Source: Pseudocolwellia sp. AS88 | GTDB lineage: Bacteria > Pseudomonadota > Gammaproteobacteria > Enterobacterales > Alteromonadaceae | Length of the DNA: 64,000 bases | Direction: 5' to 3' | Assembly: GCF_030551755.1 (NCBI RefSeq) | Contig: NZ_JAUPEC010000001.1 | Location: 186,001 to 250,000 of the forward strand | Shown: piece after piece, positions 1 through 64,000 of the stretch | Layout: every line of letters starts with the position of its first letter | How positions within the stretch are numbered: position 1 is the stretch's first letter | Made by a program: the position numbers and the translations under genes | The notes under the pieces: generated by a model | Told to the model about the DNA's origin: nothing | The model's database searches: none | The model's input: only the letters and a program-made list of their open reading frames with translations

Positions 1-14
1 AGGCAACTCATCCT

Positions 15-1247
15 ATGCGGCGTGTTGTAGTTACCGGTCTTGGTATGTTAAGCCCTTTGGGTAACAATCCAGAAACAACTTGGCAAAATTTACTACTTGG
101 TAAAAGTGGTATTAGCGATATTCAACATTTCGACACAACTGAATATACGACTAAGTTTGCAGGATTGATCAAAGATTTTAGTGCTGAAGACTATATGGCT
201 CGTAAAGAAGCCAAAAAAATGGATCTCTTTATTCAATATGGCGTAGCTGCAGGTGTGCAAGCAATTAAAGATTCAGGTTTAGAAATAACTGATGAAAATG
301 CTACACGTGTAGGTGTTGCTGTTGGTGCTGGTATTGGTGGTTTAGGGCTTATTGAAGAGAATTTCGAGAAAATGCTTAAAACAAGCCCTCGAAAACTATC
401 TCCTTTCTTTGTGCCTTCTACAATCATTAATATGATTGCAGGTCATTTATCTATTATGCATGGTCTGAAAGGTCCTAATATTTCAATTGTTACTGCTTGT
501 ACAAGTGGTGTGCATAATATTGGTCATGCAGCTCGAATGATAGCTTACGGCGATGCTGATGCTATGCTTGCTGGCGGTGCAGAAAAAGCTTCAACCCAAA
601 TGGGGATGGGCGGATTCGGTGCAGCAAGAGCGTTATCTACACGTAATGATGATCCTCAAGCAGCTTCAAGACCTTGGGATAAAGATCGAGACGGTTTTGT
701 ATTAGGCGATGGTGCTGGTGTTATTATGCTTGAAGAGTATGAACAAGCTAAAGCACGTGGCGCCAACATATATGCTGAATTAGTAGGTTTTGGTATGAGT
801 GGTGATGCTTATCATATGACATCTCCTCCTGCTGATGGTGCTGGTGGTGCTTTAGCAATGGGTAATGCAATTAATGATGCGAAAGTTGATGTATCAAAAA
901 TTGGTTATATCAATGCTCATGGTACTTCTACTCCTGCAGGTGATATTGCTGAAACCAATGCGGTTAAGTCGGTTTTTGGACAACATGCTGATAAAGTAAT
1001 GATGGGGTCAACTAAATCGATGACAGGGCACTTATTAGGTGCTGCTGGAGCGGTTGAAGCAATATTCAGTATTCAAGCTTTAGTTAATAATGCTGTTCCA
1101 CCGACAATTAATTTAAACAACCCTGATGAAGGGTGTGATTTAGATTATATTGCGAATACTGCTAGAGATGTATCTTTAGAATATACTTTATGTAATTCGT
1201 TTGGTTTTGGCGGAACAAACGGTTCATTGATTTTCAAAAAAATGTAA
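15..1247 (+). CDS. fabF: beta-ketoacyl-ACP synthase II
   Basis: Condensing enzyme of type II fatty acid synthesis: adds malonyl-ACP to acyl-ACP in the cytoplasm, mainly the elongation of palmitoleoyl-ACP. The 410 residues cover the whole family length. Nucleophile Cys162 lies in TACTSG, His302 in NAHGTSTP, and Lys334/His339 in KSMTGH, so the Cys-His-His set is intact. The glycine-rich FGFGGTNGS near the C-terminus is also present. The start gives [10 protein letters not shown], as in E. coli FabF less two residues. The window begins 14 bases upstream, so acpP, usually just before fabF, cannot be seen. A terminator follows. Confidence 0.95.
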
Positions 1248-1297
1248 ATTGATGTAGCGTAGTATTAAGTGTGATTAACGCTTAAGTCAAAAACAAT

Positions 1298-1337
1298 AAA
1301 ACCTGAATATTTGTTTACAATTATTCAGGTTTTTTAT
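1298..1337 (+). terminator. Rho-independent terminator after fabF
   Basis: Inverted repeat AACCTGAATA / TATTCAGGTT with a 12-base loop, followed by a T-rich tract. It separates fabF transcription from pabC, which are adjacent in E. coli. Confidence 0.8.
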
Positions 1338-1390
1338 TTTACGCCATTTAATTTTAGCGCTCCAATTCAACTAAACCTATTTTTAGTGTT

Positions 1391-1753
1391 ATACCAAACG
1401 GATTAATTTATTGAGCAACTTAGAGCTACATTAGCAAGCTTAGAACAAGCAAAATTGATTAAACATAGTTATTCTATATTTTTTTAATTTTGTGATGTTA
1501 TCAGTTTGCTAATGAGCTCCCCAAGGGCGAGAATTTAAAGGCTTATATGCCGCGTTATTGATTTTGACAAGGTTCCTACATGGATGTAGGACATTAGGGT
1601 AACGCAGGAGCAGTTACCGAGAATAACCATTCTCTTCAATCAATGCCTCGCCTACATGGAGGTAGGTGCTTAGGTTCAGTCTGGAACTATGAACCTGTGC
1701 CTCTAAGCCTTTAAATTCTCGCTAAGTGAGCAATAAATTAATCCGTTTGGTAT
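1391..1753. repeat. MITE-like palindromic element
   Basis: A 363-bp non-coding element with perfect 23-bp terminal inverted repeats starting ATACCAAACGGATTAATT (left 1391-1413, right 1731-1753). Inside are further inverted arms: GCGAGAATTTAAAGGCTTA near 1528 pairs with its complement near 1705-1723, and TCCTACATGGATGTAGGA is itself palindromic. There is no ORF of note. It fills most of the fabF-pabC gap. Small size, TIRs and no coding content fit a non-autonomous transposable element. A clear target-site duplication could not be defined. Confidence 0.7.
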
Positions 1754-1823
1754 TATTAATTTCTAATAAATAATAAACTACACCCTTTATCTATATTCGA
1801 CCAAGCTAAGTGTTTAAATAACT

Positions 1824-2624
1824 ATGTATTTTCAATCTGTTAATGGACAACAAATTAATCATATATCTATCAATGATAGAGGTTTAGCGTATGGCGATGG
1901 TATCTTTACAACAGCTAAAGTTACCAATGGAGAGATAGAGCTATTACATCTTCATATAAAACGTTTACAAACAGGCTGTCGTTTATTTAAGATTTTAGAT
2001 GTAGATTTTACAGCCTTAGAAAAAGATCTGATTGAATGTAGTAGAAGCTATAAGTTAGCTGTAGTAAAAGTTGTTATAACTTCAGGCGAAGGCGGCAGAG
2101 GTTATTCTCGAGTAGGGGTTAGTCATCCAAATATCATTATTAAGATATCTGAATTTCCAACTAAATACCTTGAGTGGCAAAACTCAGGTATTTCCTTAGC
2201 AAATTCATCTATTAAGTTAGGCATCAATCCAATGTTTGCTGGAGTCAAACATTTAAACAGATTAGAGCAAGTGCTGATCAGGGACGAATTAGATCAAACG
2301 AGTTTTAATGATTTACTTGTATTCAATATTTTTGATGAAGTTATAGAAACAACCTGCGCTAATGTTTTTTGGTTTGAAAATGGTGAGCTTTTTACACCTG
2401 AAATCAAAGACAGCGGTGTAGCAGGTGTACAACGAGCTGAAGTTTTAAGAAAACATCCTAGTACTAAAATCATTAAAGCAAAAGCTTCTGACATTCTAAG
2501 AGCACAATCCATTTTTATTACCAACTCAATAATGGAAATAGTACCCGTAATAAGTTACGCGGATAGTGAACTTGATATACAACAAGTTCATCAATTTAAA
2601 GCACACATAGCGAACATTAATTAA
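1824..2624 (+). CDS. pabC: aminodeoxychorismate lyase
   Basis: PLP-dependent class IV aminotransferase-fold enzyme that splits 4-amino-4-deoxychorismate into p-aminobenzoate and pyruvate for folate synthesis. The 266 residues match the family. The N-terminal NDRGLAYGDGIF is the class signature, and the PLP lysine is Lys142 in VKHLNRLEQ, followed by ETTCANVFW. No obvious Shine-Dalgarno is visible at the ATG. The stop codon overlaps the start of mltG (TAATG), implying translational coupling. The order fabF-pabC-mltG-tmk-holB is the enterobacterial one, here interrupted by the MITE-like repeat. Confidence 0.93.
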   Translation: MYFQSVNGQQINHISINDRGLAYGDGIFTTAKVTNGEIELLHLHIKRLQTGCRLFKILDVDFTALEKDLIECSRSYKLAVVKVVITSGEGGRGYSRVGVSHPNIIIKISEFPTKYLEWQNSGISLANSSIKLGINPMFAGVKHLNRLEQVLIRDELDQTSFNDLLVFNIFDEVIETTCANVFWFENGELFTPEIKDSGVAGVQRAEVLRKHPSTKIIKAKASDILRAQSIFITNSIMEIVPVISYADSELDIQQVHQFKAHIANIN

Positions 2625-3628
2625 TGTTAAAAAAGTTACTTTTATCAGCCATCTTAATTGCCATATTATCTTTAGTGGCTTTATATGGTTATATGAACCA
2701 GCAAGTACATAAGAAAATTCCATTAACCAAAGCCGAACTTATTACAATAAAAAAAGGTTCAACGGTTAGCTCATTTTCTAGAGAGCTTGTAAATAAAGGT
2801 TGGATAGAGACTAACTTTTGGCTTAAAGCTTATATTAAGTTAACACCTGAATTAAGCGCCTTAAAACAAGGCTCATTCCTTATTCCTACAGATATCAATT
2901 ATGTTGAGTTAATAACATTACTGGTTAAGGGTAAAGAGCATCAATTTGCTATTACCTTTATTGAAGGGAGTACATTAAAAGATTGGTTAATTGCATTAGC
3001 AAACGATAAAAATTTGGCACATAAAATACCTGATCTTTCAGTAAATAATGTTGCTGAGCATTTAGGACTCAATTATAAAAAACCTGAAGGCTTATTTTTC
3101 CCTGATACATATTTCTTCACTGCAGGTACGTCGACGCTAGAAATACTTCGCCGAGCAAATAATAGGATGAATAAAGAACTCGACTTTTTATGGAACGGAA
3201 GAGATCCTGACCTACCTTATGAAAGTTCATATGAAGCGTTAATCATGGCTTCAATTATTGAAAAAGAAAGTGCTTTAGAAAGTGAACATCCCATTATTAG
3301 CTCAGTATTTGTTAATAGATTAAATAAGAAAATGCGTTTACAAACAGACCCTACGGTCATTTATGGATTAGGCGAAAGGTATAAAGGTGACATTAAGCGC
3401 AAACATTTGCGTGAGAAAACAGCTTATAACACTTATCGTATTGATGGTTTACCTCCTACACCTATTGCCATGCCAGGAAAACTTGCCCTAACAGCTGCAA
3501 TGCATCCTGATACAACTGATTATTTATACTTTGTAAGTGATGGGTTTGGAAAGCATGTATTTTCAAAAACACTAAAAGAACATAACAAAGCGGTTGCGGA
3601 GTATTTGTCTGCGACTAAAAGTAAATAG
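2624..3628 (+). CDS. mltG: endolytic murein transglycosylase MltG
   Basis: Inner-membrane lytic transglycosylase (YceG family) that cleaves nascent glycan strands and so terminates peptidoglycan polymerisation. One N-terminal membrane segment spans about residues 4-23, with the rest periplasmic. The catalytic Glu is Glu213 in ASIIEKES, followed by the family block SVFVNRL and MRLQTDPTVIYG. At 334 residues it is full length. Its ATG overlaps the pabC stop. Confidence 0.94.
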   Translation: MLKKLLLSAILIAILSLVALYGYMNQQVHKKIPLTKAELITIKKGSTVSSFSRELVNKGWIETNFWLKAYIKLTPELSALKQGSFLIPTDINYVELITLLVKGKEHQFAITFIEGSTLKDWLIALANDKNLAHKIPDLSVNNVAEHLGLNYKKPEGLFFPDTYFFTAGTSTLEILRRANNRMNKELDFLWNGRDPDLPYESSYEALIMASIIEKESALESEHPIISSVFVNRLNKKMRLQTDPTVIYGLGERYKGDIKRKHLREKTAYNTYRIDGLPPTPIAMPGKLALTAAMHPDTTDYLYFVSDGFGKHVFSKTLKEHNKAVAEYLSATKSK

Positions 3629-3717
3629 CTAGAGATTCAGCGTCGCCTTAGTTATGATATACCTGATTTTAAAGTAAATTTTAATAATAGATAAATAATG
3701 TACTGCGAGATAATTTA

Positions 3718-4359
3718 ATGAAAAAAGGTTTTATGCTTGTTTGCGATGGAAGTAATGGCGCAGGCAAAACAACAGTAATAAAAACAATTGAGCAGTACCT
3801 AAAAAACAAAGGTTTAGACGTTATTGTTACGAGAGAGCCTGGTGGTACACCTATAGGCGAGAAAATTAGAGAGATTATTCTCGATCCTACAACTCCTGAA
3901 ATGTGTAATTTAACCGAGCTCATGTTATTTGGGGCCGGTAGAGCACAGCATATTAATGAAAAGATATTGCCAGCATTAGCGGCAGGAAAAGTGGTTATTT
4001 CAGATCGTTTTGATGCTGCAACATTCAGCTTTCAACATTATGCTCGAGGCATTGATTTAGACACCATATGCAAAATTAATGATATGGCCTTAAACGGTTT
4101 TTCTCCTGACATGAATATTATTTTGGATCTTGACCCTAAAGTAGGCCTTGAGCGTGTAATGCAACGCGGTGAAGGTTTAGACCGAATGGAAGATGAAAAA
4201 ATGGAGTTTTTAGAGCGAGCAAGAAATGGTTATTTAACTCAAGCAAAACAGAATCCAAGTAAATTTACAGTAATAGATGCATCACAAACCCAAGCAGAAG
4301 TAGCTGATGAAGTAATATCAGCTATAGATAGACTTATTGAAAACCACTCTACGTGTTAA
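3718..4359 (+). CDS. tmk: thymidylate kinase
   Basis: Phosphorylates dTMP to dTDP with ATP, essential for dTTP supply. Walker A is GSNGAGKTT (residues 11-19), TREPGG is at 38-43, and the DRF motif at 96-98 is followed by the family substrate-site stretch. At 213 residues it is standard. It lies 89 bp after mltG and 135 bp before holB in the conserved order. Confidence 0.95.
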   Translation: MKKGFMLVCDGSNGAGKTTVIKTIEQYLKNKGLDVIVTREPGGTPIGEKIREIILDPTTPEMCNLTELMLFGAGRAQHINEKILPALAAGKVVISDRFDAATFSFQHYARGIDLDTICKINDMALNGFSPDMNIILDLDPKVGLERVMQRGEGLDRMEDEKMEFLERARNGYLTQAKQNPSKFTVIDASQTQAEVADEVISAIDRLIENHSTC

Positions 4360-4494
4360 TTTTGATAGTGAATATTTATTACTAAACTTGATACATTTCA
4401 CGTTTTAGTCAGCGTTTATATTTAATAACCGAGCCTGATGCACAACTCAAGCATCAATTTATAGCAAAACTTAGAGTATCAATAGGTTACTTAC

Positions 4495-5451
4495 ATGAAA
4501 AGCTGGTTAGCTAAAGAACAAGCCTTATTTTCTCAACATATCATTGCTGGTAATCTTCCACATGCGATTTTAATTAGTGGTGTTAAAGGCAGTGGTAAAG
4601 AGGAGTTAGCCAATTGGTTGATTCAAGTTATTCAATGTACTCAAACTATTTCAGATAGCTCGCAAAAAGATATTCTTCAACCTTGTCATCAATGTAAACA
4701 TTGTAAATTATTACTTAAAGATAATTATCCCGATCATTCTACTGTTATCGCTGAAAAAAATTCATTAGGTGTTGATAGTGTCAGAAAGGTTAGCGCCTTT
4801 TTTGAAAGAACGGCGCAGATAGGGACTATTAAGACAGTCTTAATTCCACAAGCAGATAAAATGACAGTCGCTGCAGCTAATGCTTTATTAAAAACATTAG
4901 AAGAGCCAAGTGATAATAGTATTATCGTTTTACTTTCTGGTGAGCGAGATACACTTTTACCGACTATAATTAGCCGATGTCGTTTATTTGAAATACGACC
5001 TCCTTCAGGTGATATTTTAGCGCAGCATATTAACGTGAGTGCTAATAACACAAATGCGTTTACTAATTTAAGCCATTTACCTGAATTGAGTAGTGCAGAC
5101 GTCGCAGCAGAATACGAAACATTTGAACGAACTTTTTTTAATTACATCACTAAAGGTGAAGGTCGCACTCAAATTGTTAAAATGTCACTCGCTTCCCCTT
5201 ACGGCCTACGTTGGTTAGAAAAAGCGACGACCCATGCGATGCGAGGTGCTAATGGATGGAGTAAGGAAGATGATTCAACAGAAAGTTTCTCTACTTTATT
5301 AAATAAAGATACTTTATGGCATATTTACAATAAAATAACGGCTACAATAAATAAAAGTAAAACATTAAGTCAGGTGAATATTCAATTTATACTTGAAAAA
5401 CTTATTGTTGATATCGATAATATTTTAATTCACGAGCAATCGCAGGAGTAA
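4495..5451 (+). CDS. holB: DNA polymerase III subunit delta'
   Basis: Clamp-loader subunit delta prime, part of the complex that opens and loads the beta sliding clamp. The AAA+ fold begins with GVKGSGKEE near residues 29-37. Zinc ligands are likely Cys48, Cys64, Cys67 and Cys70 (CHQCKHC). The sensor/arginine-finger region carries ANALLKTLEEPS and the SRC motif (TIISRCRLFEIRP). At 318 residues it is close to the E. coli 334. The next gene starts 3 bp downstream, so both are probably one transcript. Confidence 0.93.
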   Translation: MKSWLAKEQALFSQHIIAGNLPHAILISGVKGSGKEELANWLIQVIQCTQTISDSSQKDILQPCHQCKHCKLLLKDNYPDHSTVIAEKNSLGVDSVRKVSAFFERTAQIGTIKTVLIPQADKMTVAAANALLKTLEEPSDNSIIVLLSGERDTLLPTIISRCRLFEIRPPSGDILAQHINVSANNTNAFTNLSHLPELSSADVAAEYETFERTFFNYITKGEGRTQIVKMSLASPYGLRWLEKATTHAMRGANGWSKEDDSTESFSTLLNKDTLWHIYNKITATINKSKTLSQVNIQFILEKLIVDIDNILIHEQSQE

Positions 5452-5454
5452 GCA

Positions 5455-5781
5455 TTGAAAAATATATATGTAGAATTTATTTCAGAACGAGACTTATACC
5501 AAGCTTACATGCCTTTTTTGAAAAATGGTGGATTGTTCTATAAAACAAATTCTCGCTTTGAATTAGGAACTGAAGTTTTACTTGAGGTTTCGTTACCTGA
5601 CGCGTTAGAAAGTGCAGAAGTAAAAGGTGAAGTTTGTTGGTTAACACCTATTGGTTCTCAAAGTGGTACACCTGCAGGTGTTGGTGTTAGCTTTGTTGAT
5701 GATCCTGAATTAGTAAAAAATCAAATAGAGAAATATATTGCACGATTCTTAAATTCTTCAGATCCTACCTTAACGATGTAA
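5455..5781 (+). CDS. PilZ-domain protein
   Basis: A 108-residue protein consisting of a PilZ domain, placed directly after holB as pilZ is in Pseudomonas and other gammaproteobacteria. It begins at a TTG supported by AGGAG 9 bases before. The domain retains the beta-barrel part (EVKGEVCWLTP, PAGVGVSFVDD) but has no RxxxR plus DxSxxG c-di-GMP motif that I can see. It is therefore probably of the non-binding PilZ type that works in type IV pilus assembly by protein contacts; this is inference from family knowledge. Confidence 0.85.
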   Translation: MKNIYVEFISERDLYQAYMPFLKNGGLFYKTNSRFELGTEVLLEVSLPDALESAEVKGEVCWLTPIGSQSGTPAGVGVSFVDDPELVKNQIEKYIARFLNSSDPTLTM

Positions 5782-5854
5782 ATTAAAGGCTTATGCCAAT
5801 AGTTTAACGCTTTTCTTTTTATTTAATAATATACATATTTTGTTGGAGTTACCT

Positions 5855-6628
5855 TTGTTTATAGATTCACATTGTCATTTAGACCGTTTAAAACTTGAAG
5901 AATTTGACAATAATTTAGATAACGTAATAAATGCTGCGAAAGAAGTACAAGTAGATCATATGCTTTGTGTCAGTGTTACGTTGAAAGACTTTCCTGCAAT
6001 GGCAGCTTCCACTGAAAAATATAAAAACGTTTCCTTATCATGCGGAATGCATCCTTTAAATCAGGAAGATGAAGTCGATGAAGATGAATTACTTCAACTA
6101 TCGCAGCATGAGCGTGTTATCGCAGTAGGGGAAACGGGTCTTGATTATTTTTATGCACCAGAAACTAAAGAGGTTCAATTAGACTCTTTTATTAAACATG
6201 TTCGAGTTGCAAACAAAATCAATAAGCCACTGATTATTCATACGCGTGCTGCCCAAGAAGATACTTTAAAAGTATTGCGTGACGAGAATGCTCAAAATGT
6301 TGGAGGTATTTTACATTGCTTTACCGAAGGTTGGGAAATGGCAGAGCAGGCAATAGAATTAGGTTTCTATATTTCTTTTTCTGGCATTGTTACCTTTAAA
6401 AACGCAGCAGAATTAAGAGAAGTCGCTAAGAAAATACCTGACGATAGAATCTTGATAGAAACTGATTCACCTTATTTAGCCCCGGTTCCTCATCGAGGTA
6501 AACAAAATCAACCCGCTTATGTTGTTGAGGTTGCCAAGCATCTTGCTAGTATTCGTGGGCAATCGGTTGAGCACATAGCGGCAATATCTACACAAAACTT
6601 TAATAGGTTATTTAACCTGAATAAATAA
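5855..6628 (+). CDS. TatD-family metal-dependent hydrolase (YcfH type)
   Basis: TIM-barrel hydrolase of the TatD family, with metal-dependent nuclease activity reported for relatives. Metal-binding HxH is in FIDSHCHLD at the very N-terminus. Further ligands are GETGLDY, PLIIHTRA, LHCF and ETDSPYLAP. The reading frame is open from a TTG at 5840, but GGAG at 5845-5848 sits 6 bases before a TTG at 5855, which gives the usual family start MFIDSHCHLD. The position after holB matches E. coli ycfH. No partner gene follows. Confidence 0.88.
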   Translation: MFIDSHCHLDRLKLEEFDNNLDNVINAAKEVQVDHMLCVSVTLKDFPAMAASTEKYKNVSLSCGMHPLNQEDEVDEDELLQLSQHERVIAVGETGLDYFYAPETKEVQLDSFIKHVRVANKINKPLIIHTRAAQEDTLKVLRDENAQNVGGILHCFTEGWEMAEQAIELGFYISFSGIVTFKNAAELREVAKKIPDDRILIETDSPYLAPVPHRGKQNQPAYVVEVAKHLASIRGQSVEHIAAISTQNFNRLFNLNK

Positions 6629-7180
6629 AATTATTTAGGGATATTACAGCTGCTAATACTTATGTTTGACTGGCTTTAGGTTATATAATAGTTTTACATA
6701 TTATTCTTTTGAATAGGTTAATCAAAAGCTGCTGAGAAACTAAATTAAGTATAAAAAATCTCTGCTTATTGTTTCTGTGGAATATAAAAATCTATAGACA
6801 AAAAAATAGCCCATAATTATTGCTAATTAAGGGCTTAGGGGGCGGTTCATATGAACCAGTGCTAATAAACTTACCTAGAGAAATAACCAAGCAGCGAGCA
6901 AGTGTTTTTCTATTGTTAAAGTTAACTAAACTTTATATTAATTAAGTGTAGTGTAATATTTTAGCAATACTAATTTATTTTTCTTTATTTTTGTTTTTTT
7001 TATAATCAATTGATAAATATGGATTAATAGTTTGTTATTTTATCTTTCTTTATAAAGGTGACTGTGTTTTTTACGGGTTACACACTTTATACCAACCGTT
7101 TTCCGTACAAGGTAAGTGAGCTGTTATTGTTACCTTAATTATGCCATCATCTTTTTATTCTACTTAATGAAAATGTATTT
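6629..7180. other. 552-bp intergenic region with structured centre
   Basis: No credible ORF. The centre holds a minus-strand terminator-like hairpin (6801-6835) and, next to it, the perfect palindrome GGTTCATATGAACC (6844-6857). Together these suggest a short minus-strand transcript. The remainder up to the gate-domain gene is AT-rich. It includes ATACCAACCG at about 7089, which faintly recalls the end of the repeat at 1391. Confidence 0.5.
6801..6835 (-). terminator. orphan minus-strand Rho-independent terminator
   Basis: Read on the minus strand: AGCCC, one unpaired base, TAATTA, loop GCAA, TAATTA, GGGCT, then a run of seven T after one A. No minus-strand protein gene lies upstream of it, so the transcript it would end is unknown. 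See the small-RNA finding. Confidence 0.5.
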
Positions 7181-8410
7181 GTGCTAAATCGCCTTTGGAT
7201 CAGCTTCTTTTTTATTGCTTTTATTTCTTCATTATATCAATGGGGAGTGATGGGTGATGCGCTCGTTTTTGAAAGAATCATACAATCCCTTTTTGAAATG
7301 TCTTCAGTCACTGTTGATATAGCGGTAGGTTTAATCGGTGTTTTAGCTTTTTGGTTAGGCATGATGAAAATAGCCGAGAATGCTGGCCTAATAAATAAAT
7401 TGGCGTTAGCAATTTCCCCTTTATTTTCAAAACTAATGCCTGACGTACCAAAAGGTCATCCGGCTATTGGTTCAATGACGATGAATTTATCGGCTAATTT
7501 TTTAGGAATAGATAATGCTGCAACACCTTTAGGACTAAAGGCAATGCAAGATCTGCAAACACTCAATTCAACAAAAGATACAGCCACTAATGCGCAAATC
7601 TTATTTCTTGTTTTAAACACTTCCTCCGTTACCTTATTTCCTGTTGCTGTTTTTGTTTACCGAGCACAACAAGGTGCTGTAAACCCTACGGATGTTTTTA
7701 TACCAATAATGCTCGCAACTTTTGCCTCAACATTCGCAGGCTTATTAGCTGTGGCGAGTGTGCAAAAAATTAAATTACATCATCCCATCGTTTTACTGTA
7801 TTTATCTGCGGCTATCGCACTTATTGGTGGGATAACGGTATATTTTGCGACTTTAACTTCTCAAGCTTTAGCACAGCAATCGTCACTATTTGGTAATATA
7901 TTGATCTTTTCTACCCTGATTATTTTTATAGCGGCAGCAGTACGTAAAAAAATTGATGTGTACGACAGTTTTATTGAAGGTGCTAAGCAAGGTTTCGAAA
8001 CGAGTATTAAGCTTATTCCGTATTTATTGGCTATGCTATGCGCAATTGGCGTGTTCCGAGCTAGTGGTGCTTTAGATGTAGTTGTCGACATATTTAGACA
8101 ATCAGCTGTATTTTTTGGTATGGATACTCGTTTTATCGATGCATTGCCTACCGCTATGATGAAACCATTAAGTGGTTCTGGCTCAAGAGCTATGATGATT
8201 GAAACTATGAATGCCCACGGCGCAGATTCATTCGCGGGTAGGTTAGCATCAATTTTTCAGGGCTCTACTGAAACCACTTTCTATGTACTCGCTGTTTACT
8301 TTGGCTCTGTAGGTATTAAATACAGTAGGCATGCTGTTAGCTGTGGTTTAATTGCAGATGCTGCAGGAATTTTAGCGGCTATCGGCGTTTGCTACTGGTT
8401 CTTTGGCTAA
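7181..8410 (+). CDS. SpmA/SpmB-like gate (nucleoside recognition) domain membrane protein
   Basis: A 409-residue integral membrane protein with two successive gate domains, as if spore maturation proteins SpmA and SpmB were fused. Motifs include GLIGVLAFWLGMMKIAE with PDVPKGHPAIGSMTMNLSA in the first half, and PYLLAMLCAIGVFRASGA with MKPLSGSGSRA in the second. About 9-10 hydrophobic stretches. The start is GTG with weak ribosome binding signal. The transported substrate is unknown; nucleosides have been suggested for the family name only. It stands alone, with 260 bp to the next gene and no clear terminator. Confidence 0.82.
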   Translation: MLNRLWISFFFIAFISSLYQWGVMGDALVFERIIQSLFEMSSVTVDIAVGLIGVLAFWLGMMKIAENAGLINKLALAISPLFSKLMPDVPKGHPAIGSMTMNLSANFLGIDNAATPLGLKAMQDLQTLNSTKDTATNAQILFLVLNTSSVTLFPVAVFVYRAQQGAVNPTDVFIPIMLATFASTFAGLLAVASVQKIKLHHPIVLLYLSAAIALIGGITVYFATLTSQALAQQSSLFGNILIFSTLIIFIAAAVRKKIDVYDSFIEGAKQGFETSIKLIPYLLAMLCAIGVFRASGALDVVVDIFRQSAVFFGMDTRFIDALPTAMMKPLSGSGSRAMMIETMNAHGADSFAGRLASIFQGSTETTFYVLAVYFGSVGIKYSRHAVSCGLIADAAGILAAIGVCYWFFG

Positions 8411-8603
8411 TATTATTAACTATTCTGCTTAAAATATTTCCCTCTACTATTATCATTTTCTGATAAAAACGTTCATATCTAAAGTCTATATTTTAATTAA
8501 ACCTACTTTTTAGCGATTCAATCCATCGATCTCTCTGTGTATGAGTAATTTATTTTTTGCATAAACTCCTTGGTTTATAACAAAATAGTTTACCAACAAC
8601 CAT

Positions 8604-8615
8604 ATTGTCGACAAT
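8604..8615. promoter_or_regulatory. candidate operator for the GntR regulator
   Basis: Perfect 12-bp palindrome ATTGTCGACAAT, 15 bp upstream of the -35 element of the regulator promoter. The core TGTCGACA recurs at 8677-8684. Two copies around one promoter of a GntR gene suggest autoregulation. Confidence 0.6.
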
Positions 8616-8629
8616 TTTTTGTTGTTTTG

Positions 8630-8657
8630 TTGAATTATTATCATTTTTGCTTATAAT
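8630..8657 (+). promoter_or_regulatory. predicted sigma-70 promoter of the prp operon
   Basis: TTGAAT (8630-8635) and TATAAT (8652-8657) separated by 16 bp, the best promoter match in this gap. Transcription would begin near 8664, just upstream of the second TGTCGACA copy. Confidence 0.55.
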
Positions 8658-8676
8658 CTATCCATGTTTTTAAATG

Positions 8677-8684
8677 TGTCGACA
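8677..8684. promoter_or_regulatory. second TGTCGACA operator copy
   Basis: TGTCGACA followed by AT, matching the right-hand part of the palindrome at 8604-8615. It lies about 13 bp after the predicted transcription start, a position where a bound repressor would block elongation. It overlaps the most upstream ATG of the regulator, favouring the next ATG at 8689 as start. Confidence 0.5.
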
Positions 8685-8688
8685 ATAT

Positions 8689-9384
8689 ATGCCTCTAGAG
8701 CTTAATACTTTAAACAACCCAACTCACTTAGCTGCTGTAACTACTGCAGATAAGGTTTATGAACAACTTCTCCATCAAATTGTAAATGGAGTTATAGCAC
8801 CGGGTAGTAAAATTAGTGAGCCAGAATTATCGAAAAAATTCGAAATTAGTCGCTCAACCTTACGCGAAGCTTTAAATAGATTAGAAAAATGTCACTTAAT
8901 AGAGCGTAAAGCTAATGTAGGCTCTCGTGTTGTAGATTGTTCAATAGAAGGTTTATTAGAGCTATACATTACACGTGAGGCTTTAGAAGGTATGGCGTGT
9001 AGACAAGCTGCAATGAACATGACCGATGAAGAAATTCTCAGCATGAAACAAATGCTTAAAGATCACAGTAACCAACAAGATTTAAAAGATGGTATTTCAT
9101 ATTACCAAGAAGAAGGTGATGTAGATTTTCATTATAAAGTTATTCTAGGTAGCCATAATCAACAACTTATCAATATTATTTGCGGGCAGCTTTATCACCT
9201 TGTGCGCATGTATCGAATTCAATTTGGTATGAAAAGCTCTCGAGCTAAACGTGCCTTTGAAGAACATTCTCAAATTATTCAAGCAATTGCAGACCGAGAT
9301 GGAGAATTAGCGGAGTTATTAATGCGTCGGCATATTGCAGCATCTCGTAAAAATATTGAAAGAAAAATAACAGAACAAACTTAA
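8689..9384 (+). CDS. GntR-family (FCD) regulator of propionate catabolism
   Basis: Transcription factor of the FadR subfamily: N-terminal winged helix (EPELSKKFEISRSTLREALNRLEKCHLIERK) and C-terminal FCD ligand domain with potential metal ligands (DFHYKVILGSHN, EEHSQII, RRHIAAS). It is the first gene of the prp cluster, 25 bp before prpB, so most likely the local repressor. The effector may be 2-methylcitrate or a related intermediate by analogy to other prp regulators; this is inference. The frame is also open from an ATG at 8674, but that codon lies on the putative operator. Confidence 0.85.
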   Translation: MPLELNTLNNPTHLAAVTTADKVYEQLLHQIVNGVIAPGSKISEPELSKKFEISRSTLREALNRLEKCHLIERKANVGSRVVDCSIEGLLELYITREALEGMACRQAAMNMTDEEILSMKQMLKDHSNQQDLKDGISYYQEEGDVDFHYKVILGSHNQQLINIICGQLYHLVRMYRIQFGMKSSRAKRAFEEHSQIIQAIADRDGELAELLMRRHIAASRKNIERKITEQT

Positions 9385-9409
9385 TTTATTCATTTAGATG
9401 GAGAGCAAC

Positions 9410-10300
9410 GTGGCTTCTATAAAATCACCAGGCAAAAAATTTAGACAAGCATTAGAAAACAATAAACCACTGCAAGTTGTAGGAACTATTAACGCTTATT
9501 GCGCCATGATGGCTGAAAAATTGGGGCATCAAGCCATTTACCTTTCAGGTGGTGGAGTTGCTAATGCATCTTATGGATTACCTGACTTAGGCATGACATC
9601 GTTAAATGATGTGATTGCTGATGTGCAACGTATAACTTCAGCATCAAGCTTACCTTTACTTGTTGATGTAGATACAGGTTGGGGCGGGGCATTTAATATT
9701 GCTAAAACTATACGTGATATGGAAAAAGCAGGTGCTGCTGCGGTTCATCTTGAAGATCAAGTCGCTCAAAAACGTTGTGGTCATCGCCCAAACAAAGAAA
9801 TTGTTTCTATTGAAGAAATGGTTGACCGTATTAAAGCTGCTGTTGATGCGCGCACAGATAAAGACTTTTTTATTATGGCTCGCACAGATTCTTTTGCCCA
9901 AGAAGGATTAGAAGCAGCTATTGCTAGAGCCAAAGCTTATGTTGCTGCTGGTGCTGATGGTATTTTTGCTGAAGCTATCAAAACTGAAGAACATTACCGT
10001 GCTTTTTCTGAGGCATTAGATGTTCCTATTCTTGCTAATATTACCGAGTTTGGTCAAACAGAGCTTTGGAATAAAGAACAGTTAGGTGAGTGGGGTTGCG
10101 CCATGGTGCTTTATCCATTATCGGCATTTAGAGCAATGAATAAAGCCGCAGAGTCGGTTTACAAAACGTTGCTATCAGATGGTGATCAAAAAGCTGAAAT
10201 AGATAATATGCAAACGCGTATGGATTTATACGATTATCTTGGTTATCACGACTATGAACAAAAGCTAGATAGTTTATTTGCTGAAGGCAAAAATAAATAG
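9410..10300 (+). CDS. prpB: 2-methylisocitrate lyase
   Basis: Cleaves 2-methylisocitrate to pyruvate and succinate, the last step of the methylcitrate cycle. Family motifs present: [25 protein letters not shown] (metal site), [10 protein letters not shown] (active-site Cys loop). An ATG at 9398 is in frame, but GGAG at 9400-9403 is correctly spaced for the GTG at 9410, which gives 296 residues. That equals E. coli PrpB. Second gene of the operon. Confidence 0.94.
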
Positions 10301-10384
10301 AAAACAATAATAACAAAAATAATAAGAATATAAATTACAATTTTAAATATTACTAATACATACAACGAGTTAGTTAAGGAATTT

Positions 10385-11512
10385 ATGATGGTTGATAAAA
10401 AATTAAGTGGTGCAGGTTTACGTGGTCAAAGTGCAGGCGAAACAAAGTTATGTACCGTAGGAAAGTCAGGTAGTGGTTTAACGTATTGCGGTTACGATGT
10501 GTCTGATTTAGCTGATAACGCAACCTTTGAAGAAGTTGCCTACCTTTTATTTAATGGTGAATTACCAAATCAAGAACAACTTGATGCTTATAAAGTTGAA
10601 TTGAAAGCAATGCGTGATTTACCACAAGCTTTAAAAGAAGTTTTGCAGCGCATTCCTGCAGAAGCTCATCCAATGGATGTTATGCGCACAGGTGCCTCTT
10701 TTCTTGGTAACTTAGAGCCAGAAGTTGATTTTTCACAAGAACGTCAAGCAGCAAATCGCTTATTGTCAGCTTTCCCTGCCATCATGTGTTACTGGTATAA
10801 ATACTCACACGACGGTATTGAGATTGACTGTATGACAGATGAAGATTCTTTAGGTGGCCATTTCTTACGTTTATTAAACCAAGAAGAGCCTTCAGAGCAG
10901 CATAAACGTGTGATGGACGTATCATTAATTTTATATGCAGAACATGAATTCAATGCATCTACTTTTACTGCACGTGTTTGTGCATCTACATTATCAGATA
11001 TGTTTTCATGTATTACCGGCGCTATAGGTACTTTACGTGGTCCACTTCATGGTGGTGCTAACGAAGCGGCAATGGATATGATCCTTAAGTTCAAATCTCC
11101 AGCAGATGCTAAAGAGCAAATGGCAGGAATGTTAGAGCGTAAAGAAAAAATTATGGGATTTGGTCATGCTATCTACCGTACTTCTGATCCTCGTAATGTT
11201 GTGATCAAAGCATGGTCTGAAAAACTTGCCGCTGAAAATGGTGATACGTCTTTATACGATATTTCTGTGGCTTGTGAAGAGTTTATGTGGGACAGCAAAA
11301 AGCTATTTTGTAATGCTGATTTCTTCCACGCATCTACTTATAACTATATGGGAATCCCAACAAAACTATTTACACCAATTTTTGTGTGTTCACGATTAAC
11401 AGGTTGGGCCGCTCATGTTATGGAACAGCGTGTAAACAACCGTATTATTCGTCCAAGTGCTGATTATACAGGTGCTGAACCGCGTAAGGTTAGTCCTATA
11501 TCTGAAAGGTAA
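10385..11512 (+). CDS. prpC: 2-methylcitrate synthase
   Basis: Condenses propionyl-CoA with oxaloacetate to 2-methylcitrate. Citrate-synthase fold with catalytic histidines in GPLHGGANE and GFGHAIYRTSDPR and the aspartate in FCNADFFHAS. At 375 residues it is the short methylcitrate synthase type rather than the 430-residue GltA. Two ATG codons stand in tandem. AAGGA at 10376-10380 is better spaced for the second (10388). Confidence 0.94.
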   Translation: MMVDKKLSGAGLRGQSAGETKLCTVGKSGSGLTYCGYDVSDLADNATFEEVAYLLFNGELPNQEQLDAYKVELKAMRDLPQALKEVLQRIPAEAHPMDVMRTGASFLGNLEPEVDFSQERQAANRLLSAFPAIMCYWYKYSHDGIEIDCMTDEDSLGGHFLRLLNQEEPSEQHKRVMDVSLILYAEHEFNASTFTARVCASTLSDMFSCITGAIGTLRGPLHGGANEAAMDMILKFKSPADAKEQMAGMLERKEKIMGFGHAIYRTSDPRNVVIKAWSEKLAAENGDTSLYDISVACEEFMWDSKKLFCNADFFHASTYNYMGIPTKLFTPIFVCSRLTGWAAHVMEQRVNNRIIRPSADYTGAEPRKVSPISER

Positions 11513-11631
11513 TTTGACTAGTTATTTTTCATTGTTTCTTCGTTAGAATGTTTTCGCATAGGAAAACTATGTGTCCAATATTCTGCCTTGAATTAATAAA
11601 AAATTCCTGTGTCAATAACTCGAATATATTA

Positions 11632-11680
11632 ATAAGGGAGCGTATTAAGTGAATAATTAACTTCACTTCTTCTCCCTTAT
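11632..11680. promoter_or_regulatory. stem-loop in the prpC-acnD spacer
   Basis: ATAAGGGAG (11632-11640) pairs with CTCCCTTAT (11672-11680), enclosing a second stem AAGTGAA / TTCACTT. There is no T-run, so it is not a classical terminator. It ends 16 bases before the acnD ATG and could stabilise the mRNA or tune acnD translation. Confidence 0.45.
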
Positions 11681-11696
11681 AAAAGTGGAATAAATT

Positions 11697-14339
11697 ATGA
11701 ATTACGATTACCGCAAGCCTTTGCTTGGCTATAAAGTAAATGGCGTTAATATAGACTTCTTTGATACGCGTCAAGCGGTTGAAGAAATCACTCCAGGTAG
11801 CTATGCAAAATTACCTTATACCTCTCGCGTATTAGCTGAGCAGCTTGTACGTAAGTGTGATCCGGCAATGCTGAGCGACTCTTTAAAACAACTTATCGAG
11901 AGTAAACAAGAACTCGATTTTCCTTGGTATCCTGCTCGTGTAGTGTGTCATGATATTTTAGGACAAACTGCCTTAGTTGATTTAGCTGGCTTGCGTGATG
12001 CTATTGCTGAACAAGGTGGCGACCCTGCAAAAGTGAACCCTGTTGTACCTACACAATTAATTGTTGATCACTCGTTAGCTGTTGAGCATGGTGGTGATGA
12101 TTCTGAAGCCTTTGATAAAAACCGGGCTATAGAAGATCGTCGTAATAAAGACCGTTTCAAATTTATTGAGTGGAGCAAGACCGCCTTTAAAAATGTTGAT
12201 GTAATTCCTGCCGGTAACGGCATTATGCATCAAATCAATTTAGAAAAAATGTCTCCAGTTATTCAGTTACGCGATGGTGTTGCTTTTCCTGATACCTGTG
12301 TCGGCACAGACAGTCATACCCCTCACGTAGATGCTTTAGGTGTTATTGCTATAGGTGTTGGTGGTCTTGAAGCTGAAACTGTTATGTTAGGTCGTCCATC
12401 TATGATGCGTTTACCTAATATTGTTGGTGTAAAGTTAACAGGTAGAAGACAAGAGGGTATTACCGCTACTGATATCGTGTTAGCGATCACTGAGTTTTTA
12501 CGTAATGCCAAAGTAGTTTCTGCTTATTTAGAGTTTTTTGGTGAAGGTACGAAAGATTTAACCATAGGTGATAGAGCAACCATTTCAAACATGACACCAG
12601 AATATGGTGCTTCTGCTGGTATGTTTTATATCGACCAGCAAACCATTGATTACTTAAATCTTACAGGGCGTGAAACTGAGCAGGTTGCGTTAGTTGAAAC
12701 CTACGCTAAACACACAGGTTTATGGGCTGATGATTTAGTTGATGCTGAATATAAACGTGTACTTGAGTTTGACTTATCTAGTGTTTGTAGAAACATGGCT
12801 GGACCTTCAAATCCGCATCGTCGTTTAGCTACATCTACACTTACTTCTAGTGGGATAGCTAAAGAGCTTTCAGCTTGTAATGAACAAGAAAGCCAAGGTC
12901 AAATGCCAGATGGTGCTGTAATTATTGCGGCTATCACGAGTTGTACAAATACTTCTAATCCTCGCAATGTTGTCGCTGCTGGTCTAGTCGCTAAAAAAGC
13001 CAACGAGTTAGGCTTAATTCGTAAACCTTGGGTTAAGTCGTCATTTGCTCCAGGCTCTAAGGTGGCTAAACTTTACTTGGAAGAATCTGGTTTATTACCT
13101 GAAATGGAAAAACTAGGTTTTGGTATTGTCGGCTATGCTTGTACTACCTGTAATGGTATGTCGGGCGCACTTGATCCTGAAATACAAAAAGAAGTGATTG
13201 AACGTGACTTATATTCAACAGCTGTATTATCAGGTAATCGCAACTTTGACGGACGTATTCATCCTCACGCTAAGCAAGCTTTCTTAGCATCGCCACCATT
13301 AGTTGTGGCTTATGCTATTGCAGGAACTATACGTTTTGATATTGAAAGAGATATTTTAGGAACAGATAGCAAAGGTAATCAAATCACTCTAAAAGATATT
13401 TGGCCGTCAGATAAAGAAATAGATGACATAGTAAATACTTTTGTTAAACCTGAGCAGTTTAGAAAAATATACACACCTATGTTTGATTTAGGTGCATTCG
13501 AACCTGCTGAAAGTCCATTATATGATTGGGATCTTAAGAGTACTTATATCCGCCGTCCTCCCTACTGGAAAAAAGAGGGGGAAGGTGCTTTGGCGGGTAA
13601 ACGTACCATGAAAGGCATGCGACCATTAGCTGTACTGGGTGACAATATCACAACAGATCATTTATCACCGTCTAATGCTATTCAACTCAATAGTGCATCA
13701 GGAGCCTATCTAAAAAAGATGGGGTTACCGGTAGAAGATTTTAACTCGTACGCAACACATCGTGGTGATCATGAAACGACACAACGCGCCACGTTTGCTA
13801 ACCCTAAGTTGTTTAATGAAATGTGTCGTGATGATAAAGGTCAAGTAAAACAAGGCTCATTAGCTCGTATTGAACCTGAAGGTACTGAGTCTCGTATGTG
13901 GGAAGCTATTGAAACCTACATGGAGCGTAAACAGCCATTAATTATTATTGCTGGCGCTGATTACGGTCAAGGTTCATCACGCGATTGGGCTGCGAAAGGT
14001 GTTCGATTAGCGGGTGTTGAAGTAATCGTAGCACAAGGTTTTGAACGCATTCATCGTACTAATTTAGTTGGTATGGGCGTTTTACCGTTAGAGTTTATAA
14101 ATGGTGAAACACGACAAACCTACAATATTGACGGTAGCGAAACATACGACGTAGTGGGATCGACTTCTCCAGGTGCATTGATGACTGTTGTAATGACACG
14201 TCAAAAAGGCGAGAACAGTGGTGAGGTTATTGAAATACCCGTGAAGTGCCGTTTAGATACAGCGGAAGAAGTTTCTGTATACGACGGTGGTGGGGTATTG
14301 CAAAAGTTTGCTACTGATTTCTTAAAGTCTAACGGCTGA
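11697..14339 (+). CDS. acnD: 2-methylcitrate dehydratase, Fe/S-dependent (AcnD)
   Basis: Aconitase-family enzyme that dehydrates 2-methylcitrate; works with PrpF in place of PrpD. The 4Fe-4S cysteines are in ITSCTNTSNPRN and YACTTCNGMSG, the substrate loop in CVGTDSHTPH, and the C-terminal swivel domain has GADYGQGSSRDWAAKG. The 880 residues match AcnD. It follows prpC after a structured 184-bp spacer. No prpD is present, consistent with the AcnD/PrpF route known from Shewanella. Confidence 0.94.
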   Translation: MNYDYRKPLLGYKVNGVNIDFFDTRQAVEEITPGSYAKLPYTSRVLAEQLVRKCDPAMLSDSLKQLIESKQELDFPWYPARVVCHDILGQTALVDLAGLRDAIAEQGGDPAKVNPVVPTQLIVDHSLAVEHGGDDSEAFDKNRAIEDRRNKDRFKFIEWSKTAFKNVDVIPAGNGIMHQINLEKMSPVIQLRDGVAFPDTCVGTDSHTPHVDALGVIAIGVGGLEAETVMLGRPSMMRLPNIVGVKLTGRRQEGITATDIVLAITEFLRNAKVVSAYLEFFGEGTKDLTIGDRATISNMTPEYGASAGMFYIDQQTIDYLNLTGRETEQVALVETYAKHTGLWADDLVDAEYKRVLEFDLSSVCRNMAGPSNPHRRLATSTLTSSGIAKELSACNEQESQGQMPDGAVIIAAITSCTNTSNPRNVVAAGLVAKKANELGLIRKPWVKSSFAPGSKVAKLYLEESGLLPEMEKLGFGIVGYACTTCNGMSGALDPEIQKEVIERDLYSTAVLSGNRNFDGRIHPHAKQAFLASPPLVVAYAIAGTIRFDIERDILGTDSKGNQITLKDIWPSDKEIDDIVNTFVKPEQFRKIYTPMFDLGAFEPAESPLYDWDLKSTYIRRPPYWKKEGEGALAGKRTMKGMRPLAVLGDNITTDHLSPSNAIQLNSASGAYLKKMGLPVEDFNSYATHRGDHETTQRATFANPKLFNEMCRDDKGQVKQGSLARIEPEGTESRMWEAIETYMERKQPLIIIAGADYGQGSSRDWAAKGVRLAGVEVIVAQGFERIHRTNLVGMGVLPLEFINGETRQTYNIDGSETYDVVGSTSPGALMTVVMTRQKGENSGEVIEIPVKCRLDTAEEVSVYDGGGVLQKFATDFLKSNG

Positions 14340-14431
14340 GAGGTTAATTAAGCTTTGTTCGTTGTTGGAAGTGCTCATTGACGTTCGTCAACTCCGTGCT
14401 TCCACCTAAAACAAAACTTAATGTAACTCTC
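14338..14431. repeat. nested palindrome between acnD and prpF
   Basis: A hierarchical inverted repeat beginning at the acnD stop: outer arms GAGAG / CTCTC, then TTAAGCTTTGTT (14348-14359) against AACAAAACTTAA (14410-14421), GGAAG / CTTCC, and innermost TTGACG / CGTCAA around a short loop. It resembles a REP-type or mRNA-stabilising structure. No other copy was seen in this window. Confidence 0.5.
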
Positions 14432-14646
14432 TTATACGCCAAACTTGATTTTATTTATATTAAAGCAGCAAATGGGTAAAACTAATTGCTGTTTTTTAGT
14501 TTAATAATGATTAATTAACTCTTAGAAAACCGCGAATAAAAAATGTGTATTCACAAGGCGAGTAAAGGAGCATAGATTTCTATGTGATGTTATTCAACGA
14601 TGTTAAAGCGCATTTTAGCAAGCGGAAAATAAGTATGGAGATAAAC

Positions 14647-15828
14647 ATGTCCAATGTTCCTCAAGTGAAAATTCCTGCTGTGTATATGCGTGGCGGTACG
14701 TCCAAAGGTGTCTTTTTCAATTTAACCGATTTGCCTGAATCTTCTCAGGTACCTGGATCTGCTCGTGATAATTTATTATTGCGTGTTATTGGAAGCCCAG
14801 ATCCTTATGGTAAACAAACCGATGGTATGGGGGGAGCAACATCAAGTACGAGTAAAACCGTGATTTTAGCGAAAAGTGATGTTGAAAATCACGATGTAGA
14901 TTATTTGTTTGGTCAAGTGGCCATCGATAAAGCCTTTGTTGATTGGAGTGGTAACTGCGGAAACTTAACGGCAGCGGTTGGTTCATTTGCTATTTATTCC
15001 GGTTTAGTTGACCAAGATAGAATTCCAGAAAACGGTGTGTGCACTGTGCGCATTTGGCAAGCCAATATAAAGAAAACGATTATTGCTCAAGTACCAATCG
15101 TAAATGGTGAGGTGCAAGAAACGGGTGACTTCGAATTAGATGGTGTGACTTTCCCCGCAGCAGAAGTTCCTGTTGAATTTATTGAACCTGTTGACCCTTC
15201 AGAAGCTATGTTTCCAACTGGTAATGTTATTGATGAACTTGAAGTGCCTGATATTGGAACCTTTAAAGTGACTATGATAACTGCTGGCATTCCGACCATA
15301 TTTTTAAATGCTGAAGATATTGGCTTTACAGGTACAGAGCTTCAAGATGATATTAATAATGACGATGAAGCTTTAGCTAAGTTTGAAAAGATCAGAGCTT
15401 ATGGCGCATTAAAAATGGGGCTTATTAAAGAGCTTTCTGAAGCAGAAGCAAGACAACACACGCCTAAAGTCGCGTTTGTTGCACCCGCTAAAAGTTACCA
15501 AGCGTCAAGCGGTAAGCAAATCCAATCAAACGATATTGATTTAAATGTAAGAGCTCTTTCTATGGGTAAATTACATCATGCAATGATGGGAACTGCTGCT
15601 GTGGCTATAGGTTCCGCTTCCGCAATTCCTGGCACATTAGTTAATATTGCTGCTGGCGGAGGTGATTGTAAATCGATTACTTTTGGCCATCCATCGGGCA
15701 CATTAAAAGTAGGTGCTGAAGCTAGTTTAGTGGATGGGAAATGGGCAGTAAATAAAGCAATAATGAGCCGAAGCGCACGTATATTAATGGAAGGGAATGT
15801 GCGAGTTCCAGGCGATTCTTTTGTATAA
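14647..15828 (+). CDS. prpF: 2-methylaconitate cis-trans isomerase PrpF
   Basis: Isomerises the AcnD product (a 2-methylaconitate isomer) so that the cycle can proceed. The protein carries the family start IPAVYMRGGTSKGVFF and GNCGNLTAAVGSFAI with the catalytic cysteine region. The frame is open from 14584, but GGAG at 14637-14640 points to the ATG at 14647, giving 393 residues and the N-terminus MSNVPQVKIPA typical of the family. Last gene of the prp operon. Confidence 0.93.
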   Translation: MSNVPQVKIPAVYMRGGTSKGVFFNLTDLPESSQVPGSARDNLLLRVIGSPDPYGKQTDGMGGATSSTSKTVILAKSDVENHDVDYLFGQVAIDKAFVDWSGNCGNLTAAVGSFAIYSGLVDQDRIPENGVCTVRIWQANIKKTIIAQVPIVNGEVQETGDFELDGVTFPAAEVPVEFIEPVDPSEAMFPTGNVIDELEVPDIGTFKVTMITAGIPTIFLNAEDIGFTGTELQDDINNDDEALAKFEKIRAYGALKMGLIKELSEAEARQHTPKVAFVAPAKSYQASSGKQIQSNDIDLNVRALSMGKLHHAMMGTAAVAIGSASAIPGTLVNIAAGGGDCKSITFGHPSGTLKVGAEASLVDGKWAVNKAIMSRSARILMEGNVRVPGDSFV

Positions 15829-15879
15829 AAAACAATTATTTACACTTATGTAAACATTCCATTATTTCTATTTATAATG

Positions 15880-15906
15880 TTAAAAGAGGCTCTTAGCCTC
15901 TTTTAA
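15880..15906 (+). terminator. terminator of the prp operon
   Basis: Perfect 12-bp stem TTAAAAGAGGCT / AGCCTCTTTTAA with a 3-base loop. The T-rich side of the stem acts as the U-tract. Confidence 0.75.
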
Positions 15907-16028
15907 CTTCCTAGTTTATCTACATATCTTATTAAAACTTATAAATTTTTTAATATATTTCTCCTATTTCATTGTTAATCAAATAATTTCAACTACATTT
16001 ATATTAAATACTTCTCAGGAAACTTAAT

Positions 16029-17648
16029 ATGAATCTATTTAAAACATTATCGGTATCAGCAAAGATTTATTTAATTCCAATAATAGGAACTATTTCATTT
16101 GTTATTTACTTAACGCTATCTACATTTAATGCCAATGATAATGTGGATATCCTTTCAGACGCTAAAAATGTTCAGTTTCCCGTAGTTCAATACTCTAAGG
16201 AAGTGTCAGTAGATATTGTCAAAATTTCGGAGCTTCTTAATGCTGCAGTTACAACAGGAGATGAAGATAATATTAATAATGCAGATGAGGTCGCGACAGT
16301 AATTAAAGTACTGATAGAGAAAATTGGCTCTACAGATGAACGTTTTATCAATACACAAAAAAAAATGCTTAGTGAGTTTAATGATTACTACGCTCAAGCA
16401 AAATCTCTTTCTGTAGGCATGCTTAATGAAACCGTTGATTATGAACAATTACCTGCATTAGGCAAAAACATGAATCAATCATTTGAACTCATTTTAGCTA
16501 CAGTTAATGGCTTCAATTCTGAACAAGTACAAAAGTTTGAAGAAACCATTTTAGAAGCAAATCAGTCAGCTCAATCAATGGTTACTATTGGTTTTATTAT
16601 GGGGATTACTACCATAGTTTTACTCTTCGGTACGGCAATTCCTATAGCCTCTGGTATTAAATCATCTATTAGTGAAGTTGTAACTTCCTTAAAAGATATA
16701 GCAGAGGGAGAGGGCGACTTAACGGTAAGATTAGTTGCTAAAACTGAAGATGAAGTTGGACAACTTGTTCACAGTTTTAATTTATTTATGGATAAATTAC
16801 AAACAACCATCAAGCAGGTTGTTGATATAGCCTTACCATTATCAGAAATGGCTATATCCGTAAGTACTACCGCACTAGAAACCAATAAAATCACATTAGA
16901 GCAACAACAAGGAGCTTTACAAACAAAAGATGCTGTTGAAAACATGAATTTGAGTGTTCAAACGGTTGCCCACAGCGCTTCTTTAGCTTCATCTGCATCA
17001 ACTGAAGCCTCAAGTATTTCTAAAGAAGGGGCCATTGTCGTAGAGCAAACAGTACAAACTATACATTCTTTAGCTAAAACAGTAGAAAACTCATCTGCGG
17101 TAATCGATAAGTTAGATGCAGATAGTAAGCAAGTTGGTGCAGTTTTAGACGTTATTAAAGGGATTGCAGACCAAACTAATTTATTAGCTTTAAATGCGGC
17201 AATTGAAGCAGCACGTGCTGGTGAACAAGGACGTGGCTTTGCGGTAGTTGCAGATGAAGTAAGAACACTAGCTTCAAGAACTCAAGATTCAACAACTGAA
17301 ATTCAGAAAACCATTGAGCAACTTCAAATTGCAGCACGTTCTGCAGTAGAAGCAATGAGTAATGGAAGAAGTTTAGCTGAAAAAGGTGTTTCAGAAGTTA
17401 GTTTAGCAGGTGAATCTCTTGCTGCTATTACTTCTTCTGTTGAGCAGATTAATGCAATGACAACCGATATAGCGACAGCAACGAATGATCAGTCGACTGT
17501 AGCAACCGAAATTGTATCGCATGTTGATAATATAAGTATGACAACAAAAGTGACACACCAATCATCAGAAGAGCTAGCAGAGGTAAGTAGTAACTTAGCT
17601 GATTTAGCCAATAATCTCCAAATACTGACTAAAGGATTTAAAGTTTAA
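16029..17648 (+). CDS. methyl-accepting chemotaxis protein
   Basis: Transmembrane chemoreceptor, 539 residues. TM1 spans about residues 11-30 and TM2 about 185-206, with a periplasmic helical ligand domain of some 155 residues between them. A HAMP domain follows ([21 protein letters not shown]). The signalling tip carries [22 protein letters not shown] and [12 protein letters not shown] for CheA/CheW contact. Only 20 bp separates it from the porin gene and 12 bp the porin from the small PBP-like gene, so all three are likely co-transcribed. This suggests that the receptor senses a solute handled by those two proteins. The ligand is unknown. Confidence 0.92.
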
Positions 17649-17668
17649 CTAACTTAACGAGGTATAAC

Positions 17669-18868
17669 ATGAAACCAATGAAAAAATGTAAAGTTGCACT
17701 ACTTATAGCAGGCGTCTGTTGCTCCATGTCATCCATGGCTGAAGTCAAATTTAATGGCTTTGCATCAATTAAAGCAGGCGTTTTATTTGACGATCCAACA
17801 GATCTGAATAGCAATGGTTTCATCGATGATGAAGAAATGATTTTAGGGGGATTTTACGACAAAGATTTGTCTTTTAAACCTGAAAGTGTTTTTGCATTAC
17901 AAGTTTATTCTGATTTAGGTGAAGGTCTTTCTTTTACTGCACAATTATTTGCAGAAGGTAGAAGTGATTTTGATGTTGAAGCACGTTGGGTTTACCTATC
18001 ATACGAACTTACTGATGAATGGAAAGTAAACGTTGGTCGTATGGTATTACCTATGTTTTACAAATCAGAGTCTGAAAAAATTGGTTATACAGTAACGGGT
18101 AACAGATTACCTCGCTCTGTATATGATGATTTCGATTTTGCTGTTGTTGAAGGTGTTAGACTTAATAATTCAACGGAAGTTGGAGACTGGACGATTAACT
18201 CTTCATTTGGTTACTATTCTTGGGAAGGTGATTTTGGTACAAGTAATGGCGACTTTAACACATCTTTCGACAACATAATTAGTGTGAGTGCAGAGTTTAA
18301 CTATGATTGGTTAACATTATTTGCTGGTGGCTTTATTGCAGAAATTGACTTTAGTGAGCTTAATGAAGCTGTTATTTATCCAGGTATTGATGGCGGTGCT
18401 GCTGCGTTTGGTTTATCTGCAACAGAAACACAATCGTTAAAAGACACGGTTCAATTAAGTGGCGATGGACAGTACTATTATATTGGCGCATCAATTGATT
18501 ATAATGACTGGTTAATGACTGCTGAGTACGCTGACTATGGTATTAAAGACACTGGTGATACCTTTAACGAAGTTTATTATGTAATGGCAGGTAAACGATT
18601 TAATGAGTATACAGTGCTATATACCTATGAAGAATATGATGAGCCAGAAGATCTTTCTTCGTTAAATGGTTTTTCAGTACCAGCTCAGGCTATAGGTACG
18701 GCTATTATCAACAATTTACTTACTAATAAGTTTACTACTCAAACAGTAAGTTTACGTTACGACTTCCATTCAAATGCAGCATTTAAAGTTGATGTATTTA
18801 ATTCAAAACCAAATGGAAGTAATGAAAGTGTTTCTGGTATGTCGTTTGGTGTAGATTTAGTATTTTAA
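17669..18868 (+). CDS. outer-membrane porin (first copy)
   Basis: Predicted beta-barrel porin of 399 residues with a signal peptide (about 1-24, ending SSMA) and a C-terminal Phe (GVDLVF). Alternating amphipathic strands are visible throughout. It shares blocks with the second porin in this window at 44043-45253, for example NVGRMVLPMFY here and KLGRQRIPFFN there. Oddity: residues 45-56 (DLNSNGFIDDEE) form a full 12-position EF-hand calcium loop that the second porin lacks. AGG/GAGG precedes the ATG. The solute is unknown; the neighbouring PstS-like protein hints at phosphate or another anion. Confidence 0.8.
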   Translation: MKPMKKCKVALLIAGVCCSMSSMAEVKFNGFASIKAGVLFDDPTDLNSNGFIDDEEMILGGFYDKDLSFKPESVFALQVYSDLGEGLSFTAQLFAEGRSDFDVEARWVYLSYELTDEWKVNVGRMVLPMFYKSESEKIGYTVTGNRLPRSVYDDFDFAVVEGVRLNNSTEVGDWTINSSFGYYSWEGDFGTSNGDFNTSFDNIISVSAEFNYDWLTLFAGGFIAEIDFSELNEAVIYPGIDGGAAAFGLSATETQSLKDTVQLSGDGQYYYIGASIDYNDWLMTAEYADYGIKDTGDTFNEVYYVMAGKRFNEYTVLYTYEEYDEPEDLSSLNGFSVPAQAIGTAIINNLLTNKFTTQTVSLRYDFHSNAAFKVDVFNSKPNGSNESVSGMSFGVDLVF

Positions 18869-18880
18869 GAGGAGAAAAAA

Positions 18881-19288
18881 ATGAGAAAACTTATAACATT
18901 AACCGCTTCTCTATTATTTTGTAGTTCTGTATTTGCAGGTGGAGTTGTTATCGTTCACCCATCAAATACAGCAAGTCTAGATAATAAGGCGATTTCAAAA
19001 ATATTTTTAGGTAAAAGTAAAAAATTCTCAGATGGAAGTGAAGCTAAACCTTTAAATCTAGAATCAGGGGATACGAGTGCTGAATTTACTAAAGAGATTT
19101 TAGGTAAATCAGAAAGTCAATTGAAAGCCTATTGGTCTAAATTGCTCTTTACTGGTAAAGGGCAAGCGCCAGAGTCTTTAGCCAGTGATGCTGATATTAT
19201 CGACATGGTAAGCAAAAATCCTAATATGATCGGATATGTTAGCGATTCAGCTAATGTAGATAGCGTAAAAGTTGTATCTAACTTTTAA
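18881..19288 (+). CDS. small phosphate-binding-like periplasmic protein (first copy)
   Basis: A 135-residue secreted protein (signal peptide about 1-19, SSVFA) related to the PstS-like periplasmic binding fold but only half the usual length. The core shared with the second copy at 43624-44043 runs through FTKEILGKSESQLKAYW and LLFTGKGQAP, ending with an MIGYVSDS-like strand. The start has a strong GAGGAG signal 12 bp after the porin stop. With no ABC transporter nearby, it probably serves sensing rather than uptake (inference). Confidence 0.78.
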   Translation: MRKLITLTASLLFCSSVFAGGVVIVHPSNTASLDNKAISKIFLGKSKKFSDGSEAKPLNLESGDTSAEFTKEILGKSESQLKAYWSKLLFTGKGQAPESLASDADIIDMVSKNPNMIGYVSDSANVDSVKVVSNF

Positions 19289-19309
19289 AGTTACTAATTT
19301 GTTGTTATC

Positions 19310-19337
19310 AAAGCCGACATTTATGTCGGCTTTTTTT
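19310..19337 (+). terminator. terminator after the chemoreceptor-porin-PBP operon
   Basis: AAAGCCGACA, loop TTTA, TGTCGGCTTTTTTT: a strong 10-bp stem with a T-run. Confidence 0.88.
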
Positions 19338-19443
19338 ATCTCTTGGTAAATATAGATAAAATTCGGTAATTTACTTCGATATTCCTTTAAATTGAAACAC
19401 TATACCTGTATGTTATGCGTTTTTTACCCATTCGATGTTTATT

Positions 19444-19920
19444 ATGAACAAACTTGAAGAATATAGCCTTACACTAAAACAAATTGAGGCTATTATTAGT
19501 GATGAATCTGATATTATCGCCAATATGGCAAATATTAGCGCTTTATTATTTGAAAGTTTACACGATGTGAACTGGGTTGGTTTTTATCGAGTTATTTCAG
19601 AAGAACTTGTATTAGGACCATTTCAAGGTAAAGTTGCTTGTATACGTATTCCTTTTGATAAAGGTGTTTGCGGAGCGGCAGCAAAACAGAATAAAACTAT
19701 GCGTATAGCTAATGTTCATGATTTTTCTGGACATATAGCTTGTGATTCAAATAGTAATTCAGAGATCGTAATTCCATTAGTTGTTAATGGAAAAGTAATA
19801 GCTGTGCTTGATATAGATAGCCCGTTATATGATCGATTTGATGAAAACGATCAAACTGGATTAGAAAACATAATAAATGTATTTGAAAATATCATCATCA
19901 AGCATGGCGTGTTAAACTAA
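19444..19920 (+). CDS. msrC: free methionine-(R)-sulfoxide reductase
   Basis: GAF-domain enzyme (fRMsr, E. coli YebR/MsrC) that reduces free methionine-R-sulfoxide. Counting from the ATG at 19444, the redox cysteines Cys66 (KVACIRIP), Cys76 (GVCGAAA) and Cys100 (IACDSNSNSE) all fit. An in-frame ATG three codons earlier (19435) is an alternative; neither has a good ribosome site. The stop overlaps the next ATG (TAATG). The E. coli order yebR-proQ-prc is conserved here. Confidence 0.9.
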   Translation: MNKLEEYSLTLKQIEAIISDESDIIANMANISALLFESLHDVNWVGFYRVISEELVLGPFQGKVACIRIPFDKGVCGAAAKQNKTMRIANVHDFSGHIACDSNSNSEIVIPLVVNGKVIAVLDIDSPLYDRFDENDQTGLENIINVFENIIIKHGVLN

Positions 19921-20201
19921 TGAAAGAAATTGTTGTTATTCATGATTATTTGGTGTCCGAAGCAGTAGTAGGGGACTGGGATGGTGATGAGGAACTCGTT
20001 GCTGAGCGTATTAATGAAATTTATCATTTAATATATGACTTAGCAGAAGAAGATATTGCACCAGAGGTTTTAGAAGGTTTATTAGCTTTGGTGTGGGATA
20101 CTTGGATCGGGCAAGATTCTTTGCCTGAATTAGAAAGTGAAGATATTTATGACTGGTGCCGACATTTGTTGGAAAACCGTGAACAGTATCTAGAAAATTA
20201 G
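19920..20201 (+). CDS. small acidic protein of unknown function
   Basis: A 93-residue protein, strongly acidic and apparently all-helical (AEEDIAPEVLEGLLALVWDTW, DIYDWCRHLLENREQYL). There is no signal peptide or membrane segment. It is translationally coupled to msrC through TAATG and lies 22 bp before proQ, an arrangement absent from E. coli. I do not recognise a family. The coupling to msrC and proximity to proQ suggest co-expression only. Confidence 0.75.
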   Translation: MKEIVVIHDYLVSEAVVGDWDGDEELVAERINEIYHLIYDLAEEDIAPEVLEGLLALVWDTWIGQDSLPELESEDIYDWCRHLLENREQYLEN

Positions 20202-20223
20202 ATTATTTGTGAAAAGTTGATTT

Positions 20224-20865
20224 ATGGAAACTAAACGTACTAGTACTAAAGAAATTATTGCTTATTTAGCTGAGAAATTTCCGGCTTGTTTTTCTATTGA
20301 AGGACCAGCTAAACCATTAAAAATAGGTATATTTCAAGACTTAGCCGAAAAGCTAACTGATGATGAAACCGTTAGTAAGACACGTTTAAGACAAGCGCTT
20401 AGACATTACACAAGTAGTTGGAGATACTTGAAATCGGTTAAGGTTGGTAGCGTTCGTGTAGATATCGATGGTAACGAAGCTGCTGAGATTGATCAGGTAC
20501 AAGCTGATTACGCGAGCAAAACGTTAAAAGAAAGCCAAGAAAAATTTGGTAACAATAAACCTAAAGAAAACAACACGAAAAAGCAGTATAAAGATCGTAA
20601 GCCAGCTAAAGATCAAAATGCTAAACCAGATCAAAAAGCTAAATTTAAGGCTGTTAAGTCAACCAAACGATCAAGTGTTAAGACAGAAGTTAAACTTCAA
20701 CCAGTTTCAGCAGAGTCTATAATTGTAGGTAAGAAAGTAAAAGTACAATTAAGTAACTCTCCAATGAACGCTACTATTACCGAAGTATCAGGTAAAGATA
20801 TTACCGTTCAACTTGATTCTGGAATGATTGTTAAAACTCAAGTTAAAAACATATTTACTGAATAA
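20224..20865 (+). CDS. proQ: RNA chaperone ProQ
   Basis: RNA-binding protein of the ProQ/FinO family that binds structured small RNAs and mRNA 3' ends. FinO-like domain at residues 5-120 (KEIIAYLAEKFPACF, KTRLRQALRHYTSSWRYL), a lysine-rich linker about 100-155, and a C-terminal Tudor-like domain from about 160 (GKKVKVQLSNSPMNATI). At 213 residues it is close to the E. coli 232. It sits before prc as in E. coli. Confidence 0.93.
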   Translation: METKRTSTKEIIAYLAEKFPACFSIEGPAKPLKIGIFQDLAEKLTDDETVSKTRLRQALRHYTSSWRYLKSVKVGSVRVDIDGNEAAEIDQVQADYASKTLKESQEKFGNNKPKENNTKKQYKDRKPAKDQNAKPDQKAKFKAVKSTKRSSVKTEVKLQPVSAESIIVGKKVKVQLSNSPMNATITEVSGKDITVQLDSGMIVKTQVKNIFTE

Positions 20866-20879
20866 TCGGAGTTTAATGC

Positions 20880-22916
20880 ATGCTAAAGTTTTGTCGTGTC
20901 GCACTTGCTGTGTCTATTTCTTTATCAAGTTTACTTGTTAATGCAAATGAAAAAAAAGTAGAAGAGCTTTCTTTACCTATTTTGGCTCCAGAAGCGCAGC
21001 ATGCAACGTCCAGTAAGCGGATAACGGCGCAATTTACGCGTGCACATTATAAGCAAGTTAAAATGGATGATGATCTGTCAATTCAAATCTTTGACAGGTA
21101 CATCAAACAATTAGACTATGCTCGCAATGTATTTACCCAAGCCGATATAGACGGTTTTGCTAAATACAGACTCGATTTTGATACCGTGATTTCTCGCGGT
21201 AAATTAGAAACAGCTTACGAAATATATAATCTAAATCTTAAAAGACGATTAGAGCGTTATGAATATGCTTTAAGTCTATTAGAAAAACCTTTCGATTTTA
21301 CCCTCGATGAATCATATTACTTTGATCGTGAAGATGCTCCTTGGCCTAAAGACAGAGCTGAATTAGATGAGTTATGGCGTTTAAAAGTAAAATATGATGC
21401 ACTTAATCTAACCTTAGCGGGTAAAGAGTGGGAAAAGGTTTCTGAGGTTTTAGGTAAAAGATATAACTACGCTATAAAACGTTTAAAGCAAAGTGAAAGT
21501 GAAGATGTTTTTCAAATAGTAATGAACAGTTTTGCACGTGTTGTAGAGCCTCATACTTCTTATTTATCTCCTCGCAATGCTGAACGTTTCCAAATGGAAA
21601 TGAATCTTTCTCTAGAAGGTATCGGTGCTGTTTTACGTGCAGAAGAAGATTACACAGTAATTCAAAGTGTTGTATCAGGTGGTCCTGCAGATAAATCTAA
21701 TGAACTTAAACCTAAAGATAGAATTGTAGGTGTTGCTCAAGCAGATGAAGATTTTGAAGATGTTATCGGATGGCGTTTGGATGATGTAGTTGAATTAATC
21801 AAAGGCCCTAAAGGCACACAAGTTCGTTTACAAGTACTTAGTGGCGAAGCAGATGATGATGCTAGTGCAAAAATTGTTTCTATTATAAGAGATACAATTA
21901 AGTTAGAAGATAGAGCTGCTAAGTCTGAAGTTTATTATGAAACTCCAGGTGACGAAACAAGCAAAAAATTAGGTGTTATTAATATACCAAGTTTTTATAA
22001 CAATCTTTCTCGTGACGTTAAAGTTGAATTAAAGAAACTTGAAGAAGAAAACGTAGAAGGCGTTATTGTTGATTTACGAGGTAATGGTGGTGGTTCTTTA
22101 ACTGAATCTACTTTACTTACGGGGTTATTTATCGATAAAGGGCCTGTTTCTCAAGTACGCAATGGCGCAAATCGCATTGAAGTTAATAGCGACAGAGATG
22201 GAGTTAGCTACTATAAAGGGCCACTAACTGTAATGGTTGATCGATATAGTGCTTCGGCTTCTGAGATTTTTTCTGCTGCTATCCAAGATTATGGGCGCGG
22301 AGTTATTCTTGGTGAACATACTTTTGGTAAAGGTACTGTTCAGCAACACAGAGGTTTAGGTCGCGTTTACGATTTATATGAAAAACCTTTAGGTAGCATT
22401 CAATTTACTATTGCTAAGTTCTATCGAATTAATGGTGGAAGTACTCAACATCGTGGTGTTTTACCTGATATTTCTTTCCCTTCGGCAATAGACCCTGAAG
22501 ATTGGGGTGAAAGTAAAGAAGAGAATGCATTGCCGTGGGATAAAATTCCTAAAGCTGAATACGCAAAAGTAAACGATCTCAATAATGATTTTGCTTATTT
22601 GCAATCGCTGCATGATGAACGTATTAAAGAAAATACCGAGTTTAATTATCTCCTTGATGATATTGAAACTTACAAAGCTGAAAAAGATGACAAAACAGTC
22701 TCTCTGAATTTAGCTATTCGTAAAGCTAAACGTGAAGAACGTAAAGCTAAACAATTGATTAGAGTAAATGAAAGATTAGTCAAATTAGGTAAAGAAAAAG
22801 TCAAATCATTAGATGATGATTTACCTGATGAATTAGATGAGCTTGATCCATTCTTAGATGAAGCGGCTAAAATCACATTTGACTTGGTTTCTTTAGGTAA
22901 AATGGCAAAAAAGTAG
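20880..22916 (+). CDS. prc: carboxy-terminal processing protease Prc (Tsp)
   Basis: Periplasmic tail-specific protease that degrades proteins with apolar C-termini and, in E. coli, controls penicillin-binding protein 3 and MepS. Signal peptide 1-22 (LLVNA). PDZ domain about 245-325 (GIGAVLRAEE, VVSGGPADKS). The catalytic dyad is Ser459 (SASASE) and Lys484 (FGKGTVQQ), with the E. coli spacing of 25 residues. At 678 residues it is full length. Last gene of the msrC-proQ-prc unit. Confidence 0.95.
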   Translation: MLKFCRVALAVSISLSSLLVNANEKKVEELSLPILAPEAQHATSSKRITAQFTRAHYKQVKMDDDLSIQIFDRYIKQLDYARNVFTQADIDGFAKYRLDFDTVISRGKLETAYEIYNLNLKRRLERYEYALSLLEKPFDFTLDESYYFDREDAPWPKDRAELDELWRLKVKYDALNLTLAGKEWEKVSEVLGKRYNYAIKRLKQSESEDVFQIVMNSFARVVEPHTSYLSPRNAERFQMEMNLSLEGIGAVLRAEEDYTVIQSVVSGGPADKSNELKPKDRIVGVAQADEDFEDVIGWRLDDVVELIKGPKGTQVRLQVLSGEADDDASAKIVSIIRDTIKLEDRAAKSEVYYETPGDETSKKLGVINIPSFYNNLSRDVKVELKKLEEENVEGVIVDLRGNGGGSLTESTLLTGLFIDKGPVSQVRNGANRIEVNSDRDGVSYYKGPLTVMVDRYSASASEIFSAAIQDYGRGVILGEHTFGKGTVQQHRGLGRVYDLYEKPLGSIQFTIAKFYRINGGSTQHRGVLPDISFPSAIDPEDWGESKEENALPWDKIPKAEYAKVNDLNNDFAYLQSLHDERIKENTEFNYLLDDIETYKAEKDDKTVSLNLAIRKAKREERKAKQLIRVNERLVKLGKEKVKSLDDDLPDELDELDPFLDEAAKITFDLVSLGKMAKK

Positions 22917-22931
22917 AATAAACTACTTATT

Positions 22932-22960
22932 AAAAAAACCGCTTATTAAGCGGTTTTTTT
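22932..22960 (+). terminator. terminator after prc
   Basis: AAAAAACCGCTT, loop ATT, AAGCGGTTTTTTT: a symmetrical stem with T-run. Confidence 0.88.
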
Positions 22961-23145
22961 GTGAGCTTCACATAATAAATAACTCATAAATATTTAATCA
23001 TTATAAGTGAATAGTTATTTTGCAAGTAGTTGTTTTTAAAGAGCTGCAGTCAATATTTTATTGATAAAAAACTTGCACTATCTTTTAATAGAGGGCATGT
23101 TATCAGCATAAAAAGTAATATGAATAATAATAAGGCACAATTTCT

Positions 23146-24594
23146 ATGACTGAACAGTCAGAACATAAATCACCTAGTATGCTGGATGCGCTAATCCCTC
23201 TGATAGCTCTTATATTCATGCTTTCCGGCGCAGTATTTTATTTTGGTGATAATTCAACTGGTGGACCCAACCAAATAGCTCTGTTAATTGCGACAGGTAT
23301 CGCTATTGTTATTGGACTAAAGAATAACTACAAATGGGCTGATATCGAAAAAGCCATGATAAATGGTATTTCCATATCGATGGGGGCTATTTTCATTCTT
23401 CTAGCTGTTGGTTCTCTCATTGGTACATGGATGCTCTCAGGTACTGTACCTAGTATGATTTATTATGGTTTAAAAATACTAGATCCAAGCTGGTTTTACG
23501 CTGCAACTTGTATTATCTGCTGTATCGTTGCATTGAGTATTGGTAGTTCTTGGACAACTGCAGCCACAATTGGTGTTGCCTTAATGGGAATATCAACAGG
23601 CTTACAGCTAGATCCAGCAATTACTGCCGGTGCTATAATTTCTGGAGCATATTGTGGTGATAAAATATCTCCGCTTTCAGAAACAACTAACTTAGCGCCA
23701 GTGGTTGCAGGCTCTGAATTATTTGCTCACATACGCTACATGATGTGGACCACTATTCCATCAATTACTATCAGCTTATTAATATTTACCTTTTTAGGTT
23801 TGTCAGCTGAGACGACTGTGACGCTAGAAGCTGTTGAAAAGATCAATAATCAATTAGATGCTAACTTCAATATTACTCCTCTAAACCTTATTCCAGTGTT
23901 TTTATTACTCGCCATGGCTATTAAAAAAGTACCTGCTTTTCCTGCCGTAGCTATTGGTGCCTTGTTTGGTGCAGTTTGGGCATTATTTTTTCAACCTGAT
24001 TTAATTAAATCTTTAGCTGAAAATGGGCTAGATACATTAACGGCAAATATTACAGTAGTATGGGGCGCTTTGTTTGATGGCGTTGCTATTAATTCTGGTG
24101 ATGCAGATTTAGACAGTTTATTGAGCGGTGGTGGCATGAAGAGCATGTTAAACATTGTTTGGTTAATTATGTGTGCTTTAATGTTTGGCGCTGTTTTAGA
24201 ACACTTTGGCATGCTTAAAAAATTCGTTCAGGCTATATTAGGCTCTGTTAAATCTGTTGGCGGTTTAATCGCTAGTACAGTGGCAACATGTATTGGTACT
24301 AATTTAGTTACAGCAGACCAATATATTTCTATCGTAATGCCAGGTCGCATGTACAAAGAAGAATATAAAAGACGTAACTTAGATCCACTTGTATTGAGTC
24401 GAACTTTAGAAGATTCAGGTACTTTATCTTCACCACTCATTCCGTGGAATACTTGTGGTGCTTTCATGTTTGGTGTTTTAGCATTAACTAATTATGAATA
24501 TATTTTTTATTGTTTCTTTAACTTTATTAATCCTGTTTTAGCTATTGCTTATGGTTACACAGGGTATAAAATTAAAAAGTTAGTAACTGAGTAA
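23146..24594 (+). CDS. nhaC: Na+/H+ antiporter, NhaC family
   Basis: Inner-membrane sodium/proton antiporter of 482 residues with about 11-12 hydrophobic segments. Family signatures: GSSWTTAATIGVALMGI, GAYCGDKISPLSETTNLAP and LEDSGTLSSPLIPWNTCGAFM. Sodium extrusion fits a marine habitat. A single-gene unit: preceded by 229 bp without a gene and followed by a terminator. Confidence 0.9.
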   Translation: MTEQSEHKSPSMLDALIPLIALIFMLSGAVFYFGDNSTGGPNQIALLIATGIAIVIGLKNNYKWADIEKAMINGISISMGAIFILLAVGSLIGTWMLSGTVPSMIYYGLKILDPSWFYAATCIICCIVALSIGSSWTTAATIGVALMGISTGLQLDPAITAGAIISGAYCGDKISPLSETTNLAPVVAGSELFAHIRYMMWTTIPSITISLLIFTFLGLSAETTVTLEAVEKINNQLDANFNITPLNLIPVFLLLAMAIKKVPAFPAVAIGALFGAVWALFFQPDLIKSLAENGLDTLTANITVVWGALFDGVAINSGDADLDSLLSGGGMKSMLNIVWLIMCALMFGAVLEHFGMLKKFVQAILGSVKSVGGLIASTVATCIGTNLVTADQYISIVMPGRMYKEEYKRRNLDPLVLSRTLEDSGTLSSPLIPWNTCGAFMFGVLALTNYEYIFYCFFNFINPVLAIAYGYTGYKIKKLVTE

Positions 24595-24618
24595 ATAAGT
24601 TTATTAACTTTTTACCAT

Positions 24619-24645
24619 TAAAGCCTGTTTTTACAGGCTTTTTTA
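24619..24645 (+). terminator. terminator after nhaC
   Basis: AAAGCCTG, loop of T residues and A, CAGGCTTTTTT. Confidence 0.85.
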
Positions 24646-24770
24646 TTTAAATCTGTTAAACTTTTATAAAATATTTGAGTTGTTTGTTATTTGTTTATTT
24701 AACGTATAAATCTTCATCAAAAACGCAAACATCTTTTATATACTCTTTTCATCGAATTGTAGGAACCTCC

Positions 24771-27344
24771 ATGACTGAATTTACAGCCCGTTATTTATCC
24801 GACTATAAAAAATCTGCATTTAATATTTCTACGATCGATTTAATCTTTCAATTGGATGATACCAAAACACTCGTAACCAACGTTATGTCTGTGAGTCGTG
24901 CAAGTCATGATGTTGAGCCGTTAATTTTACAAGGTGAAGAGTTAGAGCTTGTTTCAATTCGTGTGAATGGTCTGGCTTTATCTGCAGAGTCTTATGTTCA
25001 AACAGACACACAATTGGAAATAAATGTAGCAGATACAGAATTCGAGTTAGCCATAGAAACTCAAATAAACCCAGAGAAAAACACTTCTCTAGAAGGTTTA
25101 TTCAAATCAGGTGGGGCTTTCTGTACACAATGTGAAGCCGAGGGCTTTAGACGAATTACCTATTATTTGGATCGTCCTGATGTTATGGCCATTTTCTCAA
25201 CAAAAGTTATTGCTGACAAAGCAAGCTACCCATTTTTATTATCAAACGGTAATAAAGTGGAGTCGGGCGATTTAGCTGATGGATTTCATTATGCGAAATG
25301 GCAAGACCCATTCCCAAAACCTTGCTATTTATTTGCATTAGTTGCCGGAGATTTTGATTTATTAAGTGATACTTTTACAACATGTTCAGGCAGAAACGTT
25401 GTGCTTGAGATTTTTGTAGATAAAGGAAATTTATCTAAAGCTCATCACGCAATGGCGTCTTTAAAACATTCAATGAAATGGGATGAAGAAACCTTTGGTT
25501 TAGAATATGACTTAGATATTTATATGATAGTGGCTGTAGACTTTTTCAATATGGGGGCTATGGAAAATAAAGGCCTTAATGTTTTTAATAGTAAATTTGT
25601 ATTGGCGGATGAAACTTCAGCTACAGATGTTGACTATTTTAATATTGAAGCTGTTATTGCACACGAATATTTTCATAACTGGACTGGTAACAGAGTTACA
25701 TGTCGAGATTGGTTCCAGTTAAGTCTTAAAGAAGGGTTAACCGTATTTAGAGATCAGCAATTTAGTGCAGATATGACTTCGGCAAGTGTAACACGCATTC
25801 AAAACGTTCGAGTGTTAAGATCATTGCAATTCGCTGAAGATGCGGGGCCAATGGCACATCCTATTCGTCCAGAAAAAGTAATGGAAATGAATAACTTCTA
25901 TACCTTAACTGTGTATGAAAAAGGTGCTGAAGTGATAAGAATGTTGCACACCTTGCTAGGTAAAGATAATTTTAGAAAAGGCATGGATCTTTACTTTGAA
26001 CGCTTTGATGGTATGGCAGTGACTTGTGATGACTTTGTAAATGCGATGGCTGATGCATCAGGTATTTCTCTAGAGCAGTTTAAATTATGGTATGTGCAAA
26101 CCGGTACGCCAATTCTTACTGTAACAGAAGACTATAACTCAAAAGATAAAACTTACACCATTCATATAACACAAAAAAATAGCCGCTTAGATCACGCTAC
26201 GCATGCTTTACATGTGCCGGTGAATGTTGAGTTGATTTCAGCTCAAGCAAATATTGTTGCAAAAAGCCAAAGTCACTTAGTTGAATTAAAACAACTAGAA
26301 CAAAGCTTTAGTTTTGAAGGTTTTGATGAAAAACCTGTACTCGCCTTTTTAGGTAATTTTAGTGCGCCAGTGAAAGTTAACTTTGAACAAGCTGATCATG
26401 ATTTAGAAAACATTATGGTAAACGCTCAAGATGAATTCTGTCGTTGGGATGCTGGACAGCAACTATTAAAAAACTTTATTAAAAAATTATTAAATACCCC
26501 TTCAGAAACCTTATCTGCAAATGTTATTGCCTCTTTTGAGCACATTTTAACAAGTTCTATAGATCCGGCATTAAAAGCTGAACAATTAACTTTACCTACA
26601 TTCGACGAGGTTGCTGACTCTATCGAAGAGGTAGATGCTGCTGCGTTAGTTGAGGCGATAAACAATATTAAACATCAGTTAGCTAATGGTTTAGCCGATA
26701 CATTTAAAGCACTTTACACAGAGTTAAGTAGTGATGAGTTTTCAATTGATGGAGTGAGTATCGCTAAACGTTCATTGAAAAACGTTTGTTTATCTTATTT
26801 AGCGTTAATTCCAAGTGAAACTGATCTTATTAACAATCAATTTACAGTTTCAGATAATATGACGGATACACTTGCTGCACTTTCATGTAGTGCGGACAAT
26901 AATATGCCAGAATTTGACACTCAAATGAAAGCATTTGAAACCCAGTGGAGCGATACAGTATTAGTGATGGATAAATGGTTTGTGTTGGCAGCCTCTTTAA
27001 AAAGTGATGATATTTTTGAGCGTTTACAAAACTTGTTAGCACATCCATTATTTAGCTTGAATAATCCAAACAGAGCGCGTTCGTTAATTGGTGCTTTTGC
27101 CGCTAAGAATCCAAAGTATTTCCATTGTTTGAGTGGTAAAGGTTACCAGTTTTTATCTGATCAAATCATTAAATTAAATGAAATCAATCCGCAAATTGCT
27201 TCACGCTTGATTACGCCTTTGATCCAATTTAAAGGTTTTGACCAAACCAGACAAAAATTGATGAGAGCAGAATTAGATAAGTTAAGTGCATTACCTAATT
27301 TATCTAAAGACTTAAAAGAAAAACTGGATGCAGCACTTAAATAA
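24771..27344 (+). CDS. pepN: aminopeptidase N
   Basis: M1-family zinc metallopeptidase that removes N-terminal residues from peptides. From the ATG at 24771 (after AGGAAC) the protein has 857 residues. The exopeptidase motif GAMEN is at 262-266, HEYFH at 298-302 and the third zinc ligand Glu321, each within one residue of E. coli PepN. The frame is open 96 bases further upstream (24675), but that stretch is hydrophobic and unlike the family. DUF2835 follows 12 bp later. Confidence 0.95.
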   Translation: MTEFTARYLSDYKKSAFNISTIDLIFQLDDTKTLVTNVMSVSRASHDVEPLILQGEELELVSIRVNGLALSAESYVQTDTQLEINVADTEFELAIETQINPEKNTSLEGLFKSGGAFCTQCEAEGFRRITYYLDRPDVMAIFSTKVIADKASYPFLLSNGNKVESGDLADGFHYAKWQDPFPKPCYLFALVAGDFDLLSDTFTTCSGRNVVLEIFVDKGNLSKAHHAMASLKHSMKWDEETFGLEYDLDIYMIVAVDFFNMGAMENKGLNVFNSKFVLADETSATDVDYFNIEAVIAHEYFHNWTGNRVTCRDWFQLSLKEGLTVFRDQQFSADMTSASVTRIQNVRVLRSLQFAEDAGPMAHPIRPEKVMEMNNFYTLTVYEKGAEVIRMLHTLLGKDNFRKGMDLYFERFDGMAVTCDDFVNAMADASGISLEQFKLWYVQTGTPILTVTEDYNSKDKTYTIHITQKNSRLDHATHALHVPVNVELISAQANIVAKSQSHLVELKQLEQSFSFEGFDEKPVLAFLGNFSAPVKVNFEQADHDLENIMVNAQDEFCRWDAGQQLLKNFIKKLLNTPSETLSANVIASFEHILTSSIDPALKAEQLTLPTFDEVADSIEEVDAAALVEAINNIKHQLANGLADTFKALYTELSSDEFSIDGVSIAKRSLKNVCLSYLALIPSETDLINNQFTVSDNMTDTLAALSCSADNNMPEFDTQMKAFETQWSDTVLVMDKWFVLAASLKSDDIFERLQNLLAHPLFSLNNPNRARSLIGAFAAKNPKYFHCLSGKGYQFLSDQIIKLNEINPQIASRLITPLIQFKGFDQTRQKLMRAELDKLSALPNLSKDLKEKLDAALK

Positions 27345-27356
27345 AAACCTACTATA

Positions 27357-27572
27357 ATGAAATATTATTTCCACATTAATATATCGTACGATGAATTTTT
27401 ACCTTATTACCAAGGCAAAGTTACAACTATCGTAGTAATGAGTACGGAAGGGCAACGTATACAGTTTCCAGCAATGCATATAAGAAAGTACTTACTGTCG
27501 ACAGGTATAAAAGGACTTTTTTGTATGCACACTAAAAATAATAAGTTTTTATTGCTAGAAAAAATTCGTTGA
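27357..27572 (+). CDS. DUF2835 family protein
   Basis: A 71-residue protein of the DUF2835 family found in Alteromonadales and pseudomonads (YYFHINISYDEFLPYYQG, IQFPAMHIRKYLLSTGIKG). Function unknown. The 12-bp gap after pepN suggests one transcript. Confidence 0.85.
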   Translation: MKYYFHINISYDEFLPYYQGKVTTIVVMSTEGQRIQFPAMHIRKYLLSTGIKGLFCMHTKNNKFLLLEKIR

Positions 27573-27594
27573 TTAGAGTTTCTGCTTTAAACGG

Positions 27595-27605
27595 TGGTCT
27601 GACCA
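27595..27605. promoter_or_regulatory. FadR-like operator, site 1
   Basis: TGGTCTGACCA, a perfect palindrome around a central T, matches the core of the FadR operator known from E. coli (TGGTCYGACC). It is 285 bp upstream of the DUF1302 gene. Confidence 0.5.
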
Positions 27606-27716
27606 TCTCTGTCCTAGGTTTATCCTTTCCGAGTACAGACAAGCTACTGAAAGTAAGGCGCTAACAGTCAATGTAAGTCATGTTTTAAACAAGTGTTTTA
27701 AACGTTAGTTTTTAAG

Positions 27717-27727
27717 TGGTCTGATCT
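27717..27727. promoter_or_regulatory. FadR-like operator, site 2
   Basis: TGGTCTGATCT: the left half-site is identical to site 1 and the right half degenerate. Two such sites 122 bp apart in one intergenic region are unlikely by chance and point to control by a FadR-type regulator. Confidence 0.42.
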
Positions 27728-27890
27728 TCTTTATAAGTCACTAAAAACAAGAGGAATAATTAGGTTCCTTAACGCTTGATAGTTTTTTGAAATGATGCAA
27801 TTATTGTTTTATCCCGTTTAAGGGAACATAACAATAAACGTATTATTATAATAAGTAAGCATTCTATTTTTAGATCTGGGGAGAACATAA

Positions 27891-29930
27891 ATGAAAAATA
27901 GCTCTCGCGGTTGGGTTCAATTAAAACCTGTAGCTGCAAGTATAAGCATTGCTTTATTATCATTATCTGCACCATCGATACACGCCAAGAATTTTCAATT
28001 GGGTGATTTTGATATAAGTTTTGATTCAACATTCTCTGCTGGTGGTAGTTGGCGAGTTGAAAATCGAGATTGGAATGCGAGTATTGGTAAATCAAACAAT
28101 ATAAATAATGGTTTTGATTTTTCTAGTTACCACCCAAGCCTAAACGTTAATCCCGATGCAGCAACTGTTTGGAATGGCGCAGGTAATTATTCAACCAATA
28201 GTGATAATGGTGACTTAAACTTTGATTCTGGTGAAAGTTTCTCAAAAATTATCAAAGGTACTCACGATCTTGAAATTAGATATGAAAACATAGGGCTATT
28301 TGCTCGTGGTACATATTTCTATGATTTCGAGATGATGGACAGTGACAGAGCTTGGACTAACCCTTCTTCTAATACAGTAAATAATCCTTGTCGAGATGAT
28401 GAGGCTCGCGATCAAGTGTGTCGTGATATTCGTTTATTAGATGCATTTGTTTATGGTGATTTTGACCTTGGTGAAATGCCATTATCTGTTCGTATTGGTC
28501 AACAAGTTATCAGCTGGGGGGAAAGTACTTTAATTTCTCATGGTATTAGTGAATTAAATCCAGTGGATATTGCACGCTTAAGAGCTCCAGGTTCAGAGCT
28601 GAAAGAAGCTTTTATTCCATTTGGTGCTGTTTGGGCCTCTATCGGTATTACCGATAATTTTGATGTTGAAATGTTCTATCAATACAGCTGGGAAAAAACA
28701 GTTCTTCCTGCACCAGGTAGTTATTTTTCTACTAATGATTTCGCTGGTGATGGCGGGCATTTCAATAACGTTCAATTAAACTTTGCTAGTAATCCTGATA
28801 TGGATTTAGATTCATTAATTACTAATTTGAACATTTTAGGTGACACAATTCGCTCTGGAGCTATTACTGCAGAGCAGGGGGCAGCTGCATATTTAGGTGG
28901 TTTTCCTACTAAACTTACGCTTAGACAAGAAGATGCAGAAAATGACCCTGAAGATGGCGGTCAATATGGTTTGCGTTTGTCTTGGTATTTACCTGAGTTA
29001 AACGAAACTGAGGTTAGTTTATATTACATGAACTACCACAGTAGACGACCTGTATTCTCTGGAGTAACTGCTGACTTTTCACAAGTAGGTACAGATGTAG
29101 CAAAAATTGCATCAGGTGAGATAACTTACGAAAATTATACAGACTTAGCTTCTTTCTCTCGTGTTGAGATTGATTACGCTGAAGATATTCAGTTATACGC
29201 TTTTAGTTTCAATACTACAGTAGGTGAAACTTCAGTCGCAGGTGAAATAACTTACCGTCAAGATGAACCATTACAAATAGATGATGTTGAATTACTTTAT
29301 TTAGCTATGCCACAACAATTAGCTAATGCGGGTATCCGACCTGATTTAGATGGTGTTTCGCAAATACCTAATGTAGGTCTAGGCGAAAGAGTTGATGGTT
29401 TTATATTATCAGACACTTTACAAGCCCAAATGACATTAACGCATTTATGGGGACCATCATTCGGTGCCAATCAATTCACCACTTTATTTGAAATTGGTGG
29501 TATTGATATCAGAGATATGCCGTCTCAAGATGTATTACGCTTGAATGGTCCTGGTACTGCAAGAAATGGTGGTATTGCCGTTAGTCCTGGTTTAGAGCTT
29601 GCTTTACAAGATGGCGTAGAAGCCAACCCTTTCCCAGATGATTTTGCGTGGGGTTATCGCGCAGTTGCAAAGCTTGATTACAGTAACGCATTTGCTGGAA
29701 TTAACATTTCACCAAAAATTGTATTTTCTCATGATGTAGAAGGTATTACACCAGATCCATTGTTCCTGTTTATAGAAGATCGAAAGTCTGTAGCCTTAGG
29801 TGTTGCATTCGACTACCAAAGTCGTTGGACAGCTGATGTTAGCTATAACAGTTTCTTTGACGGTGTAGGCACTACTAACCAATTATCTGATCGAGATTAC
29901 ATCTCTTTCAGTGTTTCGTATTCAATTTAG
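27891..29930 (+). CDS. DUF1302 family outer-membrane protein
   Basis: A 679-residue secreted protein with a signal peptide (about 1-32, PSIHA) and a long series of amphipathic beta strands ending SFSVSYSI, as expected for the DUF1302 beta-barrel family. The N-terminal FQLGDFDISFDSTFSAGGSWRV and the RIGQQVISWGESTL block are characteristic. The gene stop overlaps the ribosome site of the DUF1329 gene 11 bp away. In other proteobacteria DUF1302/DUF1329 pairs accompany an RND (MMPL) exporter and are linked to growth on lipids or other hydrophobic compounds; the precise function is not established. Confidence 0.85.
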   Translation: MKNSSRGWVQLKPVAASISIALLSLSAPSIHAKNFQLGDFDISFDSTFSAGGSWRVENRDWNASIGKSNNINNGFDFSSYHPSLNVNPDAATVWNGAGNYSTNSDNGDLNFDSGESFSKIIKGTHDLEIRYENIGLFARGTYFYDFEMMDSDRAWTNPSSNTVNNPCRDDEARDQVCRDIRLLDAFVYGDFDLGEMPLSVRIGQQVISWGESTLISHGISELNPVDIARLRAPGSELKEAFIPFGAVWASIGITDNFDVEMFYQYSWEKTVLPAPGSYFSTNDFAGDGGHFNNVQLNFASNPDMDLDSLITNLNILGDTIRSGAITAEQGAAAYLGGFPTKLTLRQEDAENDPEDGGQYGLRLSWYLPELNETEVSLYYMNYHSRRPVFSGVTADFSQVGTDVAKIASGEITYENYTDLASFSRVEIDYAEDIQLYAFSFNTTVGETSVAGEITYRQDEPLQIDDVELLYLAMPQQLANAGIRPDLDGVSQIPNVGLGERVDGFILSDTLQAQMTLTHLWGPSFGANQFTTLFEIGGIDIRDMPSQDVLRLNGPGTARNGGIAVSPGLELALQDGVEANPFPDDFAWGYRAVAKLDYSNAFAGINISPKIVFSHDVEGITPDPLFLFIEDRKSVALGVAFDYQSRWTADVSYNSFFDGVGTTNQLSDRDYISFSVSYSI

Positions 29931-29941
29931 GAGCTGTTTTG

Positions 29942-31315
29942 ATGAGAAAATTCACAAAGACAACTATGATATCGTTAGCCGTTTCTCTAGTTTTAACTAG
30001 TGGTAGTGCGTTAGCAAAAATTACAGCTGAAGAAGCTAAAAAGTTAGGTAATGAATTAACCCCTATGGGGGCAGAACAAAAAGCCAATGCAGATGGTTCT
30101 ATCCCTGAATGGACTGGTGGTATAACTAAAGCACCTGAAGGTTATGTGGTAGGACAACATCATGTGGATCCTTTTGCAGCAGATAAAAGTTTATTTACCA
30201 TTACGTCTAAAAACTTAAATGATTACAAAGGTAATTTAACACCAGGTCAGATTAAGTTATTTGAAACGTATCCTGACACTTACTCTATGAATGTTTATCA
30301 AACTAGACGTTCAGCTTCGTTTCCAACACATGTTTATGATGCAGTTAAAGAAAATTCAACTCGCGCAGAACTTGTTGAAGAAGGTAATGGTATTACACAA
30401 GCATCAGTGGGTATTCCATTTCCAATTCCTGAAACGGGCTTAGAAGCTATTTGGAATCATATTCTTAGATATCGTGGTGAGCAAGTTAAGCGTGAAGGTG
30501 GGCAAGTATCACCAACAGCAAGCGGTGATTACACATATTTAGGTTTCGAAGAAAGTTTAATACTTCCATACAATGTACAAGGCGCTAAACCTGAAACATT
30601 GCAAGAAACTAATATTTTATTCAAGTTTAAGCAAAAAGTAACTGAACCGGCTCGTTTAGCGGGTACCGCGTTACTTGTACATGAAACGATGGATCAAATA
30701 AAAACGCCACGTCAAGCTTGGACTTACAATACAGGTCAACGTCGAGTACGAAGAGCTCCAAACGTTGCTTATGATACGCCAGGTACAGCTTCTGATGGTT
30801 TAAGAACAACAGATGATTTTGATATGTATAACGGTGCACCAGATCGATATACTTGGGAATTAAAAGGTAAACAAGAGTTATATATCCCATACAACGATTA
30901 TCGTTTACATAGCAATGAGTTAAAGTACGAACAAATTTTACAACCGGGTCATATTAATCCACAATATGTACGATATGAAAAACATCGTGTATGGGTAGTA
31001 GAAGCTAAGCTTAAATCATCTACTCGACATACTTATAAAAAACGAGTGTTTTATATTGATGAAGATAGCTGGCAAGTTGCTGTAACTGATATTTATGATA
31101 ATCGTGATGAGTTATATCGTGTTGGTGTAGCGCATGGATTAAATTACTATGAAGTTCCTACGCAATGGTCTACGCTTGAGGTCTTCCATGATTTGCAATC
31201 ACGTCGTTATATCGCGATGGGATTAGACAATGAAGCAAACATGTATGATTTTAAAACTGAACAGAGTGATTCTGATTTCACTCCGTCAGCATTAAGAAGA
31301 GAAGGACGTCGTTAA
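29942..31315 (+). CDS. DUF1329 family periplasmic protein
   Basis: Secreted protein of 457 residues (signal peptide about 1-25, SALA) of the DUF1329 family, whose fold is related to lipoprotein carriers LolA/LolB. Typical blocks: GNELTPMGAEQKANADGSIPEW and HRVWVVEAKLKSSTRHTYKKR. AGGAG at 29928-29932, overlapping the DUF1302 stop, favours the ATG at 29942 over the TTG at 29939. Likely a periplasmic partner of DUF1302 carrying a hydrophobic substrate (inference). A strong terminator follows. Confidence 0.85.
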   Translation: MRKFTKTTMISLAVSLVLTSGSALAKITAEEAKKLGNELTPMGAEQKANADGSIPEWTGGITKAPEGYVVGQHHVDPFAADKSLFTITSKNLNDYKGNLTPGQIKLFETYPDTYSMNVYQTRRSASFPTHVYDAVKENSTRAELVEEGNGITQASVGIPFPIPETGLEAIWNHILRYRGEQVKREGGQVSPTASGDYTYLGFEESLILPYNVQGAKPETLQETNILFKFKQKVTEPARLAGTALLVHETMDQIKTPRQAWTYNTGQRRVRRAPNVAYDTPGTASDGLRTTDDFDMYNGAPDRYTWELKGKQELYIPYNDYRLHSNELKYEQILQPGHINPQYVRYEKHRVWVVEAKLKSSTRHTYKKRVFYIDEDSWQVAVTDIYDNRDELYRVGVAHGLNYYEVPTQWSTLEVFHDLQSRRYIAMGLDNEANMYDFKTEQSDSDFTPSALRREGRR

Positions 31316-31331
31316 TCTTAATTACATGATG

Positions 31332-31360
31332 AAACGGCTGGCTTTTGCCAGCCGTTTTTG
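31332..31360 (+). terminator. terminator after DUF1329
   Basis: AAACGGCTGGC, loop TTTT, GCCAGCCGTTTTTG. It splits the DUF1302-DUF1329 pair from the YCF48-MMPL pair. Confidence 0.9.
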
Positions 31361-31572
31361 TTTGAAATAAAGGAGTTTTAACCTTCTATTTATATACTTA
31401 AATCTAACATTGTGAATGTTGTTAAAGTATTATTGTACTAAAACAGAGGTTTGGTGCTTTTTAAACCTTAAGGTCTTAAAGTAATATTTGTTACTTTAAA
31501 TAAGTTTATAAATCAGATGAAAGACAAACATCCTTTAATATAAAATTAAATAATTTGGAGTTTTAATTTTTT

Positions 31573-32598
31573 ATGCTACGTATTTTAATTATTTTATTCA
31601 GTTGTATTTGTATGGGTAATACAAGTATGGCTAATGAAACGCATACTTCTATACTTGCACCTTTAGCTGAAAAATCATTATTGCTTGATATCGCTAATGT
31701 ACAACAAAAGAAGCTTGTGGCTGTAGGTGAAAGAGGCCATATATTATTATCTAATGATGGTAATCATTGGCAACAAGTGGTCGCGCCAACTCAGGCAACT
31801 TTAACAAGTGTTTTCTTTATTAACGAACTTGTAGGTTGGGCTGTTGGTCATGACACCACTATTTTAAAAACCACTAATGGTGGTAATAATTGGAAAGTTC
31901 AATACTCGAACCCTGATTTGGAAAAGCCTTTATTAGATATTGTTTTTAAAGACCCATTTCATGGTGTTGCTGTTGGTGCTTATGGCCAATTCCTTAGAAC
32001 AATTGATGGCGGTAAAACATGGCTGTCAGAGTTTCATGAAGAATTTTTACATGAAGAAGATAAAGCCTTTTTAGAAGAGCTTAAAATAGAGGATGAAGAA
32101 GCTTACTTTGACGAAAGAGAAAGCATTCTTCCTCACTTTAATCGTATTATTTCAGATGGTAGAACAACTTATCTTGTTGGCGAAGTAGGGTTAATTGCGA
32201 AAAGTAATGATCTTGGTCTTACATGGGAAGTGTTTGATGAGATATACCGAGGTTCATTTTTCGACTTATCAAGAACCCATGAAGGTAATTTAATTGTTGC
32301 TGGTTTACGCGGACATGTTTTTAGAAGCTTAAAAAATGGTTCACCTTGGGTAGCAAGAGAAACTAACACTACAGCATTACTTAATTCAATTGTGTTATCT
32401 GATGAGGGGCGAATATTTATTCTAGGTAATAATGGCGTTATTCTTGAAAGCAAAGATGATGGCAATACTTATTCTTTAAGACCGCAACCAGATGGTAAAT
32501 CATTAATTGCAGGTGTATGGTTCAACAATAGAATTGTTGCCGTTTCAGATGTTGGAATTAAAAATATCTCTATGAATTCTTCAGGGTTTAATTATTAA
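31573..32598 (+). CDS. YCF48-like beta-propeller protein
   Basis: A 341-residue secreted protein (signal peptide about 1-20, TSMA) made of YCF48/BNR-type propeller repeats: VGWAVGHDTTILKTTNGGNNW, HGVAVGAYGQFLRTIDGGKTW, TYLVGEVGLIAKSNDLGLTW. An acidic helical insertion (residues about 155-180) interrupts the blades. The name comes from the photosystem II assembly factor, but here the partner is the RND protein whose ATG begins 1 bp after the stop. It is likely an accessory of that exporter. GGAG stands 12 bases before the ATG. Confidence 0.82.
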   Translation: MLRILIILFSCICMGNTSMANETHTSILAPLAEKSLLLDIANVQQKKLVAVGERGHILLSNDGNHWQQVVAPTQATLTSVFFINELVGWAVGHDTTILKTTNGGNNWKVQYSNPDLEKPLLDIVFKDPFHGVAVGAYGQFLRTIDGGKTWLSEFHEEFLHEEDKAFLEELKIEDEEAYFDERESILPHFNRIISDGRTTYLVGEVGLIAKSNDLGLTWEVFDEIYRGSFFDLSRTHEGNLIVAGLRGHVFRSLKNGSPWVARETNTTALLNSIVLSDEGRIFILGNNGVILESKDDGNTYSLRPQPDGKSLIAGVWFNNRIVAVSDVGIKNISMNSSGFNY

Positions 32599-32599
32599 T

Positions 32600-34939
32600 A
32601 TGGCTATTAACTCATCAGTTCAACGACTTGTAAGTGCTTTATTCAAAATTCGTTCAGCGGTACTTGTTGTATTTGCAATTGTAACGGCATTTCTACTCTT
32701 TCAAGCAACTCAAATTAAATTAGACGCATCGTTTACTAAAAACATTCCTCTTCAACATAGTTACATGCAAACCTATTTAAAACATCAAGAAAACTTTGGT
32801 GGCGCAAACAATATCCTAATATCGGTGTGTGATGCTAAAGGCGATATATTTAATGAACCCTTTTTCAATGCTTTAAAAGGTGTTCACGACCAGCTGTTTT
32901 TTATTCCAGGTATTGAACGTACACAAGTTAAATCTTTATTCTCTCCAAGTACTCGATTTGTTGAAATTGTCGAAGATGGTTTTGCTGGTGGACCGGTAAT
33001 ACCCGCAAGCTTTGTCCCTAATAAAGCTGGTTTAAATATTGTAAAAGGCAATATCGAAAAAGCCGGTATTGTTGGGCGTACTGTTGCTGATGATTATAGC
33101 TGTGCAATGGTTAATGCATCATTAATGGAAGTGAATCCTGAAACGGGTGAAAAACTTGATACCATTCATATTGCAGAGCAACTTGAAACAGAAATCCGTG
33201 ATAAATTTGAGAACGCTGACACAAGTATTCACATCATCGGTTTTGCTAAAATGGTGGGTGACGTAGCTGATGGTGCAAAAAGTGTTGTAACCTTTTTTGC
33301 TACAGCAATCGCTATAACTGCTGTGATGGTTTATTTCTTTTGTTATTCGATTAAATTAACTGTTTTACCTATTTTGTGTTCATTCGTTGCGGTTATATGG
33401 CAAATGGGAATGCTTTCAACATTAGGTTATGGCTTAGATCCTATGTCTATCCTGATCCCATTTCTCATCTTTGCTATTGGTGTAAGCCATGGCGTACAAA
33501 TGATCAATTCGGTGAAAAAGCTAGTTGTTAAAGGCAATACGAGTTTGCAAGCAGCTAAAATAAGTTTTGCTGCTTTACTTATTCCTGGTGGCGTTGCTTT
33601 ATTATCTGACACGGTAGGTTTTTTAACTCTTCTTTCTATTGATATAGGTATTATTAGAGAATTGGCTATCGCCGCTTCTTTAGGTGTAGCTATGATCATT
33701 TTAACTAACTTAGTGTTATTACCTTTATTAGTGTCACTTATTACAATTTCAGTCAAAGAAGAGTCAACTGAAGTAACGAAAGTTAGAGGAAAAGATTTTA
33801 AATACCACGAGAAACAAACCGCATGGGATTATATTGCAAATCTTGCAACTAAAGGTCCTGCGACTATCATTCTTATTCTTACTGCATTTATCTTTGCCTT
33901 AGGATATTTTAATTCTCAAGACATGAAAATAGGTGAGCTACATGCTGGCGCTCCTGCGTTACATGAAACTTCTCGATATAACCAAGATACCGCGTTAATC
34001 ACAAGTCGTTATGCTATTAGTGTTGATTATATCTCTATTATTGTTGAGACAGTTCCAGATGCTTGTACGCGTCATGAAATAATGGAAGTGATAGATGATT
34101 TTCAGTGGCGTATGGAAAATGTTCCAAGTGTTCAGTCTGCTATTAGTTTAGCGTCTGTCGCAAAAGTCGTTAATGCGGGTTATAACGAAGGAAACGCTAA
34201 GTGGCGTGTACTTTCTAAAAATCAGCAAACATTAGTGCAATCAATTGCTCGTGTTCCATCTTCAAGTGGTTTATTGAATAACAACTGTAGTGTAATGCCA
34301 GTTATTTTATTTTTAGATGACCACAAAGCTGAAACAATCACACGTGTTGTTGATGCTGTTAAATTAGCTGCTGCCGAACTGAATAACGATAACCTTACCT
34401 TTAAGTTAGCATCGGGTCCTGTTGGTGTAATGGCTGCAACGAATGAAGCCGTTAAAGAAGCTCAATTACCTATGATGCTTTATGTTTACAGTGCGGTTAT
34501 TATTTTATGCTTATTAAGCTTTAGAAGTGTTAAAGCAACCATAGCTGTTGTAGTGCCACTTTATATCGTTTCAACATTAGCCCAATGGTTGATGACAAGC
34601 TTAAATATTGGTTTAACAGTATCTACCTTACCGGTTATCGCATTAGGTGTTGGTATAGGCGTGGATTATGGTATTTACATACTGTCTACCATGAATGAAA
34701 AACTTAATAAGGGATACAGTGTTAAAAACGCTTACCATGCTGCACTAACTGAAAGAGGAAGTGCTGTTATTATTACAGGTATTACTCTTGCTATAGGTGT
34801 TTCTACTTGGTTATTCTCTGATTTGAAGTTTCAAGTGGATATGGGCATTGTATTAACATTCATGTTCCTCGTTAATATGTTAGCTGCTGTAGTAATTATT
34901 CCGGCAATAGCTGCATTTCTCTGGAAAGACAAAAAATAA
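32600..34939 (+). CDS. MMPL/RND-family exporter
   Basis: A 779-residue inner-membrane protein with two halves, each with one N-terminal TM, a large periplasmic loop and five clustered TMs (about 220-390 and 635-775). It belongs to the MMPL group of the RND superfamily, which moves lipids or hydrophobic molecules. Motifs: GVSHGVQMINSVKKL in half 1 and GVGIGVDYGIYILSTMNEKL in half 2. No membrane fusion protein or TolC partner is adjacent. The DUF1302, DUF1329 and YCF48-like genes appear to be the associated envelope components. Confidence 0.87.
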   Translation: MAINSSVQRLVSALFKIRSAVLVVFAIVTAFLLFQATQIKLDASFTKNIPLQHSYMQTYLKHQENFGGANNILISVCDAKGDIFNEPFFNALKGVHDQLFFIPGIERTQVKSLFSPSTRFVEIVEDGFAGGPVIPASFVPNKAGLNIVKGNIEKAGIVGRTVADDYSCAMVNASLMEVNPETGEKLDTIHIAEQLETEIRDKFENADTSIHIIGFAKMVGDVADGAKSVVTFFATAIAITAVMVYFFCYSIKLTVLPILCSFVAVIWQMGMLSTLGYGLDPMSILIPFLIFAIGVSHGVQMINSVKKLVVKGNTSLQAAKISFAALLIPGGVALLSDTVGFLTLLSIDIGIIRELAIAASLGVAMIILTNLVLLPLLVSLITISVKEESTEVTKVRGKDFKYHEKQTAWDYIANLATKGPATIILILTAFIFALGYFNSQDMKIGELHAGAPALHETSRYNQDTALITSRYAISVDYISIIVETVPDACTRHEIMEVIDDFQWRMENVPSVQSAISLASVAKVVNAGYNEGNAKWRVLSKNQQTLVQSIARVPSSSGLLNNNCSVMPVILFLDDHKAETITRVVDAVKLAAAELNNDNLTFKLASGPVGVMAATNEAVKEAQLPMMLYVYSAVIILCLLSFRSVKATIAVVVPLYIVSTLAQWLMTSLNIGLTVSTLPVIALGVGIGVDYGIYILSTMNEKLNKGYSVKNAYHAALTERGSAVIITGITLAIGVSTWLFSDLKFQVDMGIVLTFMFLVNMLAAVVIIPAIAAFLWKDKK

Positions 34940-35273
34940 ATCAAATTATTTTTCAATTGTATGTTTGAATATTTAATTAAAAAAATGACCGAAAGGTCAT
35001 TTTTTATTTATAGAAAGTGAATAAAGTTTTTTTAAAATTCAGTATTATTTGTAACCTCGTTTAAAAGCTTTCAAGCCCCATAAAATTACCTCGCAATTAC
35101 CTAAAATTACTAATAAAATTCTAAATATCGTCTATTATAAATAAATAGATATAAAAAAGAGTACGTAAACAAACAGAGTTACAATAATGATTGTTTATTT
35201 AGGTACGTAAAAAATTAAAATAATTATAAAAAAATTACATTCAATAAAATGTTCGACATAAAAGGAACAAGTC
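34940..35273. other. 334-bp intergenic region before gdhB
   Basis: After the MMPL terminator the region is very AT-rich and has no ORF. TACGTAAA occurs twice, near 35162 and 35203, about 110 and 70 bp before the gdhB start; its core TACGTA is palindromic, so it could be a regulator site. AAAGGAAC precedes the ATG. Nothing else is recognisable. Confidence 0.4.
34981..35006 (+). terminator. terminator after the MMPL gene
   Basis: AAAAATGACC, loop GAAA, GGTCATTTTTTATTT. Confidence 0.88.
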
Positions 35274-38200
35274 ATGGCGTTAGTCAATGGTTTACCTTCA
35301 GTTACCCTTAATAATGTAGCTGAATTAATACATCAGAAAGTCCCTAAAGCTTTAGCTCCGCTCGTAGATAAATTTTCTCAGTTACTTTATGGCAACATAT
35401 CAACATTAGATTTAAACAATCGTAATGACAGTGATATGTATGGTGCTACATTAAGTTTGTGGAACACCCTTAATGAACATAAAGATCAGAAACCCGTCAT
35501 TAAAGTTTTTAATCCTCAAGTGTCAAAACATGGTTGGAAATCAAGTCACACTGTAATTGAAGTTGTAGTGTGCGACATGCCATTTTTAGTTGATTCATTG
35601 AGAATTGCATTAGGTCGTTTAGGCTTAACACCTCATTTAATGCTGAACAGTCCAATTAAAATAGTGAGAGATAAATCGAATAAGATTGTTGAATTATCAG
35701 CAGCTTCAGATAATAAGATCAAAGCTACATCAACTGAGACTGCTTTTTTTATTGAGGTGGATCGAATTACCGAACAAAGCTTACTTAATAATATTGTTAA
35801 AGAGTTAGGTTCAGTTGTTAGTGACATATCGCTAACAGTTAATGATTGGCAGGCAATGAAAGACAAGCTTAGTGAAACTATAAGCAATGTAAAAAAGTCT
35901 ACATTTACCTGTTCAAAAGAAGAACATGCCGAAACATTAGAATTTTTGAATTGGCTACAAAATGATAACTTCACTTTCATGGGATATCGTTCTTATGACA
36001 TGAAATCTATAAAAGGTGATGTTGCGTTAAGCGCTAAAAATGACACTAGCTTAGGGTTAATGAAGCAGTCTACAGGCACTAAACAAAGATTGCTTTCTGA
36101 ATTAGGTGAAGATGCTAGAGAAGTTGCGTTAGGTAAAAATATTCTCGTTTTAACCAAGTCGAACTCTCGTTCACGTGTACATCGTCCTGCATTGTTAGAT
36201 TACATTGGCGTAAAACATTTTGATGATAAAGGTAACGTGCTAGGTGAAGAACGCTTTATTGGTTTATTTGGCTCCGCTTATTACACCAATAGTGCATTAG
36301 ATTTACCGTTAATAAAATCTAAAGTATCTGCTGTTTTGCAGGCTTCAGGATTTGGTCAGAAAACTCATGCCTATAAAACCTTAATTAATATTTTAGAAAC
36401 TTATCCTAGAGATGAAATTCTTCAGTCAAATACGCCAACATTGTTAAATAATGTTTTAGGTGTATTTCAAATGCAAGAACGTGATTACTCTGGCTTATTT
36501 GTCCGCAGAGATACCTTTGACCGTTTCTATTCTTGCATGGTTTATGTACCAAGAGAGCGTTACAACACCAAATTAAGAATTCAAACCCAAGCGCTTTTAA
36601 AAGAAGCCTTTGGTAGTGATGAAAATGTTGAGTTTACAACTTACTTCTCTGAATCAGCACAAGCCCGAACTCATTATATTGTTAGAGTTAATTCTACTAA
36701 AGCGGATATTAATGTGAAAGAAATTGAACGTAACCTAAACGAAGCCGCCTGTAGTTGGGACGATAAACTTGCTACGGCATTAAATTCAAATAAAGGTGAA
36801 GCGTTAGGCAAAACTCTTGCGAGAAAGTATGTACATTTTCCTCAAGCTTACAAAGATGAAGTGTTACCAGGTACAGCCTTAGTTGATATTGATAAATTTG
36901 AACGTTTAACCTCTGAAAACACTTTAGAGATGCTGTTCTATCAACCACAAGAAGAAAGCTCTGATAGCCGACTAGTTAAGCTAAAATTGTTCCACTCAGG
37001 TGAACCTATTCATTTATCTGATGTTTTACCTATTTTAGAAAACTTTGGCTTAAAAGTGATTGGTGAAAGCCCATATGCAATTAAAACAGCTAATGGTGAA
37101 GTTTATTGGATACTCGACTTTTCAATGCTTCTTACGGGTAAAGGTAAATTCAATTTAGAAAAAGTGCAAAGCTTGTTCCAAGACGCTTTTGCTAAAGTAT
37201 GGACTGGTAAACTGGAAGATGATGGTTTTAACCGATTAATCTTAGGTGCTGAACTTGGTGGCAGAGAAGTTTCTATTTTAAGAGCTTTTGCTAAATATGA
37301 ACGTCAAATTGGCGGAACATTTAGCCAAAGCTATATTGAAGATACTTTTTCACGTTACCCAAGTATCGCTAAATTAATCATTAAACTGTTTAATTTAAAA
37401 TTTGATCCTAAAAAGAAAACTTCTGAAAAAACCATCACTAAAGTTGAAGCTGATATAGAAACTTCTTTAGATAATGTCGCTAACTTAGATGATGATAGAA
37501 TTATTCGTCGTGTAGTTGAAATGGTGGGTGCAACCATTCGTACCAACTATTTCCAAGCGGATGCTAATAATGAAGAAAAATCGTATATATCCTTTAAAAT
37601 TGAACCTAAATTAATTAGTGATATACCTAAGCCTGTTCCTGCATTTGAAATATTTGTTTATTCTCCACAAGTTGAAGGTGTTCATTTACGTGGTGGTAAA
37701 GTTGCTCGTGGTGGTTTACGTTGGTCTGATCGTCGCGAAGATTTCAGAACAGAAGTATTAGGTTTAGTAAAAGCCCAACAAGTAAAAAATACCGTAATAG
37801 TTCCTGTAGGTGCTAAAGGTGGTTTTGTTTGTAAACAACTTCCTCAAGGTACAAGACAAGAAATCTTTGAAGCAGGTAAAGAATGCTACAAAACTTTCAT
37901 CCGTGGTTTATTAGACATTACAGATAACATAGTTGCTGGCGAAATCGTTCCACCGCCAAGTGTTGTAAGACTTGATGAAGACGACCCGTATTTAGTGGTA
38001 GCAGCAGATAAAGGCACTGCTACTTTCTCTGATATCGCTAACGGAATTTCAGAAGAATATAACTTCTGGATGGGAGATGCTTTTGCTTCAGGTGGTAGTG
38101 TAGGTTACGACCATAAAGGTATGGGTATTACCGCTAAAGGTGGGTGGGAATCTGTTAAACGTCACTTCAGAGAAATGGATATCGACTGTCAAACCACCGA

Positions 38201-40115
38201 CTTTACCTGTGTTGCTATTGGCGACATGGCGGGTGATGTATTTGGTAACGGCATGCTGTTATCTAAACATATTCGTCTGCAAGCCGCTTTTAACCACTTA
38301 CACATTTTTGTAGATCCAACTCCTGATGCTACGTCTACTTATGTAGAGCGTGAAAGACTATTTAATTTACCAGGTTGTAGCTGGGAAGATTACAACAAAT
38401 CGTTACTTTCTGAAGGTGGCGAAATCTACAGTCGTTCAGCTAAGTCTTTAAAACTTACACCGCAAATCATGAAAATGCTGGGTACTAAAAAGCAAAGCAT
38501 GGCACCAATCGAATTGATCCAAGCACTATTAAGCATGCAAGTCGACTTGTTATGGAACGGTGGAATAGGAACTTACGTTAAAGGCTCTTCTGAAACTCAT
38601 TTAGAAGTAGGTGACAGAGCTAACGATGCATTACGCATTAATGGCAAAGAGCTAAAAGCTAAAATTGTAGGCGAGGGTGGCAACTTAGGTTTTACTCAAC
38701 TAGGTCGTATTGAATATGCTGCTCATGGTGGACGTATTAATACCGATGCTATTGATAATGCAGGCGGTGTAGATTGTTCAGATAAAGAAGTAAATATTAA
38801 AATTTTACTGAACACTTTAGTTCAAAACGGTGATTTAACCGTTAAGCAACGTAATAAATTACTTTACGATATGACCGACGATGTATCCGTTAAAGTGCTT
38901 GAAGATTGTTACCGTCAAACTCATTCATTGTCTATTACCGCAATGCGTGGAGGTAGTCAGTTAAAAGAGCAGTCACGTTTTATTCATGAACTTGAACGAA
39001 CAGGTAAGCTTGATCGCGCACTAGAGTTTATTCCTAATGATGACGAAATTGCAGACCGTTTAGTTAAAGGTGTTGGCTTAACTCGACCTGAGTTATCAGT
39101 ACTACTTGCCTATAACAAAATGGTATTGAAAGACGATTTAGTTTGTCCTGAAATAACAGGTAACGCATATTACGATAAGTTTTTAGTTGAATATTTCCCA
39201 CAAATGCTTCAACAAAAATACTTAACTGAAATGCAAAGTCATCCATTGCGCGCAGAAATTATTGCTACACAACTTGCTAATGCAATTGGCAATGACATGG
39301 GCTTTAATTTTGTAAATCGCATGTTTGAAGAAACGGGCGAAACAGTGGCTGAAATAGCTAACTGTTATACAGTGGCAAGTAATGTGTTTGGTATGGCTGA
39401 CATGTGGAAGAAAATTGAAGCCTTAGACAATAAAATACCAACAGCCGTACAAACAGAAATGTTATTCCAAATCCGTCGTACAGTTAGACGAGCAACACGT
39501 TGGTTCTTACGCCATCGTAATAAAGCGTTAGATGTTGCAGAATCAATAAAATTCTACCGCTCAACCTTTATCGATTTAACGACTAACTTGTATAGTTACA
39601 TGACAGAAGGTGATTGTGAGCAATTAAAAAGTGCTGAAGCTGAATTAATTAATTCGAATGTACCTGAAGATGTTGCAAGCTACGTCGCTAAACTTAGTTC
39701 TATTTTCTCAACCATGGATATTGCCGAGTTAACCGCTGAAGATAGTCGAGATGTTAGTATAGTAGCGACTGCCTATTTTGAGCTTGGTGCTCGATTAGAT
39801 TTACATTGGTTCCTAGATCAAATAACACGTCAGCCTGTTGCGAACCATTGGCAAGCACTTGCCAGATCTTCTTATAGAGAAGAGCTCGATTGGCAACAAC
39901 GTTCTCTTACCAGTGTAATTTTGCGAGCAGACTGTAAGAGTAAGAAAACAGACGAATTATTAGATAATTGGTTTAAAGAAAATAAACAGTCACTTGGACG
40001 TTGGAAACATATTTTATCTGAATTTAGAATTGGTGAGACTCACGAGTTTGCTAAATTCTCAGTCGCATTACGTGAATTAATGCTACTTAGCTTAAAGTGT
40101 GATCCAGATAAGTAG
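35274..40115 (+). CDS. gdhB: NAD-specific glutamate dehydrogenase (large type)
   Basis: A 1613-residue enzyme of the large NAD-dependent glutamate dehydrogenase family (about 180 kDa subunits in Pseudomonas), which deaminates glutamate to 2-oxoglutarate for catabolism. N-terminal ACT-like regulatory segments cover about residues 1-700. The catalytic core carries [29 protein letters not shown], and the NAD-binding part with [12 protein letters not shown] and [11 protein letters not shown]. The gene is intact and monocistronic between terminators. Confidence 0.95.
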   Translation: [1613 protein letters not shown]

Positions 40116-40187
40116 AATACTTAGGGTCTGTTGATCTTTCAGGCTTAAATTAATTAAAGTGCCTTTATTGGTTAATCTTTAACTGCT

Positions 40188-40217
40188 AAAATCCCCGCCA
40201 TTGTGTGGGGATTTTTT
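40188..40217 (+). terminator. terminator after gdhB
   Basis: AAATCCCC, 10-base loop, GGGGATTTTTTATTT. Confidence 0.85.
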
Positions 40218-40263
40218 ATTTCAGTCACCTTAAAAAGTCAGCTACTTTCTAAAAACTAATAAA

Positions 40264-40297
40264 TACCAAACTAATTAACCCAATAATTTGTTTGGTA
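40264..40297. repeat. pyrD leader hairpin resembling the MITE end
   Basis: TACCAAAC (40264-40271) and GTTTGGTA (40290-40297) form an 8-bp stem 15 bases before the pyrD ATG, whose ribosome site GAGG follows directly. The arms with their neighbouring TAATTAA resemble the 1391-1753 terminal repeats (ATACCAAACGGATTAATT). It may be a two-ended remnant of that element, or a leader structure controlling pyrD as in E. coli. Confidence 0.4.
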
Positions 40298-40312
40298 AAA
40301 CCCTGAGGTATT

Positions 40313-41323
40313 ATGTTTTATTCTGCAATTCGTAAAGTGTTTTTTAAGTTTGACGCTGAAACTATTCATGAAATGACTATCAAAGCGTTAAAAAGCACAG
40401 GAACTACACCTTTAAGAGCCTTATATTGTCAAAACGTACCTTCTAAGCCTGTTACGGTAATGGGGATCGACTTTCCAAATCCCATTGGTTTAGCTGCAGG
40501 GTTAGATAAAAATGGCGAATGTATTCCTGCTTTTGGTGCTATGGGGTTTGGTTTTGTAGAAGTTGGTACGGTAACTCCTCGCCCACAACCTGGTAACGAA
40601 AAGCCACGTATTTTTAGGTTACCTGAAGCTAATGCCGTAATTAATCGCATGGGCTTTAATAACAAAGGTGTTGATTATCTAGTAGATCAAGTACGTAAAG
40701 CACAGTTCAAAGGTGTTTTAGGGATTAACATAGGTAAAAATAAAGACACACCTGAAGAAAATGCAAAAGATGATTACATCCATTGTATGCAAAAGGTTTA
40801 TAACTTTGCATCATATATCACGATTAATATCTCTTCACCAAACACCCCTGGTTTACGCTCTTTACAATATGGTGATGCATTAAATGAATTGCTTTCTTCA
40901 TTAAAAGCCGAACAAACAATCCTTGCTGAAAAACATGGTAAATATGTACCACTCGCTGTAAAAATTGCACCAGACTTAACAGAACCAGAAGTTGAATCTA
41001 TCGCAGAATGTTTAATTGCTAATAACATCGATGGTGTAATAGCAACGAATACGACACTTTCTCGTGAAGGCGTTGAAGGTTTAGAACATGGCGAAGAGAT
41101 GGGCGGATTAAGTGGCGCACCAGTTAAAGAAAAAAGCACACAAGTTATCAAGTTATTGGCAAAAGCGTTAGATAATAAATTACCTATTATTGGTGTAGGT
41201 GGTATTTCAAATGGTGCTGACGCGAAAGAGAAAATAGATGCAGGAGCTAAATTAGTACAAGTTTACACAGGTTTTATTTATCAGGGACCTGATTTAATTA
41301 AAGACGTGGTTAAAGCCCTTTAG
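40313..41323 (+). CDS. pyrD: dihydroorotate dehydrogenase (quinone)
   Basis: Class 2, membrane-associated DHODH: oxidises dihydroorotate to orotate with FMN and passes electrons to quinone, the fourth step of pyrimidine synthesis. The 336 residues match E. coli PyrD. Visible are the amphipathic N-terminal helix, [37 protein letters not shown], the catalytic Ser in [14 protein letters not shown] and the FMN-phosphate loop [12 protein letters not shown] precedes the ATG. Confidence 0.95.
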
Positions 41324-41501
41324 TTTATGTAAAAAATAATCATCAATAATCCCATTGTTGATGGTTATTTCTAGGAAATAAACTAATCTATATATATATC
41401 AATATAATATGAATTTACTTAGGCGATACTATTTATTCAAATAATAAAATACAAAACATCAATGTAGTAAATGTAATATCTAGACCGTGTAGGATAATTT
41501 A

Positions 41502-43553
41502 ATGTTTTTTAAAACGATCAAAAATACTACGGCCTCTATAGCTACTATTGCAATTTGTATAGTTAGCTTGAGTATTCTTACTTTTTCTCTTCAAGAGCAC
41601 GAAAAATTATATTTTGAATCCGTTAAAGGAGATTTAGACGCACTATCTGAAAATATGTCTAGTGATTTAGTTCCTCTTTTAGCTTTTAAGCCTGATGAAT
41701 TTGAATTAACAACAATGCTTTTGCGTTTAGATCGATATGATAATGTTAAATTTGGCGTTATTTATGATAAAGATTTTCGACAACTACAAAGCTACCATGG
41801 TAACTCGTTTTCTAATTCTGATGTTGTTATCACTCCAGATCTTAAATTACTAGAAGAAGAACCTTTAGGTGTTTACGTTAAAAATGGTGATTTAGTTGCG
41901 CTAAAGCTTATTGGTGACAAACGTTTACCTTTAGGTTATTTGCTTATTGTTCATGACTCTAGTGGCCCGCTTAGTAAAAGTAAACATAACTTACTTAAAC
42001 AGGTATTACCATTAACTTTACTTTTGTTAGCTGTTGTTATTGCCGTTTTATTTTGGATTCAAGGTCGATTATTTTTACCTCTAAGTCGACTTTCGATTTT
42101 GGCACAAAAAATTCAAACTACACACGATTACTCCCTAAAAATTGATATTAGAGGTAAACAAGAAGTTGTCTCCTTAAGCCAAGATCTCAACCTAATGATG
42201 CAAACCATTAACCAAGAAACTCAAAAAAATAAAGAATATACTGAAAGGTTAATGGAACAGCAAAAAAAAATGGAACGATTAGCTAATTTTGATGGGCTAA
42301 CGGGATTACCAAATAGACAGTTTTTTATGGAAACACTACGTCTAGAATTAGCTAAAGCGAAGCGATCAAAAACAAATTTAGTATTAATGTATTTTGATTT
42401 AGATGGCTTTAAAGGGGTAAATGATTCACTTGGTCATGAAACAGGCGATCAATTACTTATTGATGTAAGTAAGAGAACCCAAAAATTTTTACGTGAAGGA
42501 GATCTTATTTCTCGTTTAGGAGGGGATGAATTTTTGGTACTTCTTCACAATGACCCTAATGATTTATTATTATCTGACATTGCAGAACGCATAGTAAAAG
42601 GGCTTTCTGAGCCTTTTGAAATTAATTCATGGCAAGTGCAGGTAAGTGTGAGTGTTGGTATTGCTAAGGCTTTTGATTCTAACTTTAACCTGAGTGAATT
42701 TGTGAGCAATGCGGATTTTGCTATGTACCGTTCCAAGCTTGCTGGTCGTAATACTCACACAGTGTTTATTCCAGAAATGATGGAAGACAATAAACGTAAA
42801 CTATTAATTGCCAACTCTATTTCTCATGCGATCAAAAATGATGAGTTTACTTTATTTTATCAACCTAAGGTTTCGCCTGAAGAAAAAATAGTAGGCTACG
42901 AGGCCTTACTAAGATGGACAAATGATACATTAGGGATGGTATCTCCAGCAGAGTTTATTCCTATTGCAGAGCAAAGCGGTAAAGTACAAATTATAACAAA
43001 GTGGGTATTAGAAAGATTATGTAAAGATTTTGCCAAAATTAAAGAAAGTATAGATCCAAATATTGTGATATCAGTTAACTTATCAGCCCAAGACATTAAA
43101 AGTAAGTCGCTCACTTCTTTTGTTAAAAGCTTGTTTACTCAATATGCTATTAATCCTCATTCTATTGAGTTTGAAGTAACAGAGTCTGCTTATTTGGAAA
43201 ACTTTGACATGGCAAATACCTTTTTCACTGAAATGAAAAAACTAGGTATATCAATTGCTCTTGATGACTTTGGTACAGGGTATTCGTCTTTAGGTTATCT
43301 TACGCAATTACACTTAAATACTCTTAAAATAGATAAACAGTTTGTCGATAACCTTTTAATCTCTGAGCGCAGTACATTAATCACTAAAACGATTATTGAA
43401 ATGGCGAAACAACTTAATTTGAAAATATGTGCTGAAGGTGTAGAAACAAGAGATCAGTTTGATTTTTTGGTAGAAAATGGCTGTCATCAATTACAAGGTT
43501 ACCTATTCTCTAAACCCATTTGTTTGGAAGACGTACTTAAATTTAAACTTTAA
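41502..43553 (+). CDS. membrane GGDEF-EAL protein (c-di-GMP turnover)
   Basis: A 683-residue signalling protein: TM1 about 11-30, a periplasmic sensor domain about 31-165, TM2 about 167-187, HAMP about 188-240, GGDEF about 260-420 and EAL about 435-683. GGDEF is intact (340-344) with an inhibitory I-site RxxD at 331-334, exactly five residues before it. The EAL domain retains EAL (467-469), FEVTES (557-562) and DDFGTG (588-593), so both activities are possible. It is convergent with the second small-PBP and porin genes, which may feed its periplasmic sensor (inference). Confidence 0.9.
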   Translation: MFFKTIKNTTASIATIAICIVSLSILTFSLQEHEKLYFESVKGDLDALSENMSSDLVPLLAFKPDEFELTTMLLRLDRYDNVKFGVIYDKDFRQLQSYHGNSFSNSDVVITPDLKLLEEEPLGVYVKNGDLVALKLIGDKRLPLGYLLIVHDSSGPLSKSKHNLLKQVLPLTLLLLAVVIAVLFWIQGRLFLPLSRLSILAQKIQTTHDYSLKIDIRGKQEVVSLSQDLNLMMQTINQETQKNKEYTERLMEQQKKMERLANFDGLTGLPNRQFFMETLRLELAKAKRSKTNLVLMYFDLDGFKGVNDSLGHETGDQLLIDVSKRTQKFLREGDLISRLGGDEFLVLLHNDPNDLLLSDIAERIVKGLSEPFEINSWQVQVSVSVGIAKAFDSNFNLSEFVSNADFAMYRSKLAGRNTHTVFIPEMMEDNKRKLLIANSISHAIKNDEFTLFYQPKVSPEEKIVGYEALLRWTNDTLGMVSPAEFIPIAEQSGKVQIITKWVLERLCKDFAKIKESIDPNIVISVNLSAQDIKSKSLTSFVKSLFTQYAINPHSIEFEVTESAYLENFDMANTFFTEMKKLGISIALDDFGTGYSSLGYLTQLHLNTLKIDKQFVDNLLISERSTLITKTIIEMAKQLNLKICAEGVETRDQFDFLVENGCHQLQGYLFSKPICLEDVLKFKL

Positions 43554-43558
43554 GTATC

Positions 43559-43621
43559 TCAGTTAACTCAACTAAATTAAATAAACTGTACGTTAAATTA
43601 CTTAGTACATAAGTTAACTGA
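43559..43621. terminator. possible bidirectional terminator between GGDEF-EAL and small-PBP genes
   Basis: TCAGTTAACT (43559-43568) pairs with AGTTAACTGA (43612-43621), with TGTAC / GTACA inside. Convergent genes flank it. No clear T-run, so assignment is tentative. Confidence 0.3.
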
Positions 43622-43623
43622 AG

Positions 43624-44043
43624 TTACTCTATTTCAAGTATTATTGTTAAATTGCTAGGAATCTCAGCAGTAGATGATAAATAAGCAATGGTCCCTTTAT
43701 TATTTTTAAGGTATTCAAGTGCCAAAATTTCACTATCAACTTCTTTAGGTGCTACCTTACGACCTGTAAAGCGCATTTGTGCCCAATACGACTGAATACG
43801 AGCCTCCGTTAAACCAACTACTTTAGTATTAAATAGCACACGTGTTTGATTTTCTGGAGGTAGAGAAATGGCTTTTAAATCGTAAGGTATTGCCCCTCCC
43901 ATAAATAAATTTCTTATTTGTTGACGATTAAGCTTAATTAAACTGTCGGTGGTATTTGCGACAACATAAATAGTGTTATTAGCATTAACGTTCGGTGCAA
44001 AACTAAGGGCAGATACTAAGAGTAAAGGAATATAATTTTTCAT
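43624..44043 (-). CDS. small phosphate-binding-like periplasmic protein (second copy)
   Basis: A 139-residue secreted protein (signal peptide about 1-21, PNVNA), a paralogue of the protein at 18881-19288. Both have a YW...FTG core (IQSYWAQMRFTGRKVAP here). The frame is open from a GTG at 44055, but the ATG at 44043 overlaps the TAA stop of the repaired porin frame (TAATG), the natural coupled start and the beginning of the signal peptide. It has half the length of a usual PstS. No ABC transporter is adjacent. Confidence 0.78.
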   Translation of the reverse strand: MKNYIPLLLVSALSFAPNVNANNTIYVVANTTDSLIKLNRQQIRNLFMGGAIPYDLKAISLPPENQTRVLFNTKVVGLTEARIQSYWAQMRFTGRKVAPKEVDSEILALEYLKNNKGTIAYLSSTAEIPSNLTIILEIE

Positions 44044-45253
44044 TAAAATACCCACTCCGCGCCAATTTGATACAGAAGGGCATGACCATCAAATCCACCT
44101 AAATCTTTTAAACCATAACGGTTACTAATTTTGTCGTCAGCTTCTACAAATGTTATTTCTGCTTTAAATGCTAAATTAGTTTTCAATCCCAACGGGTACC
44201 AATTTTAATACCTGTTGATTGGTCATCTGCGAAGGTGGTTGTTATAGCATCATATCCACCTGCTAACATATCTAAACCGGGAGATAAGCCATAAGGAATT
44301 TCGTTGATAGCGTGCTTATAATAAAGGTCTTTTTTACTGTAAGATATATATGCAGTATAAGGCGCAAAGTTATAACCAGCTGATACATAAAAACTATTTA
44401 TATCTGGTAGTAAACCACTACCACCAACTAATTTAGATACTTCACTACGGAAAAAATAATCTAAATTTTCGTAATTTACACTAAAATGATAAAATTGAAT
44501 TAGCCCGCTTGTGTTAAGCCAATTAGCATTGTTAATGAATCCAAATTGACGTAATTGTTGGCTAAACTCTTCTACCTCTGTTTGTTCAATACTTGCATCA
44601 CCTTTATTATAGGATGCACGAACAGTGAAGTTTTCATAACTAACACTAACGTTAACGCCATACAAACCGACTGCTTTAGTGTCTATTTCAGTATCTGATG
44701 TGTATATTGTTCCATCGAATCTACCCCAGTAGCCCTCATAGTTAATTAGCAAGTCGTTAATGCTAAACTCGTAGTTAGCCAATATGCCATCAAATGTTGC
44801 AAAAAACGCAGAGTCATAAAATTGCTGGGGTAATGTTAACCAGGGATAAGCAAAACCAACATCTAGGCTATCGCTATAGTTGAAAAATGGAATTCGCTGC
44901 CTTCCAAGTTTAACTTGTAATGCATTATTTGGCTGATAAGTAAGATATAGCCATTCTAAACCTGACTGTCTTTGTTCACCTGTATGCGCAATGCCTTGAG
45001 CGGTAAGAGAGAAGTCATCATTGAATTTATAATCAGCTTGAAGGGCAAATAGTGATTGTTTATTAATACTAATATTATTGCTGTAGCCTACATATTCTGC
45101 ATTTTCATCATCAAGGTAGCCAAGAATAACGCGAGCAAAACCAGAAAACTCAAGTTTATCTTCTTCAGCAAGAGCAATAGAGCTCGTGGCTAGTAAAGAG
45201 CTTAATAAAATGAGGGCAACACTAGATGTAACTTTTAATTTTTTAACGGTCAT
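44043..45253 (-). pseudogene. outer-membrane porin (second copy), frameshifted near the 3' end
   Basis: The intact part (45253 down to 44183) encodes 356 residues: signal peptide about 1-29 (SIALA) and beta strands paralogous to the porin at 17669. It stops after KIGTRWD. A second frame continues without a stop from there to 44043 and encodes about 50 residues with typical porin strands, ending GAEWVF. Joining the frames gives 406 residues, close to the 399 of the paralogue, whose C-terminus aligns (LAFKAEITF with AAFKVDVFN). The break is at GGTACCCGTT (44200-44191); a second tandem copy of this decamer would restore the frame and read RWYPLG. It may be a real contraction, a phase-variable state or an assembly error. 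Confidence 0.75.
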
Positions 45254-45265
45254 AATAATAATAAT
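45254..45265. repeat. (AAT)4 trinucleotide run adjoining the porin start
   Basis: Four AAT units (ATT on the coding strand) directly abut the ATG of the second porin, where a ribosome site would be expected. Copy change would move any upstream SD-like sequence relative to the ATG. Confidence 0.6.
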
Positions 45266-45395
45266 AAAGACTCTAGTGAAGTTAATAAGTTACTAATGAA
45301 CTTATTATGATAAAGAAAATCATTGAGTCAAATTTATAACTTATTAATTTGTTATTTATTAATAGGATGATTGAATGTTTTAAGTAAAACTATTT

Positions 45396-45467
45396 GAAGA
45401 AATGAAGAAATGAAGAAATGAAGAAATGAAGAAATGAAGAAATGAAGAAATGAAGAAATGAAGAAAT
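45396..45467. repeat. tandem octamer repeat, nine perfect copies of GAAGAAAT
   Basis: Nine uninterrupted copies of an 8-bp unit (72 bp), 143 bp upstream of the second porin start and 53 bp beyond the queC 3' end. Arrays of this length and perfection are prone to slippage. The location upstream of a surface porin gene fits a contingency locus that varies expression. Confidence 0.92.
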
Positions 45468-45519
45468 GTGACGCAGTGTTTACGTCACGTATTTTAATTT
45501 AACCTAACTCTTAATTATT

Positions 45520-46179
45520 TTAGGCTTCGTAAGCAATAGGATCTGTTACATTGTTTTCTTCAAAGGCTTCTAAACGTTCTTGGCAAGCACCACATTTTCC
45601 ACAGGCTTTTTCACGACCGTTATAACAAGTCCATGTGTGGCTGTAGTCTAAGTTCATGCTGATGCCGTCAGTTAAAATAGCTGTTTTGTTAACATTTAAG
45701 TACGGGCTAAATATTTCAACTGCTTCGTAGTTAGCAATTTGACAAACATCGTTCATCTTCATCACAAACTCAGGTCTACAATCCGGGTAAATTGCATGGT
45801 CACCAGAATGTGCGCCGTAATAAACTTGCTCTGCACCAACTGAAACAGCATAGCCAACTGCCAATGAAAGTAAAATCATGTTGCGATTTGGCACAATAGT
45901 CGACTTCATGTTTTCAGCTTCGTAGTGACCTTCAGGAATATCTATATCGTCGGTTAACGAAGAACCAGCTAATAATTGGTTGATAGCTGAAATATCAATA
46001 ACTTTATGATGAACATTAAGTTGTTCACAAACATGGCTTGCACATTCAAGCTCTTTTACATGTCGTTGTCCGTAATCGAAAGAAAGTGCAAACACTTCTT
46101 TTCCATCTTTTAAAGCGCGATTAAGTACGGTGAATGAATCCATGCCGCCTGAATAAATAACAACAACTTTGTTAGCCAT
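45520..46179 (-). CDS. queC: 7-cyano-7-deazaguanine synthase
   Basis: ATP-dependent conversion of CDG to preQ0 in queuosine synthesis. PP-loop SGGMDS at 10-15, FDYGQRH, and the C-terminal zinc cysteines [16 protein letters not shown]. At 219 residues it is standard. It is divergent from queE across a 119-bp gap that must hold both promoters. Confidence 0.95.
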
Positions 46180-46298
46180 TTCTAATGTCTCTTGAGGTAC
46201 AATACCCGAAATTCTCGTTAAGCGATTAATAGGAATTCAGGTTATAATAATAAAAGCGCGCATTTTACTAGAAAATCAACACAGGCTAAAGCATAAAA

Positions 46299-46976
46299 GT
46301 GAAAACAACTTGCTATAAAATTAATGAGTTCTTCGAAACCATTCAAGGAGAAGGATCTTTTACCGGACAACCTTCTATATTTATTCGTCTACAGGGATGT
46401 CCTGTGGCTTGTTCTTGGTGTGATACTAAACACACATGGGACATAAATCTTGACGATTCAGTTAGCACTGAAGCTATGGCAAGTAAAACCGAAGAAACGA
46501 CACAATGGGCAAATATGTCTGTTGAACAGATTCTCGCTTGGGTGAAACCCAAAGGTTATCAAGCTAAACATATCGTTATTACCGGTGGCGAGCCTTGTAT
46601 GGTTGATTTAACGCCTTTATGTGAAGGTTTTGAAGCTCAAGGTTATAGTTGTCAGGTTGAAACCTCAGGTACGTTTGAAATTCAAGTAACTGATAAGTGC
46701 TGGGTGACGGTTTCACCGAAAATTAATATGAAAGGTGGATATAAAATTCTACGCAGCGCTTTAGATCGCGCTAACGAAATCAAACATCCTGTTGCGACAG
46801 AGCATCATGTTGAAGAGCTAACTGATTTACTAGCGGAGCATGAAGTCACTAACAAGCCCATTTATTTACAGCCTATTAGCCAAAAACAACGAGCAACTGA
46901 ACTGGCGATCGAAACTTGTATTAAAAACAACTGGCGTTTATCTATTCAAGTTCACAAATATATTGGTATTGAGTAG
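46299..46976 (+). CDS. queE: 7-carboxy-7-deazaguanine synthase
   Basis: Radical SAM enzyme making CDG from CPH4, the step before QueC. The 4Fe-4S cysteines are Cys34, Cys38 and Cys41 (CPVACSWC), with FETIQGEGSFTGQPSIFIRLQGC before and ITGGEP after. At 225 residues it is the E. coli-type short form. The start codon is GTG. Divergent from queC. Confidence 0.94.
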   Translation: MKTTCYKINEFFETIQGEGSFTGQPSIFIRLQGCPVACSWCDTKHTWDINLDDSVSTEAMASKTEETTQWANMSVEQILAWVKPKGYQAKHIVITGGEPCMVDLTPLCEGFEAQGYSCQVETSGTFEIQVTDKCWVTVSPKINMKGGYKILRSALDRANEIKHPVATEHHVEELTDLLAEHEVTNKPIYLQPISQKQRATELAIETCIKNNWRLSIQVHKYIGIE

Positions 46977-47000
46977 CTATTTAGTCGTTATTTCGTGAGC

Positions 47001-47040
47001 TAAAAGGAACGAAATGAAGCTAATGCTTTTGTTCCTTTTA
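47001..47040. terminator. bidirectional terminator between queE and the thioredoxin-like gene
   Basis: TAAAAGGAAC / GTTCCTTTTA with an inner AAGC / GCTT pair; both flanking genes converge on it. Confidence 0.7.
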
Positions 47041-47060
47041 ATATCATTATTAGATCAATT

Positions 47061-47474
47061 TTACGATTCAGTGACTATTCCAATAAACTTGCTAGCTAAC
47101 GCTGACAAAGTATCCTCAGTTACAACTTCAACATTATCTTTACCTTTAACATTACCAGCTTTAATTAACACAGTTCTTGGATAACCATGCCCACCAAACA
47201 AGTTAGTGATTTGTTCATGTTCAGGACTAATAAAATCTCCTTTTTGTAATTGAACGTTTACTTGTAGAACATCAATATCTGCAGAATTCAATTTTTCAGT
47301 AAAACCATCAATATGTAGTGCTTGTCTTTCAGTACAGTCGGGACACCATGCTGCAACAATATTTACAACAAAAGTATCGCCTAAAGCTATACGACGATTA
47401 ACTTCTTCAGGTTCAACAATCTGAGGTGTGTAGGCTGACGGTAAGTTATTATTAGAGTTTTGTTCTATTGGCAT
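47061..47474 (-). CDS. thioredoxin-family protein
   Basis: A 137-residue cytoplasmic thioredoxin-fold protein with a redox motif CPDC (Cys44, Cys47) after VVNIVAAW and a cis-proline region HGYPRTVLIK. There is no signal peptide or membrane anchor. The CPDC pair differs from thioredoxin's CGPC, so it is probably a specialised disulfide reductase. Partner unknown. Confidence 0.82.
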   Translation of the reverse strand: MPIEQNSNNNLPSAYTPQIVEPEEVNRRIALGDTFVVNIVAAWCPDCTERQALHIDGFTEKLNSADIDVLQVNVQLQKGDFISPEHEQITNLFGGHGYPRTVLIKAGNVKGKDNVEVVTEDTLSALASKFIGIVTES

Positions 47475-47723
47475 TTGAGTTAATTCTTTTGTGTTGTTTT
47501 GGTTAAATTTTTCAGGCTATATTATTCAGGGATTATCGCCAATTTACAAAGTGTTTTGATATGTTAGTTAAGATGGCAAATAAAATACTTTATAGCTTGA
47601 ATAGCTTTCGTTATGTCAATTTTCTTAATGTTTTAAATAAATAAGCTTTAAAGTCAAATAATAAACAAACAGCTAACTTTCTTTGTTGTTGATTTTATCA
47701 TTTGTTCAAAAGCGAGTTCATAC

Positions 47724-50003
47724 TTAGCTCAATGCTTTATCCAAAGTAATACTTAAGGTTACACCTGCAGGATTGTGATGATCATTAGCGCTAATACTTC
47801 CTTGATGAAACTCTACAATCAGCCTTGCGATATAAAGTCCTAAACCTAAATGCGGTTGGGCTTGTCGTTTAGTATCACGCATCGATACCATCGAATCAAA
47901 TAATCTATCTTTCATTAATTCAGGTAAGTGCTTGCCGTTGTTACTAATATGGATCACAAAAGTTGATTGGGTTTCTTGTAAACTAATACTCACTTTTTGG
48001 TCGTTACTAAACTCTACTGCGTTGGCAAATACCTTATCAAGCAACTGTGCAATATGTTCAGGCGATCCCTGTATGTTGGGGACTTGTTTACTATTTAGGT
48101 GATTGCTTTCGTTCACTAAACCATTCAATGAAAATTCTACATCTGTGTATATTTGTTTGTAACCTTGCACACAGCCCACCAGTACTTGTTGTAAGTTAAA
48201 GGGGACACGTTCAGTGGTGGCCAGCATTTGTTCTAAATTTGTTGCTTCACTCATATTTGTTAAGATCAAATTCAACGTATTAATACCTGTTTGTGCTCGC
48301 TCTAAATAAGGCACTGTACTTTCAGGTAGTTGCTGCATCGTTAGGTTTTCAAGCGATGTTCTAACTACTGCAATCGGTGTTCTAAGTTCATGTGACAAGC
48401 GTGACGACATACCTTCTAGATAATGGTTATATTGGCTAAGTCGATTAACTGCAGTTGAAAAGCTACGTGATAAATCACCAATTTCATCATTAGCGGTTGA
48501 TGCAATAAGTTGATTATTAATACGCCCATTTTCGTCAATACTTGATTCAGCCTGATTGCGTAATGTTCTTATGCGGTTAGATATGCGCGATGCAAATAAA
48601 AAGAAACATGTAGCACCCAGTAACATGATAGCGAGTATTGACGTAAAGAGTTTCTCAAGAGCTTGGTTTCTTAAAGTTCTGATGCCATTTGTAGTTTCTT
48701 CTACAATAACTGCACCGTGTACTTGGTTATTAATATAAATAGGGTAAGCGGCTGAAAGCACAACAGCTTGCTGATCTGTGGTTAAACGCCATTGTGAATG
48801 CGCATTACCTTGCAGCGCGCTCTTAATATGTTTACCTGTTAAATGCTGTGCGTCGTATAGTTCGTCGATAAAATCTTTAGGTGGCTTGGTGAGGAATTTA
48901 TAATAAAAAGGTAATAGCCAATTTTCTTCAATTGAGTGCCATACAGAGGTAATAATTGAATTGTTTGAGTCATTCGAGCCAGAGTTATTTGAAGCAGTTC
49001 TTTTATTCCATACACCGTTGGCTTGTTTTAAATTTCCTGCTTTTGCTAAAACCCGTTGATGTTGATCCACTACCCATACACTTGAGTTGGTGTAACTCAT
49101 GCCTTTTACAATACGCTCAATTTCAGGTGAGGGCACTAGCACAGTACCTAAGGTTTTTGCGCTGCTTGGATCGGCTGAACCAATAACACTAAGAGCATCG
49201 GTAAATTCTTTATCTACATCATGAAAAGCAAACGCGATATTGTCGCCAACCATCTCCATAGGAATACGTAATTCTACATTGTAACCTTGCGGTGTCTCTA
49301 ACCAATGCCCTTGTATTTTAGGGGCTACGGTGATAATTGTTTTAAAAGGTGGATTCTGTGCAGAGTAATCAAAACTCTTTATTTCAACACCAGCAGTTTC
49401 AATAATTTGTGTTTCAACTTTATAAGCATCTAACCAACCTGAATTTTTGTTACTTATAATGAAGCGATTAAAGTTGTTTTGTGGATCGCTTAAGCCGATT
49501 TCTAAATGATCATTTTTAAATATACCGCGCGCATTTTTGTGACGATATATTAATTTATTATCCACGACAGTAAACATCATATAGAGATATTTATCGTATT
49601 GACCAACAGTAGCATTGAAGTGCAATGAACTTTCTACAGATGACTTTGATAACTGATTTTTTTCACCGTAATAATGAGCGCGGGAGTTAAATAATGGCCA
49701 ATCAATTGGTAAGCCGTCTAATTGAATTGCTGTGGTTAACTTGTAGCTATAAAGATCTTTGCCTTTTTCAACATTAGGCAGAAAGCTTGCTTGGTTATTA
49801 AAAAGGTTAGGGCGTTCATGCAAAGCGGTTGCTAAAGCACGAGCTGTGCCGACGATGGTTTGCTCTTGTCCGTAACGTAGGTATTTTTCCATTTCCCATA
49901 CGTACTGATAACCAAACCAAGGTAGGCTGAATAAAAACGATGAGAGTAAAAGTAATTTAATACGTAACCCAAACCTAAAAAAAGACTTACTTTTATTAGG
50001 CAT
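47724..50003 (-). CDS. pdsS: Pds sortase-system histidine kinase
   Basis: Sensor kinase of the proteobacterial dedicated sortase (Pds) system, 759 residues. TM1 about 12-33, a large periplasmic part with a CBM9-like region about 88-290 (TTAIQLDGLPIDWP, VELRIPMEMVG), TM2 about 452-472, HAMP 473-525, H-box SHELRTP with phospho-acceptor His538, and a C-terminal ATPase (GLGLYIARLIVEFHQG). The octapeptide IRTLRNQA occurs at 441-448 and again at 478-485, on either side of TM2. It lies 39 bp after pdsR and is almost certainly co-transcribed with it. Confidence 0.88.
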   Translation of the reverse strand: MPNKSKSFFRFGLRIKLLLLSSFLFSLPWFGYQYVWEMEKYLRYGQEQTIVGTARALATALHERPNLFNNQASFLPNVEKGKDLYSYKLTTAIQLDGLPIDWPLFNSRAHYYGEKNQLSKSSVESSLHFNATVGQYDKYLYMMFTVVDNKLIYRHKNARGIFKNDHLEIGLSDPQNNFNRFIISNKNSGWLDAYKVETQIIETAGVEIKSFDYSAQNPPFKTIITVAPKIQGHWLETPQGYNVELRIPMEMVGDNIAFAFHDVDKEFTDALSVIGSADPSSAKTLGTVLVPSPEIERIVKGMSYTNSSVWVVDQHQRVLAKAGNLKQANGVWNKRTASNNSGSNDSNNSIITSVWHSIEENWLLPFYYKFLTKPPKDFIDELYDAQHLTGKHIKSALQGNAHSQWRLTTDQQAVVLSAAYPIYINNQVHGAVIVEETTNGIRTLRNQALEKLFTSILAIMLLGATCFFLFASRISNRIRTLRNQAESSIDENGRINNQLIASTANDEIGDLSRSFSTAVNRLSQYNHYLEGMSSRLSHELRTPIAVVRTSLENLTMQQLPESTVPYLERAQTGINTLNLILTNMSEATNLEQMLATTERVPFNLQQVLVGCVQGYKQIYTDVEFSLNGLVNESNHLNSKQVPNIQGSPEHIAQLLDKVFANAVEFSNDQKVSISLQETQSTFVIHISNNGKHLPELMKDRLFDSMVSMRDTKRQAQPHLGLGLYIARLIVEFHQGSISANDHHNPAGVTLSITLDKALS

Positions 50004-50042
50004 AGTTAGAGCTTCACGCTTAATTTTTGTTTGCTCACTTTA

Positions 50043-50789
50043 TTAAGCATTATGGATTGAACCTGCATTATTTGTTGTGTTGTTAGTATTAGTGGGTAAG
50101 TCTTCATTCCAGCGATAACCCATGCCGTAAACCGTTTCAATGTAATCAAAAGTGGCATCTATTCTTATAAATTTTTTACGAATACGTTTTATATGTGAAG
50201 TAATAGTGCTGTCATCAACAAATATATTAGAATCTTGCATTAATTGAGTTCTGTTTTTCACATGTCCTGGATGCTTAGCCAAAGCGTAAACCATCCAAAA
50301 TTCTGTAATGGTTAAATCAATTAGTTGATTTTTCCACATCACACTCATGCGTTGGCTGTCTATTGTCATTGAACCAACATTTATTAGATGATCTACTTGC
50401 TGAGGTTCTTTCATTGCATTTTGACGACGAAATAAAGCTGAAATTCTAGCGCTTAGGTGAGGTAAGCTAATATCTTTTGTTAAATAATCATCAGCACCAA
50501 TTCGTAATCCTGAAACCGTATCAAAGTCATTATCACGAGCCGTTAGAAAAATAATCGGTAAAGTCGTTGATAGGGTTCTTAACCACTGACATAAAATAAA
50601 GCCACCATCGTATTCCTCCTCTAAACCAATATCTAAAATAACCAAATGTGGCAAGCGTAAAGTAAATGCTTGTGTCGCACTGTCACGATCGGCATAAGTT
50701 TGTACTTGATACCCTTGGCTACGAAGCACATCAGCATAGTTTTCTCTTATGGCTGCTTCATCTTCAACTATCGCAATACGTTTACTCAT
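50043..50789 (-). CDS. pdsR: Pds sortase-system response regulator
   Basis: OmpR-type response regulator, 248 residues: receiver with phospho-acceptor Asp53 (LVILDIGLEEEYDGG) and the family stretch LPIIFLTARDND, then a winged helix (about 145-235; WMVYALAKHPGHVKNRTQL, SHIKRIRKKF, VYGMGYRW). The segment GADDYLTKDISLPHL is characteristic of PdsR. It is divergent from pdsO, which it probably controls across the 235-bp gap. Confidence 0.9.
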   Translation of the reverse strand: MSKRIAIVEDEAAIRENYADVLRSQGYQVQTYADRDSATQAFTLRLPHLVILDIGLEEEYDGGFILCQWLRTLSTTLPIIFLTARDNDFDTVSGLRIGADDYLTKDISLPHLSARISALFRRQNAMKEPQQVDHLINVGSMTIDSQRMSVMWKNQLIDLTITEFWMVYALAKHPGHVKNRTQLMQDSNIFVDDSTITSHIKRIRKKFIRIDATFDYIETVYGMGYRWNEDLPTNTNNTTNNAGSIHNA

Positions 50790-51024
50790 TTATTCCTTTA
50801 CCTTTGTATTTAAACTAAGCCTGTTTTTATGAGGTAAATATATCTAATTATTCCGCTAAGTTCGCGCTTTTATTGATATTGCCATATTGTTGCCACATTT
50901 GTTCTTTGATTTTCCTTTTTTACGTCGGTATTTAGTCTGACTTGTTTTGTTTAATAGCTACACCAAACGAATAAAGCTATTCGGTTGAAACTAAAAACAA
51001 ACTTAATCACTGAAGGAAATAAAC

Positions 51025-51834
51025 ATGAACTCTTTACGTATAAACTCAAAAAGCACTAAATTATTTAACTCAAGAAAATCAGCTATTAGCTTGTTAGTTA
51101 TTGGCTCATTAATGGCAGCACCAAGTTATGCCTTTGATGAAACAAATACTGCAATAACCCCACAAGAAAAAGTAGAACAAGCTAATACAAACGTAGAAAT
51201 AGGATTTGGTTCAGGTGCTTTAATTGGCGCTGTTGTTGCTGGCCCCGTTGGTGCATTTGTGGCAGGTTTAGTGGGAAGCCTGATTGCTAAAAATGTAAAT
51301 GCTGACAACACCATTGAAGATTTAGAAGTTACTTTAGCGAGCACACAACAAAATATAGATGAAGTGATAGCACAACATCAAAAATCGTTGCAAGCAACCG
51401 AGCAATCTTACCAAGCTGAGTTGTTATCGTTAGAAAGTAACTACAAACAATCAGCGCAATTACAAGCTGAAAATTTATTAATGAGCTTACAATTCTCAAC
51501 AGGTTCAAGCGAAGTTAAGCCACATTATCAACAACAAATAATAGCCCTAGCTAAAATGTTAGAGCAATCACCAGAGTTGTCGGTAGATTTGTCGGGTTAT
51601 ACCGATTTACAAGGTGATGAAGTTTTAAATCATGCGTTATCGTTAGCGCGAGTCAACTCAGTTAAAAACGCTTTAATAGATGGTGGCGTTGAAAGCGACC
51701 GTATTAAAATCTTTGCTCTTGGTGAATCAGAGCCAGTAGTTGCAAGCAAAGATAAAGAAATAAGCTTCTACGATAGAAGAGTAGTGATCAAGTTACATCA
51801 CACAGAAGAAGAGCAAACAGCGCACAATTTTTAG
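51025..51834 (+). CDS. pdsO: Pds system OmpA-family protein
   Basis: A 269-residue envelope protein: signal peptide about 1-36 (APSYA), a glycine zipper (59-88), a helical coiled-coil part (about 95-150) and an OmpA-like peptidoglycan-binding domain (152-265; SVDLSGYTDLQGDE, LGESEPV). The domain order is that of the sortase-associated PdsO. It normally accompanies a sortase and a marine-type sortase target, but neither is next to it here. Confidence 0.88.
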   Translation: MNSLRINSKSTKLFNSRKSAISLLVIGSLMAAPSYAFDETNTAITPQEKVEQANTNVEIGFGSGALIGAVVAGPVGAFVAGLVGSLIAKNVNADNTIEDLEVTLASTQQNIDEVIAQHQKSLQATEQSYQAELLSLESNYKQSAQLQAENLLMSLQFSTGSSEVKPHYQQQIIALAKMLEQSPELSVDLSGYTDLQGDEVLNHALSLARVNSVKNALIDGGVESDRIKIFALGESEPVVASKDKEISFYDRRVVIKLHHTEEEQTAHNF

Positions 51835-51970
51835 ATGCTTTTTATACCATATGTGATTTTAAAATATTCTGGTGACGGGTTAGCAGAATATAAAATGCTC
51901 TAAGGAGGTAAGTTAAGTCGACTACAATACATTCAATAGAGCTTATTTCGGCGGAGATAAATCGAATATA

Positions 51971-52007
51971 AAAATTCTAGTTGAGAGATCAACTAGAATT
52001 TTTATTG
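51971..52007 (+). terminator. terminator after pdsO
   Basis: AAAATTCTAGTTGA, loop GAGA, TCAACTAGAATTTTTATT: a 14-bp stem with T-rich tail. Confidence 0.88.
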
Positions 52008-52114
52008 TTACAAACTAGAAAAACTTTTAACTTTGTAATTGTTTATTTCATAAGCTTGATAATGGCTTATCTAGCATCACCTTATTAAGTACAACAAACA
52101 ATAAAGGCGGTTAA

Positions 52115-52651
52115 ATGACAAATCATAAGTTAAGTGCAGGCCAAAAATTTCCATCATTATCAGTGAACAAACTTGATGGCGGTCAGATAGACTTTTTGAA
52201 CCCTAAAGGAGATTTCGATTGGCTTTTAGTGGTGGTCTATCGAGGGCAACATTGTCCTAAGTGTACGCAATACCTAACAGAGTTAAATGAATTACTACCT
52301 AAGTTCAAAGAAGTTGGTGTTGGCGTTGTTGCTATGTCTGCAGACTCCGAAGAGCAAGCTCATACTCAAATTAACAAAATCAATCCTAGTTTTGATGTAG
52401 GTTATGACTTAACACTTGATCAAATGAAAACACTAGGCTTATATATTTCTAACCCAAGATCAGAAGCAGAAACCGACCATCCATTTGCAGAACCGGGTTT
52501 ATTCGTTATAAACGAGTCTAAACAAATACAGTTAATTGATATTTCAAATGCACCTTTCTTAAGACCTGATCTTATGTCTGTTATTAACGGAATTGGTTTT
52601 ATCCGAGATCCTGAAAAAAACTATCCAATTCGCGGTACATTAGATTATTAA
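52115..52651 (+). CDS. peroxiredoxin-like (AhpC/TSA) protein
   Basis: A 178-residue thioredoxin-fold protein of the AhpC/TSA-like group. A CPKC motif (Cys47, Cys50) follows VVYRGQH, where classical peroxiredoxins have the peroxidatic Cys. Later DQMKTLGLYISNPR and LFVINESKQIQ fit the fold. No signal peptide. It may reduce peroxides or act as a thiol oxidoreductase; the substrate is unknown. Confidence 0.82.
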   Translation: MTNHKLSAGQKFPSLSVNKLDGGQIDFLNPKGDFDWLLVVVYRGQHCPKCTQYLTELNELLPKFKEVGVGVVAMSADSEEQAHTQINKINPSFDVGYDLTLDQMKTLGLYISNPRSEAETDHPFAEPGLFVINESKQIQLIDISNAPFLRPDLMSVINGIGFIRDPEKNYPIRGTLDY

Positions 52652-52787
52652 TAAATCAGCATAGATAAATAGTCTGCTTGGTTAATATTGATAGATAAAA
52701 CCAAAGCTTTATCTTGAATGTTGATTCAATAAAAGCACATAATATCTTGTAAGTAATGAATTATTTTTTCACATACAAGAGATTAAC

Positions 52788-53201
52788 ATGACAGACACAG
52801 AGAGTAAGCCGAATTTATTTGTTAAAATAGTATATTGGCTAAGTACAGGTATTGTTTTATTTTTATTAACCTTTGCTGCTATTTCTTATCATGTAATACA
52901 TGATGCGCAGGCAGCATATTTTACTGCATTTGGATACCCAACGTATTTAGTTTATCCATTAGCTTATTTAAAAATAGCCACTATTTTGATCATTGTTAGT
53001 CATAGATATAACGATTTACGCGATATGGCTTATGCCGCTTACTTTCTTAATATGGCAATGGCTTTGGTTGGTCATATTGATTATGGCGACTTTTATGGGC
53101 ACGCTCTAGTGGGTATGATTGCTATTCCAATTTCGTACTTATTTGGTAATAAAGTACGAGGTCGACCACAAAGAAACTTATTTGGTCGCTGGACTAACTA
53201 A
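52788..53201 (+). CDS. DoxX-like membrane protein
   Basis: A 137-residue protein with four hydrophobic segments (about 12-32, 52-68, 80-98, 106-120) resembling the DoxX-like family; the block FGYPTYLVYPLAYLKIAT is typical. Function unknown. A single-gene unit with its own terminator. Confidence 0.72.
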   Translation: MTDTESKPNLFVKIVYWLSTGIVLFLLTFAAISYHVIHDAQAAYFTAFGYPTYLVYPLAYLKIATILIIVSHRYNDLRDMAYAAYFLNMAMALVGHIDYGDFYGHALVGMIAIPISYLFGNKVRGRPQRNLFGRWTN

Positions 53202-53220
53202 ATCTTAAGTGAAAAATATT

Positions 53221-53253
53221 AAAAGCACTGAATCTAAGGCTCAGTGCTTTTTT
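53221..53253 (+). terminator. terminator between the DoxX-like and VC0807-like genes
   Basis: AAAAGCACTGA, 9-base loop, TCAGTGCTTTTTT. T/A tracts on both sides let it serve both convergent genes. Confidence 0.85.
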
Positions 53254-53354
53254 ATTTATTATTTTTCAATAAAATATGTACTTGATCTATGTTGCAACTT
53301 ATAACTCGTGTTCACGATTAAACCCGATTTAAATCAACTTGTTTTTATAAATGA

Positions 53355-54047
53355 TTATTGTTCTACCATTAACTCAGTGAGCTTATAACCTGTTAAATCT
53401 TTTATTACTCTTGAAACATAGTACATAAGAGCAGCAAGCATTAACATTGAGGGTATTACAATAATTGGGTAGCTCATCAACGTCATATGACCAAGTTCTT
53501 CATTAAACTCAACGGTTCCCGCAGGACTTGTTACAAGCCATTTTGCTAGTGCATAATTCATTACCGCAGAAAAAATGAATGTTAATGCTAATAATTTGTT
53601 AGCAAAACCTATCTTGTTTCTAAATACATCTGTTTTACCGTTTTCAGTAAGTTTTTCATATACAAGTCCTACCTTAAACATATATTCATTCAATAATAGC
53701 TTTGCAATTAATGGCTTACCATACATCCCCGTAAATATTGTGAATAATGCTATTAGCGTAGGTATAGATGCTTCTTTTATGGCTAACCACTGTACACTTA
53801 ACTCAAATAATGCAATTCCGCCTGTTAATAAGGTACTAAAAAAACCGAATGCAGATATTAGATTCATCTCTTTAGTTCTTAGGTAATCATAAATAGCGTA
53901 CCCAAGCGGAAATGACAAAGCTATAATCAAACCTGCAACAACACCGAAATACTCAGGAGTGGAGAACTTCATTAGAATCCACGAGGGTAAAGCTACATTA
54001 AAAATGATTTCTACGAAGGGTTTGTTTTTTGGTTTTTCCGCGGTCAT
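53355..54047 (-). CDS. VC0807-family membrane protein
   Basis: A 230-residue protein with about six membrane segments, resembling the septation protein A/VC0807-type family (NVALPSWILMKFSTPEYFG, GYAIYDYLRTKEMN). Function unknown. It stands alone with 561 bp upstream to the next gene. Confidence 0.68.
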   Translation of the reverse strand: MTAEKPKNKPFVEIIFNVALPSWILMKFSTPEYFGVVAGLIIALSFPLGYAIYDYLRTKEMNLISAFGFFSTLLTGGIALFELSVQWLAIKEASIPTLIALFTIFTGMYGKPLIAKLLLNEYMFKVGLVYEKLTENGKTDVFRNKIGFANKLLALTFIFSAVMNYALAKWLVTSPAGTVEFNEELGHMTLMSYPIIVIPSMLMLAALMYYVSRVIKDLTGYKLTELMVEQ

Positions 54048-54608
54048 TATTTATTTCTACTCTGTGTTTTAAATTTAATTGGGATTTTATTAAGCTAAGT
54101 TATTATGAACTTTTATCGATTAAATAGGGCTCAGTGATCTTTTGATATTTCTTTTACAGAAGTTTTACTTAAACACAAAATAACACCTAGTTCATTCAAA
54201 GTTAAAAATTTCAGACAAGTATAGCCTTTTAGAGTCATTAAAAACTAATTTACTCACTTGCTTCTATAATTTGTGTTCAGTAATTAGATACAACTGAATT
54301 TATACTGAAGGTAGGGCGACGTAAGAAACAAAGCTGAAGATAACTATTATATACAACTCACGCCACGATTAAATCTGTTTTAAACTCCACAGTAAGATAC
54401 CAACAAACCCTTTTAGCGTCTTTATTATAAAGTATAGTTTATGAGATACTGATGCTATAAAATGCTAAAATGTACTATTTAAGTTGAACCCAGTTTAAGA
54501 TGTTTTTAACTCATTTAAATTGTTATTAATCTTAGTTTTACCTTTACTGTAGCTGTTAGAAAAATATCAAATCAAGCTCAGGTTATTTATCTATTTTCAG
54601 GACATTAC
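54048..54608. other. 561-bp intergenic region, nothing recognised
   Basis: AT-rich with stop codons in all frames at short intervals. No convincing hairpin, promoter pair or repeat was found. A stretch at 54354-54388 loosely resembles one at 53301-53336 on the other side of the VC0807-like gene. Confidence 0.4.
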
Positions 54609-54884
54609 ATGCCAATTATTGTTGCAGGAAAACTCATTATTAAAGAAGGATTACGTGATAGATTTATTATTGAATCTCTCGAATCAGTATCAATAGCCCG
54701 AGATAATCAAAGCTGTGAAGATTTTTCTGTGTCTCCCGATCTTTTAGAAGAGAATAGAGTAAACATCTTTGAAAAATGGCATTCACTTGAAGCTTTAGAT
54801 GCTTTTAGAGTCGCTATTCCAGAAAATAATCTGTTTTCAATGGTAGAATCCTTTCAAGTTAATGAATATGAAATAGATAGCTAG
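54609..54884 (+). CDS. ABM-domain protein (putative quinol monooxygenase family)
   Basis: A 91-residue protein of the antibiotic biosynthesis monooxygenase (dimeric ferredoxin-like) fold. IIVAGKLIIKEGLRDRFI starts the first strand and helix, CEDFSVSPD and VNIFEKWHSLEALDAF are the usual ABM blocks. Likely acts on a quinol-like or aromatic compound; this is inference. It is 44 bp before the next gene. Confidence 0.75.
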   Translation: MPIIVAGKLIIKEGLRDRFIIESLESVSIARDNQSCEDFSVSPDLLEENRVNIFEKWHSLEALDAFRVAIPENNLFSMVESFQVNEYEIDS

Positions 54885-54928
54885 TAACTAACTTAACCGT
54901 TTCCCCCTATATTTTAGAGTAATTTAAA

Positions 54929-55360
54929 TTGAAAACTATTAGCCTACCAGTATTAAACTCACCATTGGTTGAAAAGCAAAAAGATAATAAAACAACAAAA
55001 ATTACAGGTTATTCAGTGTTTAACGACATAGAGTATTCGATAGAAGATTATAACGGCTTATTTATTACCGACAGAATTGAAGCGCAAAATTTCCGTCATC
55101 GTATGAGCGAACCTGGTTATTTCAGTACTTGGCATGTGGCTGGTGATGCTACTCTTATTATTGTCCGCTCTGGTACTTTACGTATGACACTGCGAAATGG
55201 TGATTACCGGGACTTTTCAGCAGGTGATATGTTTGTTGCTCAAGACTATCTACAGGATAATGAAACTTTTAATAATGAAGTTCATGGTCATACCGCTGAA
55301 TTAATAGGTGATGAGCCTTTGTTTGCGGTGCATATTAAACTAGCAACAAGAGTTGTTTAA
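54929..55360 (+). CDS. uncharacterised cupin-like protein
   Basis: A 143-residue cytoplasmic protein, starting at TTG with only weak AGAG upstream. A possible cupin barrel is seen in the second half (TLIIVRSGTLRMTLRNGDYRDFSAGDMFVAQ), where a beta-rich fold is followed by NEVHGHTAELIGDEPLFAVHI. I do not recognise the family. It may share a transcript with the ABM gene. Confidence 0.6.
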   Translation: MKTISLPVLNSPLVEKQKDNKTTKITGYSVFNDIEYSIEDYNGLFITDRIEAQNFRHRMSEPGYFSTWHVAGDATLIIVRSGTLRMTLRNGDYRDFSAGDMFVAQDYLQDNETFNNEVHGHTAELIGDEPLFAVHIKLATRVV

Positions 55361-55488
55361 TTATGGCTGAGTGATAATGATTAGTTGTTAGTATGAATAT
55401 TTATCCTCTAAACTTGACTGTCTTTCTTGAGCGTTATGATTTTATTGTCTACAATAACGCACTTTTTTATTTACGTTAGAACGTTAAA

Positions 55489-55737
55489 ATGACCGACACT
55501 AATTCAAAACCGGCTTTACCAGATCAACTTTCGGGGAATCCTCGCAGCCCACATCACGTAGCTGAAATTTTTGAGCACTCTATTGGTATTAAACTTAACG
55601 GCAAAGAACATTTCAATGTTGAAGAGTACTGCATCAGCGAAGGTTGGGTAAAAATCCCTTCACCTAAAGCATTAGATCGTCGCGGACAACCAATGTTGAT
55701 AAAACTTAAAGGCACTGTTGAAGCTTTTTATAAGTAA
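55489..55737 (+). CDS. DUF3297 family protein
   Basis: An 82-residue protein of the DUF3297 family (PDQLSGNPRSPHH, IGIKLNGKEHFNVEEYCISEGWVKI). Cytoplasmic, function unknown. Followed by a strong terminator. Confidence 0.85.
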   Translation: MTDTNSKPALPDQLSGNPRSPHHVAEIFEHSIGIKLNGKEHFNVEEYCISEGWVKIPSPKALDRRGQPMLIKLKGTVEAFYK

Positions 55738-55784
55738 TCAATACCTGAGAAGTTTTAGCTAGAATTTAGCTCAACTAAAAACAC

Positions 55785-55826
55785 AATACCCAGTAACGAG
55801 TTGCTTCGATACTGGGTATTTTTTTG
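55785..55826 (+). terminator. terminator after the DUF3297 gene
   Basis: AATACCCAGTA, loop, TACTGGGTATTTTTTT. Confidence 0.88.
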
Positions 55827-55910
55827 TCTAATGTATGTACCTTCTAACTCAAAGGGTTAATAAGATACTTGTTTTTTGTAGTTAATTTCTTTAAATATAT
55901 TTCTTAATAG

Positions 55911-56306
55911 TTAATTCTCAATACTACATATTTCTCTTCTTTTTATTATTTGCATAATGCCAAATACTGTAACCATTAGAGCGATTAATATAGTACTAAT
56001 AATACCTGCCATAGTTGTTATCCATAATCCCATAAGCAATAAAACACTAGAGCCAATAGCCCATAAAAAATCACCAAATGAGAAGTACAATATTAACCAT
56101 TTGTTTGGTGTTTGTTGTAATGAAGCCCAAATTAAATGAAGCCCATTGAATACTAATACAGCAGCTAGAATCTGTAATATCAATTCAGGGAAGAGGGTAT
56201 CACTTCCTAAAAAGACAGCGACTTTTATTGGTAAGCATATAAATATCAATCCAAATATTATGCAACTTATGGCATTTGCTATTAAGACGTTTTTAAGTGT
56301 GAACAT
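55911..56306 (-). CDS. small four-TM membrane protein
   Basis: A 131-residue membrane protein with four hydrophobic helices, family not recognised. The frame is open from an ATG at 56318, but GAGAG lies five bases before the ATG at 56306 on the coding strand. The longer start would sit on a putative MarR operator. It is divergent from the marR-type gene, so is the likely regulated target. Confidence 0.6.
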   Translation of the reverse strand: MFTLKNVLIANAISCIIFGLIFICLPIKVAVFLGSDTLFPELILQILAAVLVFNGLHLIWASLQQTPNKWLILYFSFGDFLWAIGSSVLLLMGLWITTMAGIISTILIALMVTVFGIMQIIKRREICSIEN

Positions 56307-56317
56307 ATTTACTCTCA

Positions 56318-56334
56318 TGTATACTAGGTTGACA
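56318..56334. promoter_or_regulatory. imperfect MarR-type operator near the membrane-protein start
   Basis: TGTATAC, TAG, GTTGACA: the right half is identical and the left half has two changes compared with the perfect 7-3-7 palindrome at 56369-56385, 51 bp away. Confidence 0.45.
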
Positions 56335-56368
56335 TAGACGTGAGGAGATTAAAGTAGAGAGTTAATTA

Positions 56369-56385
56369 TGTCAACAAGGTTGACA
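56369..56385. promoter_or_regulatory. MarR-type operator
   Basis: TGTCAAC, AAG, GTTGACA: a perfect 7-3-7 palindrome in the divergent promoter region, in the leader of the marR-type gene. A good candidate for autoregulation. Confidence 0.6.
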
Positions 56386-56400
56386 AGAAAGGGCACCCCA

Positions 56401-56841
56401 ATGGTAGAAAGTCAGTCTCTAAAGTTGGCTCTTGGTGCTAGCCAAGTTAATGATTTAATATCAAAATATTTATCCAATGCTTTAAAAGAAAAAGGTTATA
56501 AATTTGCATCACCTTCAGCATTAAGCTTTTTAAGCACATTAGAATGCGGCGTTAATTACGCGTCAGAAATAGCCAGAAACTTAGGTGTTTCACGTCAAAT
56601 GGCAGCTAAAACTGTTAAAGAATTATGTTTAGCAGGGTATTTAGAGCAGCTAGATGATGTAGGTAAACAAAAGAAAATTGTATTTACTCAAACGGGTGAA
56701 TTGTTAATGTCTGATGCAAGGCAGCTGTTGGCAGACATGGATAAGATCCTTAATCAAAAACTTGGTAATAATGTTATTACTACTACCGTTGATAATCTTA
56801 ATAAGATACAGACCACAATAAGAAAGTTATCTGATGGCTAA
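56401..56841 (+). CDS. MarR-family transcription regulator
   Basis: A 146-residue winged-helix protein: helix-turn-helix ASEIARNLGVSRQMAAKTVKELCLAGYLEQL, then a beta wing with DVGKQKKIVFTQTG, and helices at both ends for dimerisation. The frame is open from an ATG at 56368, but that codon overlaps the palindrome at 56369; AAAGGG seven bases before the ATG at 56401 supports the shorter start. Divergent from a small membrane-protein gene. Confidence 0.82.
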   Translation: MVESQSLKLALGASQVNDLISKYLSNALKEKGYKFASPSALSFLSTLECGVNYASEIARNLGVSRQMAAKTVKELCLAGYLEQLDDVGKQKKIVFTQTGELLMSDARQLLADMDKILNQKLGNNVITTTVDNLNKIQTTIRKLSDG

Positions 56842-56995
56842 GTAGCTATTATTGTTAAAATACTTCCGGAAAAATAAAATACTTCGTCATGCGTTTTTTT
56901 TACCAATGTAATTTATAACAGCAAAGGAGCTTATTCTCATAAGTTCCTTTTCTGTTAAAACAATCAAACTTAACTAATTTAATTAACTAAGCCAA

Positions 56996-59395
56996 TTAAC
57001 GAGCATTCTTAGGTGGTCCAGTTGGGGCTTCACTTGCGCTGATATAACCATCTTTATTTTTATCGAAATGATTGAAGCGAGTTTCACCAGCTTTAAACTC
57101 TGATAAATCAACTTTCCCATCGTTGTTTTTATCAAAACGGTTGATGAATTTATTACCATGAGTACTTCTAACTGTTGTTTGATTTCTTGGTGTATTGCTT
57201 TTTGTATTACTCGCTTCATTTGCAGTAGCATAACCAGTAGTTGAGGTAGTGATATTGGTATATTCATATCTATTTTCTTGTAGCTCGCCTGTGGCTATTT
57301 CAAGGTTTCCACCTCTTACTAAACGAACATAGTTGTCTACTCGGATCATATCGCCTTGTGGGCCTCTCGATGTTGGTTCACCTGTTTTAGGATCACTACG
57401 CTGTGAGCCTGCGCCATGAACGTCCATAGTTTTTCCACGCATTTCACCTAAAGCTTTACCAAAAGCTACATATACAGCACCTTCGGCCTGCACTGGACCA
57501 TCAAGGTGAGTTGTTGAGCTCCAGTAATATGGATAATCTTTTTCGCCACCTTCATTTTTAATCGATGATGTGTAAAAGATAGGATCAATTGCTGCTGAGT
57601 TTGATGTTTCTGGCGATCGCGTATAATCAACAATACTTTGTAGCTCTTTGGCATTAGGTAAGCGCCAATCGTTGAAGCCACCTAATGTTGATTCTTGAGC
57701 GTATTGCAGTGCTTGTTGCCAGTTTAAACCTTTAAGGCTGTCACTTTGCTGCCAAACTAAGCCCGTTGCTTTATCTGGCACTGTGCCATTGTTGTTGTCT
57801 ACAAAATTGTTTTTGCCATAGTCGGTATTGCCTCTGACAAACCTGAAGTACATTTTATTAGGCGCTGAACTGCGAGGATTATATTTTGGATAACCTTTGA
57901 TACGGCCATCTACAAAGTTAACACCAAAAACCGTTTCGTCGTTCTTCATGGTTTTTGCAACATACTCAGTGCTCGACCATGTTTGAGCGTCAATCTCTCG
58001 CTCTTTAGAGCTAGTATCGCCAATGGGCTGATTAAAGTAAGTCGTGTCGATGAAAGGAGTTAGTGCTTTGTCACCTTTAACTGTGCCTGAAAATTGAATT
58101 AAAGAATAAAGCTCTTTAATGTTAGGTATACGCCAGTCGTTATGACCTCCTGTATTTGTGCTATTAACTTTTTGTAAGGCTTCTTCAAAGGTAAGTTTTT
58201 CTCCCATGTCTTTTTGCCACACAAGTCCCGTTACGTTATCTGTAATTGTGCCATTTTGATTGTCAGTGTAAGAAGGTGGGTTAATAATATAACTAGCGTC
58301 TTGACCGAAAAAATCAGCTCCCTGCTTAGGCAATGAAATAGCGCTATTGTTGCTGTAAGAAATACGTTGTCCTGAATCAACAATGGTGTAGATGTTTTCT
58401 ATTTTAGGGAGGGCAGAGTTTATAGCTGATGATCGAGGTGCTGATGCTTTAGCCGCTTGTTTGTTTATTACCATTAAATCTTCAGCAAAAATAACATTAC
58501 CACGGTAATTTTTTTCAATTTCTTTCAAGCTTGCAGCCGTATCAACAAGTGTAGAATTGAAGTGCGTATAAACTAAGTTTTTAACATTTGCTTGTTTAGC
58601 CATACGGCTTGATTCAGCTAGGTTAAGGTGCGCATTACCTTTCTTCTTTCTGTTGCTATTGTCTTTATTATTAGATGATTTTTTCTCCGTTTTACCTTTG
58701 TTTTTTTGACGACCATCTTTCATTACCATACCGCCTGAATCAATGATCATAAAATCAGCATTTTTAGCAAGAGTAGGTAAGTCGTCTGAATAAGTAAGAT
58801 CACCTGTAATTACAATAGATTGACCTTTATAGTCGAAGCGATAAGCAATGGTATGGATAGTATGTGGAACTTGTAGAGTAGTAACAAGAATGTCATCTAT
58901 TTTGAATGACTCACCACCTTGTAAATCTCTTACATCAAAAGCTTTTTCACGTTCAGCTAAAGTGCGTTGAGTTTTACTGAGGCGGTATGAAATATCTTCG
59001 TTATAAAGCGCTAAATTAGATTCAGCAAGCTTAACGGTGTTTGGTGGTCCTATAATAGAAAAGCTATTTCTTCCTAAAAGGGAGCGGATAAACATAGGAA
59101 CAAACTCTTCGTTATGATCAAGATGATGATGAGTAAAAACTAGTGCTGATAAGTCTCTCGGATCAAAACCTAACTTATTCAAATTAGCTTGTGTGCCGTT
59201 GCCCATGTCTACCAAAATATGCGTATTACCCGCTGAAACCAAAGTACTGGCACTGGCTCTGTTTTCATTATAAATAGGTGAGCCTGAACCAATAATGGTA
59301 GCCGTAAGTTTATCTGCAGCTTTAGCCATATTAATGAGTGATGTTGTTGAAAGCAGTAATGTTGATAAGAGCAATACAGTGATTATTTTTTTCAT
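56996..59395 (-). CDS. secreted metallo-beta-lactamase-fold hydrolase fused to DUF1566 and EF-hand domains
   Basis: A 799-residue secreted protein (signal peptide about 1-26, MAKA). Metallo-hydrolase domain at about 30-310 with HHHLDH (89-94), TGD (197-199) and YTHFNS (His278), i.e. the zinc-ligand set; a lysine/asparagine-rich insertion occupies about 225-256. Two DUF1566 domains follow, about 372-525 (GLVWQKDMGEKLT, NDWRIPN) and about 530-697 (GLVWQQSDSLKGLN, NDWRLPN). The C-terminus has two EF-hand loops, DKNNDGKVDLSE and DKNKDGYISASE (about 755-790). Extracellular or periplasmic; substrate unknown. An unusual combination. Confidence 0.82.
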   Translation of the reverse strand: MKKIITVLLLSTLLLSTTSLINMAKAADKLTATIIGSGSPIYNENRASASTLVSAGNTHILVDMGNGTQANLNKLGFDPRDLSALVFTHHHLDHNEEFVPMFIRSLLGRNSFSIIGPPNTVKLAESNLALYNEDISYRLSKTQRTLAEREKAFDVRDLQGGESFKIDDILVTTLQVPHTIHTIAYRFDYKGQSIVITGDLTYSDDLPTLAKNADFMIIDSGGMVMKDGRQKNKGKTEKKSSNNKDNSNRKKKGNAHLNLAESSRMAKQANVKNLVYTHFNSTLVDTAASLKEIEKNYRGNVIFAEDLMVINKQAAKASAPRSSAINSALPKIENIYTIVDSGQRISYSNNSAISLPKQGADFFGQDASYIINPPSYTDNQNGTITDNVTGLVWQKDMGEKLTFEEALQKVNSTNTGGHNDWRIPNIKELYSLIQFSGTVKGDKALTPFIDTTYFNQPIGDTSSKEREIDAQTWSSTEYVAKTMKNDETVFGVNFVDGRIKGYPKYNPRSSAPNKMYFRFVRGNTDYGKNNFVDNNNGTVPDKATGLVWQQSDSLKGLNWQQALQYAQESTLGGFNDWRLPNAKELQSIVDYTRSPETSNSAAIDPIFYTSSIKNEGGEKDYPYYWSSTTHLDGPVQAEGAVYVAFGKALGEMRGKTMDVHGAGSQRSDPKTGEPTSRGPQGDMIRVDNYVRLVRGGNLEIATGELQENRYEYTNITTSTTGYATANEASNTKSNTPRNQTTVRSTHGNKFINRFDKNNDGKVDLSEFKAGETRFNHFDKNKDGYISASEAPTGPPKNAR

Positions 59396-59791
59396 AGTAA
59401 AACCTAACTTTGATTAACCATTATGGAGTTAAATACTCATGCCACCTTAACTTCTGATCTTAAAGTGGTATGAACATAATAAAGTCATTGTACAAATTCA
59501 GCTGAGTATTCTTAGGCGAATTTACAAATCTTTAGGCTATTTTATAGCGTGAAGATTAATACCTGCTGAATGTTAACAATGATTTTTAATTTGATTGAAG
59601 TTATGACGATTGAAGCAGCATCAAATATTTGGGGGGTGGTAAAAATTGCTCGGTATTTTACACGGGTAAATAGTTGAGGATTTTAATAAGAGTCTCTTGT
59701 TGTTAAGACTGAATTTATATTTAACTTTTAAAGTGATCAAAGCATTCAATCTAATCGTATAAATAATAAATGCATGACATGGTAAGTTGAT
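59396..59791. other. 396-bp intergenic region, nothing recognised
   Basis: AT-rich, without an ORF or hairpin of note. It must hold the minus-strand promoter of the metallo-hydrolase fusion and the promoter of the ABC1 kinase gene. GGGGGG occurs near 59632. Confidence 0.4.
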
Positions 59792-61108
59792 GTGAAAAAA
59801 GAAAAGTCTGTTCCTATTTCAAGATTGTCTCGATTAACCAGCTTGGGCTCAATGGTTTCTAAAGTTGCAGGTAATATACTTGTTGATGGTGCAAAACAAT
59901 GGTCTAAAGGTCAATCAACCACAGTAAAAGACTTGCTGGTTCAACCTAAGAATATAGAAAGCTTAGCTGATAAGCTGTCAGAATTACGTGGTGCAGCCAT
60001 GAAAGTTGGGCAAATTTTATCGATGGATGCTGGCGATTTATTACCACCAGCCCTGAGTCAATTACTTGATAAACTTCGTTCGAATGCTTCCCCTATGCCT
60101 CATAAACAACTTATACAAGTACTTGAAGCTGAATGGGGAAAGGACTGGCTGGATGGTTTTGGCTATTTTGATTTAAAGCCTTTTGCTGCCGCATCAATAG
60201 GTCAGGTACATATTGCACATAAAGACAATGGAGAAAAACTGGCGGTAAAAGTGCAATATAAAGGTGTTTCAAAAGCAATATCTAGTGATGTAGATAATGT
60301 CGCTTTATTATTGAAAATGTCTGGTTTACTACCAAAACATATTGATATTGAGCCACTCCTTGAAGAAGCTAAAGCGCAGTTACTTATGGAGGCCAATTAC
60401 ACACAAGAGGCTGCTTTCATTAATGAATACCGCGATACGCTAACACTTAAAGAATTCGTTTTACCCGAAGTACATAATGATTTATCAACTCAATCCATTT
60501 TAGTGATGAACTATATTGAGGGCGTTCCTATTGACGAGGTAGCGGCATTAGATCAAACCGTTAGAAATAGCGTTATTGAATCTTTAATAGCGTTGTTTTT
60601 TGAAGAATTATTTTCATTCCGCTTAATGCAGACAGACCCTAACTTTGCTAATTATTTGTTTCAAATAGAGTCAGGTAAAATTGTATTACTTGATTTTGGC
60701 GCTACACGTAAAATTCCACATGATATTAGCTTGGGCTATTTAGTATTAATTAATTCTGGTGTTAAAAATGATGAGAGTGGAATGGTGAATGCCGCTAAAG
60801 ATATTGGATTTTTCCAAGATGACATCGATCCTGATTATTTAAATCAAGTGTTAGGACTGTTTAGGTTGGCATGTGAGCCACTTATTATTAACGAAAATTA
60901 CAATTTCGCAGAGAGTGGTTTAGCCCAAAGAATTAAAGAAAAAGGGATGTTAATTAACACACAACAAGAACAATGGCATACACCACCGATTGATGCCGTA
61001 TTTATTCATCGAAAATTGGCTGGCTTATATTTACTTGCTGCAAAGTTAAAAGCCAATATTAATATACACAGGTTATTTGATAAATATGCGACTAAACAAA
61101 GATATTGA
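59792..61108 (+). CDS. ABC1/AarF-family atypical kinase
   Basis: A 438-residue protein of the ABC1 (UbiB/ADCK) kinase-like family. KVGQ at 71-74 and the AAAS-type A-rich loop in FAAASIGQVH are the family hallmarks, followed by LAVKVQYKG (lysine), EANYTQEA, LVMNYIEGV (hinge) and LLDFGATRK (DFG). UbiB relatives support quinone synthesis, but this lacks the C-terminal membrane helices and is not in a ubi operon; it is nearer to the general AarF group. The start is GTG. Confidence 0.85.
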   Translation: MKKEKSVPISRLSRLTSLGSMVSKVAGNILVDGAKQWSKGQSTTVKDLLVQPKNIESLADKLSELRGAAMKVGQILSMDAGDLLPPALSQLLDKLRSNASPMPHKQLIQVLEAEWGKDWLDGFGYFDLKPFAAASIGQVHIAHKDNGEKLAVKVQYKGVSKAISSDVDNVALLLKMSGLLPKHIDIEPLLEEAKAQLLMEANYTQEAAFINEYRDTLTLKEFVLPEVHNDLSTQSILVMNYIEGVPIDEVAALDQTVRNSVIESLIALFFEELFSFRLMQTDPNFANYLFQIESGKIVLLDFGATRKIPHDISLGYLVLINSGVKNDESGMVNAAKDIGFFQDDIDPDYLNQVLGLFRLACEPLIINENYNFAESGLAQRIKEKGMLINTQQEQWHTPPIDAVFIHRKLAGLYLLAAKLKANINIHRLFDKYATKQRY

Positions 61109-61109
61109 T

Positions 61110-61382
61110 ATGTTAACCCCATCAGAAAAATCAAGAGTTATTGAAATGGCTTGGGAAGATCGTACGCCTTTTGAAGCTATTGAAACCTTATATGGATTAA
61201 CCGAACCTCAGGTTATTGGTTTGATGAGACAAACATTAAAACATAAGACGTTTAAAAATTGGCGAGCTAGAGTTTCAGGGCGAAAAAGTAAACATTTAAA
61301 ATTACGTTCTGAAGTCATAGGCCGATCTCATTGTCCAAGCCAGTATAAGGTAAAATCAGCCACTAAAGCTAAAAGTCGATAA
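61110..61382 (+). CDS. TIGR03643 family protein
   Basis: A small protein (90 residues) with the block IEMAWEDRTPFEAIETLYGLTEPQVIGLMR, distinctive of the TIGR03643 family, and a basic C-terminal half. The frame is also open from ATG 61086 and TTG 61077, which would overlap the kinase gene; the ATG at 61110, one base after the kinase stop, gives the usual family N-terminus. Function unknown. A GntR/HTH-like helical pattern suggests nucleic acid contact, but this is weak. Confidence 0.78.
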   Translation: MLTPSEKSRVIEMAWEDRTPFEAIETLYGLTEPQVIGLMRQTLKHKTFKNWRARVSGRKSKHLKLRSEVIGRSHCPSQYKVKSATKAKSR

Positions 61383-61396
61383 GCTTTTAGCTTTAG
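61363..61396. terminator. bidirectional terminator between TIGR03643 gene and dinG
   Basis: A perfect 13-bp stem CTAAAGCTAAAAG / CTTTTAGCTTTAG, with an 8-base loop, lies at the meeting point of two convergent genes. Confidence 0.75.
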
Positions 61397-61455
61397 CAAT
61401 TTACTTTAGCCGATATGAACCTACAGCTAGCTGTAAGTCTTTAACTCTGTATTAG

Positions 61456-63534
61456 CTAGTATTTTACGATGCGTTTGTAAGGTGGTAATGAATCGAGCAG
61501 CTGTTTACCGTAACGTTTACTTACTACACGTCTGTCGAGTAGGGTAATAGTGCCTTCGTCATTTTCATTTCTTAATAATCTACCTGTTGCTTGAACTAAT
61601 TTTTTAGAGGTATCAGGTACTGATAACGACATAAATGGATTACCACCTTTAGCGGTAACATATTCTGCTTGAGCCTCTTCAACGGGTGAGGTTGGTACGG
61701 AAAAAGGTAGTTTGGTAATTATTAAGTTGTTTAGATATTTACCAGGTAAATCTAATCCTTCAGAAAAACTTTGCGTACCAAAAATAATGCTTTGTTTATC
61801 GCTGTCGCAATTCTTTTTATGTATCTCAATAATCTGCTGGCGTGACTGTTCGCCTTGCACCTGAATGTCTAACTTGTTGCTTTCACGTAAAGCTGCAGCG
61901 ACTTTTTCCATTTGCCAATAAGATGAAAACAATACCAATGTAGAGGATCCTTGATCAATGATTTCAGGGAGTTTCTCTATAAGTTCATCTGTAAATTGAT
62001 CGGCACTGGGTTCATATTTCATTACCGGAATGACTAATTCAGCATTATTTTGATAATCGAAAGGGGAGTTTACTTGTTGGTATTGCGTACCATCATTGTT
62101 TTGTAAACCGACTTGAAATCTAAAATGTTCAAAAGAGTTTAACGCTAAAATAGTGGCTGAACATAAAACTGCACCGTCGCATTTGCTCCACAAGTTATCT
62201 TCAAGGGTAAAACCAACTTCAATAGGTGAAGCTGAAAGCACGTAATCGGAACGTTTTCCTTCTGAAATTTCAACCCAACGTGCTAAAGGCGCACCTTTTT
62301 CGTTATCTGTTTTTTCGTACATCTGCCAAAGAGAATGAAGATTTTCAAGTCGTTGGAGCATAAATCCTGACTCAGCTAATAATGGTTCAGCCAAATACAT
62401 TTGGGTTTCGCCATCTTTGGTAGATTCCATTAATAAGTTATAAAGCTTATTGGTATGAGCCAAACATTTTTTGCTGAGTTCGCTAATGTCTTCAGACCAG
62501 TTTTTTAACGATTTTGGAATGATGCCATTTTCAAATCGAAACTGTTTTTCTTTAGGGAAGTAGGCTTCTTTATTATTTTCGATAAAGGTATAAACTTTTT
62601 GCAGTTCAACTAATAAATCTTGGCAATCGTCACCTAATTTTAGAGCCGGAGAAATAGCACGTTGCGACTTTATGAGCTTAGCCATCTTATCGCCAGTTTC
62701 TTTTAGCTTAGTTAGCCACTCTATAGCTCCCTTCACGGAAACACTGGCACTAGAGTGGTCACGCGTAACTTTTGGAAGGTGATGTGCTTCGTCAATTATG
62801 TAGAAAACGTCTTCAGGTGCAGGTAAAATTTTACCACCACCTAGTTCTAAATCGGCTAATAATAAACTGTGATTTATAACTAATACATCACTCATATCCA
62901 TCGTTTCTCGGGCTTTATGAAACGGACAATGTGTGTGTTCAGCTAGGTGTTTTAAGCAACTATGTTTATCGCATTGTACTTGTTGCCAAATATAATGAGG
63001 AACACTATCTGGCCATGAGTCTAAATCACCTTGCCAGCTATTGTCGCCCAACTTTTTATGCATCTCGGCGAGTATTCTAACATCGGTAGCACTTGGTTTT
63101 TGTGCGAAAGTAAACCCAGCTTGTGGGTCGTCACCATTAGTAACGGCAGCACTTAATTTTTGTCGGCAAACATAACGTTGGCGACCTTTAACTAAGGTAA
63201 ATGAAAAATCGAGACCTGAGTGCTTTTTCAAAAAAGGGAGATCTTTATCGACTAACTGTTCTTGCAGGGCAACAGTAGCGGTTGAAATACATACTTTTTT
63301 ATCGCGAGATAAAGCTAATGGAATAGAGCCCAATGAATATGCTAGTGACTTACCAGTACCGGTACCTGCTTCAATAACAATAATTTTTCGGTTTTTATCG
63401 TATTCGCCTGCAAGGGTTTTAGCTATTTCAGCAATTAAAAAGGTTTGCTGTTTACGCGGGTTAAAGTTCGTCATATTTTCGCCAATGGCTTTATAGCTGG
63501 TGCGTATAACTTGCTTTATTTTGTCACTTAACAT
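61456..63534 (-). CDS. dinG: ATP-dependent DNA helicase DinG
   Basis: Superfamily 2, XPD-like 5'-3' helicase, 692 residues from the ATG at 63534. Walker A GTGTGKS (57-63), DEAH (248-251), and cysteines Cys123, Cys188, Cys193 and Cys203 for the 4Fe-4S cluster. C-terminal motifs FGTQSFSEGLDLPG and QATGRLLRNENDEG. The frame is open a further 81 codons to 63777, but that stretch is antisense to the coding start of polB and unlike DinG. The helicase opens structured DNA and R-loops. Divergent from polB. Confidence 0.92.
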   Translation of the reverse strand: MLSDKIKQVIRTSYKAIGENMTNFNPRKQQTFLIAEIAKTLAGEYDKNRKIIVIEAGTGTGKSLAYSLGSIPLALSRDKKVCISTATVALQEQLVDKDLPFLKKHSGLDFSFTLVKGRQRYVCRQKLSAAVTNGDDPQAGFTFAQKPSATDVRILAEMHKKLGDNSWQGDLDSWPDSVPHYIWQQVQCDKHSCLKHLAEHTHCPFHKARETMDMSDVLVINHSLLLADLELGGGKILPAPEDVFYIIDEAHHLPKVTRDHSSASVSVKGAIEWLTKLKETGDKMAKLIKSQRAISPALKLGDDCQDLLVELQKVYTFIENNKEAYFPKEKQFRFENGIIPKSLKNWSEDISELSKKCLAHTNKLYNLLMESTKDGETQMYLAEPLLAESGFMLQRLENLHSLWQMYEKTDNEKGAPLARWVEISEGKRSDYVLSASPIEVGFTLEDNLWSKCDGAVLCSATILALNSFEHFRFQVGLQNNDGTQYQQVNSPFDYQNNAELVIPVMKYEPSADQFTDELIEKLPEIIDQGSSTLVLFSSYWQMEKVAAALRESNKLDIQVQGEQSRQQIIEIHKKNCDSDKQSIIFGTQSFSEGLDLPGKYLNNLIITKLPFSVPTSPVEEAQAEYVTAKGGNPFMSLSVPDTSKKLVQATGRLLRNENDEGTITLLDRRVVSKRYGKQLLDSLPPYKRIVKY

Positions 63535-63625
63535 GTGAAGGAGGTTTCCATAATGGGCGGTATCATTTACACTGCTGTATATATTAACAGTTTTACTGTG
63601 CCTTTTTCGAGTATTCTTTTTAGTA

Positions 63626-64000
63626 ATGACGAGTAATTCAATAGATAATTCTTCAAAAAGCACTCTGGCTGCTTCATCACTTGATTCATCAACTGATGTT
63701 TCTTTAAGTTCAGATGCTAGCGTATATCCGCATTCAAAAAACAAGAGTGTGCCGCAAGAAGTTAACCAAGGTTTCATTTTAACTCGTCAATCACAAGATC
63801 GTTTTGGACGAACTTGTATTACTTTATGGTTAAAAACAGCCACTGGTGCTGTGAAATTAGAAGTACTTGATGAGCTATCAGTATTTTTTGTTACTCAGTT
63901 ACAACAAGATGAAGCGATTAAAGTACTAAACGATGCTTCAATTAAAGTTGAAAAAGTCTCACCTTTACAGCTAAAAACGTTTACTCAAGAACCTGTTACA
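63626..64000 (+). CDS. polB: DNA polymerase II, N-terminal part
   Basis: Reading frame from ATG 63626 continues past the window end. From residue 46 it reads VNQGFILTRQSQDRFGRTC, matching the N-terminus of E. coli PolB (QAGFILTRHWRD), followed by TLWLKTATGAVKLEVL and SPLQLKTFTQEPV. Family B repair polymerase used in translesion and replication restart. The first 45 residues are serine-rich and unlike the family, so a GTG at 63749 may be the true start. Incomplete at the 3' end. Confidence 0.8.
   Translation, partial: MTSNSIDNSSKSTLAASSLDSSTDVSLSSDASVYPHSKNKSVPQEVNQGFILTRQSQDRFGRTCITLWLKTATGAVKLEVLDELSVFFVTQLQQDEAIKVLNDASIKVEKVSPLQLKTFTQEPVT

What the first reader, a model, noticed from the sequence alone, without database searches (positions are those of the whole stretch)
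16029..19288. Chemoreceptor-porin-mini-PBP operon, duplicated with a c-di-GMP protein at 41.5-45.3 kb
A porin and a PstS-like protein of only about 135 residues are paired twice in 64 kb, each next to a membrane signalling protein: an MCP here and a GGDEF-EAL protein at 41502. The small proteins share the YW...FTG core and the porins share the LGR...P block. There is no ABC permease or ATPase. A plausible reading is an outer-membrane channel plus a periplasmic solute-binding mini-PBP that reports to interchangeable signal outputs (chemotaxis or c-di-GMP). I know of no description of this pairing as a system.
Basis: partly seen in the sequence, partly recalled or inferred. Interest (0 to 1): 0.8.

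Follow-up and report, generated by a model that had tools for sequence, protein, structure and literature searches.

The report
Porin plus half-PstS sensing module
Many marine bacteria keep an outer-membrane pore next to a half-size relative of a phosphate-binding protein, and this pair often sits beside one of several switches (steering, biofilm signal or gene control); a version with a biofilm switch is already known from cholera bacteria, but I found no description of the wider family.

Summary
MCP 16029-17648, porin 17669-18868 and a 135-aa PstS-like protein 18881-19288 form a tight + strand cluster. A homologous porin/mini-PBP pair lies at 44183-45253/43624-44055 (-), but its GGDEF-EAL neighbour is convergent, not in the same operon.

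The association is not chance: of 108 blocks in relatives, 101 hold a porin and 79 touch a chemoreceptor, GGDEF, GGDEF-EAL or kinase gene (29 touch none); control genes 15 of 345. It recurs in other classes of the phylum. The window's genome has four pairs, each beside a different transducer. The three sensor families tested lie mostly beside such pairs, and the receptor co-occurs with the pair even when unlinked.

The window proteins are homologous to the vpvAB products of a genome that I place in the V. cholerae group. What I did not find described is that this front-end also sits with chemoreceptors, hybrid kinases and other GGDEF-EAL proteins. The mini-PBP models as one PstS lobe without the phosphate loop; ligand and mechanism are open.

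The parts
16029..17648 (+). Chemoreceptor (MCP), 539 aa: TM1 ~13-31, ~155-aa periplasmic domain, TM2 ~189-207, HAMP, MCPsignal
   Evidence: periplasmic part modelled as a four-helix bundle; this domain family accompanies the pair in other genomes
17669..18868 (+). VpvA-like porin A, 399 aa, signal-peptide-like start, C-terminal F
   Evidence: homologous to the VpvA-like porin of L338; no Pfam hit at E 0.1
18881..19288 (+). VpvB-like mini-PBP A, 135 aa with signal peptide, models as one PstS lobe
19310..19333 (+). Terminator-like hairpin with T tail behind the mini-PBP
   Evidence: consensus scan only; 4 such sites in the region against 2.1 expected
41502..43553 (+). GGDEF-EAL protein, 683 aa, two TM segments around a ~137-aa periplasmic domain; convergent to the second pair
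   Evidence: its sensor family lies beside a mini-PBP/porin pair at 6 of 8 places
43624..44055 (-). VpvB-like mini-PBP B, 143 aa
   Evidence: no Pfam hit at E 0.1
44183..45253 (-). VpvA-like porin B, 356 aa (Porin_4)

Best explanation
The porin and the mini-PBP form a VpvAB-type sensory front-end, not a transport system. The porin sits in the outer membrane; the secreted mini-PBP, one lobe of a PstS-type protein, works in the periplasm and relays the state of the porin, or of a ligand that passes it, to a dedicated two-TM transducer in the inner membrane. In the window one pair would feed a chemoreceptor with a four-helix-bundle domain (output: swimming) and the other a GGDEF-EAL protein (output: c-di-GMP). 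Elsewhere the pair sits with VpvC-type cyclases, a longer GGDEF-EAL class or hybrid histidine kinases. Shown here: gene association far above control, sensor families found mostly beside the pair, co-occurrence without linkage (MCP class), homology to VpvAB, single-lobe fold (model), no ABC ATPase next to the mini-PBP. Inferred: that the proteins touch, the direction of signalling, and that a small ligand exists.
For: Adjacency 80 of 213 flanking genes against 15 of 345 control genes in the same loci; repeated in 20 loci from outside the order, 14 of 40 against 2 of 66, and in named genomes, 45 of 157 against 9 of 315. Reverse test in 35 genomes each, places matched by hand: MCP-domain family 12 of 19 places beside a pair, long GGDEF-EAL sensor 13 of 14, window-type GGDEF-EAL sensor 6 of 8. 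MCP domain in 18 of the 19 genomes with an A-type mini-PBP (my cut of 1e-19, any cut from 1e-20 to 1e-8 gives the same 19) and in 0 of the other 16 (p 4e-9; relatedness not corrected). In the six genomes where every MCP match lies away from a pair, the A-type pair stands without a signalling neighbour. A profile of the MCP domain from 24 relatives matches 42 of 45 further adjacent MCPs (46 less one identical to a training row) and 0 of 2 non-adjacent ones. Named example: Vibrio sp. THAF190c, kinase > PBP > porin with gaps of 9 and 2 bases. [quoted passage not shown] Single-lobe fold at Z 13.8.
Against: 29 of 108 blocks in relatives and 39 of 81 in the named set have no signalling gene beside them, and in the named set 27 of 40 adjacent MCPs are on the opposite strand. 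PBP and MCP-domain distances show no correlation once porin and signalling-part distances are taken out (partial r 0.03, p 0.30), whereas PBP-porin keep 0.58 and porin-MCP domain 0.15 (p 0.001 each): no sign of direct PBP-receptor coevolution. In V. cholerae E7946 complete deletion of vpvABC changed neither c-di-GMP nor smooth-to-rugose switching (PMC8754643). A single lobe has no classical binding cleft, and no ligand is known. In the second window set the transducer is in another transcript. Reverse tests were not run for the kinase and VpvC-type sensors.
Confidence: 0.7

Rival explanations
1. Envelope-state sensor without a small ligand: the mini-PBP is held at the porin's periplasmic mouth and is released or reshaped when the porin is blocked, misassembled or bound by a polymer or phage; the transducer reads free mini-PBP, much as YfiB/YfiR control YfiN (recalled).
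For: Single lobe without cleft; PstS phosphate loop in 1 of 249 mini-PBP ORFs; strongest residual coevolution is PBP-porin; the window GGDEF-EAL aligns over residues 5-412 with the DgcN/YfiN model, though below its cut-off (185.6 of 325 bits).
Against: No YfiR or YfiB homologue was looked for. A porin with its own periplasmic partner fits a channel for a solute equally well. The XylFII-LytSN complex (PDB title) shows a binding protein in complex with a sensor's helical domain, but that is a full-size PBP (recalled).
Confidence: 0.2
2. Uptake pair: porin and mini-PBP bring in a nutrient for an inner-membrane importer encoded elsewhere; the neighbouring transducer senses the same nutrient directly and is only co-regulated.
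For: 29 of 108 blocks stand without a transducer next to them; among six neighbours of five such blocks looked at are a TonB receptor and peptidases; annotation as phosphate ABC transporter protein.
Against: No ABC ATPase next to a mini-PBP (permeases not searched); half a PBP; sensor families found mostly beside the pair; published effect of VpvAB on c-di-GMP (PMC12456836).
Confidence: 0.08
3. Chance or hitch-hiking neighbourhood: signalling genes are common in these genomes and the pairs happen to lie next to them.
For: These genomes are rich in MCP and GGDEF genes (recalled, not counted).
Against: Controls in five of six locus sets at p <= 1.5e-5 (0.009 in the set of six; two of the sets were picked by similarity to VpvB-type proteins); gaps of 3-30 bases in many; the same MCP-domain family in other classes.
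Confidence: 0.01

Closest known systems
VpvABC of Vibrio cholerae (PMC12456836: passages and section 14 read)
   Same: Homologous porin and small PBP encoded side by side, next to a two-TM signalling enzyme; the paper proposes that the porin imports a signal sensed by VpvB and VpvC, and that vpvAB without vpvC is a conserved sensing unit.
   Different: In the window the transducers are a chemoreceptor and a convergent GGDEF-EAL protein with other periplasmic domains.
CtpL-PstS chemotaxis of Pseudomonas aeruginosa (PMC4926252: abstract and outline read)
   Same: A PstS-type periplasmic protein stimulates a chemoreceptor.
   Different: PstS there binds phosphate and serves a transporter (abstract) and is full-size (recalled); here it is one lobe without the phosphate loop, with its own porin and no ABC ATPase beside it.
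XylFII-LytS (PDB titles 5xsj and 5xsd; biology recalled)
   Same: A PBP in complex with the helical periplasmic domain of a sensor kinase, similar in fold to the MCP domain model.
   Different: Full-size sugar-binding protein of another family (recalled); the fold match is weak (E 0.03).
NspS-MbaA and YfiBNR (NspS-MbaA from abstract starts; YfiBNR recalled)
   Same: Periplasmic (and, for YfiB, outer-membrane) partners control a membrane c-di-GMP enzyme.
   Different: No porin; unrelated periplasmic partners (recalled, not tested); no chemoreceptor or kinase version known to me.

Membership tests
VpvABC-type module | Porin homologous to VpvA | tested here: met
   VpvA-like of L338 against porin B 1.9e-19 and porin A 4.9e-10 (pairwise E); L338 porin against the family HMM 6.9e-83.
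VpvABC-type module | Small PBP homologous to VpvB, encoded beside the porin | tested here: met
   29.7% identity, 6e-18 (A); 26.7%, 1e-11 (B), pairwise E; adjacent and co-directional in both sets
VpvABC-type module | VpvC-type diguanylate cyclase as third member | tested here: not met
   Set A has an MCP; set B a convergent GGDEF-EAL protein of another sensor class. So the window holds VpvAB-type pairs with other transducers, not VpvABC.
VpvABC-type module | Pair changes the output of the transducer | not testable with these tools
   needs mutants; published for V. cholerae only
PstS of phosphate ABC transporters (PF12849, TIGR02136) | Fold of the PstS lobe | tested here: met
   Z 13.8, rmsd 1.9 over 105 residues with 1twy residues 102-218; profile matches 4exl residues 78-184, E 6e-8
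PstS of phosphate ABC transporters (PF12849, TIGR02136) | Two lobes closing on the ligand | tested here: not met
   135 aa with signal peptide, aligned to one lobe only
PstS of phosphate ABC transporters (PF12849, TIGR02136) | RxxxSGT phosphate loop | tested here: not met
   absent in both window proteins; present in 1 of 249 mini-PBP ORFs (243 distinct) but in the genome's full-size PstS; that this loop holds phosphate is recalled
PstS of phosphate ABC transporters (PF12849, TIGR02136) | Encoded with permease and ATPase | tested here: not met
   no ABC ATPase next to a mini-PBP in L064-L170; the one beside a block is UvrA. Motif scan for ATPases; permeases not searched.
PBP-mediated chemotaxis (CtpL-PstS kind) | PBP contacts the receptor's periplasmic domain | tested here: inconclusive
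   no residual coevolution PBP-domain in 58 trios (partial r 0.03); domain and signalling part are collinear (r 0.88), so power is low
YfiN/DgcN-type cyclase (window GGDEF-EAL) | Score over the curated NF007423 cut-off | tested here: not met
   185.6 bits against 325

The most novel reading that the evidence does not exclude
VpvAB is a general, plug-in outer-membrane sensing front-end of Pseudomonadota: a porin with a half-Venus-flytrap messenger whose missing half is supplied by its partner (porin mouth or sensor domain), recruited several times by unrelated chemoreceptors, diguanylate cyclases, GGDEF-EAL proteins and hybrid kinases, so that one cell (as in the window's genome) runs several parallel porin-to-transducer channels with different outputs.
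Probability: 0.4. Interest if true: 0.82.

Novelty: new variant of a known kind. Interest (0 to 1): 0.62.

Why it matters
If true, many proteins now labelled 'phosphate ABC transporter substrate-binding protein' and 'porin' in marine and soil bacteria are the input side of chemotaxis, c-di-GMP and phosphorelay signalling rather than transporters. It puts VpvABC, whose signal is unknown, into a wider family in which the same kind of input can be studied through a chemotaxis read-out, and it gives a test case for how a one-lobe PBP can signal.

Tried and rejected
Fusions of the mini-PBP to a sensor or to the porin: none found among the cases looked at. Open frames of 558 and 514 aa and of 255-355 aa were followed up in part: in the 558-aa case porin and PBP lie in one frame separated by a stop; the 514-aa case is an ordinary 135-aa PBP in L288; three long ORFs (L382, L383, L387) are upstream extensions with the PBP at the C-terminus. 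One of 286 aa (G489) and some of 190-225 aa were not looked at.

One shared periplasmic domain across outputs: not seen by hhalign; the only notable hit, window-type GGDEF-EAL against VpvC-type at 76%, lies around and behind TM2. Rows used: MCP 24 of 24, short GGDEF-EAL 8 of 9, long 17 of 22, GGDEF 10 of 13, kinase 7 of 7 (first 250 residues, which cuts the domain's end); the rest fell out through my start-motif rule.

PBP-receptor coevolution: not found; told as evidence against.

PDB by single sequence: 0 hits at E 1. Literature: searches returned 0 papers; one returned 3, judged by title and abstract start; 11 listed 20 of 207, none relevant except MbaA; one returned only PMC12456836. VpvC-type sensor in plasmids: one weak hit.

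My first gene caller lost the mini-PBP in 4 loci through overlap with porin ORFs; numbers are from the repaired run. One weak match (G036, E 6e-4) was not fetched. The kinase query missed one kinase-like neighbour (L137) that an earlier clustering had counted (7, 6).
Full report
WHAT IS THERE. The window holds a tight cluster MCP (16029-17648), porin (17669-18868), mini-PBP (18881-19288), all + strand with gaps of 20 and 12 bases and a terminator-like hairpin after it. Pfam sees HAMP and MCPsignal in the MCP, a sub-threshold PBP_like_2 in the mini-PBP and nothing in this porin. The second set has the same order porin > mini-PBP on the - strand (45253-43624) with the GGDEF-EAL gene (41502-43553, +) convergent, 70 bases away, so it is a neighbour, not an operon member. 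The pairs are homologous but old paralogues: PBPs 24% and porins 28% identical.

THE WINDOW'S GENOME. It has four mini-PBPs, each with a porin of the same family and each next to a different kind of transducer: MCP (20 bases upstream, same strand), GGDEF-EAL of the short sensor class (convergent, 70 bases), hybrid histidine kinase (divergent, 298 bases; domains), GGDEF-EAL of a long sensor class (3 bases downstream, same strand). A full-size PstS lies elsewhere.

SURVEY. From 59 genomes searched (38 with matches to mini-PBP A, 36 to B) I fetched 107 mini-PBP loci. They hold 112 mini-PBPs in 108 blocks; 101 blocks contain a porin; 79 touch a signalling gene: GGDEF-EAL 35, MCP 24, GGDEF 13, kinase 6, both GGDEF kinds 1; 29 touch none. 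Flanking genes are signalling genes in 80 of 213 cases, genes three or more away from the pair in the same loci in 15 of 345 (Fisher p 4e-24). HMM iteration from porin A or porin B converges on the same 110 proteins, and 223 of 235 porin ORFs over 300 aa end in F.

WIDER SETS. Order level: 107 of 295 genomes have a match to the VpvB-type profile at E <= 1e-15. Phylum level: 26 of 199 match the general profile at E <= 1e-10; 20 of these matches, in 14 genomes outside the order, were fetched: of 20 blocks 19 have a porin and 13 a signalling neighbour (MCP 4, GGDEF 3, kinase 3, GGDEF-EAL 2, GGDEF and kinase 1), 7 none; control 2 of 66. Two of the 80 loci (L172, L176) repeat loci of the first set. 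They are Colwellia, Pseudoalteromonas, Alteromonas, Rheinheimera, Hahella and others. Named records: Vibrio sp. THAF190c has kinase (1106 aa) > PBP > porin (the similar kinase of L168 has HisKA, HATPase and two receiver matches); the Caballeronia sp. SBC2 plasmid has porin, PBP, EAL-domain protein, diguanylate cyclase in a row.

SENSORS. The typical member of each transducer class has two TM segments around a periplasmic domain (MCP about 155 aa, short GGDEF-EAL about 137, long GGDEF-EAL about 255, VpvC-type about 120, kinase about 265; simple hydropathy scan with a few exceptions). Between classes hhalign finds no shared periplasmic domain. Within the MCP class the domain is one family: a profile from 24 relatives matches 42 of 45 other adjacent MCPs, including all 4 from the phylum sample, and 0 of 2 non-adjacent MCPs. 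Searched the other way in 35 genomes each, and matched by hand with the places, the MCP domain is found at 19 places, 12 beside a pair; the long GGDEF-EAL sensor at 14 places, 13 beside one; the short one at 8, 6 beside one. In those 35 genomes the MCP domain occurs in 18 of the 19 that carry an A-type mini-PBP and in none of the other 16 (p 4e-9). In the six genomes where every MCP match lies away from a pair (G004, G006, G013, G017, G018, G019) the A-type pair is among the 29 blocks without a signalling neighbour, which is what one expects if the two still work together. One further unlinked MCP is in G039, which also has a linked one. These genomes are related, so the p-value overstates independence. 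Kinase and VpvC-type sensors were not tested in this direction.

OUTPUT AND PBP LINEAGE. On a tree of 159 mini-PBPs the label (five outputs and none) needs 29 changes against a shuffled mean of 97; the five outputs alone need 10: outputs are kept along lineages and changed several times. The tree is poorly resolved (72 of 155 inner branches open).

KNOWN RELATIVE. V. cholerae VpvABC is described as porin, PBP and membrane diguanylate cyclase, a predicted three-component module in which the porin likely imports an unknown signal; vpvAB without vpvC is reported widely and called a possible conserved sensing unit (PMC12456836, passages and section 14). Another paper calls VpvA and VpvB hypothetical and saw no effect of a complete vpvABC deletion on c-di-GMP or switching in E7946 (PMC8754643, passages). 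In 118 genomes of a genus that I take for Vibrio, 37 had a VpvB relative at E <= 1e-10; of 20 loci fetched, 18 read porin > PBP > GGDEF, one has an MCP, and in one the cyclase is split into two ORFs. L338 has an acpS-like gene (read by eye), porin, PBP, GGDEF (430 aa), then a convergent kinase; its cyclase has W240 and 17 of 19 VpvC positions listed in PMC12051071 (passages; that W240 is the rugose-mutation site is recalled). Its PBP and porin are homologous to both window pairs. That the gene next to vpvC is varS/barA is recalled, in part supported by the VC_2453 tag in PMC12051071.

FOLD. AlphaFold2 models mini-PBP A at pLDDT 90.8. It matches residues 102-218 of the V. cholerae PstS-type structure 1twy at Z 13.8, rmsd 1.9 over 105 residues, that is one lobe. 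The loop RxxxSGT, which holds phosphate in PstS (recalled), is present in 1 of 249 mini-PBP ORFs (243 distinct) and in the genome's own full-size PstS. The first 215 residues of the MCP model as a four-helix bundle (pLDDT 88.4); nearest solved folds by Foldseek are the Vc1313 ligand domain (E 3e-3) and the LytS sensor of the XylFII-LytSN complex (E 0.03); helical bundles match easily, so this is weak.

MECHANISM. Shown: association, sensor families mostly beside the pair, homology to VpvAB, one-lobe model. Inferred: the porin admits or senses a cue, the mini-PBP relays it, the transducer answers by swimming, c-di-GMP or phosphorelay. Against simple ligand delivery: one lobe, no phosphate loop, and in 58 MCP trios (blocks with one PBP, one porin over 300 aa and an MCP of 500-600 aa) PBP distances keep a correlation with porin distances (partial r 0.58) but not with receptor-domain distances (0.03, p 0.30); porin and receptor domain keep 0.15. 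This leaves room for a porin-bound mini-PBP that reports the state of the porin.

NOVELTY. I found no description of chemoreceptor or kinase versions. The vpv search (30 of 317 listed, most about other things) shows two papers on vpvABC that name VpvB; neither main text has a hit for 'methyl-accepting', 'chemoreceptor', 'histidine kinase' or 'sensor kinase'. Searches found none either. I rate it a new variant of a known kind.

Noticed in passing
window 11697-15828: An aconitase-like gene (by eye) and prpF (PF04303, 551 bits) lie directly upstream of the MCP cluster; a prpF-like neighbour of the same cluster recurs in one congener (L072), while the L068 locus has a porin ORF upstream of its MCP. 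A link of the signal to propionate metabolism is possible but not supported by wider context.
   Followed up: partly
window 47724-50003 and 50043-50789 (-): A 759-aa protein that reads as a membrane histidine kinase (by eye) beside a 248-aa ORF that may be its response regulator; not examined.
   Followed up: no
L068, L078, L085, L169: Tandem porin-PBP-porin-PBP arrays beside one transducer or none, as if the front-end duplicates on its own.
   Followed up: no
L305: One Vibrio-type genome has an MCP > porin > PBP cluster directly convergent with a kinase > PBP > porin cluster.
   Followed up: no
NZ_CP013139.1 and other records: Public annotation calls many of the mini-PBPs 'phosphate ABC transporter substrate-binding protein', although they are half-size and nearly all lack the phosphate loop.
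   Followed up: partly
G428 (L379-L383): A 2.4 Mb genome of the same class with five mini-PBPs, four with a porin and none with a signalling gene next to them; its transducers may lie elsewhere.
   Followed up: no
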